This document shows, in pieces, positions 1-45,953 of a stretch of 45,953 nucleotides of DNA. The DNA comes from Bacteroides sp. (GTDB lineage Bacteria > Bacteroidota > Bacteroidia > Bacteroidales > Bacteroidaceae). Below the pieces are notes generated by a model. The model did not search any database and was not told where the DNA came from. It worked only from the letters and a program-made list of their open reading frames with translations. The position numbers and the translations under genes were made by a program. The stretch spans positions 1-45,953 of the forward strand of contig JAFURM010000045.1 in the NCBI GenBank assembly GCA_017471925.1, written 5' to 3'. The first letter of the stretch is position 1. The number at the start of each line of letters is the position of its first letter.

Positions 1-189
1 CAGTTCGGCAGTTTTGACATCAATGCCCTCGTATTGGGTGTTACCTATAAGGGAGTTGCATTCCCGCTTCTGTTCCGTCTGCTCCCTAAGCGTGGTAATT
101 CCAACACATTGGAGCGGAAGCAGATAATGGAAAGGTTCATCTTAAGATACTTGGGCATTTCTCTTAGGATGTTTTGCGATTTATCTTAA
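1..189 (+). pseudogene. IS4-type transposase, 3' remnant
   Basis: Frame 1 is open from the window edge to a TAA at 187-189. The first ~45 residues (containing DINALVLGVTYKGVAFPLLF and KRGNSNT) resemble the central part of IS4-like DDE transposases of Bacteroides, where a conserved Asp is followed by a 'KG(V)AFPL.F..L.K.GNSNT.ER' stretch. After about residue 46 the similarity ends and a short unrelated tail (RYLGISLRMFCDLS) runs into the repeat array at 138-225. The C-terminal half with the catalytic Glu is therefore missing and the copy is very probably inactive. The 5' part lies outside the window. Family assignment is from memory of the motif, not a search. Confidence 0.6.
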
Positions 190-225
190 GATAAACTGCC
201 AAGTATCCTAAGATAAATCGCCTGA
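138..225. repeat. Four tandem 22-bp units with palindromic core
   Basis: A 12-bp palindrome-like core (TATCTTAAGATA and variants) occurs at 138-149, 160-171, 182-193 and 204-215, each exactly 22 bp after the last. Core 3 is a perfect palindrome and the others differ at one to three positions. The 10-bp spacers are not conserved. The array overlaps the end of the transposase remnant and stops just before the tRNA-Pro terminator. Confidence 0.7.
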
Positions 226-228
226 AAA

Positions 229-268
229 TAGAAAGCATCAATAATCATCAGATTATCAATGCTTTCTA
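229..268 (-). terminator. Rho-independent terminator of tRNA-Pro
   Basis: Arms 229-246 and 251-268 pair over 18 bp with two adjacent mismatches, around the loop ATCA (247-250). Read on the minus strand the hairpin begins 4 nt after the tRNA 3' end and is followed by TATTTTC, a short T-rich tract. Confidence 0.65.
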
Positions 269-272
269 TCAG

Positions 273-347
273 TCGGGGTGACTGGATTCGAACCAGCGAC
301 CACACGCCCCCCAGACGCGTACTCTAACCGGGCTGAGCTACACCCCG
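273..347 (-). tRNA. tRNA-Pro (anticodon GGG)
   Basis: The minus strand folds as a complete 75-nt cloverleaf. It has a 7-bp acceptor stem (CGGGGTG/CACCCCG), D-stem GCTC/GAGT, anticodon stem CGCGT/GCGTG with loop CTGGGGG (anticodon GGG), a 5-nt variable loop, and T-arm GCTGG-TTCGAAT-CCAGT with discriminator A. CCA is not encoded. The 3' end faces the transposase remnant and repeat array, the usual geometry for elements that integrate at tRNA 3' ends, but no attachment duplication is visible. Confidence 0.95.
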
Positions 348-358
348 AATTGCGGTTG

Positions 359-366
359 CAAAGGTA
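359..366 (-). promoter_or_regulatory. -7 element for tRNA-Pro
   Basis: The minus strand reads TACCTTTG, fitting the Bacteroides -7 consensus TAnnTTTG, 11 nt upstream of the tRNA 5' end. No clear -33 TTTG was identified. Confidence 0.55.
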
Positions 367-486
367 CGGCTTATTTTGGAAATAGCAAGCGTTTGGCGAA
401 AATATTTTCAGGTAGGGGCGTTTTTTTTACCAGACCTGTACCTAAAACGCGCTTGGTATTCCCCTTTTGGTGCCAGTGTGCCCCGT

Positions 487-1548
487 TTACACCCCCATGC
501 ACTCGCGATAGAAGTCGAAAGCTTCGAAGATAGTGTCTCTGTCGGCCGTCTGATCCAGGCAGATTTGACCCACATCGCTGAGCAGGGTGAAGTTGATGAT
601 GCCGGCCTGGTTTTTCTTGTCGTGCTTCATCAGATCGTAGAGGGTGGGGTATTGCTGGCAGTTGAAGGCAAAGCTGCCGTAGTTCTCCTTGACAAACTGC
701 ACCACCTGGCGCATCACCTCGCGCGGGAAGCCGCTCTTTATATAAGATAGGTATAGCTCGCAGACCAATCCCCATGCCACGGCATAGCCATGCAGCACGG
801 GACGCTCCTGTGCAAGGGCCAGGCTCTCGAAAGCGTGGCCGAAGGTGTGACCCAGGTTCAGGGCCTTGCGGATGCCATGCTCCTTGGGGTCTTGCTCCAC
901 GATGTTCTCCTTGACCTGTACGGAGCGACCCACCAGTTCTTTCAGCAGGGCATAGTCTATCTGCTCCGTATCGAAGGCCAGCAACTCCTGCAGGTGTTGG
1001 GGCGTGCTGATGAGGCCGTGCTTCAGCATCTCGGCATAGCCGGAGAAGAAGTTGCGGTCGTCTAATGTACGCAGAAACTCGGTCTCAATCAATACACAGG
1101 CTGCAGGGGCGAAGTTGCCGATTTCGTTCTTCAGGCCGTTGAAGTTGATGCCGGTCTTTCCGCCCACGGCGGCATCGACCATGGAGAGCAGGGTGGTGGG
1201 GATGTTCAGGTAGTTGATGCCACGCTTGAAGGTGGCTGCGGCAAAGCCTCCCAGGTCGGTGACCATGCCTCCTCCCAGGTTGATGAGCAGAGAGTGACGG
1301 CTGGCTCCCCGTTGGCTCAGGACCATCCAGACGGAGGCAAGCGTGTCGAGTGTCTTGTGCACGTCTTCGGCACCGATGCTGATTTCTGTGGCATTGCGCA
1401 GGAGGGACACCTGTTGCAGGCGTGGCAGGCAGCAGGTGTGGGTGTGCTCATCGGTCAGGATGAATATGCGGTCGTGTTCGCACCTTTCTATAGCTTGTGC
1501 GAGGCTCTTTTCCAGGCCTTCGCAGAGGATGACTTCTTGCTTGCTCAT
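487..1548 (-). CDS. aroB: 3-dehydroquinate synthase
   Basis: Converts DAHP to 3-dehydroquinate, the second step of the shikimate pathway; cytosolic, NAD+ and divalent metal dependent. The 353-aa length is normal. Visible family signatures are the NAD-binding glycine run NLGGGMVTDLGG (about residues 90-101), the KRG...IPTTLLSMVDAAVGGKTG block with its active-site lysines, and the metal-binding NLGHTFGHAFES motif. Start ATG at 1548 lies about 25 nt inside a predicted -7 element (1574-1581, minus) and is divergent from the membrane-protein gene at 1639. It appears monocistronic. Confidence 0.97.
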   Translation of the reverse strand: MSKQEVILCEGLEKSLAQAIERCEHDRIFILTDEHTHTCCLPRLQQVSLLRNATEISIGAEDVHKTLDTLASVWMVLSQRGASRHSLLINLGGGMVTDLGGFAAATFKRGINYLNIPTTLLSMVDAAVGGKTGINFNGLKNEIGNFAPAACVLIETEFLRTLDDRNFFSGYAEMLKHGLISTPQHLQELLAFDTEQIDYALLKELVGRSVQVKENIVEQDPKEHGIRKALNLGHTFGHAFESLALAQERPVLHGYAVAWGLVCELYLSYIKSGFPREVMRQVVQFVKENYGSFAFNCQQYPTLYDLMKHDKKNQAGIINFTLLSDVGQICLDQTADRDTIFEAFDFYRECMGV

Positions 1549-1573
1549 GTGTATTTGTTTTTTTTAAACGTGG

Positions 1574-1581
1574 CAAAGATA
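1574..1581 (-). promoter_or_regulatory. -7 element for aroB
   Basis: The minus strand reads TATCTTTG, an exact TAnnTTTG match, about 25 nt upstream of the aroB ATG. It is back to back with the plus-strand element at 1602-1609. Confidence 0.6.
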
Positions 1582-1601
1582 CGTCATTCGCGGATAAATC
1601 C

Positions 1602-1609
1602 TATCTTTG
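1602..1609 (+). promoter_or_regulatory. -7 element for the 1639 membrane protein
   Basis: TATCTTTG, an exact TAnnTTTG match 29 nt before the ATG at 1639. Only 20 bp separate it from the divergent aroB element, so the two promoters overlap. Confidence 0.6.
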
Positions 1610-1638
1610 CGCCTTAAAATCTGAGAAATAATTTTGGA

Positions 1639-2052
1639 ATGAAAGCTTTATTGCCTGCTTTTTGCCGGCCGATGGGCTATGTCGTGATGGCCCTCGCCCT
1701 GTTTCTGCCCATGCTGTTGATGATGATGGGCCGTGTGACTGATGCTAATCTGCTCTTCTACAAGGAGTGCAGCAAGTTGTTGATGATGATTGGTGCCCTG
1801 ATGATTCTCTTTGCCCTGACCAAAGACGAGAGCCAGGAGACGGAGCGCATCCGCAATGCGGCCACGCGCAACGCCATCTTCCTGACTGTCTCCATCCTCT
1901 TTGTCAGCATGCTCTATCGGGTGGCCATAGGTGACATCATGAGCGTGGACACCTCCTCGTTTCTGATGTTTCTGGTTGTCAATGTACTTTGTCTGGAATT
2001 TGGTCTCAAAAAAGCGGCGGCTGAGCGACTGTTTCGGAAGAATGGTCGATAA
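1639..2052 (+). CDS. Small multi-pass membrane protein, unknown function
   Basis: 137 aa. Hydrophobicity suggests four membrane helices: about residues 12-31 (GYVVMALALFLPMLLMMM), 46-60, 76-95 and 105-120, with a charged linker (TKDESQETERIRNAATRN) between helices 2 and 3 and a basic C-terminus (RLFRKNGR). No catalytic motif or named domain was recognised. The gene has its own predicted promoter (1602-1609), so it need not be co-transcribed with the receptor gene 110 nt downstream. Most likely an inner-membrane protein of a family restricted to Bacteroidales; function not inferred. Confidence 0.8.
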   Translation: MKALLPAFCRPMGYVVMALALFLPMLLMMMGRVTDANLLFYKECSKLLMMIGALMILFALTKDESQETERIRNAATRNAIFLTVSILFVSMLYRVAIGDIMSVDTSSFLMFLVVNVLCLEFGLKKAAAERLFRKNGR

Positions 2053-2161
2053 AAGGCGGAAAACCGTGCGTGACGCATTAAACCTTTTCCGCTGACCGGC
2101 ATCAAATAGAGCACAGTGTAAAAAGACCTTGTTTTCATATTAAAAAAAGAAGAATAGACTA

Positions 2162-5092
2162 ATGATGAAAAGAACCCTTGGCATGTTGTTGCTGCTTGTG
2201 GCAACGATGACTGCCTTCTCACAAACAAAGAACATCGCCGTATCAGGACGGGTCATAGAAGACGAAACGAAAGAACCCGCTATCCAGGCCACCGTACGAC
2301 TCCTTGCTCTGCCCGATAGCACACAGGCTGCCGGAGCGGCCACACTGCTCAACGGCTATTTCACCCTGCCTAAGGTGAAGGCCGGGAAGTATGTATTGAA
2401 ACTCTCCTACATCGGATTCAAGGAGAAAACCATTCCCCTGACGCTGACCAACAAGACGCCCGAGCACCATGTGGGTACCCTGACATTGGAAAGCGATGCC
2501 GTGATGCTGGCCGAGGCTGTGGTGACGGCAGAAGTGGCACAGGTGCAGGTGAAGGAAGACACCCTGGTCTATAACTCTGCTGCCTACCGTACTCCTGAAG
2601 GTGCCATGCTGGAAGAACTGGTGAAGAAACTGCCGGGGGCCGAAATCGATGATGACGGCAACGTGAAAATCAACGGCAAGGACCTCTCCAAGATTATGGT
2701 CAACGGCAAGGAATTCTTTGGCGGCGACGTGAAGACCGGCCTCAAGAACCTGCCCGTGGACATGATTGACAAACTGAAGACCTATGACAAGAAGAGCGAC
2801 GAGGCCCGCATCACCGGCATTGACGACGGTGAAGAGGAGACGGTGCTGGACCTCACCGTGAAGAAGGGCATGAACAAGGGCGTGTTCGGCAACTTCAACG
2901 TTGCAGCCGGTACGGAAGACCGCTACTCGGCTAACGGCAACGTCAGCTACTTCAATGACAATACGCAGGTGACCATCATCGGCGGAGCCAACAACGTGAA
3001 CGACCAGGGATTTTCCGGTGGTGGCGGTGGCCCGCGCTGGAGACGCAACAACGGTCTGACGGCCACCAAGACCCTTGGCGTGAACTTTGCCACAGAGACT
3101 CCGAAGTTAGAGATGGGCGGTAGTGCACGCTACAATTACCGTGACAATGACGTCATCAGCACGGGGTCTGTGGAGAACTTCCTGACCAACGGAAACTCCT
3201 ATTCCAATTCCAACTCCGTGAGCGGTAGCCGCAACGTGGACTTCAATGCCGACTTCCGCTTGGAGTGGAAGCCCGACACCATGACCACCATCCTGTTCCG
3301 CCCCAACTTCTCCTATGGTGACACCCGCAGTTCCTCGGCTTCCGAGTCGGCCACTTTCAGCTCCGACCCTTATGCCATCGTGTCCAACCCCAATGACTAC
3401 CTGAAGCTGACCGACCTGACCCGTACCATGCTGTTGGGAGCCGATGACGAAGATGATAGCGACCCCCTGAAAGACATCCGTGTGAACACCAGCAACAGCC
3501 GCTCACTCAGCGAGGGCAACTCCCTCTCTTTCAATGCCCGCATGATGGTGAACCGCAAACTCAGCTCCACCGGACGCAACATCTCGATACGCGGTAACTT
3601 CAGCTATGGCGATAGCGACAGCGAGCAGTACAGCTACACCGATACCCGTTACTATCAGAGCGAGATGCCCAACAGCGACATCCGCCGCTACATCACCACA
3701 CCGACCAACAACTACAGCTACAGCGTGCGCCTGATGTACAGCGAACCCATCGCCAGAGCCACCTTCCTGCAGTTCAGCTATCAGTTCCAACATAAGTATA
3801 GCGAGAGCGACAAGAGCACCTACGACCTCTCCGGCCTGGGATGGGAGTGGGGAGAACAACTGCCCGGTGGCTACCAGCAGGCCAAGGACGAGGACCAGAG
3901 CAAGTATGCCGAATACAACTACTACAATCATGACGCGACCGTTGCCCTGCGCTTCATCCGCACCAAGTGGCAACTGAGCACGGGACTCTCCTTCCAACCC
4001 CAGAACACCAAGCTCTCTTACGAAAAGGGCGGCTATAGGATAGACACTACACGCAACGTCTTCAACTTTGCACCCAATGTGGAACTGCGCATCCGCTTCT
4101 CCAAGCTGAGCCGATTAGACCTGCGCTACCGTGGACGAAGCAGCCAACCCAGTATGGAGAACTTGCTTCCCATCACCGATGACTCCAATCCGCTGAACAT
4201 TCGCACGGGTAATCCGGGCCTGAAACCCTCGTTCAGCCACAATATGGATGCCTTCTACAATACGTATAATGCCGAACTGCAGCGTGGCATCATGACCCAC
4301 CTGCGCTTCAGCCTGACGCAGAACAGCATCAGCAACAAGCGTGAATATGACGCCAGCACCGGTGGATGGAAGACCATGCCCGAGAACATCAACGGCAACT
4401 GGAACATGTTCGGTATGTTCGGTTTCAACACCGCCCTGCCCAACAAGAAGTACACCGTCAACTCCTTCTCCAACTTCTATTATGGCCACAATGTGGGGTA
4501 CCTCGTGTCGGGCAATGGAGCCGATGCCGTTGTGCAGAAGAACACCACCACCAACCTGAACCTGGGCGAGCGTGTCAGGGCCGCCTATCGCAACGACTGG
4601 TTGGAAGTGGGACTGGACGGCAGTTTCTCCTACTCTTGGGAGAAGGACAAACTGCAGTCGGAGAACAACCAGAACCCCTACACCTTCTCCTACGGTGGAA
4701 GTGTGCAGGTGATGGCTCCCTGGAGCATGACGCTCACCACCAACATCTCCAACCAGGCACGCCGCGGCTATACCGACAGCAGCATGAACCGCAACGAGGT
4801 CATCTGGAATGCCCAGCTCTCCCAAACCTTCCTGAAGGGTAACGGCACGCTGAGCTTTGAAATGTATGACATCCTGAAGCAGCAGAGCAACATCACCCGC
4901 TCGCTGACGGCCAGCGGACGTTCGGTCTATCAGTATAACGGTGTGAACAGCTACTGCATGTTGCGCTTCACCTATCGCCTGAACATCTTCGGCAGCAAGG
5001 AGGCCCGCGAGAAGATGAACAGCCGTCGCATGAACTTCGGCCCTGGTGGTCCCGGAGGTCCCGGTGGCCCCGGTGGACGCAGACCGTTCTAA
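2162..5092 (+). CDS. TonB-dependent-receptor-like outer membrane beta-barrel protein
   Basis: 976 aa. Signal peptide about residues 1-21 (MMKRTLGMLLLLVATMTAFSQ). A carboxypeptidase-regulatory-like beta-sandwich follows (about 25-110; SGRVIEDETKEPAIQATVRL ... GYFTLPKVKAGKYVL). Next is a plug-like segment (about 125-240; LEELVKKLPGAEIDDDGNVKINGKDL) and a long aromatic-alternating barrel, the layout of the Bacteroidetes 'outer membrane beta-barrel family' of TonB-linked proteins. The C-terminus carries a Gly/Pro tail with four GGP-type repeats (PGGPGGPGGPGG) before RRPF, so it does not end in a canonical barrel strand. There is no adjacent SusD-like lipoprotein, sigma factor or anti-sigma gene, so the substrate cannot be inferred. 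ATGATG gives two possible starts one codon apart. Confidence 0.88.
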   Translation: MMKRTLGMLLLLVATMTAFSQTKNIAVSGRVIEDETKEPAIQATVRLLALPDSTQAAGAATLLNGYFTLPKVKAGKYVLKLSYIGFKEKTIPLTLTNKTPEHHVGTLTLESDAVMLAEAVVTAEVAQVQVKEDTLVYNSAAYRTPEGAMLEELVKKLPGAEIDDDGNVKINGKDLSKIMVNGKEFFGGDVKTGLKNLPVDMIDKLKTYDKKSDEARITGIDDGEEETVLDLTVKKGMNKGVFGNFNVAAGTEDRYSANGNVSYFNDNTQVTIIGGANNVNDQGFSGGGGGPRWRRNNGLTATKTLGVNFATETPKLEMGGSARYNYRDNDVISTGSVENFLTNGNSYSNSNSVSGSRNVDFNADFRLEWKPDTMTTILFRPNFSYGDTRSSSASESATFSSDPYAIVSNPNDYLKLTDLTRTMLLGADDEDDSDPLKDIRVNTSNSRSLSEGNSLSFNARMMVNRKLSSTGRNISIRGNFSYGDSDSEQYSYTDTRYYQSEMPNSDIRRYITTPTNNYSYSVRLMYSEPIARATFLQFSYQFQHKYSESDKSTYDLSGLGWEWGEQLPGGYQQAKDEDQSKYAEYNYYNHDATVALRFIRTKWQLSTGLSFQPQNTKLSYEKGGYRIDTTRNVFNFAPNVELRIRFSKLSRLDLRYRGRSSQPSMENLLPITDDSNPLNIRTGNPGLKPSFSHNMDAFYNTYNAELQRGIMTHLRFSLTQNSISNKREYDASTGGWKTMPENINGNWNMFGMFGFNTALPNKKYTVNSFSNFYYGHNVGYLVSGNGADAVVQKNTTTNLNLGERVRAAYRNDWLEVGLDGSFSYSWEKDKLQSENNQNPYTFSYGGSVQVMAPWSMTLTTNISNQARRGYTDSSMNRNEVIWNAQLSQTFLKGNGTLSFEMYDILKQQSNITRSLTASGRSVYQYNGVNSYCMLRFTYRLNIFGSKEAREKMNSRRMNFGPGGPGGPGGPGGRRPF

Positions 5093-5124
5093 ACTGTGAT
5101 AGTTGACAGTTGATAATTGATAAT

Positions 5125-5204
5125 TTTTAGGCACGGATGACACGGATTTAAACACGGATTTCTCCTATGAAATCCTATGCGAATCCGTGTCATCCGTGTT
5201 TCTG
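5125..5204. repeat. Dispersed inverted-repeat element, copy 1
   Basis: The 17-mer CACGGATGACACGGATT at 5132-5148 recurs inverted at 5182-5198, giving a long hairpin with about 33 bp between the arms and an extra partial direct copy (ACACGGATTT) inside. It sits 3' of the receptor gene. The same arm sequence forms the element at 10776-10876. Confidence 0.75.
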
Positions 5205-5295
5205 TACAGTAGGTAATCGCCGCCTTTCACTACCTTCCCTCTAAAGAAAAATCTTTTTCATTATTCTGCCGGTGTGAAATCTCGCTGATTTTATC

Positions 5296-5303
5296 TACAT
5301 TTG
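5296..5303 (+). promoter_or_regulatory. -7 element for cardiolipin synthase
   Basis: TACATTTG fits TAnnTTTG. Transcription would begin near 5309-5311. That is on or after the first ATG (5309), which favours the second ATG (5327) as the translation start. Confidence 0.5.
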
Positions 5304-5326
5304 CCACCATGATAGAGTGGCCCGTC

Positions 5327-6748
5327 ATGGCGAATGAAATTGCGGCACTGACGTTCAACATCCTCTACTTCGGTGCCATCATCGGAACCATTGTCATCAT
5401 CGTGCTTGACAATCGGAATCCGGTGAAGACCATTGCGTGGATATTGGTACTGGCCTTCCTGCCTATCGTGGGCTTGATTTTCTACTTCTTTTTCGGCCAG
5501 GACAAACGGCGGGTGCGCATCATTGGCAAGAAGAGCTACAATCGCCTGCTGAAAAAACCCATGGCCGAATACCTGGCGCAGGAGTCCGGTGAACTGCCCC
5601 CTCATTACCATCGTCTCATCTCTCTTTTCAGAAATACCGTTCAGGCTTTCCCCTTCGACGGCAATCGGGTGCAACCCTATATGACAGGATATGCCATGCT
5701 GCAATCCCTGCTGCGCGAGCTGCAGCAGGCCACCCGTCACATTCACATGGAGTTCTACATCTTTGAGGACGATGCCGTGGGACGCATGGTGCGCGATGTG
5801 CTGATGGAGAAGGCGCGTGCCGGTGTGGAGGTGCGCGTCATTTACGATGATGTGGGCTGTTGGCATGTGCCCGGTCGCTTCTTTGAGGAGATGCGTGAGG
5901 CCGGCGTGGAGACACGTCCTTTCCTGAAGGTGCTCTTCCCTCTCTTCACCAGCAGTGTGAACTACCGCAACCACCGCAAGATGGTGGTGATAGACGGCCG
6001 GATAGGCTTCGTCGGAGGCATGAATCTGGCCGAACGCTACCTGCGTGGCGTGTCGTGGGGCACTTGGCGCGACACACATTTCCTGATAGAGGGCAGGGCA
6101 GTGCATGGCTTGCAGACCGTCTTCCTGCTCGACTGGTATTTCGTGGACCGCACACTCATCACCTCGGCCCGCTATTTCCCGCGCATAGAGAGTTGTGGCA
6201 ACAGTCTGGTGCAGGTGGTGACGAGCGAACCGATAGGTCCCTGGAAGGAAATCATGCAGGGACTGGTGCTGGCCATCAGCAGTGCGCGGAAGTACTTCTA
6301 CATACAGACCCCTTACTTCCTGCCCACCGAGTCCGTGATGAATGCCATGCAGGCTGCAGCCTTGGCCGGTGTGGATGTGCGTCTGATGCTACCCATGCGT
6401 ACCGACAGCCGTCTGACCCACCTGGGCTCCTGCTCCTACATCAGCGACACCCTTCAGGCCGGGGTCAAGGTCTACTTCTATAAAAAGGGATTCCTGCATT
6501 CCAAACTGATGGTCTCCGACGACGAACTATCCTCTGTAGGCTCCACCAACCTGGATTTCCGCAGCTTTGAACACAACTTTGAAGTGAATGCTTTTGTCTA
6601 TGATGCCGATGTGGCCCGCCGCATGCGTGAGGTCTTCCTGCAAGACCAGCGCGACTGCATACAGGTCTTCCCCAAGAACTGGGTGAAGCGTCCCTGGTAC
6701 TGGAAGGTGGCCGAGAGCATTGTGCGTCTCATGGCTCCGTTGCTGTAA
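5327..6748 (+). CDS. cls: Cardiolipin synthase (phospholipase D family)
   Basis: Condenses two phosphatidylglycerol molecules (or PG with another lipid) into cardiolipin at the inner membrane. Numbering from the upstream ATG at 5309: two N-terminal membrane helices (about 15-33 and 42-62), then two PLD domains with complete HKD motifs, NHRKMVVIDG (H222, K224, D229) and HSKLMVSDD (H397, K399, D404), each followed by the usual G-G/S-x-N stretch (GGMN, GSTN). 473 aa from the start used here, 479 from 5309. The second ATG is preferred because a consensus -7 element at 5296-5303 would make the first ATG the transcript's 5' end. Its 3' end faces rsmD with 24 bp between them. Confidence 0.93.
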   Translation: MANEIAALTFNILYFGAIIGTIVIIVLDNRNPVKTIAWILVLAFLPIVGLIFYFFFGQDKRRVRIIGKKSYNRLLKKPMAEYLAQESGELPPHYHRLISLFRNTVQAFPFDGNRVQPYMTGYAMLQSLLRELQQATRHIHMEFYIFEDDAVGRMVRDVLMEKARAGVEVRVIYDDVGCWHVPGRFFEEMREAGVETRPFLKVLFPLFTSSVNYRNHRKMVVIDGRIGFVGGMNLAERYLRGVSWGTWRDTHFLIEGRAVHGLQTVFLLDWYFVDRTLITSARYFPRIESCGNSLVQVVTSEPIGPWKEIMQGLVLAISSARKYFYIQTPYFLPTESVMNAMQAAALAGVDVRLMLPMRTDSRLTHLGSCSYISDTLQAGVKVYFYKKGFLHSKLMVSDDELSSVGSTNLDFRSFEHNFEVNAFVYDADVARRMREVFLQDQRDCIQVFPKNWVKRPWYWKVAESIVRLMAPLL

Positions 6749-6772
6749 GAATAAAAAATAAGAGAGGTGCGA

Positions 6773-7306
6773 TTAGCGGAAAAACGAGAAATTCACGCTG
6801 CCATAGACCCTGCGCTCCACGAAGTGGGGATGCTGCTCAAAACTGTTCTGCTTGCCATGCTCCAGCACGAAGAGACCCTCCTCCTTCAGCAGGTTATTGG
6901 CGAAGATGAGGTCAGGGATGCTCTCCAACTCCTTCAGTTCATAGGGCGGGTCGGCAAAGATGAAGTCGAAGCGTGAGCGGCTGTCGCGCAGAAACTTGAA
7001 CACATCGCCACGTATGGGCAGGCACTTGTCGGTCTTCACCTCCTGCATCACCTTGCAGATGAAGGCGTGATGGTCGCGGTCTTTCTCCACGCTGACCACC
7101 TGGTCGCATCCGCGCGACACCAGCTCGATGCTGATGCTTCCCGTGCCGGCAAAGAGGTCGAGTGCATGGATGCCCTCCTCAAAGTCTATGTAGTTGGAGA
7201 GTACGTTGAAGAGGTTCTCCTTGGCAAAGTCCGTGGTGGGGCGTGCCTTGAAGGTGCGTGGCACGTCGAAACGCCTTCTTTTGTATATTCCGCTGATTAC
7301 TCGCAT
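6773..7306 (-). CDS. rsmD: 16S rRNA (guanine(966)-N(2))-methyltransferase
   Basis: SAM-dependent N2 methylation of G966 of 16S rRNA in the 30S subunit. 177 aa, typical length. Visible features are the N-terminal MRVISGIYKRRRFDVP (family start RVI.G..rgr.l..P), the PTTDFAKENLFNVL segment, the SAM-binding loop ALDLFAGTGSISIELVSRG, and the catalytic DPPY (FADPPYEL). Its start overlaps the end of the DUF3822 gene by 10 nt, implying translational coupling. Confidence 0.95.
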   Translation of the reverse strand: MRVISGIYKRRRFDVPRTFKARPTTDFAKENLFNVLSNYIDFEEGIHALDLFAGTGSISIELVSRGCDQVVSVEKDRDHHAFICKVMQEVKTDKCLPIRGDVFKFLRDSRSRFDFIFADPPYELKELESIPDLIFANNLLKEEGLFVLEHGKQNSFEQHPHFVERRVYGSVNFSFFR

Positions 7307-8058
7307 TGGATGATGGCTTGTAGGTCTAGATTGGTGGCGGGGTTCATGACGAACACCTGCCTGATGAATTTTCTCAGTTCGGCAAGCAACTGCTCCTTGT
7401 CGGCCAGGTGCCCGGTCAGGTGAAGTTCGTCGCGCTCCTGCTCAAAGCCCAGTTGCTTCCATATATATAATAGGTAATAGAGACGGTCGTCCGTATTGGT
7501 GCAGGCATAGGTGTTGGCCAGCAGCAACTGTCCGCGCTCGAAACTGTAGATGCCGATGCTCTCCTTGCTGATGCAGGCATACATCTTGCGGTTGTTGCCC
7601 AACCGGCTTTTGATGGCAAGATATTCAATGAGGGGAGTGGCCTGGGCATAGAAGTTGGCCTGGGGGAAATGTTCTTTCAGGAGGGTATGGGCACTCTTGT
7701 CCATGCCGAAGAGTACGACCACGTTGTTCTTGTGCAGGATGTTGTATTGCACCAGTTCGTTGTCGCGTTTCGGATGGTTGTAATGGAAAAGCTGTTCCGC
7801 CTGCTCGTCTTCAAAATGTTCTAAGGGGAGGTAGGTGACCCTCTTGTCGGCTATCAGGACATTCACCCGCCGATAGGGGGCGGCCAGCCATTCTATCTCG
7901 TTGATGGCCTGCTTCAGGTTGGCCGTCAGTGAGAGTGATTCGTCCACCGTATAGTCGTGTACAGTGGTTCCTCCGCCATTCAGAGGGTTGAAGACAGAAA
8001 AAGAAAATCCATCCGCACTGAGGCGGATGGATAGTGTATATTGCTCCGATAAACTCAT
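7297..8058 (-). CDS. DUF3822 family protein
   Basis: 253 aa, no signal peptide, so probably cytosolic. The sequence (MSLSEQYTLSIRLSADGFSF start, central HTLLKEHFPQANFYAQATPL, C-terminal LTGHLADKEQLLAELRKFIRQVF) fits the Bacteroidetes DUF3822 family, which has an actin-like ATPase-fold appearance but no established function. It directly precedes rsmD with a 10-nt overlap, a pairing I recall as frequent in Bacteroidales. A role linked to rRNA modification is inference from context only. Confidence 0.85.
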   Translation of the reverse strand: MSLSEQYTLSIRLSADGFSFSVFNPLNGGGTTVHDYTVDESLSLTANLKQAINEIEWLAAPYRRVNVLIADKRVTYLPLEHFEDEQAEQLFHYNHPKRDNELVQYNILHKNNVVVLFGMDKSAHTLLKEHFPQANFYAQATPLIEYLAIKSRLGNNRKMYACISKESIGIYSFERGQLLLANTYACTNTDDRLYYLLYIWKQLGFEQERDELHLTGHLADKEQLLAELRKFIRQVFVMNPATNLDLQAIIQCE

Positions 8059-8079
8059 TGACTTATCGACTCTTTCGGC

Positions 8080-8766
8080 TTATTCCCAGTTGCCGGCGTT
8101 GTTGTTGGCTGTCTCGAGGTCGCCAATCTTCAAGCCGCTGTAACGGTTCATCTTGGTCTGCAGGTCGCGCAGGTTGGCGATTTCCTGAGGATCAAGACCG
8201 TTCAGGTAAACCTCATACGGAGTCTTCACTTCCAACAGGCAGAAAGGAGCACCGGACTTGGCTGTATCGTTTCTGATGGCCATTTCAAACTGTGCGCCGT
8301 TGCCGAAGGGAACATATCTCAGAGAGTCTGCGTTGAAGCCTTTGGGGAAGATGGTGTCCAACACGGCTACCCACATGGTGTCGCGCTTGAAGTTTTCCAG
8401 ACCCCACTTCTTGACTTCTGCATAGTTCTTGGTCTTCTTGGCCTTCTCGATAATCTTCATGGCCTTCTTATCGGTCAGACCCTCTTCCAGCTGCTTGTCG
8501 GTCAATTCGCCCTGCTTGAAGATGAACGGCAACTTGGCGTTCTTCACAAAGTCAATCAGCGTGTCGAAATTGTTGGTGTACTGCTGGCTGTTCAGGTTGC
8601 GGTACTCCTGCTGTGCCTTACGGATGTCGATGAGGCGGGCGATGACTGCTGCATCTCTGTGATTTTTGTCTGCTTCAAAGCGGATGGGTTTCATGATACT
8701 GTCGTAACAGATGTAGACTAAAGCTGCTGCGCACAGAACCAAAACGATGTTAAATACTGCTTTCAT
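8080..8766 (-). CDS. Membrane-anchored protein of unknown function
   Basis: 228 aa. One N-terminal membrane helix (MKAVFNIVLVLCAAALVYIC) with no obvious cleavage site, followed by a charged helix (HRDAAVIARLIDIRKAQQEY) and a mixed soluble domain rich in Lys/Asn. The layout resembles bitopic pseudopilin-like proteins, where one long helix spans the membrane and continues outside, but there is no prepilin peptidase motif, so this is only a shape analogy. A -7 element (8803-8810, minus) lies upstream. The end is 21 nt from the DUF3822 start, so the three genes 8766-6773 are likely one operon. Confidence 0.82.
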   Translation of the reverse strand: MKAVFNIVLVLCAAALVYICYDSIMKPIRFEADKNHRDAAVIARLIDIRKAQQEYRNLNSQQYTNNFDTLIDFVKNAKLPFIFKQGELTDKQLEEGLTDKKAMKIIEKAKKTKNYAEVKKWGLENFKRDTMWVAVLDTIFPKGFNADSLRYVPFGNGAQFEMAIRNDTAKSGAPFCLLEVKTPYEVYLNGLDPQEIANLRDLQTKMNRYSGLKIGDLETANNNAGNWE

Positions 8767-8802
8767 GATAAATTATGTTTTTTAGTTATTATATTCGCAC
8801 CG

Positions 8803-8810
8803 CAAAAATA
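8803..8810 (-). promoter_or_regulatory. -7 element for the 8766-6773 operon
   Basis: The minus strand reads TATTTTTG, matching TAnnTTTG, 37 nt upstream of the ATG at 8766. Confidence 0.5.
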
Positions 8811-8862
8811 AGAGAAATAAAATTAAAAACGACCTTAAAAGCTACTTTTTTCTACTACAAAA

Positions 8863-10281
8863 ATGATAAATAACTATTTAGAAAGCCAAATTAAGGAAAA
8901 TTTTCCTTATCAGCCCACTTCCGAGCAGAATTTGGTGCTGAAAAAGCTGGCACAGTTCTTGTTTTCTCCCTTAGCCGACCACCTCTTCCTGTTGCGTGGT
9001 TATGCGGGAACAGGAAAGACCTCGTTAGTGGGGGCTTTGGTAAAGACGTTGGACCAACTGGAGCAGAAGTGTGTCCTGCTGGCTCCTACCGGCCGGGCGG
9101 CAAAAGTCTTCTCGGCCTATTCCGGACATCCCGCCTTTACGATTCACAAGAGAATCTACCGCCAACGCTCCTTCTCGGGCGATATGGGAAACTTCTCCCT
9201 GAACGACAACCTGAACAAACACACCATATTTATAGTAGACGAGTCTTCCATGATAGCCAACGATGGTCTGTCGGGGGCGACATTCGGTACGGGACGCCTT
9301 TTGGACGACCTGGTACACTATGTTTATTCAGGCGAGGGATGCCGCTTGCTGCTGATGGGCGACACGGCACAGCTCCCTCCGGTGGGCGAGGAACTGAGTC
9401 CGGCACTCTATGCCGATGCCTTGCGTGGTTATGGGCTGGAGGTGACAGAGGTCGAACTGACCCAAGTGGTGCGTCAGGCCGAGACATCGGGCATCCTGTG
9501 GAACGCTACCTCGCTGCGTAGGCTGATTGCCGATGAGGATTGCTGGACGCTGCCTAAAATCCGGGTGTCAGGCTTTGCGGATGTAAGGGTGTTGCCCGGT
9601 GACGAACTGATAGAGGAGTTGGACAACTGCTACAATCGCGACGGCATGGACGAAACCATTGTCATCTGCCGCAGCAATAAGCGGGCCAACATCTATAACA
9701 ACGGTATTCGTGGCCGCATCCTGTGGCGCGAAGAGGAATTGGAGTCGGGTGACCTGCTGATGGTGGCCAAGAACAACTACTTCTGGACAGAACAGGAGAA
9801 AGAGATGGACTTCATTGCCAACGGAGAGACGGCGGTGGTGCGCCGTGTGCGTCGTGAGCGCGAACTTTATGGCTTCCGCTTTGTGGATGCTTCGCTGCGT
9901 TTCCCCGACTACGGTGACTATGAGGTGGAGGTGACCTTGCTGCTCGATACCCTGCACAGTGATGCTCCGGCCTTGTCGCGTGCCGACAATGAACGGCTGT
10001 TCCAAGCCGTACTGGAGGATTATGCCGATATTCCCCTGAAGCGCGACCGTATGCTCAAGATGAAGCAAGACCCCTATTACAATGCCTTGCAGGTGAAGTA
10101 TGCCTATGCCATTACCTGTCACAAGGCTCAGGGCGGGCAGTGGAGGAATGTCTTCCTGGACCAGGGCTACCTGTCCGACGAGTTTCTGACGCCCGACTAT
10201 TTCCGCTGGCTCTACACGGCCTTCACCCGTGCCAAGGGCACGCTCTATTTAGTGAACTATCCGGCGGAGCAGGTGGAGTGA
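8863..10281 (+). CDS. RecD-like superfamily 1 DNA helicase
   Basis: 472 aa. Walker A RGYAGTGKTSL (about 45-55), Walker B with the SF1 DES form (IFIVDESSMI, about 121-130), motif III GDTAQLPPVG (about 166-175), and the C-terminal UvrD_C_2 block YAITCHKAQGGQWRNVF followed by LYTAFTRAKGTLYLVNY (motif VI). All hallmark motifs are present, so an active ATP-driven 5'-3' helicase/translocase is expected. It is shorter than RecD2 because the long N-terminal (HhH) region is missing; RecB and RecC are not nearby, so it acts outside a RecBCD complex. It diverges from the operon ending at rsmD. Confidence 0.9.
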   Translation: MINNYLESQIKENFPYQPTSEQNLVLKKLAQFLFSPLADHLFLLRGYAGTGKTSLVGALVKTLDQLEQKCVLLAPTGRAAKVFSAYSGHPAFTIHKRIYRQRSFSGDMGNFSLNDNLNKHTIFIVDESSMIANDGLSGATFGTGRLLDDLVHYVYSGEGCRLLLMGDTAQLPPVGEELSPALYADALRGYGLEVTEVELTQVVRQAETSGILWNATSLRRLIADEDCWTLPKIRVSGFADVRVLPGDELIEELDNCYNRDGMDETIVICRSNKRANIYNNGIRGRILWREEELESGDLLMVAKNNYFWTEQEKEMDFIANGETAVVRRVRRERELYGFRFVDASLRFPDYGDYEVEVTLLLDTLHSDAPALSRADNERLFQAVLEDYADIPLKRDRMLKMKQDPYYNALQVKYAYAITCHKAQGGQWRNVFLDQGYLSDEFLTPDYFRWLYTAFTRAKGTLYLVNYPAEQVE

Positions 10282-10343
10282 GGTGGATAGAACATATTGC
10301 CCCCTTGTGTTGTTGAAAGGAGTGAAACTAAACCAAGACGATT

Positions 10344-10775
10344 ATGATACGTTCATTCCTTTTTCCCCGATGCGCCGGGTGCAGGGGCTTCTCGCTTTTC
10401 CTGCTGGCATTGCGCATGGTGCTGGGCATATTGCTGATGGTGCATGGCCTGAGCAAGGTGGTGGCCTATGACAACCTGACTACGGGATTTCTGGATCCCT
10501 TGGGCGTGGGTAGCCAGTTTTCCCTGATGCTGGCCATCTTTGCCGAACTCTTCTGTTCCGTGGCGTTCATCTTTGGATTGCTCTACCGCCTTTGCCTCAT
10601 TCCGATGATTGTGATGATGGCCGTGGCTTTCTTCGGTGTTCATGGCGGCAGCCTCAGCAATGGCGGCGAACTGGCCTTCCTCTATCTGCTGTTGTTCCTG
10701 CTGATGTATCTGCCCGGACCGGGACGTTACTCCCTGGACTGCCTGATTAGCCGTAGCTTCTCCATCTCTAAATAA
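10344..10775 (+). CDS. DoxX family membrane protein
   Basis: 143 aa with four predicted helices (about 16-35, 52-73, 77-97, 104-121). The first ends in the family-like VHGLSKVVAYD and a later segment reads PLGVGSQFSLMLAIFAELFCSVAFIFG, matching the DoxX pattern G....l...aE..ggi.l..G. Members are linked to terminal oxidase subunits or redox/thiol stress, but the role here is open. An AGGAG about 22 nt upstream is too distant for a strong ribosome site. The gene is 62 nt after the helicase gene and may be read through from it. Confidence 0.85.
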   Translation: MIRSFLFPRCAGCRGFSLFLLALRMVLGILLMVHGLSKVVAYDNLTTGFLDPLGVGSQFSLMLAIFAELFCSVAFIFGLLYRLCLIPMIVMMAVAFFGVHGGSLSNGGELAFLYLLLFLLMYLPGPGRYSLDCLISRSFSISK

Positions 10776-10876
10776 TTTAGGCACGGATGACACGGATTTT
10801 CTCAGTTGGATTATAACCATATCAGGTATGAAATAGTGTATAATCAGTGATTATCCGTGTAATCCGTGCCTAAAAT
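10776..10876. repeat. Dispersed inverted-repeat element, copy 2
   Basis: Left arm TTTAGGCACGGATGACACGG begins at 10777. The right arm (10852-10875) is its reverse complement with one mismatch, and about 52 bp separate the arms. It lies between the convergent DoxX and alaS genes. The arms match those of the element at 5125-5204. Confidence 0.75.
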
Positions 10877-10922
10877 CACAATGATCTGTTTGACACGCCT
10901 TCAATCAGCCGTTCTCAACTTC

Positions 10923-13538
10923 TTACAGTCCGGCCAGTTCCACTACCTTGTCGGTAGCGGCCATGAGACCGTCGGGGTTCTTGCCACCGGCAGTAGCGAA
11001 GTGAGGCTGGCCGCCACCGCCACCCTGAATCAGTTTGGCAGCTTCTTTCACCAACAGTCCGGCCTTCAGACCACCGGCCACGAGGTTGTCGCTCAGCATG
11101 ACGGTAAGCATGGGCTTGTCCTCGTGTATCGAACCGGCCACGAAGAAGAGGTTTTCAGTGATTTCACCACGCAACTGAAAGGCGATGTTCTTCACGGTCT
11201 CGGCAGGAACGGGAGCTACAAACTTGATGAGCTTCACGCCATTCACCTCCTTCACCTCGTTCAGCAGGCGTTGCTTCAGCTGGCTCTCCTTCTCCTTCAT
11301 GAAATCTTCAATCTGTTTCTTCAGACCCGTGTTCTCGTCAATGTACTTGCGGATGGCCACGGAGAGGTCGGGAGCGTTGTTGAAGAGTGCCTTCAAATCG
11401 CGCATGGTGTCCTGGAAGGCATCGAGCATCTGCTCTACGCGGGCACCGGTATAGGCTTCTATACGTCTCACTCCGGCAGCCACGGAACTTTCGGAGACAA
11501 TCTTTACCATGCCGATATGTCCGGTAGCAGCCACATGGGTACCGCCGCAGAATTCTACGGAGTTGCCGAACTGGATGACACGCACATGGTCGCCATACTT
11601 CTCGCCGAAGAGGGCGATGGCGCCTAACTGCTTGGCCTCCTCAATGGGGATGTTGCGGTATTCCTGCAAGGGAATGTTGGCCCGGATTTTGGCGTTCACG
11701 ATGTGCTCCACCTGGCGGATTTCCTCGTCGGTCACTTTCTGGAAGTGAGAGAAGTCGAAGCGCAGGGAGTCGGGAGTGACGAGCGAACCCTTCTGTTCCA
11801 CATGCTCGCCGAGCACTTTACGCAATGCCGAGTCAAGGAGGTGGGTACAAGAGTGGTTGGCGGCACAGGCGGCACGCTTCTCTACGTCCACGCAAGCCAT
11901 CATGGGAGCGTCAATGTGTTGGGGCAGCTTCTTGGTGATGTGGATGGGCAGGTTGTTTTCCTTCTTGGTGTCTACGATGTCGATGGTTTCGAACTCGCTC
12001 ACCAGTACGCCCGTGTCGCCCACCTGGCCACCGCTTTCTGCATAGAACGGTGTCTTGTCGAGCACAATCTGATAGAGCGTCTGGTTCTTCTGCTTCACCT
12101 GGCGGTAGCGCAGTACGCTCGTTTCATATTCGGTGTAGTCGTAGCCCACAAACTCGGTTGTACCCTCTTTCAGGGTAATCCAGTCGCCTGTTTCCACGGC
12201 GGCGGCATTGCGGGCGCGCTGTTTCTGCTGTTGCATCTCTGCGTTGAACTCTTCCAGGTCGGCCGTCATACCGTTTTCGCGCAGGATGAGTTCCGTGAGG
12301 TCCAAGGGGAATCCGAAGGTGTCATAGAGGGTGAAGGCATCCTTGCCGCTGATTTCACTCTTGCCGGCGGCCTTGGCCTCGCTCATGGTCTTCTCCAACA
12401 GGCGGATGCCGGTCTCCAAGGTACGCAGGAAAGCATCTTCCTCCTCCTTGATGACCTTGGCTATCAGTTCCTTCTGGGCGTTCAGCTCGGGGTAGGAGGC
12501 ACCCATGTTTTCGATGAGCACGGGCAGCAGCTTGTACATGAAGGCTTGCTTCTGTCCCAGGAACGTATAGCCATAGCGCACGGCACGGCGCAGGATGCGG
12601 CGGATGACGTAGCCGGCCTTGGCGTTCCCGGGCAGCTGGCCGTCAGTGATGGAGAAGGCGATGGTACGGATGTGGTCGGCAATGACGCGCATGGCGATGT
12701 CGCTCTTCTCGTCAGCACCATACTTGATGCCGGCCATGTTGCCAATGGCCTGCAGGATGGGCTGGAACACGTCGGTGTCATAGTTGGATGTCTTGCCCTG
12801 CATGGTGCGCACCAGACGCTCAAAGCCCATGCCGGTATCGATGACCTTGGCGGGCAGGCCTTCCAGACTGCCGTCGGCCTTGCGGTTGTATTGCATGAAC
12901 ACCAGGTTCCATATTTCGATGACTTGCGGATGGTCCTTGTTTACCAGTTGGCTGCCGGGAATCTGTGCCTTCTCCTCTTCCGAGCGGGAGTCAATGTGGA
13001 TTTCCGAGCAGGGACCGCAGGGACCGGTATCACCCATCTCCCAGAAGTTGTCGTGCTTGTTGCCGTTCAGGATATGGTCTTTCGGCAGAAACAGCTCCCA
13101 GTAGGAGGCTGCTTCGTCATCGCGTCCCAGACCCTCTTCGGGGCTTCCTTCAAAGACGGTGGCATAGAGATTCTTGGGGTCAATCTTCAGCACGTCCACT
13201 AAGTATTCCCATGCCCAGGAGATGGCCTCTTTCTTGAAGTAGTCGCCGAACGACCAGTTGCCCAGCATCTCGAACATCGTGTGGTGATAGGTGTCGTGGC
13301 CCACTTCCTCCAGATCGTTGTGCTTTCCGCTTACGCGCAGGCATTTCTGTGAGTCCGCGACTCTCTTATATTTGGCCGGTTGGTTGCCCAGGATAATGTC
13401 CTTGAACTGGTTCATGCCGGCGTTGGTGAACATCAGCGTCGGGTCGTCCTTGATGACCATCGGTGCGGAGGGCACAATCTGATGGCCTTTACTCTCAAAG
13501 AAATTCTTGAATGAGTCTCTGATTTCGTTTGCAGTCAT
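10923..13538 (-). CDS. alaS: Alanine--tRNA ligase
   Basis: Charges tRNA-Ala and edits misacylated Ser/Gly. 871 aa, full length. Class II motif 1 region [19 protein letters not shown]; motif 2/3 blocks ([19 protein letters not shown]); editing-domain zinc ligands in [12 protein letters not shown] and [11 protein letters not shown]; and a C-terminal DHHA1-like domain with a glycine run ([15 protein letters not shown]). The start at 13538 lies about 45 nt downstream of the -7 element at 13583-13590. Its promoter overlaps that of the divergent M23 peptidase gene. Single-gene unit. Confidence 0.97.
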
Positions 13539-13582
13539 CTTATATAAATTATGAATTATATGTTTTTTCCTTAAAAACTGCG

Positions 13583-13590
13583 CAAAGATA
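13583..13590 (-). promoter_or_regulatory. -7 element for alaS
   Basis: The minus strand reads TATCTTTG (TAnnTTTG). It is only 12 bp from the plus-strand element at 13603-13610, so the two promoters face away from each other with overlapping upstream regions. Confidence 0.55.
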
Positions 13591-13602
13591 GCTTGTTTTT
13601 AT

Positions 13603-13610
13603 TACTTTTG
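13603..13610 (+). promoter_or_regulatory. -7 element for the M23 peptidase gene
   Basis: TACTTTTG fits TAnnTTTG, 29 nt before the ATG at 13640. Confidence 0.55.
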
Positions 13611-13639
13611 CCCCATTGTCAAGTGAAATATTTCCAACC

Positions 13640-14608
13640 ATGCGCAAAGTTTACTACATTTATAATCCTCAGACTCAGACTTACGACCGCATTTATCCCA
13701 CCATGCGGCAGCGGATTATGAGCTATCTGCGCCGGCTGTTCATCTGGATGGGCTTCGGCGTGGTGTGCTTCATCATCCCTCTGATTGTCTTCGGTTCCCC
13801 CTCCGAGAAGGAACTCCGCAAGGAGAACAGTCGCCTTCTGGCCCAGTATGACCTGCTTGACGCCCGCCTTGATGAGGCTCTGGACGTGCTGCAGGACATC
13901 CAGCAGCGTGACGACAACCTCTATCGGGTCATCTTTCAGGCCGACCGCATTCCCGAGGCAATCCGTAAGGCCGGGTACAGCGGCACCAACCGTTACGGGG
14001 AGCTGATGGACATGGCCAATGCCGACCTGGTGGTGAACACGACGCAGAAGCTGGACCTCCTGGCCAAGCAACTGTACATTCAGTCCAACTCTTTTGATGA
14101 TGTGTTGGAGATGTGCAAGAATCACGAAGAACGGCTGCGTTGCGTGCCGGCCATACAACCCGTTTCCAACAAGGACTTGAAACGGACGGCTTCCGGCTAT
14201 GGCACACGTATTGACCCCATCTATGGTACCAGCCGTTTCCATAATGGAATGGATTTTTCGGCCAATCCCGGTACCGATGTCTATGCTACGGGCGACGGTA
14301 CGGTGGTGAAGATGGGCTGGCAGACGGGATATGGAAAGACCATTGTCGTGGACCACGGCTTCGGCTACCGCACGCTCTACGCCCATTTGCGTGACTTCCG
14401 CACCAAGGTGGGCAAGAAGGTGGTGCGTGGCGAGGTCATCGGCGGTGTGGGCAGCACCGGCAAGAGCACCGGCCCCCACCTCCACTATGAGGTGCACGTC
14501 AAGGGCCAGGTGGTGAACCCCATCAACTACTACTTCATGGACCTCAGTGCCGAAGACTATGACCGCATGATTCAGATTGCCGAAAACCACGGCAAGATGA
14601 TGGACTGA
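13640..14608 (+). CDS. M23 family peptidoglycan endopeptidase
   Basis: Predicted cell-wall hydrolase or activator anchored in the inner membrane. From the ATG at 13640 the protein is 322 aa. An alternative TTG at 13616 would add eight residues but sits at the predicted transcript start. One membrane helix (FIWMGFGVVCFIIPLIVFG), a coiled-coil-like segment (SEKELRKENSRLLAQYDLLD...), then a C-terminal LytM/M23 domain. The zinc-site motifs are complete: RFHNGMDFS (HxxxD) and GPHLHYEVH (HxH). This coiled coil plus M23 layout is common in Bacteroidetes. It has its own promoter and diverges from alaS. Confidence 0.93.
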   Translation: MRKVYYIYNPQTQTYDRIYPTMRQRIMSYLRRLFIWMGFGVVCFIIPLIVFGSPSEKELRKENSRLLAQYDLLDARLDEALDVLQDIQQRDDNLYRVIFQADRIPEAIRKAGYSGTNRYGELMDMANADLVVNTTQKLDLLAKQLYIQSNSFDDVLEMCKNHEERLRCVPAIQPVSNKDLKRTASGYGTRIDPIYGTSRFHNGMDFSANPGTDVYATGDGTVVKMGWQTGYGKTIVVDHGFGYRTLYAHLRDFRTKVGKKVVRGEVIGGVGSTGKSTGPHLHYEVHVKGQVVNPINYYFMDLSAEDYDRMIQIAENHGKMMD

Positions 14609-14626
14609 TGACTACATGTCTTTCAG

Positions 14627-14668
14627 TAATGACGGTTAATTTAATGGCCATTAAATTAATGGTCGTTA
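14627..14668. repeat. Three palindromic 12-mers at 15-bp spacing
   Basis: TAATGACGGTTA (14627-14638), TAATGGCCATTA (14642-14653) and TAATGGTCGTTA (14657-14668) follow one another at exactly 15 bp. The middle one is a perfect palindrome, and with its flanks it forms a perfect 24-bp palindrome from 14636 to 14659. It lies 18 nt after the M23 stop codon and could be a terminator-like hairpin, but it lacks GC content and a T-tract. Confidence 0.65.
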
Positions 14669-14835
14669 CAAAAGTACAGTTTCTTCTTTGCTCTACCAAA
14701 TAGAGACAAAGAACTTATAGTTAATGAATCTTAATCACATTCTCTTTAGTTGACAACCGAAGAATTCCGTTCTTCCACTTCTCTTCTTCCTTACTGCCTA
14801 AATGTCCTCCTTCTGCTGTCCGATTTTTCAGACCC

Positions 14836-14861
14836 AACTGAGGAAAAATTTTTTCTCAGTT
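14836..14861. repeat. 26-bp near-perfect palindrome
   Basis: The arms AACTGAG and CTCAGTT flank an A5/T6 centre; only one position pair breaks the symmetry. It could fold as a hairpin in either transcript. It may end transcripts of the minus-strand operon that stops at 15085. Confidence 0.5.
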
Positions 14862-15084
14862 GCCCTCCCTTTTTGAACCCTTGATTCACGATTTTTAAGG
14901 GAAGTGGAATTTGCTTACAATAATGTGCCAATATAACAGGTGCCTTTTGAAAAATCCAATGAAAGGGTGGAAAATAATGGTGGCGTGCTGCCATGAAACA
15001 AGAATCGTCCACCACCGACGGGTATATTGTCGGTAACGGACGATTCCTATAACATATACTTTGCTACTAAAAGCGAGCTAACTC

Positions 15085-15636
15085 TTAGAACTTATAGCCT
15101 ATGGTGATGTATGCGGCTGCATTTTCTGCCGATACCTCATTGCTGGCGAATACATTGGCAAGTCCCTGCTCCCATTCCATCCCGAATACCATGCGGTGGT
15201 ATTCAAAATCTACTCCTAACATCAGGCCATAATCGAAACGTTCTCCCTCCACGTCAAAGAAATCATAGTCATCATAACCATCGGCCGAAACGTTGCCTGA
15301 AAAGCCATAGGCCAAGTAGGGGCCAGCCTTGAATGTCATGTTGACACTCTTGCTCAGTCGGGTACGATAAGCAGCCATAATGGGGAGCTGGGCGTAGAGT
15401 AGAGTGGCGTCCAAACCTTCATAAGTACATCCCTTCTGCTTCAATTCCAGTGTGGGCATAATCAACCAGTTGGTACTGAAAGGCTTCTCTATGCCCACTC
15501 CCACTTTCCAACCAAATTTCTTGTTTAAATCGCCAATCCATGCCACGCCGGCACCGGCTTTAACGTTCCAGGTAATCTGAGCTGATGCCCAGGTACAGGT
15601 CATTAACATGACCAAAACAATAAGTCCTTTTCTCAT
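15085..15636 (-). CDS. Small outer-membrane beta-barrel protein
   Basis: 183 aa. Signal peptide about 1-20 (MRKGLIVLVMLMTCTWASAQ), then alternating hydrophobic/polar strands (ITWNVKAGAGVAWIGD, FGWKVGVGIEKPF, FDYGLMLGVDFEYHRMVFGME) ending in AAYITIGYKF with a terminal Phe, as in eight-stranded OMP/PorT-like barrels of Bacteroidetes. Its ATG is 11 nt after the stop of the caspase-like gene, so it is almost certainly co-transcribed as the last gene of the 20370-15085 unit. It could anchor or export a partner in that locus, which is inference from context. Confidence 0.88.
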   Translation of the reverse strand: MRKGLIVLVMLMTCTWASAQITWNVKAGAGVAWIGDLNKKFGWKVGVGIEKPFSTNWLIMPTLELKQKGCTYEGLDATLLYAQLPIMAAYRTRLSKSVNMTFKAGPYLAYGFSGNVSADGYDDYDFFDVEGERFDYGLMLGVDFEYHRMVFGMEWEQGLANVFASNEVSAENAAAYITIGYKF

Positions 15637-15647
15637 AAATCCTCATT

Positions 15648-18437
15648 TTAATGTTGTATATTGAAATTGATTTTCTTCCACTTGCTTTCCATGTTGGGCG
15701 AGACGGTGACGGTCGGCGTTTGGCTCTTGTCGTTCAGAGTGAGTGATTTCCGCATAACCTCTGTCTGTACGTAGCGTGACAACTCTTCGTAAGAGACGTT
15801 CCCTCGGCTCTGTTTCAGCTTTTTCAGCAGATAGTAGGTGAACAGTCCATGCCCCTTGTTGCGATAGCTGTAGGCGGTCTCTGCTTCAGAGGTGGCCGAA
15901 AATACCACTACATTGCCTGATAGCGTCTCCTCTTCGGGACGGATAGAAACTCCGCGTGCAGCCACTATGGCGGTACCGTTGCGCTTCATGCCGCTGAAAC
16001 AGGCGTCAAGGAACACCGTGACCGACTGGGCCGGCAGGCGGCCTAATGTGTCGTACAACTCTTTCAGACTGTAACCCGATATGGCTACATCGGAAGCATA
16101 GCCGTCTGTTGGTAAAATGTAGGCACAGCGTTTCTCCTCGTCGGGCATACCGTGGCCGGCATAGTAGAAGTAGATTCTACATACGCCACTATAGGCTTGC
16201 GCCACTTTTTTTAACCATTCTACAGTACGCCTGATTTGCATGTGCGAAGCATTCTCCAACAGGCGAATGTTCTCTTCGGGAATACCGAGGAGATTGGTGC
16301 AATACTCTTTGAATATCTTCCCGTCGTGCAGGGCAAATTCTACGGGAGTTTCCACATCGTATGTCTCGTTGGCAATGATGATGGCAAAACTGTATTCGTT
16401 CTCCTGCTTGTTCTGTGGAATATCGGTATCTACGTCTGAAATTGTAGGGCCGTTTATTTCAGGTGCTTCCTGCTGAACTGCATTCTGCTCTTCTCTTGGA
16501 GTTACAGATACATCTCCATCTCCCGACATCAGGAACATGGGGGAAGGTTGTTTGGATGGTTTCTGTGGCTGTAGTGTAGGTGTTCCAGCCAATAACGGCC
16601 TGCTATCTATACCCAATTCCTTGCATATTTCTGCGCTGGCATAAAATTGCGGTATCTTTTCGACATCATCAAATGCTTTCTTGCCAATCACTTTAAGGCT
16701 TTGTGGCAGATGTACTTCCTGTAGTTCCTTGAAACGTCTAAAACTGTAATTGATAATTTCTTCAACGCCCTCTTCAATGATGAGTTTTTGGGCGTGACAT
16801 CGCTTATCTAAAGCTATTTTCCTGACTGGATAAACCGTTCCATTGTATTCCACCTCGCCTGGAATGGTAATGCTGCTGGCATCCTGTTCGAAGTCATAAA
16901 TGGTTACCACACCAGAAATTAAAAAGCACTGGAATTTTTGCGACTTGTAAATTGTCTCGAATTCCTGTATTTTTTCTTCCTTTCCCCCTTTTTTCTTCTC
17001 TTTGTCAATCGTGACAAATAGGCTCAATACTTGCGGAATATTCTGCTGTGTTACGACTCCTTCTGCTGTTAGTGTATTGTTCTCTATACCCAATTCCTTG
17101 CATATTTCCGCACTGGCATAGAAATGAGGTATGTTCTTGGGCTTAACAAATGTTTTTTTACCGATAACCTTTAGACTTTGTGGTAGACGCACTTCCTGTA
17201 GAACTTTTATTTGTTGGAGTTTACCGTAATCACCAGGAGCTATTGTAAATTCTTCCACTCCTTCTTCTATAATGAGCGTTGAAACTCTTTTGACTGCCAA
17301 ATCCTTTAATATAATTCTCTTCACTGGATAGAATGTGCCGTCTTGCGAACTTACAATACTTGGAAAAACGATGCTATCTACTCTCATCATAGCAGGGACT
17401 TCCGTAATTGTAACCTCTTCAGAATGTAACACACAGTTAAACATAGCAAATCTATTGGTGTATGTAAATGCTTCCTTTTTCTCCTCTTTGTCATTTGAGG
17501 TTGACACCATTAATGTTTGCTGGATAACCGGTTGTGTTGTTACCGTGGTTTCTGCTGATAGTGGTTGGTAGTCTACTCCCAATTCCTTGCAGATTTTTGC
17601 ACTGGCATAGAATTGCGGTATCTTGTCGACATCATCAAATGTCTTCTTCCCAATTTTTATTAGGCTTTGTGGCAGATGCACTTCCTGTAGTTCCTTGAAA
17701 CGGCTGAAACTGTAATTGGTGATTTCTTCAACACCCTCTTCGATGATGAGCTTTTGGGCGTGATATTTTTGGGGCCTGTACAAGCCTATCTTTCTTACCG
17801 GATAAACTACCCCATTATATTCTACTTCGCTCGGGATGGTGACATTGATGGCTTTTGTGTCAAAGTCTATAATGGTGGCTACACCGGAGCTTAAAACACA
17901 CTGAAACTTTTGTGACTTGTAAGTCGTTTCAAATTCTCGTGATTTTTTCTTTTCTTTTTCCTCTGCCAGTTGTACCTTTTCTGTTATTTTAAATTCCTGA
18001 CAAATCTCTTGGCTTGCATGAAATTGCGGTATATTGGCAATATCTGCGAACGTGTTTTTCCCAATCTTTTTCACCGTTTCAGGCAGGTGAACCTCCTTCA
18101 GGTCCCGGAACTCTACGAAACTGTAGTTGGCAATCTCCTCTATGCCCTCTTCTATGGTGAGTGATACGGTGGAGTAGTTGTTGCCACTGATGTAGGTGTC
18201 TATTTCTTTTACGGGATATTTTCGACCTGCGTATTCCACGGTGCTTGGTACTCTTACAATCTCTGCTTTTTGGTCGAAGCCTGTGATGCACACAGTCTCA
18301 CCGGATTTGATTTTGCATTTGAATTCAACGGAATGATAAGTATAGGTAAACCGCTGTGCGTATGCACCTGCTGATAACAACAGACAACACACGACGGCCA
18401 AAAAACTTTTGAGAGAAGGAATAAATGGTTTATTCAT
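15648..18437 (-). CDS. Exported four-module BspA-like/caspase fusion protein
   Basis: 929 aa. Signal peptide about 1-27 (ends LLLSAGAYAQ). Four homologous modules of roughly 125-135 aa follow (about 28-155, 168-295, 323-455, 490-617). Each begins with a 'Y.S..F.C.l.sg...I..F' strand pair and ends in a BspA-like leucine-rich unit (LIIEEGVEEI.NYSF..FKEL QEVHLPQSL..IGKK.F). Lys/Glu-rich linkers separate them. A Pro/Gln-rich hinge (618-680) leads to a peptidase C14 (caspase/metacaspase-like) domain at about 681-890 with the dyad His762 (YYAGHG) and Cys813 (DACFSG). Both residues are intact, so an active cysteine protease is expected, secreted to the periplasm or beyond. Modules 2 and 4 are nearly identical over long stretches; module 3 is divergent. 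The substrate is unknown. It is 24 nt downstream of the LPP20-like gene. Confidence 0.9.
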   Translation of the reverse strand: MNKPFIPSLKSFLAVVCCLLLSAGAYAQRFTYTYHSVEFKCKIKSGETVCITGFDQKAEIVRVPSTVEYAGRKYPVKEIDTYISGNNYSTVSLTIEEGIEEIANYSFVEFRDLKEVHLPETVKKIGKNTFADIANIPQFHASQEICQEFKITEKVQLAEEKEKKKSREFETTYKSQKFQCVLSSGVATIIDFDTKAINVTIPSEVEYNGVVYPVRKIGLYRPQKYHAQKLIIEEGVEEITNYSFSRFKELQEVHLPQSLIKIGKKTFDDVDKIPQFYASAKICKELGVDYQPLSAETTVTTQPVIQQTLMVSTSNDKEEKKEAFTYTNRFAMFNCVLHSEEVTITEVPAMMRVDSIVFPSIVSSQDGTFYPVKRIILKDLAVKRVSTLIIEEGVEEFTIAPGDYGKLQQIKVLQEVRLPQSLKVIGKKTFVKPKNIPHFYASAEICKELGIENNTLTAEGVVTQQNIPQVLSLFVTIDKEKKKGGKEEKIQEFETIYKSQKFQCFLISGVVTIYDFEQDASSITIPGEVEYNGTVYPVRKIALDKRCHAQKLIIEEGVEEIINYSFRRFKELQEVHLPQSLKVIGKKAFDDVEKIPQFYASAEICKELGIDSRPLLAGTPTLQPQKPSKQPSPMFLMSGDGDVSVTPREEQNAVQQEAPEINGPTISDVDTDIPQNKQENEYSFAIIIANETYDVETPVEFALHDGKIFKEYCTNLLGIPEENIRLLENASHMQIRRTVEWLKKVAQAYSGVCRIYFYYAGHGMPDEEKRCAYILPTDGYASDVAISGYSLKELYDTLGRLPAQSVTVFLDACFSGMKRNGTAIVAARGVSIRPEEETLSGNVVVFSATSEAETAYSYRNKGHGLFTYYLLKKLKQSRGNVSYEELSRYVQTEVMRKSLTLNDKSQTPTVTVSPNMESKWKKINFNIQH

Positions 18438-18461
18438 TGTTATTGAAGTGATTTTAGATTC

Positions 18462-19412
18462 TTACAATCCTGCAGCCTGACTGAATTTGCGGCTCAGGTT
18501 TTCGTCTTCCTGCTGTAGCTCTTCGGAGAGGGTTTGCAGGGCGATGCGTTTGCATTCTTCTTGGTCGTAGGCGATGCGGAGCAATACCTCCTTCTGCTTC
18601 CCTTGCTCACGGTGAAGTTCCATGACGATTCTGATTTTGCCGATGCGCTGCATTACCTTGTTGCGGCTGCGCAACATGGTCTGCTGTACGGCACCGGCCT
18701 CGTCATCGCTTATCAGGCTGTTGCCCACAGCATTCTCGGTAATGGTCTGCATGGACGACTCCATGAGGTTGGCCAGCTCAATTTTTGCCAGTTCCAAAGC
18801 CTGTATGCGGGCCATCTCATAGGTACGTCCGCTGCAGATGGCCATGCTCGTCAGGTACTTGGGCTCTTGTCGGTCGTTGAAGAGTCGCTGTATGGTGTAA
18901 GTGTTGGCCAACTGTTCCTCTAATGGCAGAGAGCCGGGAGCTACTTCCCATTTTTTCTTGGCGTAGTTCTTGGCCTCTTTGCGGGCCAGTTTCCGCAACC
19001 CCTCATCGTTTACCTCCTTCAGTTCGTAGGGAGAGGGTTCGGGCATCGTCAGCTTCAGGGATAGTTTGTAGACCACCAACCGTTTCAGACGCTCCGGAAA
19101 TTCATACTCCATGCGACCGAAACGGTCGCTTTTGATGGTGATGTTGCGTGTGCGGTCGGGCATATAGATGAGGGCTTCACCGGGCGTGTAAATCACATCG
19201 CCGATAATGTTGCCTTCGAAGACGAAGCTCTTGCTGTCGGCCACCGACACGCGCAATACGGCGCACTGCTCTTCGTTCAAATCCAAACGAGGTTTGGTGC
19301 GCGCCAGCAGGTCGAACTCCATGCATTCAAAGGAGGGATGCAATTCCTGTGCCGAAAGTATGGCCGGCCATAGACTAAGGAGTATAAGGCTTCGGATAAT
19401 GATTCGTTTCAT
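18462..19412 (-). CDS. Exported LPP20-like protein of the caspase locus
   Basis: 316 aa. Signal peptide about 1-21 (MKRIIIRSLILLSLWPAILSA). The first half (about 25-120) reads like a PEGA/beta-sandwich domain (CAVLRVSVADSKSFVFEGN, RTRNITIKSDRFGRMEYEFP). The second half (about 180-300) has the alternating Ala-rich helices and strands of LPP20/FlgT-like envelope proteins (MARIQALELAKIELANLMES ... LLRIAYDQEECKRIAL). There is no lipobox cysteine at the signal end, so it is periplasmic rather than a lipoprotein. Domain calls are by eye and moderate; a new family is also possible. It is 49 nt downstream of the DUF4384 protein gene. Confidence 0.78.
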   Translation of the reverse strand: MKRIIIRSLILLSLWPAILSAQELHPSFECMEFDLLARTKPRLDLNEEQCAVLRVSVADSKSFVFEGNIIGDVIYTPGEALIYMPDRTRNITIKSDRFGRMEYEFPERLKRLVVYKLSLKLTMPEPSPYELKEVNDEGLRKLARKEAKNYAKKKWEVAPGSLPLEEQLANTYTIQRLFNDRQEPKYLTSMAICSGRTYEMARIQALELAKIELANLMESSMQTITENAVGNSLISDDEAGAVQQTMLRSRNKVMQRIGKIRIVMELHREQGKQKEVLLRIAYDQEECKRIALQTLSEELQQEDENLSRKFSQAAGL

Positions 19413-19461
19413 GGTATGCGTTTTTATAGGAAGTATTGATTAATGATTGTACGAAAGTAAT

Positions 19462-20370
19462 TTATGGCGTGATTTCTATGCTTCGGATGTCCGTTTGCAG
19501 TTTCTTGTCGATGAGCTTGCGTTTGGTGAGCCACTTTTGAAAGTCACTGAGGGAAAGCTGGCGGGGGAGGACGCGGCCATGACTGTCTTGTCCGGCCTGG
19601 CGGTCAGTAGCCTTGGTGAAGGGGGTGGGCGAGAAGATGATGTAGAGGTGGTTGGTCTCGCCCGTCTCGCCGCAGTTCAGTTCATACTCGTCCACGGTTT
19701 GGCGGGTATAGGGAGCCTGAGCCAAGGACTTGTTGAAGAAGATGTAGCTCTGATTGGCCTTGATGGCTACTTGTCCGTCGTCGTCCCGTCGGTAGGGCAG
19801 GAGACAGTAGACCGTCTGTGCTGCATCTATCAGATAGACAGCTAAGTAACCCTGTGCGGGCGAGAGGAAAGAGAGGTAGAGACGGTCACCGTTGCGGAAG
19901 GTGTAGCTTTCATCGCGCGGAGCGATACCGTTGCGCAACAGGGTGGCTTTGAAGTCTATGTGGTGGCTCGTGAGGGGGCGTGCCTTGCCGCAGACGGAGA
20001 CTTTTACCACCAAGGTTTTCTGCACATAGCTGATGTTGAACTGTGGCTCACTGCTGTCGGCCAGCCATTCCCCCTTCACCTCACTTTCACTGAGCGAAAA
20101 GAAACTGCTGCTATCGTCACCGTTATTGCTCTCCATGCGCATCAGGTTGTCCTGAATGAGCAGGGTGCCGAACTCGTCGGCTAGGGCGGTCAGGCGGGCA
20201 CGCTTCAGCGCCGTCTGCTTGGCCTCTTCCAACGAAACGTTCTCGGGTGTGTAGTAGGTGTACTCGCCGCACACCTGGCGCACCTTTTGACACCGGCCTG
20301 CTTGCGGCAGGCCGAGGAACATCATGAACAGTAAGAAGAACCGGCACACCGGTAGAAGAGCTGTTTTCAT
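19462..20370 (-). CDS. Exported DUF4384-domain protein, first gene of the caspase locus
   Basis: 302 aa from the ATG at 20370. A longer frame to 20460 exists, but only the shorter form starts with a signal peptide (MKTALLPVCRFFLLFMMFLG ... GRCQ). About residues 37-75 (YYTPENVSLEEAKQTALKRA ...) match the FlgT/LPP20-type N-terminal helix seen in exported Bacteroidetes proteins. About 155-215 form a DUF4384-like beta domain (NGDRLYLSFLSPAQGYLAVY ... VYCLLPY). DUF4384 domains are often found next to or fused with caspase-like proteases, which fits the gene two positions downstream. No catalytic residues recognised; a recognition or scaffold role is inference. Confidence 0.82.
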   Translation of the reverse strand: MKTALLPVCRFFLLFMMFLGLPQAGRCQKVRQVCGEYTYYTPENVSLEEAKQTALKRARLTALADEFGTLLIQDNLMRMESNNGDDSSSFFSLSESEVKGEWLADSSEPQFNISYVQKTLVVKVSVCGKARPLTSHHIDFKATLLRNGIAPRDESYTFRNGDRLYLSFLSPAQGYLAVYLIDAAQTVYCLLPYRRDDDGQVAIKANQSYIFFNKSLAQAPYTRQTVDEYELNCGETGETNHLYIIFSPTPFTKATDRQAGQDSHGRVLPRQLSLSDFQKWLTKRKLIDKKLQTDIRSIEITP

Positions 20371-20536
20371 AGCTTCCGTGCAAGGGCGAACCTTGCATTC
20401 CCGCATTCCCAGTTCCTCAGAATACCTTATTATATTATACAACGAAGCGTGGAACTGCAATGCGCACTATAAGAACAGCATAACGCTTCTTAATCTTTTC
20501 AATATGTCCTTGGACGGAGTTTCCTCTATCCGCAGG

Positions 20537-20544
20537 CAAAAGTA
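20537..20544 (-). promoter_or_regulatory. -7 element for the caspase locus
   Basis: The minus strand reads TACTTTTG (TAnnTTTG). Transcription from here would leave a leader of about 160 nt before the ATG at 20370, long for this window. Confidence 0.45.
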
Positions 20545-20753
20545 ATAAATTCCTGAATAACTGCCATGTTTATGGGTAAAATCTTTTTTTTCGGTTCTTC
20601 AAAACGGATTCTTCTATGTTTGTGATATTTGGGGGAGGTTTGTTGGTCTCATGTCTGCAAGCAATAGGATGGTTCGAATATTTTTTTTGAGAGATGAAAA
20701 AGAAGAATCCATTCGTTAGAAGAATTTGAGTTATTAATCCTTGCATTTGACAG

Positions 20754-21056
20754 TTACGGGTGCTGCTTTTGCATATTAATATTGTGTAAAACTTTCTTAG
20801 AAAACGAATGTTTCGTAATAAATTGGTTTTCAAATCGTTGCAAAACTGCTTGGCGGGCCTCCGGATTCTCATAGGTGATTTTGGTGATGTCAAGAACGGT
20901 GAATTGAGGTGCGCTCGCTTGTGAATTTGTGTGAGAGTAAAAATATAAACAAATTGGCATCGCATTTCCTTTCTCCCTTACCTTTAAAAGCAGCTGATTT
21001 GTTGCATGGAAGAAAAAAGTAGATTCCCCTAAACAGTACAATACCCCGGAGGACAT
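20754..21056 (-). CDS. Possible orphan small protein, doubtful
   Basis: 100 codons (68 if the internal Met before PICLYFYSHTNSQ is used). Composition in the segment QFTVLDITKITYENPEARQA looks protein-like, unlike the Lys/Asn-rich alternative frame at 20570-20965. There is no signal peptide, no named domain and no -7 element, and it stands in AT-rich DNA. Listed only as a candidate. Confidence 0.2.
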   Translation of the reverse strand: MSSGVLYCLGESTFFFHATNQLLLKVREKGNAMPICLYFYSHTNSQASAPQFTVLDITKITYENPEARQAVLQRFENQFITKHSFSKKVLHNINMQKQHP

Positions 21057-21135
21057 GGTGCCGTTGCTTTCAGGAAGGTGGAAAATTTAAACCTACATTT
21101 CGTTCCTTATCGTTGTGGAATGTCGGGGGAATGGT

Positions 21136-21143
21136 TATCTTTG
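21136..21143 (+). promoter_or_regulatory. Promoter of the MerR-type gene
   Basis: TATCTTTG (TAnnTTTG) with a TTG at 21113-21115, spaced 20 bp upstream, in the position of the -33 element. It lies 28 nt before the ATG at 21172. Confidence 0.6.
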
Positions 21144-21171
21144 CCTGTCGTAACTGTAAAGAGGTACCTTT

Positions 21172-21576
21172 ATGCTGAATCCGGACAAGAACCTGAAGAT
21201 ATACTACTCCATCAGTGAGGTGGCGCAGATGTTTGGCGTGAGAGAGACGTTGCTGCGCTTTTGGGAAAAGGAGTTTCCGCAGCTGAAGCCCAAGCGGGCC
21301 GGACGCGACGTGAGACAATACACCCGCGAGGACATAGAGGTAGTGAAACTTATCCATCATCTGGTGAAGGAACGCGGCATGACAATTCCCGGTGCACGCC
21401 GGCGCTTGAAGGATAACCGTGAGGCTACGGTGAAGAACTTTGAGGTGGTGGACCGTCTGAAGGCCATCCGCGACGAACTGATGAACATGAAACTGGCTCT
21501 CAATGCCTTCACCTATGAGGATGTGGAGGCATTGAAGGAGAATATTCGGGAGAATGTTTCACAAGCGGATGAGTAG
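21172..21576 (+). CDS. MerR family transcriptional regulator
   Basis: 134 aa. The N-terminal winged-helix MerR domain is clear: YYSISEVAQMFGVRETLLRF followed by WEKEFPQLKP and RQYTREDIEVVKLIHHLVKE (about 10-70). A short helical dimerisation tail follows. No cysteine or other metal/drug-binding site is visible in the C-terminus, so the inducer is unknown. This WEKEFP form is the common housekeeping MerR type of Bacteroidetes. It converges on rel with 46 bp between. Confidence 0.92.
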   Translation: MLNPDKNLKIYYSISEVAQMFGVRETLLRFWEKEFPQLKPKRAGRDVRQYTREDIEVVKLIHHLVKERGMTIPGARRRLKDNREATVKNFEVVDRLKAIRDELMNMKLALNAFTYEDVEALKENIRENVSQADE

Positions 21577-21622
21577 CTACGGATGGGCAGTGCCAAATTC
21601 AATATCTGACACGGCTTCATGA

Positions 21623-23878
21623 CTACTCCTCGTTATCGATTCTCGTTACTTTCTTGATGTTCTGAATCTGCTTCAGGTTGTCGCAGATGGTGCGCACGTC
21701 TTCTACGTCGTGGACGTAGAGCTGGATTTTGCCCTCGAAGATGCCGTCGTTGGTCTCGATGGTAAGCTTGCGCATGTTCACGTTCAGCTGGCGGGAGATG
21801 ACCTGGGTCACTTCGTTCAGCAGGCCCACACAGTCAATGCCCTTCATGTAGATGGTGACGAGGAAGTTCAGCTCCTTGTGGGTGTCCCATTCGGTAGCCA
21901 GGATGCGGTTGCCGAAGCTGCTCTTCAGGCGGGCGGCCACGGGGCATTGGCGCTTGTGGATGATGATGCGTCCTTCGTCGTCAATGTAGCCCAGCACGTC
22001 ATCGCCGGGGATGGGAGAGCAGCAGTCGGCCATGATGTAGCTCTTCTGGATGGCCTCTTCGGTAAGTTTCAGAATCTTTTTGGTGTTGATTTTCTCCTTG
22101 GTGCCTTTCTCTTCGGGTTGCTCCTCCTTGCTCTCCTTGTTCACGAAGGGGAACTTCAGCAACTTCTTCCAACCGCCCTGACGCTCCTTGAAGACATTGC
22201 GGTCAGCATCACCCAGAATGATTTTCTTGCTTCCGATGGCCGTCATCAGCTCCTCCGGATTCTTCATGTTGTGCAAGCGTACCAGCTTGGCCAGTGCGGC
22301 ATCGTCCATGTTGATCTCTTCCTTCTTCAGGAAGTCGGCCAGCATCTTCTCACCCTCTTTTTGGTGGGCCTTGGCCTCCTTGCGCAGGATGGCGGCTATC
22401 TTGGAACGTGCGCGTGCCGTGGTGGCATAGACCTCCCATTCGGGCTGTACCCGCTGGGATTTGGAGGTGAGGATTTCCACCTGGTCACCGCTCTGCAGCT
22501 TGTGGCTCAGGGGGACGAGGCGGTGGTTCACCTTGGCACCGATGCAGTGGCTGCCGATGTCGGTGTGCAGGGAGAAGGCGAAGTCCAGTGCCGTGGCATT
22601 CTGGGGCATGGTCTTCAGGTCGCCCTTGGGGGTGAAGACAAAGATTTCGGAGGCGAAGAGATTCAGCTTGATGGTGTCCAAGAAGTCCATGGCATCGGGT
22701 TGCGGGTCCTCCAGAATCTCCTTGATGGTGTGCAGCCACTTTTCCAGTTCTCCCTCGTCTTCGCTGCCGCCGCCCTCCTTGTATTTCCAATGGGCGGCAA
22801 AGCCCTGTTCGGCCACGTCGTTCATGCGTTCGCTGCGGATTTGCACCTCTATCCACTGGCCGTTGTTGCCCATCAGTGTGACGTGCAGTGCCTGATAGCC
22901 GTTGGCCTTGGGGTGGCTCACCCAGTCGCGCAGGCGGTCGGGGTGGGGCTTGTAGATTTTGGAGATGGCCACGTAGATGTCGAAGCAGTCGTTCAACTCC
23001 TCTTCCGGATTGCCCGGTTCGAAGATGATGCGCACGGCCAGCAGGTCATACACCTCCTCGAAGGGGACATGCTTGGTCTGCATCTTGTTCCAGATGGAGT
23101 AGATGGACTTGACGCGGGCAATGATGCGGTAGCGCAGGTTCATGCGGTCCAGCTGTGTGCGGATGGGGGCGGTGAACTCCTGGAACACTTTCTCGCGCTC
23201 GGGGGCGGTGACCATCAGTTTCTCTTCCAGTTCCCGGTACTCCTCGGGATGCTCGTACTTGAAGCTGAGGTCTTCCAGTTCGGTCTTTATCTTGTTGAGT
23301 CCCAGGCGGTGAGCCAGGGGAGCATAGATGTAGAGGGTTTCGCCGGCTATCTTGAACTGCTTGTTGGGCAGCATGGAGCCCAGGGTGCGCATGTTGTGCA
23401 GGCGGTCGGCAATCTTGATGAGGATGACGCGGATGTCGTCGCTCATGGTGAGCAGGAGTTTCTTGAAGTTTTCGGCCTGTGCCGAGGCGCGGTCGCCGAA
23501 GATGCCGCCTGAGATTTTGGTCAGTCCGTCCACAATCTGGGCAATCTTGGGTCCGAAGATGTTCTCGATGTCCTCCACGGTGTATTCCGTGTCTTCCACC
23601 ACGTCGTGGAGCAGAGCCGAGCAGATGGAGGTGGAGCCAAGGCCGATTTCGTTGCAGACAATCTTGGCTACGGCCAGGGGATGCATGATGTAGGGTTCAC
23701 CGGAACGCCGCTTGATACCCTTGTGGGCCTGGTTGGCAAAGTTGAAAGCCTTGGTGATGATTTCCACCCGCTTGCGATGCTTGGTGCCTAAGTAGTCGTT
23801 CAGCAATTCCTGGAAAGCCTGGTTGATCATTTCTTCTTCGGCCTTCTCTTTCAGTTTGGGGTCCATGTGCTCTTCCAT
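21623..23878 (-). CDS. rel: Bifunctional (p)ppGpp synthetase/hydrolase
   Basis: Makes and degrades the stringent-response alarmone. 751 aa with the full long-RSH layout: HD hydrolase (about 45-200; HP at 66-67, HD at 91-92 in ALLHDVVEDT), synthetase (about 240-365; RVKSIYSIWNKM, YDLLAVRII, PKANGYQALHV), TGS (about 405-465), a helical/zinc-finger-like middle with CCSPIPGDDVLGY, and a C-terminal ACT domain (about 675-751). The synthetase loop reads RLRD, the RxKD-like form of bifunctional Rel/SpoT rather than the EFDD form of monofunctional RelA. Both active sites look intact. A strong ribosome site (AGGAGAT on the minus strand) precedes ATG 23878. It is the last gene of the parA-rel run, 42 nt after the transglycosylase gene. 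Confidence 0.95.
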   Translation of the reverse strand: MEEHMDPKLKEKAEEEMINQAFQELLNDYLGTKHRKRVEIITKAFNFANQAHKGIKRRSGEPYIMHPLAVAKIVCNEIGLGSTSICSALLHDVVEDTEYTVEDIENIFGPKIAQIVDGLTKISGGIFGDRASAQAENFKKLLLTMSDDIRVILIKIADRLHNMRTLGSMLPNKQFKIAGETLYIYAPLAHRLGLNKIKTELEDLSFKYEHPEEYRELEEKLMVTAPEREKVFQEFTAPIRTQLDRMNLRYRIIARVKSIYSIWNKMQTKHVPFEEVYDLLAVRIIFEPGNPEEELNDCFDIYVAISKIYKPHPDRLRDWVSHPKANGYQALHVTLMGNNGQWIEVQIRSERMNDVAEQGFAAHWKYKEGGGSEDEGELEKWLHTIKEILEDPQPDAMDFLDTIKLNLFASEIFVFTPKGDLKTMPQNATALDFAFSLHTDIGSHCIGAKVNHRLVPLSHKLQSGDQVEILTSKSQRVQPEWEVYATTARARSKIAAILRKEAKAHQKEGEKMLADFLKKEEINMDDAALAKLVRLHNMKNPEELMTAIGSKKIILGDADRNVFKERQGGWKKLLKFPFVNKESKEEQPEEKGTKEKINTKKILKLTEEAIQKSYIMADCCSPIPGDDVLGYIDDEGRIIIHKRQCPVAARLKSSFGNRILATEWDTHKELNFLVTIYMKGIDCVGLLNEVTQVISRQLNVNMRKLTIETNDGIFEGKIQLYVHDVEDVRTICDNLKQIQNIKKVTRIDNEE

Positions 23879-23920
23879 AATGCGTATCTCCTTTATTCCT
23901 TAGTTTCTTTTCCCTCGTGG

Positions 23921-25219
23921 TTATTGATATATCTTCAGTCGTTTGCCGGCCGTGATGTTGTTGTTGCGCAGTCCGTTCCAGCTCTTCAACTGGTTTACCG
24001 TCACGCCATACCGGCGGGCGATGGTGGAGAGCGTTTCGCCGCTTCTGATTTTGTGGTAGGTCAGTTGTCCGGATGCGGCTTTACCGCCTTTGCTTTTGGA
24101 TGCGGAACTTTCCGCGGCCACCGTCTTGCGGTTTTTGAAGAGCTCCTCCCGACGGTGTTTGTAGATGGTGTCCTGCCGGTCGATAAAGGTACTGATGTGA
24201 GTCAGCGGCAGGCGCAGGGTCTGCGGCTTGCTGTCGCCGGGGATGATGTCGCGCTTGTATTGGGGGTTAAGGCTCTTGATCTGTTCCATGTCGATGCCGC
24301 AGATGTCGGCAATCTGTCGGAAGTGCAGGTTTTGTGTCACCTGTATGGTGTCCGTGTCGGCCGGAATGTTGGTCTCCATGGGGCAGATGTTGTGCTTGCA
24401 ATAGTAGGTCATCACATAGTTGGCGGCGATGAAAGCCGGTACGTAGCCACGTGTTTCACGGGGCAGGTAGTTGTAGATGGCCCAGTAGTCATTCTTTCCT
24501 CCGGCCCGTCGGATGGCCTTGTTCACGTTACCCGGTCCGCAGTTGTAGGCGGCAATCACCAGGTTCCAGTCCTTGTAGATGTCATACATCTCCTTCAGGT
24601 AGCGGGCGGCGGCCCAGGTGGACTTGATGGGGTCGCGCCGTTCGTCCACATAGCTGTTGCTCTCCAGGCCGTAGAGCTTGCCTGTGCGCAGCATGAACTG
24701 CCACAGTCCCGCAGCTCCGGCACGCGAAACGGCCGAGGGATTGAGTGCCGACTCAATGATGGGCAGGTATTTCAGTTCCAAGGGCAGGTCGTAGGCATCC
24801 AGTGCCTCTTCGAAGATGGGCATATAGAAGTTGCAGGCACTCAGCATGAAGGCCACGTTGTTGCGCAATTTGCCGGTGTAGCGGTCTATGCAGGCCCGCA
24901 CAATCTCGTTGTAGGGCATCTCCATCACCACGGGCATACGTGACAGACGGTCAATGTAGACCGAGTCGCTGAACTGCGGGTTTTCGGTGGAGGTGCTGCA
25001 GTCCTTGCCCAGGTCGATGTAGTTCTTGGCCTTCCAGTCGGTCAGCAGGCTGTCCAGGGGGTAGGTCATGCTCTTGGGCAGGTCGATGGTTTCTTGCCGT
25101 TCGGTACCGTTTTCGTGGATGGTCACGTTGAGGCTTTCCTGGGCCTGCAGCCCGAGGGGCAGTCCGGTCATGCCTATGCAGAGGGTAATGATGCTTCTTC
25201 TTATTCCTTTTGTTGTCAT
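23921..25219 (-). CDS. LysM-containing lytic transglycosylase (MltD-like)
   Basis: Cleaves peptidoglycan glycan strands with 1,6-anhydro end formation. 432 aa from the ATG at 25219. A longer frame to 25279 would overlap the upstream gene and delay the signal peptide (RRSIITLCIGMTGLPLGLQA), so the shorter start is preferred. The SLT domain holds the catalytic Glu in LPIIESALNPSA followed by SRAGAAGLWQFM and, further on, AAYNCGPGNVNKAI. The C-terminal LysM domain (YHKIRSGETLSTIARRYGVT to the end) binds peptidoglycan. A Ser/Lys-rich linker precedes it. Co-directional with DUF5683 and rel. Confidence 0.93.
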   Translation of the reverse strand: MTTKGIRRSIITLCIGMTGLPLGLQAQESLNVTIHENGTERQETIDLPKSMTYPLDSLLTDWKAKNYIDLGKDCSTSTENPQFSDSVYIDRLSRMPVVMEMPYNEIVRACIDRYTGKLRNNVAFMLSACNFYMPIFEEALDAYDLPLELKYLPIIESALNPSAVSRAGAAGLWQFMLRTGKLYGLESNSYVDERRDPIKSTWAAARYLKEMYDIYKDWNLVIAAYNCGPGNVNKAIRRAGGKNDYWAIYNYLPRETRGYVPAFIAANYVMTYYCKHNICPMETNIPADTDTIQVTQNLHFRQIADICGIDMEQIKSLNPQYKRDIIPGDSKPQTLRLPLTHISTFIDRQDTIYKHRREELFKNRKTVAAESSASKSKGGKAASGQLTYHKIRSGETLSTIARRYGVTVNQLKSWNGLRNNNITAGKRLKIYQ

Positions 25220-25260
25220 GTGTTTCAGAGGGGTTTTATGGTATTTTACAGATGGCTTGT

Positions 25261-26097
25261 TCAGAAACGGATGCTGCATTGCACGCCCACCGACTTCCTG
25301 TTGGGGTCATAGCCCTGATGGCGGGGCTGGCCGATGATGGCCGGTTCCACCCTCATGCTGAGGTCGTCGGAGATGTCGAAGTTGGAGAGCTCGGCGTCCA
25401 CATAGGCATCTACCACCGAGAGCATGTAGACGGCGATGAAGGCAAAGATGCTCATGTCACGGTAGCGGCGGTAGGTGTCCTTACGTTTGCGCAGGGTTTC
25501 GGTGAGCTGGGTTTTGGATACACGGTTGATGTAGCCCGGCGGCAGCAGGTCGGTGATGTTGGTGGAGCCCCAATTCTCGTTCACGGCATCGCGGTAGGCG
25601 TTGGAGTAGTCCTTGTACATCTTGCCGTTCCACGTCAGGGCGTAGGCACATCCGGCAAATCCGCCATAGAAGATGGGGAGCTTCCAGTATTTCTTGTTGT
25701 AGATTTGTCCGCCTCCGGGGATGACGAGGGCCAGCCAGGTGGCTTTCACTGGATTGGGCACCCACTTCTGGGTGTTGAGGTTGGTGGCCAAAGAGTCGCT
25801 TGGCAGCAGGGGAACCTCTTCCAGTTTGGGCATGGCGGTCATCTTCATCATGCGGCGTCGGTTCTCGGCGGCAATGCTGTCGGCCTTGCTCTTTTCGTCG
25901 GTCAGTTCTCCGTCGGTCTGTTCTTTCGTTTCAGGCAGCGTCTTCTTGACACCCGTACCGAGCGTGTCGGGTTGCAGGGTGTTGCGTCTCAGGGCGGCTC
26001 TTGGTCCATCCTGAGCAAATGCAGACGTTCCTGCCGTCTGCATGAGGCAGAGCGACAGGACGATAATCAGTCGATATGTGAGTCTTTTCAGCTTCAT
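25261..26097 (-). CDS. DUF5683 domain-containing protein
   Basis: 278 aa. Signal peptide or N-terminal anchor (about 1-28; LIIVLSLCLMQTAGTSAFAQ). A charged, low-complexity region (30-95) precedes the conserved domain (about 105-278; PNPVKATWLALVIPGGGQIY, NKKYWKLPIFYGGFAGCAY) that matches the Bacteroidetes DUF5683 family, which has two or three membrane helices in its C-terminal half. Function unknown. Its ATG overlaps the parB stop by 4 nt, so it is translationally coupled to chromosome-partition genes. Confidence 0.85.
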   Translation of the reverse strand: MKLKRLTYRLIIVLSLCLMQTAGTSAFAQDGPRAALRRNTLQPDTLGTGVKKTLPETKEQTDGELTDEKSKADSIAAENRRRMMKMTAMPKLEEVPLLPSDSLATNLNTQKWVPNPVKATWLALVIPGGGQIYNKKYWKLPIFYGGFAGCAYALTWNGKMYKDYSNAYRDAVNENWGSTNITDLLPPGYINRVSKTQLTETLRKRKDTYRRYRDMSIFAFIAVYMLSVVDAYVDAELSNFDISDDLSMRVEPAIIGQPRHQGYDPNRKSVGVQCSIRF

Positions 26098-26981
26098 TTA
26101 TTCTTCACGGTATCAAGGATTCCCATGATACGTTCCAGTTCTTCTTCGTTGTTGAACGATATGCTGATTTTACCCTTTCCCTTCTCCGAACAGGTGAGCT
26201 GTACCTTGGTGTTGAAGAAGTTGGAGAGGTGTTGCTTCAGCAGGTTGAATTCTTCGGGCATCTTGGCACGCTTGGGGGCTATCTTGCGCCCGCCGCTCTT
26301 CACGGCCTCTCCTTCGCTGAGGGCCTTCACGATTTCCTCCACACGGCGCACGGAGTAGCCGTGTTCTAGAATCTCCTCATATATCTTGACCTGCAGCTTG
26401 GGATTGCCCAAGGTGATGAGGGCACGGGCGTGGCCCATGTCTATCTGCTTGTTCTGCAACCCCATCTGTATGGGAGCCGGCAGTTTCAGCAGGCGCAGGT
26501 AGTTGGCGATGGTGGTGCGCTTCTTGCCCACCCGCTCGCTGAGGCGTTCCTGGGTCAGACCATACTCTTCGAGCAGGTGCTGGTAGGCCAGGGCTATCTC
26601 TACGGAGTTCAGGTCTTCGCGCTGGATGTTTTCGATGAGGGCCATTTCCATGACATTCTCATCGTCAGCCGTGCGGATGTAGGCCGGTATGCTGGTCAGT
26701 CCCGCCATCTGTGAGGCCCGGAAGCGTCGTTCTCCGGCGATAATCTGGTAGTCGTCGTCATTCAGCTTGCGCAGGGTGATGGGCTGTATGATGCCGATTT
26801 CTGCGATGGAGTCGGAAAGTTCCTTCAAGGCCACGGGGTCAAATTCGCGGCGCGGCTGGTTGGGATTGACGTGTATCTTGGATAGCTCAATCTCATTGAT
26901 GGAGCTGGAGCCTTCGGTCTTCACCTCGTCAATGGAAAAGAGGGCGTCAAGCCCGCGTCCTAATGCATTTCTTGGTGCCAT
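26094..26981 (-). CDS. parB: Chromosome-partitioning protein ParB
   Basis: Binds parS sites and spreads on DNA to form the partition complex with ParA and SMC. 295 aa. The N-terminal ParA-interaction tip (MAPRNALGRGLDALFS), the CTPase/ParB box (NPNQPRREF, GERRFRASQMAG), the HTH (LTQERLSERVGKKRTTIANY LRLL) and the C-terminal dimerisation region (SISFNNEEELERIMGIL) are all present. It follows parA by 43 nt and overlaps DUF5683. No parS-like palindrome was found in the window. Confidence 0.96.
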   Translation of the reverse strand: MAPRNALGRGLDALFSIDEVKTEGSSSINEIELSKIHVNPNQPRREFDPVALKELSDSIAEIGIIQPITLRKLNDDDYQIIAGERRFRASQMAGLTSIPAYIRTADDENVMEMALIENIQREDLNSVEIALAYQHLLEEYGLTQERLSERVGKKRTTIANYLRLLKLPAPIQMGLQNKQIDMGHARALITLGNPKLQVKIYEEILEHGYSVRRVEEIVKALSEGEAVKSGGRKIAPKRAKMPEEFNLLKQHLSNFFNTKVQLTCSEKGKGKISISFNNEEELERIMGILDTVKNK

Positions 26982-27024
26982 CTGTCTTTCTTGCTTTCTG
27001 GTTTGTTACTGTTCGTTTCCGTTG

Positions 27025-27798
27025 TCAGTTGTGCGGTTTCTCCTTGGCCAGCAGTTCCTTGGCCAGGGCCATGTGGTTCTTGGCGCCGGTCGATTCGGTG
27101 TCATAGAGAATGGTGGGCAGGCCATAGCTGGTGGCCTCGCTCAACTTCACGTTGCGCTGGATGACGGTCTTGAACACCAGTTCCTGGAAGTGGCGTTTCA
27201 CCTCGTCATAAATCTGGTTGGCCATGCGCAGGCGGGAGTCGAACATGGTGAGCAGGAAACCCTCAATCTCCAGGGTGGGGTTCAGTTTGGTCTTGATGAT
27301 TTTGATGGTGTTCAGCAGTTTGCTGATGCCTTCCAGAGCAAAATATTCGGCCTGTACGGGAATGATGACCGAATCGGCTGCCGTCAGGGCATTGACGGTA
27401 ATCAGCCCTAAGGAGGGAGAGCAGTCTATCAGGATGTAGTCGAACTCCTCCTTCAGCGGTGTCAGCACCTCTTTCAGGATTCTTTCGCGGTTCTTCAGGT
27501 TGAGCATCTCGATTTCCGCGCCCACCAGGTTGATGTGTGAGGAGATGACCTTCAGGCTCTCTATCTCCGTGTCGTGCAGTGCCTTGCGGACATCGGCGCG
27601 GTCTATGATACATTCATAGATGGTGCATTCGGACTGCTTGATGTCCACACCGAGGCCCGATGAGGCGTTGGCCTGCGGGTCGGCGTCCACGACCAGTACT
27701 TTCTTCTCTAAGGTGGCCAGCGATGCAGCGAGGTTGATGGTTGTGGTGGTCTTGCCCACACCGCCTTTCTGGTTGGCCATTGCGATGATTTTTCCCAT
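27025..27798 (-). CDS. parA: Chromosome-partitioning ATPase ParA
   Basis: Soj-type ATPase, 257 aa. Deviant Walker A KGGVGKTTTTINLAASLA with the signature lysine at residue 11 (NQKGGVGKT), A' (DADPQANAS), and Walker B (YILIDCSPSLG). It is of the short chromosomal type, lacking an N-terminal HTH. First gene of the run that continues with parB, DUF5683, transglycosylase and rel. A predicted -7 element sits 142 nt upstream (27940-27947). Confidence 0.97.
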   Translation of the reverse strand: MGKIIAMANQKGGVGKTTTTINLAASLATLEKKVLVVDADPQANASSGLGVDIKQSECTIYECIIDRADVRKALHDTEIESLKVISSHINLVGAEIEMLNLKNRERILKEVLTPLKEEFDYILIDCSPSLGLITVNALTAADSVIIPVQAEYFALEGISKLLNTIKIIKTKLNPTLEIEGFLLTMFDSRLRMANQIYDEVKRHFQELVFKTVIQRNVKLSEATSYGLPTILYDTESTGAKNHMALAKELLAKEKPHN

Positions 27799-27939
27799 AA
27801 TCTGTCTTCTGTTTTATCGGCAGCGAAATAAGTGATTATTCCCGATTGTGCCTACAAAAAAAGAGGGAGATTGCAAAAATGGTTGATAACTCACCCTTTT
27901 TGTTAATAACTTCATTTCCGTCCTTCCTGCTTTTGAGGG

Positions 27940-27947
27940 CAAATATA
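27940..27947 (-). promoter_or_regulatory. -7 element for the parA-rel run
   Basis: The minus strand reads TATATTTG (TAnnTTTG). The leader to the parA ATG would be about 135 nt. Confidence 0.5.
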
Positions 27948-28020
27948 CGTATTTAGTGACATTAAAAAAAACAACTTGCTTCGTTTTTTTCAGTCACTCC
28001 CTTGGTGCTCCTTTGTGCGG

Positions 28021-28494
28021 CTATATCAGGGCAGCTACGAAAATCCAGATGAAGTAGCCGCATACCACACACTTCAGGACGGTGCCGAAGAGGAAGCCCA
28101 GGAGCGAACCTATGCCCGACTTCAGGGCACGGCCGGCCTGGTAGCCGCCCAACAGTTCGCCGATGAATGCACCGAGAAAGGGACCCAGGATGATACCCCA
28201 GGGCATGAAGAAAAGCCCCACGATGGTGCCCACCAGACAGCCACGGCTGCCCCACGGTGTGCCACCGCTGTATTTGGCACCCAGCATGGGGACAAAGTAG
28301 TCCAAGACCTGCACCACGATGACTACCAGTAGTCCCACGAGCAGGGTGGTGGGGGAGAAGTCGGCATAGTCCGTGATGTGGAGCAATAACACGCCGGCAT
28401 AGGCTAAGGGAGGGCCCGGAAGCATGGGCACAACGCAGCCCAGCAGGCCGGTAATCAGGCAGAGAATGCCCAGGATGAGTAGAAATATATCCAT
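28021..28494 (-). CDS. DUF456 family membrane protein
   Basis: 157 aa from the ATG at 28494; a frame to 28518 exists but would start inside the predicted -7 element at 28518-28525. Glycine-rich helices dominate: LLILGILCLITGLLGCVVPM LPGPPLAY at the N-terminus, a central pair with GTIVGLFFMPWGIILGPFLG AFIGELLGG, and a final helix. These are typical of the DUF456 family. Function unknown. Divergent from surE. Confidence 0.9.
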   Translation of the reverse strand: MDIFLLILGILCLITGLLGCVVPMLPGPPLAYAGVLLLHITDYADFSPTTLLVGLLVVIVVQVLDYFVPMLGAKYSGGTPWGSRGCLVGTIVGLFFMPWGIILGPFLGAFIGELLGGYQAGRALKSGIGSLLGFLFGTVLKCVVCGYFIWIFVAALI

Positions 28495-28517
28495 AACGAT
28501 TCGGTTGTTTAGTGCCA

Positions 28518-28525
28518 CAAAAATA
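28518..28525 (-). promoter_or_regulatory. -7 element for the DUF456 gene
   Basis: The minus strand reads TATTTTTG, 24 nt upstream of the ATG at 28494. Confidence 0.5.
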
Positions 28526-28599
28526 AGGTTATTGCGTTAAAATGCCAAAACTCCTGCCCCTATCCGGGGCGTGATGTTGGCTTTTTCTCTCTTTTTAAC

Positions 28600-28607
28600 T
28601 ACTTTTG
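28600..28607 (+). promoter_or_regulatory. Promoter of surE-lpxB
   Basis: TACTTTTG (TAnnTTTG) with TTG at 28577-28579 (20-bp spacing) in the -33 position, 23 nt before the surE ATG. Confidence 0.6.
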
Positions 28608-28629
28608 TGCCAACTAAAACAATGAATGT

Positions 28630-29415
28630 ATGGAAAAGCAAAGACCTCTGATACTGGTATCCAATGACGATGGCGTCATTTCCAAAGGAATAAGTGAGTT
28701 AATCAAGTTTCTGCGTCCGCTGGGCGAGATTGTAGTCGTGGCTCCCGATGCCCCCCGTTCGGGTACGGCGTGTGCCATGACCGTGAACGAACCGATACAC
28801 TACGCCCTGGTGCGCAGAGAGGTGGGACTGGCGGTCTATAAATGTTCGGGCACTCCCGTGGATTGTGTCAAACTGGCCATGCACGCCATCTTGGAGCGTC
28901 GTCCCGACCTGGTGGTGGCCGGTATCAATCATGGCGACAATTCGGCTGTGAATGTCCACTATTCGGGAACGATGGGCGTGGTGATAGAGGGGTGTCTGAA
29001 GGGGATTCCCTCCATTGGTTTCTCCTTGTGTGACCACGGTGCCGATGCCGACTTTACTCCCGCCGGGCCCTATGTGCGAGAGATTGCTCGCCAAGTGCTG
29101 GAGAAGGGGCTTCCGCCGCTCACCTGTCTCAACGTGAACTTCCCCGTCACCGTCAATTTGAAGGGTGTGCGCATTTGCGAGCAGGCCAAGGGACAGTGGG
29201 TGCGCGAGTGGGAAAACTTTGCCCATCGCGGCGATTCCCATTACTATTGGCTGACGGGTGAATTTGAACCGACCGATACGGAGAATGAGCAGAGCGACTA
29301 TTGGGCTTTGGCACATGACTACGTGGCTGTTACCCCTACGACTGTGGATGTCACCGCCCGCTCCCTGATAGGCGATTTGCAAGGATGGTTCGCTGCCCCT
29401 CTCCCTCCGCTTTGA
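28630..29415 (+). CDS. surE: 5'/3'-nucleotidase SurE
   Basis: Metal-dependent nucleoside monophosphate phosphatase, cytosolic. 261 aa. The N-terminal [14 protein letters not shown] holds the paired Asp metal ligands; [15 protein letters not shown] supplies the Ser ligand region; and [10 protein letters not shown] and [20 protein letters not shown] are the remaining family motifs including the Asn ligand. It lies 39 nt before lpxB, a pairing I recall in Bacteroides, and shares the promoter at 28600-28607. Confidence 0.96.
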
Positions 29416-29454
29416 AACTCCGTTCCCAACTGACCATTTTCAACTTTCAACCTC

Positions 29455-30603
29455 ATGAAATATTATCTCATTGTCGGTGAAGCCTCCGGTGACCTTCACG
29501 CTTCCCGTCTGATGGCCGCTCTGAAGGAGGAAGACCCGCAGGCTGAGTTTCGCTTCTTTGGCGGCGACCTGATGGCGGCGGTAGGCGGTACGTTGGTGAA
29601 ACACTATCGTGAGTTGGCCTACATGGGCTTCCTGCCTGTGCTGATGCATCTGCGCACCATTTTTGCCAACATGAAGCGTTGCAAGGCCGACATCGTGGAG
29701 TGGCAGCCCGATGTGCTGATTCTGGTGGACTATCCGGGCTTCAATCTGAGCATCGCCCGCTATATCCGCAAGCATACACGTATTCCCGTTTACTATTATA
29801 TCTCTCCCAAGATATGGGCATGGAAGGAGTATCGCATCAAGAACATCAAGCGCGATGTGGATCACCTTTTCTCCATTCTGCCTTTCGAAGTGGACTTCTT
29901 CGAGGGGAAGCACCACTATTCCATACACTATGTGGGCAATCCCACGGTGGATGAGGTTGCAGCCTTCCAGACTGCTGCTACAGAGACGGCCGAGGAGTTC
30001 CTGCAGCGCAACGCCCTCTCTTCGAAACCGGTCATTGTCCTGCTGGCTGGCAGTCGCAAACAGGAAATCAAGGACAATCTCTCCATCATGCTCCGGGCTG
30101 CAGCCCCCTATAGGGAGGACTACCAGTTGGTGTTGGCCGGTGCTCCGGGTATTGCCCCTGGGTTTTATGAGCGTTACATGGAGGAATCCGATGTGAAGAT
30201 TCTCTTCGGACAGACGTATGACCTTCTGCGCCATGCCCGTGCCGCTCTGGTCACGTCGGGAACGGCGACGTTAGAGACGGCCCTCTTCCGTGTGCCGCAG
30301 GCGGTCTGCTACTACACGGGAGCGGGCAAGCTCGTCGCTTTTCTGAAACGACATGTGCTGAAGGTGGAATTTGTCTCCCTGGTGAATCTTATTGCCGGCC
30401 GTGAAGTGGTGAAGGAGCTGGTGGCCGACAAGATGACGGTAGAACTGGTGCGCAGGGAACTGGAAGCCCTATTATATAATAAGGTGTATGTCCACCGGAT
30501 GCTGGAGGGGTATGAGGAGATGGTTTCCCGTCTTGGCACTCTCGGTGCACCCCGTCGGGCGGCGCAACTGATGGTGGAGCTGCTCAGGAAAAGCAGGTCG
30601 TGA
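29455..30603 (+). CDS. lpxB: Lipid-A-disaccharide synthase
   Basis: Condenses UDP-diacylglucosamine with lipid X to form the lipid A disaccharide; peripheral inner-membrane GT19 enzyme. 382 aa. Diagnostic segments: MKYYLIVGEASGDLHASRL, RFFGGDLM, LILVDYPGFNLSIARYI, YYISPKIWAWKEYRIKNIKR, and VLLAGSRKQEIKDNL followed later by VTSGTATLETAL. Full length. Converges on cdsA with 32 bp between, so lipid A and phospholipid genes sit tail to tail. Confidence 0.97.
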   Translation: MKYYLIVGEASGDLHASRLMAALKEEDPQAEFRFFGGDLMAAVGGTLVKHYRELAYMGFLPVLMHLRTIFANMKRCKADIVEWQPDVLILVDYPGFNLSIARYIRKHTRIPVYYYISPKIWAWKEYRIKNIKRDVDHLFSILPFEVDFFEGKHHYSIHYVGNPTVDEVAAFQTAATETAEEFLQRNALSSKPVIVLLAGSRKQEIKDNLSIMLRAAAPYREDYQLVLAGAPGIAPGFYERYMEESDVKILFGQTYDLLRHARAALVTSGTATLETALFRVPQAVCYYTGAGKLVAFLKRHVLKVEFVSLVNLIAGREVVKELVADKMTVELVRRELEALLYNKVYVHRMLEGYEEMVSRLGTLGAPRRAAQLMVELLRKSRS

Positions 30604-30635
30604 TACACGTCTGCTATCAGCCGCCCATCCGCGTC

Positions 30636-31472
30636 TCAGAATGCCGTCAACGCATAGAGATAGACCACGGCTGCGGGGATGGCCATCAGGGCACTGTCGA
30701 AGCGGTCAAGCATGCCGCCATGTCCAGGCAGAATGTTTCCGGAGTCTTTGATGCCCAGTTGACGTTTCATCTGCGATTCCGTCAGGTCGCCCCACGTGCC
30801 GAACAGCACGACAACAGCGGCCAGTCCGGCCCATTGCCAGGTGTGGAGGAAGTGGAAGAAGTGTGCAAGGACAAAGGCTGCCGCGATGGCGAGTAAGGCT
30901 CCACCGAGACTTCCCTCCCAGGACTTCTTGGGGGAGATGCGCTCAAACAACCGATGCTTGCCTATCAGTGAGCCTATGAGGTAGGCGCCCGTGTCACTCA
31001 GCCAGATGAAGACGAAGATGGAGAGCGGCAGGATGGGGTTATAGCTGACGCTGTCTGTGGCGGTGTTGTGGAAGGCCAGAACATTCAGCAGGGCGAAGGG
31101 CAGCGCCACGTAGAGTTGGCTCAACATGCTGCAGGCCCAATTGCCTATGGGATTCTCCTTCTTCAGGTAGAGTTCGGTAATCATCAGGTAGAGCAACAGG
31201 GCCAGATAGGGCAGGAAGACACGTGCTCCGACGCTCTGTTGCATGCAGAAACTCATCAGGGCCAGGAAAAGGTAGGCACCTCCCAGAGCGGTGATGGTCT
31301 TGTTGATGTTCACTTTGCCACTTTGGTTCATGAGATTGGCGAACTCCTGCACGCTCAGTGCGGCGATGAGGGCAAACAGAATGCCGAATGTGAGCGGGCT
31401 ATACAGGGTGCAGCCCACCAGCAGGGCCACGAACAGAATGCCGGTAATGGCACGTGTGATGAAGTTTTTCAC
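30636..31472 (-). CDS. cdsA: Phosphatidate cytidylyltransferase
   Basis: Makes CDP-diacylglycerol from phosphatidate and CTP, feeding phospholipid synthesis including the substrate for cardiolipin. 278 aa, about seven or eight membrane helices. The C-terminal signature S-x-x-K-R-...-K-D-...-PGHGG-x-x-D-R-x-D is complete (SQMKRQLGIKDSGNILPGHG then GMLDRFDS). Third gene of rsfS-ftsH-cdsA; 33 nt downstream of ftsH. Confidence 0.96.
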   Translation of the reverse strand: MKNFITRAITGILFVALLVGCTLYSPLTFGILFALIAALSVQEFANLMNQSGKVNINKTITALGGAYLFLALMSFCMQQSVGARVFLPYLALLLYLMITELYLKKENPIGNWACSMLSQLYVALPFALLNVLAFHNTATDSVSYNPILPLSIFVFIWLSDTGAYLIGSLIGKHRLFERISPKKSWEGSLGGALLAIAAAFVLAHFFHFLHTWQWAGLAAVVVLFGTWGDLTESQMKRQLGIKDSGNILPGHGGMLDRFDSALMAIPAAVVYLYALTAF

Positions 31473-31505
31473 GTTGTTGGATCGTTTATAGTTCTTGATT
31501 CTTTC

Positions 31506-33554
31506 TTACTTGTTCTCCTCTTCGCTCTTGGCGGCGCTATTTTTCTCTTGCTCCTCCTTGACAGCCTTCTCTGCCTCTTCGGCCTTCCTGGCCACCTCTT
31601 CTTCGGCTTTCTTCAACTCTTCGGAGTGCTTCTTGGCACTCATGATTTCAGCCGAGCGCGAGGTCCAGGGACGGGGACCGAAAATCGCCTCCACGTCTTC
31701 CGCAAAGATGACCTCCTTGTCCATCAGTTGCTGCGCGAGTTTTCGATGCCCCTCTTCGTTCTCCTTGAGAATCCTCTTGGCACGTTCATACTGTTCGTTC
31801 ACCATGCGCTTCACCTCCTCGTCAATGAGTTCGGCGGTCTTTTCGCTGTAGGGACGGTTGAAGGAGTACTCTTCGTTGTTGTAGTAGCAGAGGTTAGGCA
31901 GCCGTTCGCTCATGCCCAGGTAGGCAATCATGCCATAAGCCTGCTTGGTGACGCGCTCCAGGTCGTTCATGGCTCCGGTGGAGATGCGGCCCAGGAAGAG
32001 GTCTTCGGCAGCCCGTCCGCCCAGTGTGGCACACATTTCATCGAGCATCTGCTCTTTGGTGGTAATCTGACGCTCTTCGGGCAGGTACCATGCGGCGCCC
32101 AGTGCCCGGCCGCGCGGCACGATGGTCACCTTGATAAGCGGGTTGGCATATTCCAGCAGCCAGGAGATGCTGGCATGTCCGGCTTCGTGTATGGCGATGG
32201 AGCGTCTTTCGGCCTCTGTCGTAATCTTGGTCTTCTTTTCCAGGCCGCCTATGATGCGGTCCACGGCATCCAGGAAGTCCTGCTTGCCCACAAATTTTTT
32301 GCCGTGTCGGGCAGCAATCAATGCCGCTTCGTTGCACACGTTGGCGATGTCGGCCCCCGAGAAACCGGGAGTCTGACGGGCCAGCAGGTCCACGTCTACA
32401 CTGTCGTCTATCTTGATGGGGCGCAGATGAACGCCAAACACCTCCTTGCGCTCGTTCAGGTCGGGGAGGTCCACGTGTATCTGGCGGTCGAAGCGTCCGG
32501 CACGCAACAGGGCCTTGTCCAGTACGTCCACTCGGTTGGTGGCGGCCAGGATGATGATGCCGCTGTTGGAACCGAATCCGTCCATCTCGGTAAGCAACTG
32601 GTTCAGGGTGTTCTCACGCTCGTCATTGCCACCCATGGCGGCAGCCTTGGCGCGTGCCCGGCCCACGGCATCAATTTCATCGATGAACACAATACAGGGA
32701 GCCTTCTCCTTGGCTTGTCGGAAGAGGTCGCGCACACGTGAGGCACCCACACCTACGAACATCTCCACGAAGTCTGAACCGGCCAGTGAGAAGAAGGGAA
32801 CATTGGCTTCGCCTGCCACGGCTTTGGCCAGGAGGGTCTTGCCTGTTCCCGGAGGGCCTACCAGCAGGGCACCCTTGGGAATCTTTCCGCCCAGGTCGGT
32901 ATATTTCTGCGGCTCCTTCAGAAATTCCACAATCTCTTCCACTTCCTGCTTGGCCTCGGCCAGTCCGGCCACGTCCTTGAAGGTTACCTTCACCGGTGCG
33001 CCCTTTTCGAAGAGTTGCGCCTTGGACTTGCCCACGCTGAAGATGCCGCCGCCCAATCCGCCATTTCCGGCCATGCGGCGGGAGATGAATATCCACAGGG
33101 CGATAATCAGGAGGAAGGGGAAGAAGTTCCAGAAGATGGCAGTCAGGAAATTTCCTTTTTTCTCATACTTGATGGCACCGTCAAAGCGCGATTCGCTCTT
33201 CTCCTTCTGCAGGAAGTTGTCCAAGTTCTCGCGGGTAGGGGCTTCGGTGATGATGAAGGGGGCCTTGCCCACTTTGTTGGAGTCGGCCTGGAACACCTTG
33301 GAGACGTGTTGCGGCTTGATGAAAGCCTCCACGGAGTTGTCGTCGTAGCCAACGACCCTTTCCACGTAGCCGTTGCTGACGTATTTTTGGAACTCGTCGT
33401 AGGGAATTTCGCGTGAGGAGGTGTGCTCGTTGTCCATCAGTAGCAGGGCCAGGAAACCCATGGCGATGAGGGCGTAGAGCCAACTCAGGTTGAATCGGGG
33501 AACATTCATGCGTCCGCCCGGTTTCATTTGGGGAGTATTGTTGTCCTTTTCCAT
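31506..33554 (-). CDS. ftsH: ATP-dependent zinc metalloprotease FtsH
   Basis: Membrane-bound AAA+ protease degrading misassembled membrane proteins and regulatory substrates. 682 aa. Two helices (about 21-40 and 138-157) flank a periplasmic domain. The AAA domain has Walker A GPPGTGKT (233-240) and Walker B VFIDEID (289-295), [23 protein letters not shown], and the zinc motif HEAGH (455-459). The C-terminus is a Lys/Glu/Ala-rich coiled coil. Starts 14 nt after rsfS. Confidence 0.97.
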
Positions 33555-33568
33555 GTGTGTCGTCTTTT

Positions 33569-33928
33569 TTAGTCTATATCGGGAATAGAGGTCAGCTGGG
33601 CATCAGCCCACAAGTGTTCCAGGTTGTAGAATTCGCGAACGTGGGGCAGGAACACGTGTACCAGCACGTCCGAGTAGTCCATGGCTACCCATTCGGCGTT
33701 TCTCAGACCGTCTATGGTCGACGGTTTGACGTTGGCGCCTATGCGGGCCGCCTCACGGACAGCCTCCACGATGGCGGTAATCTGGCTGGGGGAATTGCCT
33801 TGGCAGATGATGAAATAGTTACAGATGGTTTCGTCTATTTGGGTCAGGTCGGCAATGACGATTTTCTTGCCTTTTTTCTCCTGAATGCCTTCAGTGATTT
33901 GTTGAATGAGATGCTTTGTTTCGTCCAT
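33569..33928 (-). CDS. rsfS: Ribosomal silencing factor RsfS
   Basis: Binds uL14 on the 50S subunit and blocks subunit joining when nutrients are scarce. 119 aa. Family signatures: VIADLTQIDETICNYFIICQ GNSPSQ, and WVAMDYSDVLVHVFLPHVRE FYNLEHLW. First gene of rsfS-ftsH-cdsA, with a -7 element at 33956-33963. Confidence 0.96.
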   Translation of the reverse strand: MDETKHLIQQITEGIQEKKGKKIVIADLTQIDETICNYFIICQGNSPSQITAIVEAVREAARIGANVKPSTIDGLRNAEWVAMDYSDVLVHVFLPHVREFYNLEHLWADAQLTSIPDID

Positions 33929-33955
33929 TATACATTGTTATATTTAAACGGTTGG

Positions 33956-33963
33956 CAAATATA
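33956..33963 (-). promoter_or_regulatory. -7 element for rsfS-ftsH-cdsA
   Basis: The minus strand reads TATATTTG (TAnnTTTG), 28 nt upstream of the rsfS ATG. Confidence 0.55.
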
Positions 33964-34198
33964 CGCTGATTTCTTTTACCAAACACGCAAATGGGGAAAA
34001 CTCTTTCTTTTTTTGCTTTTTTTTAGAAGCTGCTTTGGATTTGTCCGGCACCTGCTTCTCATTCGGTTCGGCCTTTCATTGCTCCTCGGTAAAAGGACTT
34101 TTAGGGGATAAAAAGAGACTTTTTAAAGGAAAATCAGGCTCCGTGTGGCGGTGAAGCAGAAAAAAGTACCTTCAAGACGAAAAAAAACCGAGTAAATG

Positions 34199-34228
34199 TT
34201 TGCGTTTCCCGAATTCTTTGTATCTTTG
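34199..34228 (+). promoter_or_regulatory. Promoter of tRNA-Gln
   Basis: A -33 TTTG at 34199-34202 and a -7 TATCTTTG at 34221-34228, with 18 bp between. It is the best match to the full Bacteroides promoter pattern seen in the window. Confidence 0.7.
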
Positions 34229-34266
34229 CACCGCAAAACAGATGATGCTGTTGCTCTTTTCAGTAT

Positions 34267-34337
34267 TGGAGTATGGTGTAATGGTAACACTACAGATTCT
34301 GGTCCTGTCATTCTAGGTTCGAATCCTAGTACTCCAA
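34267..34337 (+). tRNA. tRNA-Gln (anticodon CTG)
   Basis: 71-nt cloverleaf: acceptor TGGAGTA/TACTCCA, D-arm GTGTAATGGTAACAC, anticodon stem ACAGA/CCTGT with loop TTCTGGT (anticodon CTG), 4-nt variable loop, and T-arm CTAGG-TTCGAAT-CCTAG. The closing anticodon-stem pair is A31 with C39, a mismatch; the other stems are perfect. CCA is not encoded. Confidence 0.93.
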
Positions 34338-34493
34338 CAACCTCTTTTCAAGTGGATGTGTCTCAATCGGATGCATCCACTTTTTCTTTGCTATAATTCA
34401 GACCGGCCGAAGCAGGAGGCAGCCGCTTGTTGCGGACGGCAGAGCGGCTTCTCAAACGTGTCATTCTTACCCCGTAGATAGTGCTCGAAGAAA

Positions 34494-34603
34494 CAGCGTG
34501 CAATTCCTTCCGGAACAGTGTGCAATTTCTTTGCAAACTGCGTGCAATTCCCGGAGAAACTGCACGCCATTCCGATGGAAACTGCGTGCAGCTCCGGAAC
34601 ACC
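34494..34603. repeat. Five tandem 22-bp units
   Basis: Units start at 34494, 34516, 34538, 34560 and 34582. Each follows the pattern CTGCGTGCAATTCC-NNN-GGAAA with point differences. A degenerate extra unit ending in GAAGAAA may precede them (34472-34493). The period is exact with no gaps. Confidence 0.8.
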
Positions 34604-34699
34604 CTCTCGCTGCCTTGATTCCCGTTCTCGGAGAGCTGTACCTAATTCCAACGTTTAATGCACTTATGGAAAGGGGAGATAGGGCGATTATACGTCGAA

Positions 34700-34727
34700 T
34701 GTACGATATTACATGCAATTGTACGAT
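34700..34727. repeat. Paired TGTACGAT boxes, 20 bp apart
   Basis: Identical 8-mers at 34700-34707 and 34720-34727 lie on the same strand, two helical turns apart and about 30-55 bp upstream of the -7 element at 34756. That is the usual place for an activator's binding sites. Confidence 0.5.
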
Positions 34728-34736
34728 TCTTTATTA

Positions 34737-34744
34737 CCCCCCCC
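34737..34744 (+). repeat. C8 homopolymer in promoter spacer
   Basis: Eight consecutive C residues, 11 bp upstream of the predicted -7 element, where the -33/-7 spacer would be. Length change by strand slippage would alter the spacing. Confidence 0.6.
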
Positions 34745-34755
34745 TATGAATTCCC

Positions 34756-34763
34756 TATTTTTG
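34756..34763 (+). promoter_or_regulatory. -7 element of the surface locus
   Basis: TATTTTTG (TAnnTTTG), 46 nt before the ATG at 34810. No -33 TTTG is present at the right distance, which suits an activator-dependent promoter. Confidence 0.5.
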
Positions 34764-34809
34764 CAAGCAAAATCCATTAATGGCGGTTTGGCGCCGCAGA
34801 CAGACAACT

Positions 34810-35511
34810 ATGAATCACAGACAACGACACACGCGTATGGCGTGTCTGCTTCTGCTGGCCTTTGGAATGAGTGGCCCGAAGGCGTTGGCCCAGCATCAGC
34901 AACTCTTTGATGCCTATAGGCAGGAGGCAGGCGACCATGCCGCGCTCTACAGAGGGCAGGTGGAGAACGGCTATCCCTCCCAGTTCTACCTGAATCATCC
35001 CTATTGGGGTAGTGATGCCTTCCAGCCGGGCGAAATTCTCTTTGGAGACCACCTGTACACCGGCCTCCAGTTGCGCTATGACACTTATGGTAACCATCTG
35101 GTGGTCATCACTCCCGAGAAACGTATTGCCGTGAAGGTGGATATGCGCAAGGTGGAACGCTTCACTTTGGGGCAGACCCGTTTTGTACGCGAAGGTGATG
35201 CTTTCCTGGTCTGCCTCTTCGAAGCCCCCGGTGTGGAACTGATGCAACGCCTGACCTGTAAGACCGGTACCCCGGTGGTGAGAAACCGCAGCAGCTACAT
35301 CGTCTTTGAACAACAGTCGCGTTTCCTGCTCCGCATGAACGGCCGGGAGCATGTCGTCGGCTCACGGTCATCGATACTGGAACTCTTTCCCGAACACAAG
35401 AAAGCCCTGAAGCAGTATGCCTCCGACATGGAACTGGACTTCCGAAACAAGCGGGCCGAAGCGTTGGCTGCCCTGACGGCCTATGCCATACAACTGACCT
35501 CCAAACCCTGA
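34810..35511 (+). CDS. Exported protein of unknown function
   Basis: 233 aa from the ATG at 34810. An upstream in-frame ATG (34780) would add ten basic residues and is less likely. Signal peptide about 1-28 (MACLLLLAFGMSGPKALAQ), then a soluble domain with repeated beta-strand patterns (QLRYDTYGNHLVVITPEKRI, RFLLRMNGREHVVGS). C-terminal helices follow (HKKALKQYASDMELDFRNKR). No named domain recognised. Seven nt separate it from the TonB receptor gene, so it is the first gene of that unit. Confidence 0.82.
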   Translation: MNHRQRHTRMACLLLLAFGMSGPKALAQHQQLFDAYRQEAGDHAALYRGQVENGYPSQFYLNHPYWGSDAFQPGEILFGDHLYTGLQLRYDTYGNHLVVITPEKRIAVKVDMRKVERFTLGQTRFVREGDAFLVCLFEAPGVELMQRLTCKTGTPVVRNRSSYIVFEQQSRFLLRMNGREHVVGSRSSILELFPEHKKALKQYASDMELDFRNKRAEALAALTAYAIQLTSKP

Positions 35512-35518
35512 TGCACGT

Positions 35519-38257
35519 ATGAAGAGAATGACGAACCTCTATGTAGTGGCCTTGTCGCTCCTGATGGCTTTCCTGCAGCCTCGGACAGTTGAGGCGCAGA
35601 CCACGGGAGACAGCATTACGGTGTTCCGCCTGATGGAACTCGTGGAGCAGACCACAGGCTACAGGGTCTACACCACCCTGGAGAAACCCTTTCAAGTGAA
35701 AAACAGTAGTCCGGAAGCGGCCACCGTGGAACAGCTGGAGCAGGCACTGGCCCATACCCGCTACCGGGTGACCGTGCATGAAGGACGCATCTTCGTGCTT
35801 CCTGACAGCCAACTGCTCACCACGCTTCCCTCCTCCTGGAGCAATACCTCCGGACGTAGCGAGTATATCCCCGTCTCTTCCCGTGCCGAAGAGACGGCCT
35901 CCTCTGAAAACAAAGTCTATGACGTGGGCAACCGCTACCGTCCCACTGATGAACCATACGTGACGCTGAGCGGACAGCTCTATGACTTCAAGAATGACCG
36001 CCCCATGTCCGGCATCAACGTCATCCTGCGTGAACCGTGGACCGCCACGGTGACCGACCTTGACGGCCGTTTCACCCTTCGCCTGCCAGCCGGCTACAAC
36101 AAACTGGAACTGAAGGGACTGAATGTCAAGGAGACCTATCGGCAGTACATGCTCTATAGTGACGGCTCCACCCGTATAGAACTGGAGGAGGAGAATCACA
36201 TGCTGGACGAAGTGCTGATTACTTCGGGTCGTGTGGAGAACGTGAAGGGTACCCAACTCGGCATGGAGAAATTGCAACCTGCCGCACTGAAGAATATTCC
36301 CACGGCGATGGGTGAGGTGGATGTCCTGAAGATGGTGCAGGCACTGCCCGGCGTGAAGACCGTGGGTGAGGCCTCCAGCGGATTCAACGTGCGTGGAGGA
36401 TCCACCGACCAGAACCTCCTGTTGCTGAACGGAGGTACCATCTACAATCCCAACCACCTCTTTGGTTTCTTCTCGGCCTTCAACTCAGACATGGTGAAAG
36501 ACATGGAACTCTATAAGAGCAGTATTCCCAGCCAGTATGGCGGACGCATCTCTTCCGTGCTGAGCATCACCGGTAAGGAGGCCAACAAGGAAAAATTCAC
36601 CGGCTCGGCAGGTATCGGCCTGGTAACCAGTAAACTTGATCTGGAGATTCCCGTCGTCAAGGAACGTGCTTCGCTCCTTCTGAGTGGGCGCACCACCTAT
36701 TCCGACTGGATGATGAAGCTCCTGCCCGAGAAGAGCGGCTACAAGGACGGTACGGCGGGCTTCTATGACCTGGGTGCTAATTACTCGCACACCCTGAACG
36801 AGCGCAACAAGCTGAACTTCTATGCCTATCACAGTCACGACCGCTTCGCCTTCAATGACAACGAAAAGTATGCCTACAACAATAGCAACCTCTCTCTGCA
36901 TTGGCGTACCATCTTCAACGAAGGGCTGACGGGTAACTTTGCCGTGGGTTATGACCATTATGACTACCGCAACGACGAGACCCTGGATGAAGCGGCGGCT
37001 GCCCGTCTCTCCTTCGCCATCAACCAGTGGTTCCTGAAGGCTGACTTCACCCGACGAGCCGACAAGCATACGGTGAACTTCGGCCTGATGAGCCAGCTCT
37101 ATAACATTAACGGTGGCACCTATGAACCACGACACGAAAACTCCTTAGTGAAGCGTGACGAACTGCAACGCGACAAGGCACTGGAAAGTGCCCTCTACCT
37201 GGGTGACGACTGGGAGATTACCTCTCGCCTCTCCGTCAATGCGGGTCTGCGCTATTCCATCTTCAACGCCTTGGGACCGCGCACCTACTATGCCTACCAG
37301 CCGGGAGCACTGCCCGCTTTGGATGCCGTGGCCGACACGGTACAGGCCAGTGCGGGCAAGGTGCTGAAAACCTATCACGGACCGGAGTTCCGCCTTTCGG
37401 CACGCTATGCCTTCAATGACAACTTCTCCATCAAGGGTGGCTTCAATTCCATGCGCCAGTATATCCACAAGGTGAGCAACACCACCATCATGTCGCCCAC
37501 TGACACCTGGAAACTGAGCGATGCCAACATCAAACCCCAAAAGGGGTGGCAAGTGGCCCTGGGTGCCTACTACAACACACCGGGTAAGGAACGTCTGGAG
37601 TTCTCCTTAGAGGCCTACTACAAGCGGATGAACGACTACCTGGACTATCGCAGTGCGGCCCAACTGCTGATGAACCACCACTTAGAGACTGACGTGGTGA
37701 ACACCGAGGGCTATGCCTATGGCCTGGAATTGCAGGTGAAGAAACCCGAAGGCAAACTGAACGGATGGGCCAGCTATACCTACTCGCGTACCTTCCTGCG
37801 ACAGAGTGATGCTCGCATCCTGCGCCCCGTGAACGGCGGAGACTGGTATCCCACCGAGTATGACAAGCCGCACGACTTCAAACTGGTGGGCAATTACAAG
37901 TTCACTCGTCGCTTCAGCCTCTCGCTGAACCTGGATTACAGCACCGGACGCCCCACTACCGTTCCGGCCGGACAGTACTACGACAAGCAACTGAACGTGA
38001 TGCAGGTCTACTACACCGACCGTAACAGTTTCCGGGTGCCCGACTACTTCCGTATGGATGTTTCCTTCAATGTGGAACCCAGCCATCACCTCACCCTGCT
38101 GACCCACAGCAGCGTCTCCATCGGTATCTATAACCTGACGGGACGCAAGAATGTCTACTCCGTCTATTATGTAGTGGAGCAAGGAAAGGTGCAGGGCTAC
38201 AAACTCTCCATCTTCGGAGCGCCCATCCCGTTCATAACCTATAATATAAAATTCTGA
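35519..38257 (+). CDS. TonB-dependent receptor with STN domain
   Basis: 912 aa outer-membrane receptor. Signal peptide 1-26. Secretin/TonB short N-terminal (STN) domain about 30-105 (ITVFRLMELVEQTTGYRVYT ... GRIFVLPD). Carboxypeptidase-regulatory-like domain about 146-230 (VTLSGQLYDFKNDRPMSGIN), plug about 240-355 (ALPGVKTVGEASSGFNVRGG STDQNL), and a beta-barrel ending in YNIKF with a terminal Phe. An STN domain usually signals to an anti-sigma factor, but no sigma/anti-sigma pair is encoded nearby. It sits between the unknown exported gene and a DUF4249 lipoprotein gene that starts 11 nt downstream. Substrate unknown. Confidence 0.93.
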   Translation: MKRMTNLYVVALSLLMAFLQPRTVEAQTTGDSITVFRLMELVEQTTGYRVYTTLEKPFQVKNSSPEAATVEQLEQALAHTRYRVTVHEGRIFVLPDSQLLTTLPSSWSNTSGRSEYIPVSSRAEETASSENKVYDVGNRYRPTDEPYVTLSGQLYDFKNDRPMSGINVILREPWTATVTDLDGRFTLRLPAGYNKLELKGLNVKETYRQYMLYSDGSTRIELEEENHMLDEVLITSGRVENVKGTQLGMEKLQPAALKNIPTAMGEVDVLKMVQALPGVKTVGEASSGFNVRGGSTDQNLLLLNGGTIYNPNHLFGFFSAFNSDMVKDMELYKSSIPSQYGGRISSVLSITGKEANKEKFTGSAGIGLVTSKLDLEIPVVKERASLLLSGRTTYSDWMMKLLPEKSGYKDGTAGFYDLGANYSHTLNERNKLNFYAYHSHDRFAFNDNEKYAYNNSNLSLHWRTIFNEGLTGNFAVGYDHYDYRNDETLDEAAAARLSFAINQWFLKADFTRRADKHTVNFGLMSQLYNINGGTYEPRHENSLVKRDELQRDKALESALYLGDDWEITSRLSVNAGLRYSIFNALGPRTYYAYQPGALPALDAVADTVQASAGKVLKTYHGPEFRLSARYAFNDNFSIKGGFNSMRQYIHKVSNTTIMSPTDTWKLSDANIKPQKGWQVALGAYYNTPGKERLEFSLEAYYKRMNDYLDYRSAAQLLMNHHLETDVVNTEGYAYGLELQVKKPEGKLNGWASYTYSRTFLRQSDARILRPVNGGDWYPTEYDKPHDFKLVGNYKFTRRFSLSLNLDYSTGRPTTVPAGQYYDKQLNVMQVYYTDRNSFRVPDYFRMDVSFNVEPSHHLTLLTHSSVSIGIYNLTGRKNVYSVYYVVEQGKVQGYKLSIFGAPIPFITYNIKF

Positions 38258-38268
38258 CGCATACAATC

Positions 38269-39426
38269 ATGAAAAAGAAATATGGAATATTGACACTCCT
38301 CCTGTCGCAGCTCCTCCTGCCGGCCTGTGTGGAGGAGTTTGAGGCCAACGTGGGACAGGCCGAGGAGGATTGCCTGGTCGTGGAGGGCAACATCGTATCG
38401 GACAGTACGGTGGTGTTCTACCTGAGCCGTACGGTGCCCATCGTGAAGAACGAGGAGAACGAAGGCCGCTTTGACTCCTACAAGGAAGTGACGGCCACCG
38501 TGGCCGTTACGGGAAGTGATGGACAACGCTGGGAGGGACGCAGCCTGGGCGAAGGAGCCTATAGCGTGGAGGTCGGTACGCTGGACCCAGAGGAGGAGTA
38601 CTGCCTGGTGGTGAAGTACAACGATGAGTTCTACACCTCCACACCCCAACGTCCTTTGGCACCGACTGGCATTGAACGTCTTTCCTTCAAACAGGCACCA
38701 TCGGGCGGTGACGTTACCATCCATGTAACAGTGGAGGAACGTCGCTCCGACGAGGTGGAATACTACCAGTGGATTTATGAAGAGGACTGGGAGGTGAGGA
38801 GCGAATATCCCAGTGACGTGCTTTATGAATACGCTCAGAAACGGGTGGTGAACTATGATAAACCGCCCTATGCCCAGGGATGGTGCTACGTGTTGAACGG
38901 TAAGATTCAGGTAGGAACCTCGAATGTTTATGAAGGACAGCACGTGGTGGACAAACTGTTGCAGACCATTCCTTCCACAGACGACCGCATCTCCCACCTC
39001 TACTGCTTTCGGGTCACCCAACGCAACCTGTCGCGCGAGGAGTATGAATACCTCCAGCTTCGGGCCAAACTGGACAGCGAGATGGGCGGACTGTTCACGC
39101 CGCAACCCTCGGAACTGCCCACCAACATCACCTGTAGGGATGCCGGCCGAAAAGTGATAGGCTACGTAGGCTGCAACATGGGCGTGGCTCATGCCCGTCT
39201 CTTCATCGACACCAAGGAGGTAATCTATCAAAAGGAGGTGAACTGTGCTTTGGCCACTCACTTGATCGGAAGCCCTTACGACAACTATATGGCCGGTTAC
39301 AACATTGCCTACGAAGCGGCTGGTGTCTATTATTGGGCCAGGAAGGAGTGTGTGGATGTACGCTCAATGGATGCCGACCCCAATGGACGGCCGGAATGGT
39401 GGCCTAATCCTTATTTGTATAAGTAA
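38269..39426 (+). CDS. DUF4249 surface lipoprotein
   Basis: 385 aa. Lipoprotein signal with lipobox LLPAC (Cys about residue 20; GILTLLLSQLLLPAC) and no basic residues after it. Beta-rich N-terminal part (CLVVEGNIVSDSTVVFYLSR) and a DUF4249 body with YYQWIYEEDWEVRSEYP, Y..C...T..IS, and RNLSREEYEYLQLRAKLDSE. DUF4249 lipoproteins accompany TonB receptors in Bacteroidetes much as SusD accompanies SusC, though they are not related in sequence to SusD. It may act as the receptor's surface partner, an inference from context. Confidence 0.9.
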   Translation: MKKKYGILTLLLSQLLLPACVEEFEANVGQAEEDCLVVEGNIVSDSTVVFYLSRTVPIVKNEENEGRFDSYKEVTATVAVTGSDGQRWEGRSLGEGAYSVEVGTLDPEEEYCLVVKYNDEFYTSTPQRPLAPTGIERLSFKQAPSGGDVTIHVTVEERRSDEVEYYQWIYEEDWEVRSEYPSDVLYEYAQKRVVNYDKPPYAQGWCYVLNGKIQVGTSNVYEGQHVVDKLLQTIPSTDDRISHLYCFRVTQRNLSREEYEYLQLRAKLDSEMGGLFTPQPSELPTNITCRDAGRKVIGYVGCNMGVAHARLFIDTKEVIYQKEVNCALATHLIGSPYDNYMAGYNIAYEAAGVYYWARKECVDVRSMDADPNGRPEWWPNPYLYK

Positions 39427-39469
39427 AGCGGAGAAATGAAGGTGGGGAGATGAAGGAATCATAAAGAAG

Positions 39470-41101
39470 ATGAAACAGATGAAACGATTGACAATCTTTT
39501 GGAATCTCTGTCTGCTGGTGCTGACCGGCTGGGCGCAGAGTGGCGAACTGATGAGAATATACACCGACAAGGAGTGTTACCTGGCAGGTGAGGAACTGTG
39601 GGTGAAGGTGTGTGTAGACGATGCGGCCCTGCCGGGAAACAGTCTGAGCAAGGTGGCCTACGTTGAGGTGGCTGATACGGCTCAGGTGTATGTCCAGGGC
39701 AAGGTGGCGTTGGATGATGGAATGGGGTGGGCCTGCATCCGTTTTCCGCAGACGATGCACTCGGGCATTTATCGCCTGACGGCCTATACACGCTATATGC
39801 GTAATCTGCCGGCCGAACGCTTTCCCGGTATGGACATTGCCGTGCTGAACACCCTGCAGGGCAGTGACAGTGATGCGATGGTGGTTGGTGATACGACGCT
39901 GCTTGCATCGGAACGGCAGGAACAACCGTCATGCCGTCTGGTGGCCGACCGTAAAAGCTATGGGCAACGTGTTCGGGTGACGCTGACTGGTTGGGAGCAC
40001 TATGCTGCGATGAAGGAGCTTACGCTTTCGGTGGTACGCAAGGATTGTCGGGTGTGCCTGCCCGAGACGTTGGCTCCTCTCGTGAATGGAAAGAGTGAGG
40101 AGGCTGAAGACTTCGTCGTGGAGTGTGAAGGACATATTGTGTCGGGGCGTGTGGCCGGTGAGGCGGGAGACGCCCCTCTTTCGGCTACCCTGTCGTGCGT
40201 GGGGCGCGAAGTTTACCTCTATGACGGACGGCGACAGCCTGACGGTTCCTACCGCTTCTATACCAACGACGTTTATGGACGACAGGATGTGGTGTTCTCG
40301 GCGGAATCCCCTGCCGATCGACCACTCCATCTGGAGCCGCTCTCTCCCTTTGCCCAATTGCGTCCCGCACGCTTGCCCCGCCTGCACTGTCTGTATGACG
40401 AGAACGAACTGGTGGAACGCAGCATCGGTATGCAGCTGTCCTGCCTCTTGCCGGAGGTGCCGCTTCCCAAGGAACTCTCCGACCTCCTTTGTAACCAACT
40501 GCCTACTCACAGCTACAACCTGGACGAATATGTGCGTTTCAATACCGTCCATGAATGTATCATTGAGTTTATGTTGGGGCTCAAGGTGGATCGCGTGGAT
40601 GGCGTGAGGGTTATCCGTACCATGCGTGAGGGAACCAAACTGTTCAGTGACTACAAGTCTCTGGTGTTGTGGGATGGCATCCCCGTGGAGAATCATGAGG
40701 CAGTCCTGAACTACAATGCCCGCCTGGTACACTATGCCCACCAGTATCGCAACAAGTTCACTTTTGGCGGCAAGACCTATGACGGAGTGCTCTCTTTCAT
40801 TACCCATCGCGGCAATTTCGGCGACATGCGTGTGGATGAACACTCCCGCATGTTCTCCTATGAGTTTCCGCAGAACCGTCCTCTCTTCCCCATGCCGGAG
40901 TATGCCGGAAATCGTGAGGCTGCTTCCCGCATGCCCGACTATCGTCACACGCTTTGCTGGATGCCGCTCATTCCTGCCGATACGCGTGTCGTCTCTTTCT
41001 ATACCTCCGACCTGCCGGGCGACTACGTTGTCGTTCTGCGCGGCTTGCGCCCCGACGGCACTTCGTTTGAGGAGACACTGGAGTTTGAGGTGAGAAGATG
41101 A
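39470..41101 (+). CDS. Exported MG2-like protein of the surface locus
   Basis: 543 aa. Signal peptide about 1-22 (LTIFWNLCLLVLTGWAQ; a second ATG at 39479 would also keep it). An N-terminal macroglobulin MG2-like domain about 25-125 (LMRIYTDKECYLAGEELWVK ... GIYRLTAYTRYMRNL) is followed by a Cys-containing region and a second beta-rich half (RIFSYEF-type strands; FYTSDLPGDYVVVLRGLRPD at the end). There is no bait region or thioester motif of full alpha-2-macroglobulins, so it is not a protease inhibitor of that type. It follows the DUF4249 gene by 43 nt and ends the locus. Confidence 0.82.
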   Translation: MKQMKRLTIFWNLCLLVLTGWAQSGELMRIYTDKECYLAGEELWVKVCVDDAALPGNSLSKVAYVEVADTAQVYVQGKVALDDGMGWACIRFPQTMHSGIYRLTAYTRYMRNLPAERFPGMDIAVLNTLQGSDSDAMVVGDTTLLASERQEQPSCRLVADRKSYGQRVRVTLTGWEHYAAMKELTLSVVRKDCRVCLPETLAPLVNGKSEEAEDFVVECEGHIVSGRVAGEAGDAPLSATLSCVGREVYLYDGRRQPDGSYRFYTNDVYGRQDVVFSAESPADRPLHLEPLSPFAQLRPARLPRLHCLYDENELVERSIGMQLSCLLPEVPLPKELSDLLCNQLPTHSYNLDEYVRFNTVHECIIEFMLGLKVDRVDGVRVIRTMREGTKLFSDYKSLVLWDGIPVENHEAVLNYNARLVHYAHQYRNKFTFGGKTYDGVLSFITHRGNFGDMRVDEHSRMFSYEFPQNRPLFPMPEYAGNREAASRMPDYRHTLCWMPLIPADTRVVSFYTSDLPGDYVVVLRGLRPDGTSFEETLEFEVRR

Positions 41102-41167
41102 GGAGGGGTAAAATGAAAAAAGACCGCCAAGTGTGGAAGCCACTCAACAGTCTAAATCTTCTTGTAG

Positions 41168-41241
41168 TAGCGGGACCCGGGATTGAACCGGGGACCTCAT
41201 GATTATGAATCATGCGCTCTAACCAGCTGAGCTATCCCGCC
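41168..41241 (-). tRNA. tRNA-Met (anticodon CAT)
   Basis: 74-nt cloverleaf: acceptor GGCGGGA/TCCCGCT (one G-T pair), D-arm GCTC/GAGC, anticodon stem CATGA/TCATG with loop TTCATAA, and T-arm CCCGG-TTCAATC-CCGGG. The loop fits elongator tRNA-Met; a lysidine-modified tRNA-Ile(CAT) cannot be excluded by sequence alone. CCA is not encoded. Confidence 0.92.
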
Positions 41242-41262
41242 AACGTTTCTCGTTTGCGGGTG

Positions 41263-41270
41263 CAAAGATA
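41263..41270 (-). promoter_or_regulatory. -7 element for tRNA-Met
   Basis: The minus strand reads TATCTTTG (TAnnTTTG), 21 nt upstream of the tRNA 5' end. Confidence 0.6.
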
Positions 41271-41395
41271 GAGAGATTATTTAAATCTCCAAAATATTCC
41301 CCGCTTTTTTTTATTTTTCCTCTATTCTCTTCGTTAATTAGAAAAAAGTCTCTATCTTGGCCCACTGTTAGCAAACAGTTGAACTTAAAAGAACC

Positions 41396-41782
41396 ATGGA
41401 AAGACAAAAAATTCATTTACAGTACCTTCTGAACGCCACATCCAGGAATATCCTGTGGTCGGCCATCAGTACGCCCACCGGTCTGGAGGGTTGGTTTGCC
41501 GACCGGGTGCAGAGCAACGATAAGGAGGTGGCCTTTTTTTGGGGCAAGAACGAAAGCCGTGAAGCGGAGATTGTGGGCATGCGTGCCTATTCCTATATCC
41601 GTTTCCATTGGCTGGATGACGAAAATCCGCGTGAGTACTTTGAATTAAAGATGACAAATAGCGAGTTGACCAATGACTTTGTGCTGGAAATAACCGACCA
41701 CGCCGATGCCGATGAGGTGGATGATTTGCGTGGGTTATGGGATTCGCAAGTGGAGACTTTGCGCAGAACGTGCGGTTTTTAG
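41396..41782 (+). CDS. START-like domain protein
   Basis: 128 aa, no signal, probably cytosolic. A compact SRPBCC/START-like fold: HLQYLLNATSRNILWSAIST PTGLEGWFAD at the N-terminus, strands with FFWGKNESREAEIVGMRAYS YIRFHWLDD, and a C-terminal helix (LRGLWDSQVETLRRTCGF). This is the Bacteroidetes-specific START-like family. Ligand unknown. TATCTTGG at 41353-41360 is a one-mismatch -7 element. It precedes the LptF/G permease by 77 nt, which has its own promoter. Confidence 0.88.
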   Translation: MERQKIHLQYLLNATSRNILWSAISTPTGLEGWFADRVQSNDKEVAFFWGKNESREAEIVGMRAYSYIRFHWLDDENPREYFELKMTNSELTNDFVLEITDHADADEVDDLRGLWDSQVETLRRTCGF

Positions 41783-41824
41783 TTAACTTTCTGATAAAAA
41801 TTTCACGTACTCCCTTTTTTATGC

Positions 41825-41832
41825 TACTTTTG
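41825..41832 (+). promoter_or_regulatory. -7 element for the LptF/G-ribBA unit
   Basis: TACTTTTG (TAnnTTTG) with TTTC 20 bp upstream in place of TTTG. The ATG at 41860 is preceded by GGAG. Confidence 0.55.
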
Positions 41833-41859
41833 TGACTTCATTACATGGAGTAAGTAACG

Positions 41860-43770
41860 ATGTTGCGCATAAAAAAGTTAGATATATTTATATTGAAGAG
41901 CTTCTGTATGCTCTTTATGGGTACCTTCTTCATCTGCCTTTTCATCTTCATGATGCAATTCCTTTGGAAGTATGTCGATGAAATGGTGGGAAAGGGACTG
42001 GAGATGGCGGTGCTGGCCCAGTTCTTCTTCTATTCGGCCCTGACGTTGGTACCTGTTTCCCTGCCGCTGGCCATTTTGCTGGCCGCCCTGATTACGTTCG
42101 GCAACTTTGGAGAGCGCTTCGAACTGTTGGCCATGAAGGCGGCGGGAATCTCGCTGCTGAAGATTATGCGTCCCCTGATTATCTTTATCTCCTTGGTGTG
42201 CTGCGTGTCGTTTTACTTCCAGAATGTCATAGGCCCCAAGGCACAGACCAAACTGTGGACCCTGCTCATCTCCATGAAGCAGAAGTCGCCCGAGGTGGAC
42301 ATTCCCGAAGGCGTCTTCTACGACGAGATAGACGGTTACAACCTTTATGTGAAAAAGAAGAACCGCGACACGGGTGTGTTGTATGACGTGCTGATATACA
42401 ATTTCGACAAAGGATTTGAAAACGCACAGATTATCAAGGCCGACTCGGGCCGACTGGAGATGACGGCCGACAAGCAGCACCTCTACCTGCACCTCTATAG
42501 CGGTGAACAGTTTGAAAACCTGAAGTCCCAGAACATGAGTCAGAAGAATGTGCCCTATCGCCGGGAGACATTCCGGGAAAAACATGCGCTCATTGAGTTC
42601 GATTCGGACTTCAACATGGTGGACGATGGCATCATGAGCGGTAGTCATGCCAGCAAGAACATGCGTACACTGCAGGCCGACATCGACTCCATGCAACTGA
42701 AGAACGACAGTGTGGGACGGGCCTACTATCGGGAGGCCATGAACGGCAACTATAAAATCTCGGCATCGCTCAGCAAGAACGACACGCTGAAGATAACGGA
42801 GAAACTGCAGGCCAACTTCGACTTGGACAGTCTCTATGCAGCCCTGACCCTCTCCCAAAAACAGAAAGTGATGAAGGCAGCGTCCACCCGCGCAGAGAAT
42901 GCGGCCAGCGACTGGAACTTCAAGGGACATACCCTTTCGGGCACTGACACCAACATGCGGAAACACATGACTGCGTGGCACGAGAAACTGACCCTCTCCC
43001 TGGCCTGTCTGGTCTTCTTCTTCATCGGTGCCCCTCTCGGCGGCATCATCCGAAAGGGAGGATTGGGTATGCCGGTTGTGGTTTCCGTACTGATTTTCAT
43101 CGTCTATTACATCATCAATCAGACAGGTTACAAGATGGCCCGTGACGGCAAGTGGATTGTCTGGATGGGCATGTGGACCAGTACGGCCATATTGGCCCCT
43201 CTCGGTGCTTTCCTGACCTATAAGTCCAATAATGATTCCGTGGTATTGAATGCGGATGCCTATGTGAACTTCTTCAAGAAACTGGTGGGCATACGTGGCG
43301 TGCGCCATCTTATGCGTAAGGAGGTCATCATCAACGATCCGGACTATCCGCGCCTTACGGGTGATCTGCAGCAACTCTCGGCAGACTGTACGGCCTATGC
43401 TGAAAGCCGGAACCTGAAAAGGGCACCCAATTATTTCCGTTTGTGGATGAACGAGGCACAGGACGTGGTGATGGAGGGCATTACGGAACGCATGGAAAGC
43501 CTGATAGAGGAGATGTCCAATACCCGCTCGGCCATCTTGCTGAATGCACTGAACAAATATCCGGTGATACCGGCCCATGCCCACGTGAGACCTTTCAGGA
43601 ACTATTGGTTGAACCTGGCCTGTGGCTTGGTGGTTCCGGTGGGGCTGTTCTTATACTTCCGCATCTGGGCCTTCCGCGTAAGACTCTCCAAGGATGTGGA
43701 GCGTGTGCTGAAACTGAATGATGAAGTGTGTGAGATAATCCAAACTGATCCGATAATCGTAAACAAATAA
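41860..43770 (+). CDS. LptF/LptG family LPS export permease
   Basis: Predicted inner-membrane subunit that extracts LPS for transport to the outer membrane with LptB. 636 aa. Three N-terminal helices (about 10-33, 53-77, 97-120) include the family start [20 protein letters not shown] and [25 protein letters not shown] periplasmic beta-jellyroll (about 130-380) and three more helices (from [20 protein letters not shown]) follow. The extra C-terminal ~160 residues, with a final helix near [22 protein letters not shown], are a Bacteroidetes extension beyond the ~360 aa of E. coli LptF/G. Five nt separate it from ribBA, so they are one operon. Confidence 0.93.
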
Positions 43771-43775
43771 ACTTT

Positions 43776-44990
43776 ATGGAGAAAGTGAAACTAAATACAA
43801 TAGAGGAGGCCATCGAAGATTTCAAGGCCGGAAAGTTCGTAGTCGTTGTGGATGATGAGGACCGTGAGAATGAGGGTGACTTGATTATTGCGGCCGAGAA
43901 GATTACACCGGAAAAGGTGAACTTTATGCTGAAACACGCGCGTGGAGTCTTGTGTGCACCAGTCACGGTGTCGCGTTGTAAGGAGTTGGACCTGCCCCAT
44001 CAGGTGATGGACAACACATCGGTACTGGGTACTCCTTTCACCGTTACGATAGACAAGTTAGAGGGATGTACCACCGGTGTCTCCGCCGCCGACCGCGCCG
44101 CAACGATTCAGGCTTTGGCCGATCCGACCTCTACACCGATGACCTTCGGCCGTCCGGGACATATCAACCCCCTTTATGCCCAAGAGAAAGGTGTGCTGCG
44201 CCGTGCGGGACACACTGAGGCTACTATCGACCTTTGCCGCCTGGCCGGACTTTATCCGGCAGGTGCATTGATGGAAATCATGAACGAAGACGGTACCATG
44301 GCCCGCCTGCCCGAGTTGCGCAAGATGGCCGATGAATATGACCTTAAGTTGGTTTCCATCCGCGACCTGATAGCCTATCGCCTGCAGCAGGAGTCTATCG
44401 TGGAGAAAGGGGTGGAAGTGAACATGCCCACCGAACATGGCGATTTCCGGCTGATTGTCTTCAGGCAGAAGACCAACGGACTGGAACATGTAGCCCTCTT
44501 CAAGGGTACCTGGAAACCGGAAGAACCCATTCTGGTGAGGGTACACTCTTCTTGCGCAACGGGTGACATCTTTGGTTCCAAGCGTTGCGACTGTGGTGAG
44601 CAGCTGCATAAGGCGATGGAGATGATAGAAAAGGCAGGGAAGGGTGTCGTGGTCTATCTGAATCAGGAGGGACGTGGTATCGGCCTGATGGAGAAGATGA
44701 AAGCCTATAAGTTGCAGGAAGACGGGCTGGACACGGTGGATGCCAATATCCACCTGGGTCACTTGGCCGATGAACGCGACTATGGAGTGGGGGCACAGAT
44801 ACTGCGCGAAATCGGTGTGCGCAAGATGCGCCTGATGACCAACAACCCGGTGAAGCGTGTGGGCTTGGAAGCCTATGGTCTGGAGATAACGGAGAATGTG
44901 CCCATCGAGACGACTCCCAATCCCTACAACGAACGCTATCTGCGTACCAAGAAAGAGCGGATGGGACATACCCTGCACTTTAACAAGTAA
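43776..44990 (+). CDS. ribBA: Bifunctional DHBP synthase / GTP cyclohydrolase II
   Basis: Supplies both precursors of riboflavin. 404 aa. RibB half (about 1-205): [11 protein letters not shown] metal/substrate loop, [15 protein letters not shown], and [17 protein letters not shown]. RibA half (about 210-404): zinc-site cysteines in [37 protein letters not shown], and the C-terminal [16 protein letters not shown]. All key residues are present. No FMN riboswitch was seen before it; it is read from the permease promoter. Confidence 0.97.
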
Positions 44991-45119
44991 GCAAAAGATG
45001 GAAGAAACTTTCTTTTTGTTTGAGTATCTCGGATAAAATCGCTTATTTTGCAGCCGATTCTTGAAATTTGCTGCTTTAGGACAGCTTCTTATAATAACGA
45101 ACAATTAAACAGAAACAGA

Positions 45120-45953
45120 ATGAATCAATTGTCAGACCGTTTGAACAGCTTGTCGCCCTCTGCGACATTGGCCATGTCCCAAAAGAGCGCGGAACTGAAA
45201 GCGCAAGGGGTGGATGTGATAAACCTGAGCGTCGGAGAACCCGACTTCAATACTCCCGACCATATCAAAGAGGCGGCCAAGAAAGCCATTGATGATAACT
45301 TTTCCCGCTACTCTCCCGTTCCGGGCTATCCGGCATTGCGCAATGCCATCGTGGCAAAACTGAAGAATGAAAACGGATTGGACTATACGGCAGCGCAGAT
45401 TTCTTGTGCCAACGGTGCCAAGCAGTCTGTCTGCAACACTATCCTGGTGCTGGTGAACCCGGGCGATGAGGTGATTGTGCCGGCTCCCTACTGGGTGAGC
45501 TATCCCGAAATGGTGAAGCTGGCCGAAGGCAAACCGGTCATCGTCTCCGCAGGTATTGAGCAGGACTTCAAGATGACCCCTGCACAGTTGGAGGCTGCCA
45601 TCACTCCGAAGACAAAGGCTCTTATCCTCTGCTCGCCCTCCAACCCCACCGGCTCGGTCTACAGTAAGGAAGAACTGGCCGTACTGGCAGCCGTACTGGC
45701 AAAGCATCCGCAGGTGATGGTGATAGCAGACGAGATTTATGAACACATTAATTATATAGGCAAGCACCAAAGCATCGCCCAGTTCCCGGAAATGAGGGAG
45801 CGCACGGTCATCGTGAACGGCGTTTCCAAGGCATACGCCATGACGGGTTGGCGCATCGGCTTTGTGGCCGGTCCGGAATGGGTAGTGAAGGCGGTGAATA
45901 AATTGCAAGGACAGTATACGTCCGGTCCCTGTTCCGTTTCCCAAAAGGCTGCC
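45120..45953 (+). CDS. aspC: Aspartate aminotransferase, 5' part (runs off window)
   Basis: 278 codons are present from the ATG at 45120 to the window end, still in frame (a full protein is about 395 aa). Class I/II PLP aminotransferase: NLSVGEPDFNTPDHIKEAA, YSPVPGYPALRNAI, CANGAKQSV, SPSNPTGSVYSKEEL, ADEIYEHINY, and the PLP lysine in VNGVSKAYAMTGWRIGF. The sequence matches the prokaryotic AspAT-1b group. It begins 130 nt after ribBA; a TTATTTTG upstream is one base off the -7 consensus. Confidence 0.95.
   Translation, partial: MNQLSDRLNSLSPSATLAMSQKSAELKAQGVDVINLSVGEPDFNTPDHIKEAAKKAIDDNFSRYSPVPGYPALRNAIVAKLKNENGLDYTAAQISCANGAKQSVCNTILVLVNPGDEVIVPAPYWVSYPEMVKLAEGKPVIVSAGIEQDFKMTPAQLEAAITPKTKALILCSPSNPTGSVYSKEELAVLAAVLAKHPQVMVIADEIYEHINYIGKHQSIAQFPEMRERTVIVNGVSKAYAMTGWRIGFVAGPEWVVKAVNKLQGQYTSGPCSVSQKAA

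What the first reader, a model, noticed from the sequence alone, without database searches (positions are those of the whole stretch)
15085..20370. Four-gene exported caspase locus with no obvious described counterpart
Seen: four consecutive minus-strand genes with gaps of 49, 24 and 11 nt, each encoding a signal peptide: a DUF4384-like protein, an LPP20-like protein, a BspA-like/caspase fusion with His762/Cys813 intact, and a small beta-barrel. Known: DUF4384 domains often travel with caspase-like proteases, and characterised bacterial caspase-like defence proteins are cytoplasmic. Inference: this is an envelope system in which an exported protease is displayed or held at the outer membrane, with the barrel as anchor or exit and the first two proteins as sensors or scaffolds. 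It could process surface or host proteins, or act in envelope stress.
Basis: partly seen in the sequence, partly recalled or inferred. Interest (0 to 1): 0.85.

Follow-up and report, generated by a model that had tools for sequence, protein, structure and literature searches.

The report
Exported modular caspase operon in Bacteroidales
Gut bacteria of the order Bacteroidales carry a patchily distributed set of neighbouring genes for proteins sent out of the cytoplasm, built round a caspase-like protease with interchangeable N-terminal parts; the window holds a four-gene version, and what it does is not yet known.

Summary
The four genes are real and as described. They are a derived version of a wider operon family, found here almost only in Bacteroidales. 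Its core is three exported proteins: LPP20-like, DUF4384 and a C-terminal caspase. A caspase lies within 6 kb of the DUF4384 gene in 62 of 67 loci with room on both sides, the LPP20-like gene in 46 of 67. The caspase domain is constant; N-termini are interchangeable repeats (BspA-LRR, WG, TPR, Sel1). The His/Cys dyad is intact in 115 of 124. Seven degenerate caspases form one clade; five lie directly upstream of an active one. A transglutaminase-like protein recurs in 51 of 126 loci, with a C-H-D triad in 50 of 50. The barrel is not core: it goes with the window's LRR type. The window copy is a gain: the flanking genes are adjacent in 25 of 28 same-genus genomes. I read it as an envelope-located, sensor-gated, Arg/Lys-specific protease. 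Export and modularity are supported; activity, location and role are inferred. My paper searches found no description.

The parts
19462..20370 (-). P1: exported protein; N-terminal beta-alpha-beta domain, then DUF4384 beta-sandwich (302 aa)
   Evidence: Pfam DUF4384 31.7 bits; AF2 mean pLDDT 88.3; DUF4384 in 55 of 56 aligned relatives at E up to 0.01
18462..19412 (-). P2: exported protein; N-domain (about residues 21-130) grafted onto an LPP20-like domain (about 132-315)
   Evidence: The LPP20-like domain is a stand-alone protein of about 225 aa in relatives; only this ORF joins the two among 90 LPP20C ORFs, duplicates included; AF2 about 97 pLDDT over the LPP20-like domain, N-domain low
15648..18437 (-). 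P3: exported caspase; four tandem LRR_5-type modules (about residues 28-640), D-V-D..IP linker (668), caspase domain 684-923, dyad H762/C813, predicted S1 aspartates D705/D811
   Evidence: Pfam; module comparison; residues
15085..15636 (-). P4: small outer-membrane beta-barrel, partner of this LRR type
   Evidence: Pfam OMP_b-brl_2 60.6 bits; coupling to the LRR type
13616..14608 (+). M23 peptidase: one edge of the insertion site
   Evidence: Pfam Peptidase_M23; within 300 nt of the MerR gene in 25 of 28 same-genus genomes that have both on one contig
21172..21576 (+). MerR regulator: other edge of the insertion site
   Evidence: Pfam MerR_1

Best explanation
The locus is an accessory, modular sensor-protease system of the cell envelope. 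Sec exports all four proteins (supported by signal peptides). The caspase protein is a receptor-protease: a swappable repeat module reads a cue outside the cytoplasm and gates a C-terminal paracaspase/metacaspase-type domain predicted to cut after Arg or Lys (architecture shown, sensing and gating inferred). The LPP20-like and DUF4384 proteins, conserved with many different N-terminal modules, are the common control or scaffold (association shown, role inferred). The small barrel supplies the cue or the docking site for the window's LRR type (coupling shown, role inferred). In other loci a transglutaminase-like enzyme or a degenerate caspase adds an effector or a regulator (presence shown, role inferred). 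Most likely output: limited cleavage of envelope proteins in answer to envelope damage or attack.
For: Trio within 6 kb: 71 of 126 distinct loci, 44 of the 67 roomy ones. LPP20-like gene within 300 nt of the DUF4384 gene in 71 of 126, overlapping it in 28. Co-occurrence in 151 genomes: of 24 with DUF4384p, 19 have a strong LPP20C match (p 5e-16) and 20 have PF00656 (p 3e-8). Q-rule signal peptides: 103 of 121 DUF4384p, 69 of 77 LPP20C, 81 of 118 caspases, against 71 of 547 control neighbours; looser SPI-like in 14, 3, 27 and 141. Dyad intact in 115 of 124. N-termini vary: LRR_5 in 26, TPR_14 in 21, WG in 19, Sel1 in 16 of 103. Two S1-type aspartates invariant in 37 of 37; MALT1 and metacaspases are the solved relatives. 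Swapping: for the same ten loci the LRR label needs 2 changes on the caspase tree but 6 on the DUF4384 tree, at least 3 forced. L049 and L051, close on the caspase tree, differ both in N-terminus and in having the barrel.
Confidence: 0.45

Rival explanations
1. Housekeeping-type envelope processing or nutrient protease: the caspase matures or degrades surface proteins, with LPP20-like and DUF4384 proteins as assembly factors.
Against: Patchy spread (24 of 151 genomes in the family, none of the 9 other same-genus genomes in that sample), lineage-specific insertion, swapping of N-terminal modules.
Confidence: 0.25
2. Secreted toxin of the polymorphic-toxin type, in which the C-terminal caspase is the toxin delivered into competitors.
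For: C-terminal caspase toxins of polymorphic systems, in Bacteroidetes and by the Sec/T2SS route among others, are described in PMC3482391 (passages). The caspase is the last domain here (median of about 4 residues after it).
Against: The logic is reversed: constant C-terminal caspase, variable N-terminus. No immunity-like gene among the 23 clusters listed, which shows only families seen in at least 4 loci. LPP20-like and DUF4384 partners are not mentioned in the passages read.
Confidence: 0.12
3. Host-directed secreted protease of a gut bacterium.
For: Export; invariant acidic S1-type residues would suit tryptic-like cleavage.
Against: No T9SS tail. Titles name rumen, hindgut and other sources in several animals, so no single host fits. 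Module swapping is not explained.
Confidence: 0.05
4. Not a system: four exported genes next to each other by chance.
For: The four-gene set as such is rare.
Against: Trio conserved far above chance; a paralogous trio in the same genome.
Confidence: 0.02

Closest known systems
Bacterial metacaspases/orthocaspases (Peptidase C14)
   Same: Caspase domain with His/Cys dyad; repeat domains such as TPR and Sel1 in the same protein; operons with several metacaspases in Bacteroidetes among others (PMC3501461, sections 8 and 13 read)
   Different: Exported as a set with conserved LPP20-like and DUF4384 partner genes; BspA-LRR and WG modules; module-linked barrel
DUF4384-associated orthocaspases of Alphaproteobacteria and Cyanobacteria
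   Same: DUF4384 linked to caspase homologues (PMC6426788, PMC7475262; passages)
   Different: There DUF4384 is reported in the same protein; here it is a separate exported protein next to an LPP20-like gene
EACC1-associated caspases (two-gene conflict system)
   Same: Caspase paired with a conserved partner and variable domains (PMC7159879, passages)
   Different: There the caspase is frequently N-terminal with variable C-termini and the partner is EACC1; here the caspase is C-terminal and exported; NCBIfam model far under cut-off
Polymorphic-toxin caspases (Tox-Caspase)
   Same: Exported proteins ending in a caspase (PMC3482391, passages)
   Different: Constant C-terminus and variable N-terminus; no immunity-like partner seen among the listed clusters
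MALT1 paracaspase
   Same: Best solved-structure match of the caspase profile (E 8e-7), with the two aspartates aligned to aspartates of MALT1 (that these line its S1 pocket is recalled)
   Different: Eukaryotic, cytoplasmic, with death and Ig domains (recalled)
H. pylori Lpp20, Tip-alpha, HP1454; FlgT
   Different: No Pfam LPP20 match in the window protein; no lipobox by the heuristic

Membership tests
Peptidase C14 (caspase homologues) | C14 domain over the curated cut-off | tested here: met
   68.5 bits against 21.4
Peptidase C14 (caspase homologues) | Catalytic His/Cys dyad | tested here: met
   H762/C813; 115 of 124 caspase ORFs
Metacaspase/orthocaspase/paracaspase specificity class | Acidic residues of the S1 pocket | tested here: met
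   D705 and D811 equivalents invariant in 37 of 37, aligned to MALT1 aspartates; role of those residues recalled
Metacaspase/orthocaspase/paracaspase specificity class | Cleavage after Arg/Lys | not testable with these tools
   Needs an assay
EACC1-associated caspase system | NCBIfam NF047832 over cut-off | tested here: not met
   63.1 bits against 140
EACC1-associated caspase system | N-terminal caspase with variable C-terminal domain | tested here: not met
   Caspase is C-terminal
Polymorphic toxin | Constant trafficking N-terminus, variable C-terminal toxin | tested here: not met
   The reverse is seen
Polymorphic toxin | Adjacent immunity gene | tested here: inconclusive
   No candidate among the clusters listed; rare or diverse ones would be missed
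Type IX secretion cargo | C-terminal T9SS sorting domain | tested here: not met
   No Pfam or NCBIfam match in P3; few residues after the caspase domain
LPP20 family (P2) | Pfam LPP20 match | tested here: not met
   None for P2; 1 of 21 aligned rows at E 0.011
LPP20 family (P2) | Lpp20-type fold | tested here: inconclusive
Known anti-phage defence systems (PADLOC) | Match of the system's proteins | tested here: inconclusive
   P3 matches a generic caspase model, E 4e-8, profile positions 7-173 of 453; the other three window proteins match none
DUF4384-orthocaspase fusions | DUF4384 in the caspase polypeptide | tested here: not met
   Separate genes

The most novel reading that the evidence does not exclude
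An extracytoplasmic counterpart of caspase-based immune receptors: interchangeable repeat receptors fused to an exported paracaspase, held by a constant DUF4384/LPP20-like pair, tuned in some loci by a dedicated degenerate caspase (as cFLIP tunes caspase-8, recalled), and set off by attack on the envelope (phage, bacteriocin or contact toxin), with self-limiting or suicidal cleavage of envelope proteins.
Probability: 0.18. Interest if true: 0.88.

Novelty: new variant of a known kind. Interest (0 to 1): 0.63.

Why it matters
Bacterial caspase homologues are mostly discussed as cytoplasmic cell-death or defence proteases (my understanding of the field). A conserved exported set with swappable N-terminal modules, fixed partners and degenerate caspase companions would put caspase-type switches into the Gram-negative envelope. 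It gives testable pairs, for instance closely related caspase domains with and without LRR module and barrel (L049, L051), and members in named strains such as Odoribacter lunatus DSM 112344 and Leyella stercorea DSM 18206.

Tried and rejected
Four-gene unit: rejected, since a P4-like barrel is near 9 of 67 roomy loci. Barrel as universal anchor: rejected, tied to one N-terminal type; four other caspases are followed by a different barrel-like protein (cl3, judged by size and C-terminus; one member has a carboxypeptidase-regulatory domain by Pfam). Lipoprotein anchoring: not supported, 3 of 118 caspases flagged. T9SS export: no sorting domain. Polymorphic toxin and EACC1 membership: a defining feature not met. 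Known defence system: only a partial match to a generic caspase model.

Counts dropped or limited: 137 loci gave 126 after removing 4 without a DUF4384 gene and 7 duplicates. The Pfam tally used 103 of 114 N-terminal segments; near-duplicates and some short ones were left out. The nine non-intact rows are seven degenerate caspases, one fragment (L084) and one weak row (L174, 282 aa). Two of the seven degenerate ones have no active caspase seen next to them (L105; L100, where the contig ends), and L063 and L083 are near-copies. My gene picker lost real genes; counts come. The 80 named loci were found with a DUF4384 query and are the best 80 of 149, so co-occurrence is from that side; of 49 genomes with PF00656, 29 lack DUF4384p. 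For one search I used 23 of the 29 LPP20C genomes, leaving out six with E above 1e-5, but all 24 DUF4384p genomes, weak ones included. L170's barrel-like gene has no Pfam match at E 0.01. A first statement, that the LRR group is one side of a branch of the caspase tree, was wrong: it was held only against the degenerate group. Against all rows it needs 3 changes for nine rows and 2 for ten; the report now says so.

Full report
Observation. The four minus-strand genes stand at the stated places with gaps of 49, 24 and 11 nt. Pfam gives DUF4384 for P1, three LRR_5 stretches plus Peptidase_C14 for P3 and OMP_b-brl_2 for P4; P2 has no family. His762 and Cys813 are confirmed, and all four begin with a Q-rule-type signal peptide by my heuristic. 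The window is contig 23 of a genome of 2.87 Mb, 89% complete.

Paralogous set. The same genome has a second set on another contig: LPP20-like gene, DUF4384 gene and a caspase with a weak, sub-cut-off TPR match. It shows the core: the C-terminal part of P2 (about 132-315) is a stand-alone protein of about 225 aa in relatives. P2 of the window carries an added N-domain of a kind found at other places of this genome (two matches at 56-57% identity, two at 28-30%). The best-read copy is on a barrel-like protein without Pfam match, and one weaker copy looks by eye like a sulfatase-modifying-factor protein; in L127 the domain is on an FGE-sulfatase protein. Among 90 LPP20C ORFs, duplicates included, the window's alone has this fusion.

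Spread. The DUF4384 profile finds 24 of 151 genomes of the family, in 12 of 30 genera, 26 of 247 in the order, three of them weak (E above 1e-11), and in a phylum sample 3 of 296: the window genome and two weak partial hits. In public genomes 149 relatives were found and the best 80 kept; their titles name Prevotella, Segatella, Palleniella, Xylanibacter, Leyella, Odoribacter, Butyricimonas, Alistipes, Bacteroides, Muribaculaceae, Dysgonamonadaceae and others, some only as Bacteroidia or Bacteroidota. The other 69 were not seen.

Neighbourhood. Of 137 loci, 126 distinct ones hold the DUF4384 gene. In the 67 with at least 6 kb on both sides, a caspase lies within 6 kb in 62 (54 on the same strand), an LPP20-like gene in 46 and a P4-like barrel in 9; the trio is complete in 44. 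LPP20-like and DUF4384 genes are within 300 nt in 71 of 126 loci, overlapping in 28, with the LPP20-like gene upstream in 67; the window is one of four inverted cases. Across 151 genomes, of 24 with DUF4384p 19 have a strong LPP20C match (p 5e-16) and 20 have PF00656 (p 3e-8). Three of the four without PF00656 have a caspase by my own profile about 1 kb from the DUF4384 gene (L166-L168).

Caspase. The domain is at the C-terminus, usually with 2-5 residues after it; the part before it runs from 21 to 817 aa. Of 103 N-terminal segments, 26 match LRR_5, 21 TPR_14, 19 WG and 16 Sel1. A D-x-D..IP linker precedes the domain in 70 of 118. The dyad is intact in 115 of 124; seven rows are degenerate at one or both positions, one is a fragment, one is a weak row. 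The seven form one set (100/99), next to a set of five active caspases. In L058, L063, L064, L083 and L102 the degenerate gene lies directly upstream of one of those five (coordinates); L063 and L083 are near-copies, and L105 and L100 show no such partner. Two S1-type aspartates (D705, D811) are invariant in 37 of 37 rows, and the profile's solved relatives are MALT1 and metacaspases; that these aspartates set Arg/Lys specificity is recalled.

Other partners. A protein of about 500 aa occurs in 51 of 126 loci; 39 of 56 members have a Q-rule signal peptide and 8 a looser one. It has a sub-cut-off Transglut_core match (16.8 bits against 23, one member scanned) and an invariant C-H-D triad in the 50 members of at least 400 aa. 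The window locus lacks it; the paralogous locus has it. A beta-propeller protein, mostly exported by the heuristic, occurs in 22 loci.

Barrel and LRR module. Nine caspases have the window's LRR type (blastp E of 1e-20 or better); a P4-like barrel follows in seven (in L057 as two ORFs), a barrel-like gene in L170, and in L088 the contig ends 22 nt on. By a strict rule it is 7 of 8 evaluable against 6 of 103 others, p 4e-7; of the six, one is a misjudged LPP20-like gene, one is the truncated relative L169 and four are another barrel-like family. L051, next to L049 on the caspase tree, has another N-terminus and no barrel. All nine lie in one supported set of 11 caspases (100/97) together with L169 and L051. 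For the same ten loci the label needs 2 changes on the caspase tree but 6 on the DUF4384 tree, at least 3 forced by well-supported branches (a quick tree with some long branches). The window and L057 are neighbours on both trees. In L174 the same kind of caspase and barrel sit beside a protein kinase whose C-terminal part matches my DUF4384 profile (50.8 bits; Pfam at E 0.01 shows only kinase families), with a PP2C gene. So caspase, LRR module and barrel appear to travel as a cassette. P3 holds four LRR modules 38-75% alike; the repeat region has 39-42% GC against about 52-59% over the flanking alaS, M23 and SpoT genes.

Insertion. Of 41 same-genus genomes (the window's included), 28 others have M23 and MerR genes on one contig, and in 25 they are within 300 nt; in the window they are 6.5 kb apart with the four genes between. 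The other three have gaps of 3.7, 10.7 and 30 kb. Six stretches read round these genes in same-genus genomes, among them two of the wide gaps, held none of the four genes at E 1e-4.

Structures. P1: mean pLDDT 88.3; matches are beta-sandwiches. P2: LPP20-like domain about 97, N-domain low; Lpp20, Tip-alpha, HP1454 and FlgT appear among matches, but crystallin chains score as high, so the family tie is suggested by fold and not proven.

Literature. Nine searches found no description of this set: DUF4384 with caspase, and DUF4384 alone; prokaryotic caspase homologs with Bacteroidetes and signal peptide; C14 with Bacteroidales; LPP20 with caspase-like and periplasm; pseudocaspase with operon; orthocaspase with Prevotella; bacterial caspase with periplasm; repeat domains with Bacteroidetes. 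Of PMC3501461 I read sections 8 and 13 and passages; it notes operons with several metacaspases, in Bacteroidetes too, and TPR and Sel1 domains. PMC6426788, PMC7475262, PMC3482391, PMC7159879 and PMC4933709 were seen as passages. PMC6426788 counts 10 pseudo-variants in 1078 Bacteroidetes sequences, so degenerate ones were known to exist there. The library lacks most subscription papers.

Reading. Trio conservation, N-terminal modularity, module-barrel coupling and lineage-specific gain are shown by sequence; export is supported by a heuristic. That the repeats sense, that the partners control, that cleavage is after Arg/Lys and that the role is an answer to envelope damage or attack are inferences.

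Noticed in passing
L058:9873-13192, L063:13075-16769, L064:10390-13687, L083:13079-16773, L102:2708-6072: Degenerate caspase gene directly upstream of an active one; the seven degenerate ones are one set on the tree, next to five active partners.
   Followed up: partly
L090:11444-12904 and members in 50 other loci: Transglutaminase-like protein with invariant C-H-D triad near the caspase operons.
   Followed up: partly
L174:5154-10277: Protein kinase with a DUF4384-like C-terminal part and a PP2C gene beside a window-type LRR caspase and barrel.
   Followed up: partly
L175:7375-8223, L176:3552-4586, L177:6923-8128 (own genome); L127:14599-16011: The N-domain of P2 is a recurrent exported module, found on barrel-like and sulfatase-modifying-factor-like proteins.
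   Followed up: partly
L057:10219-10850: Barrel gene lies in two ORFs (frame break or assembly error); left as it is.
   Followed up: no
L035:3653-5471: Two proteins without Pfam family between the paralogous caspase and its transglutaminase-like gene.
   Followed up: partly
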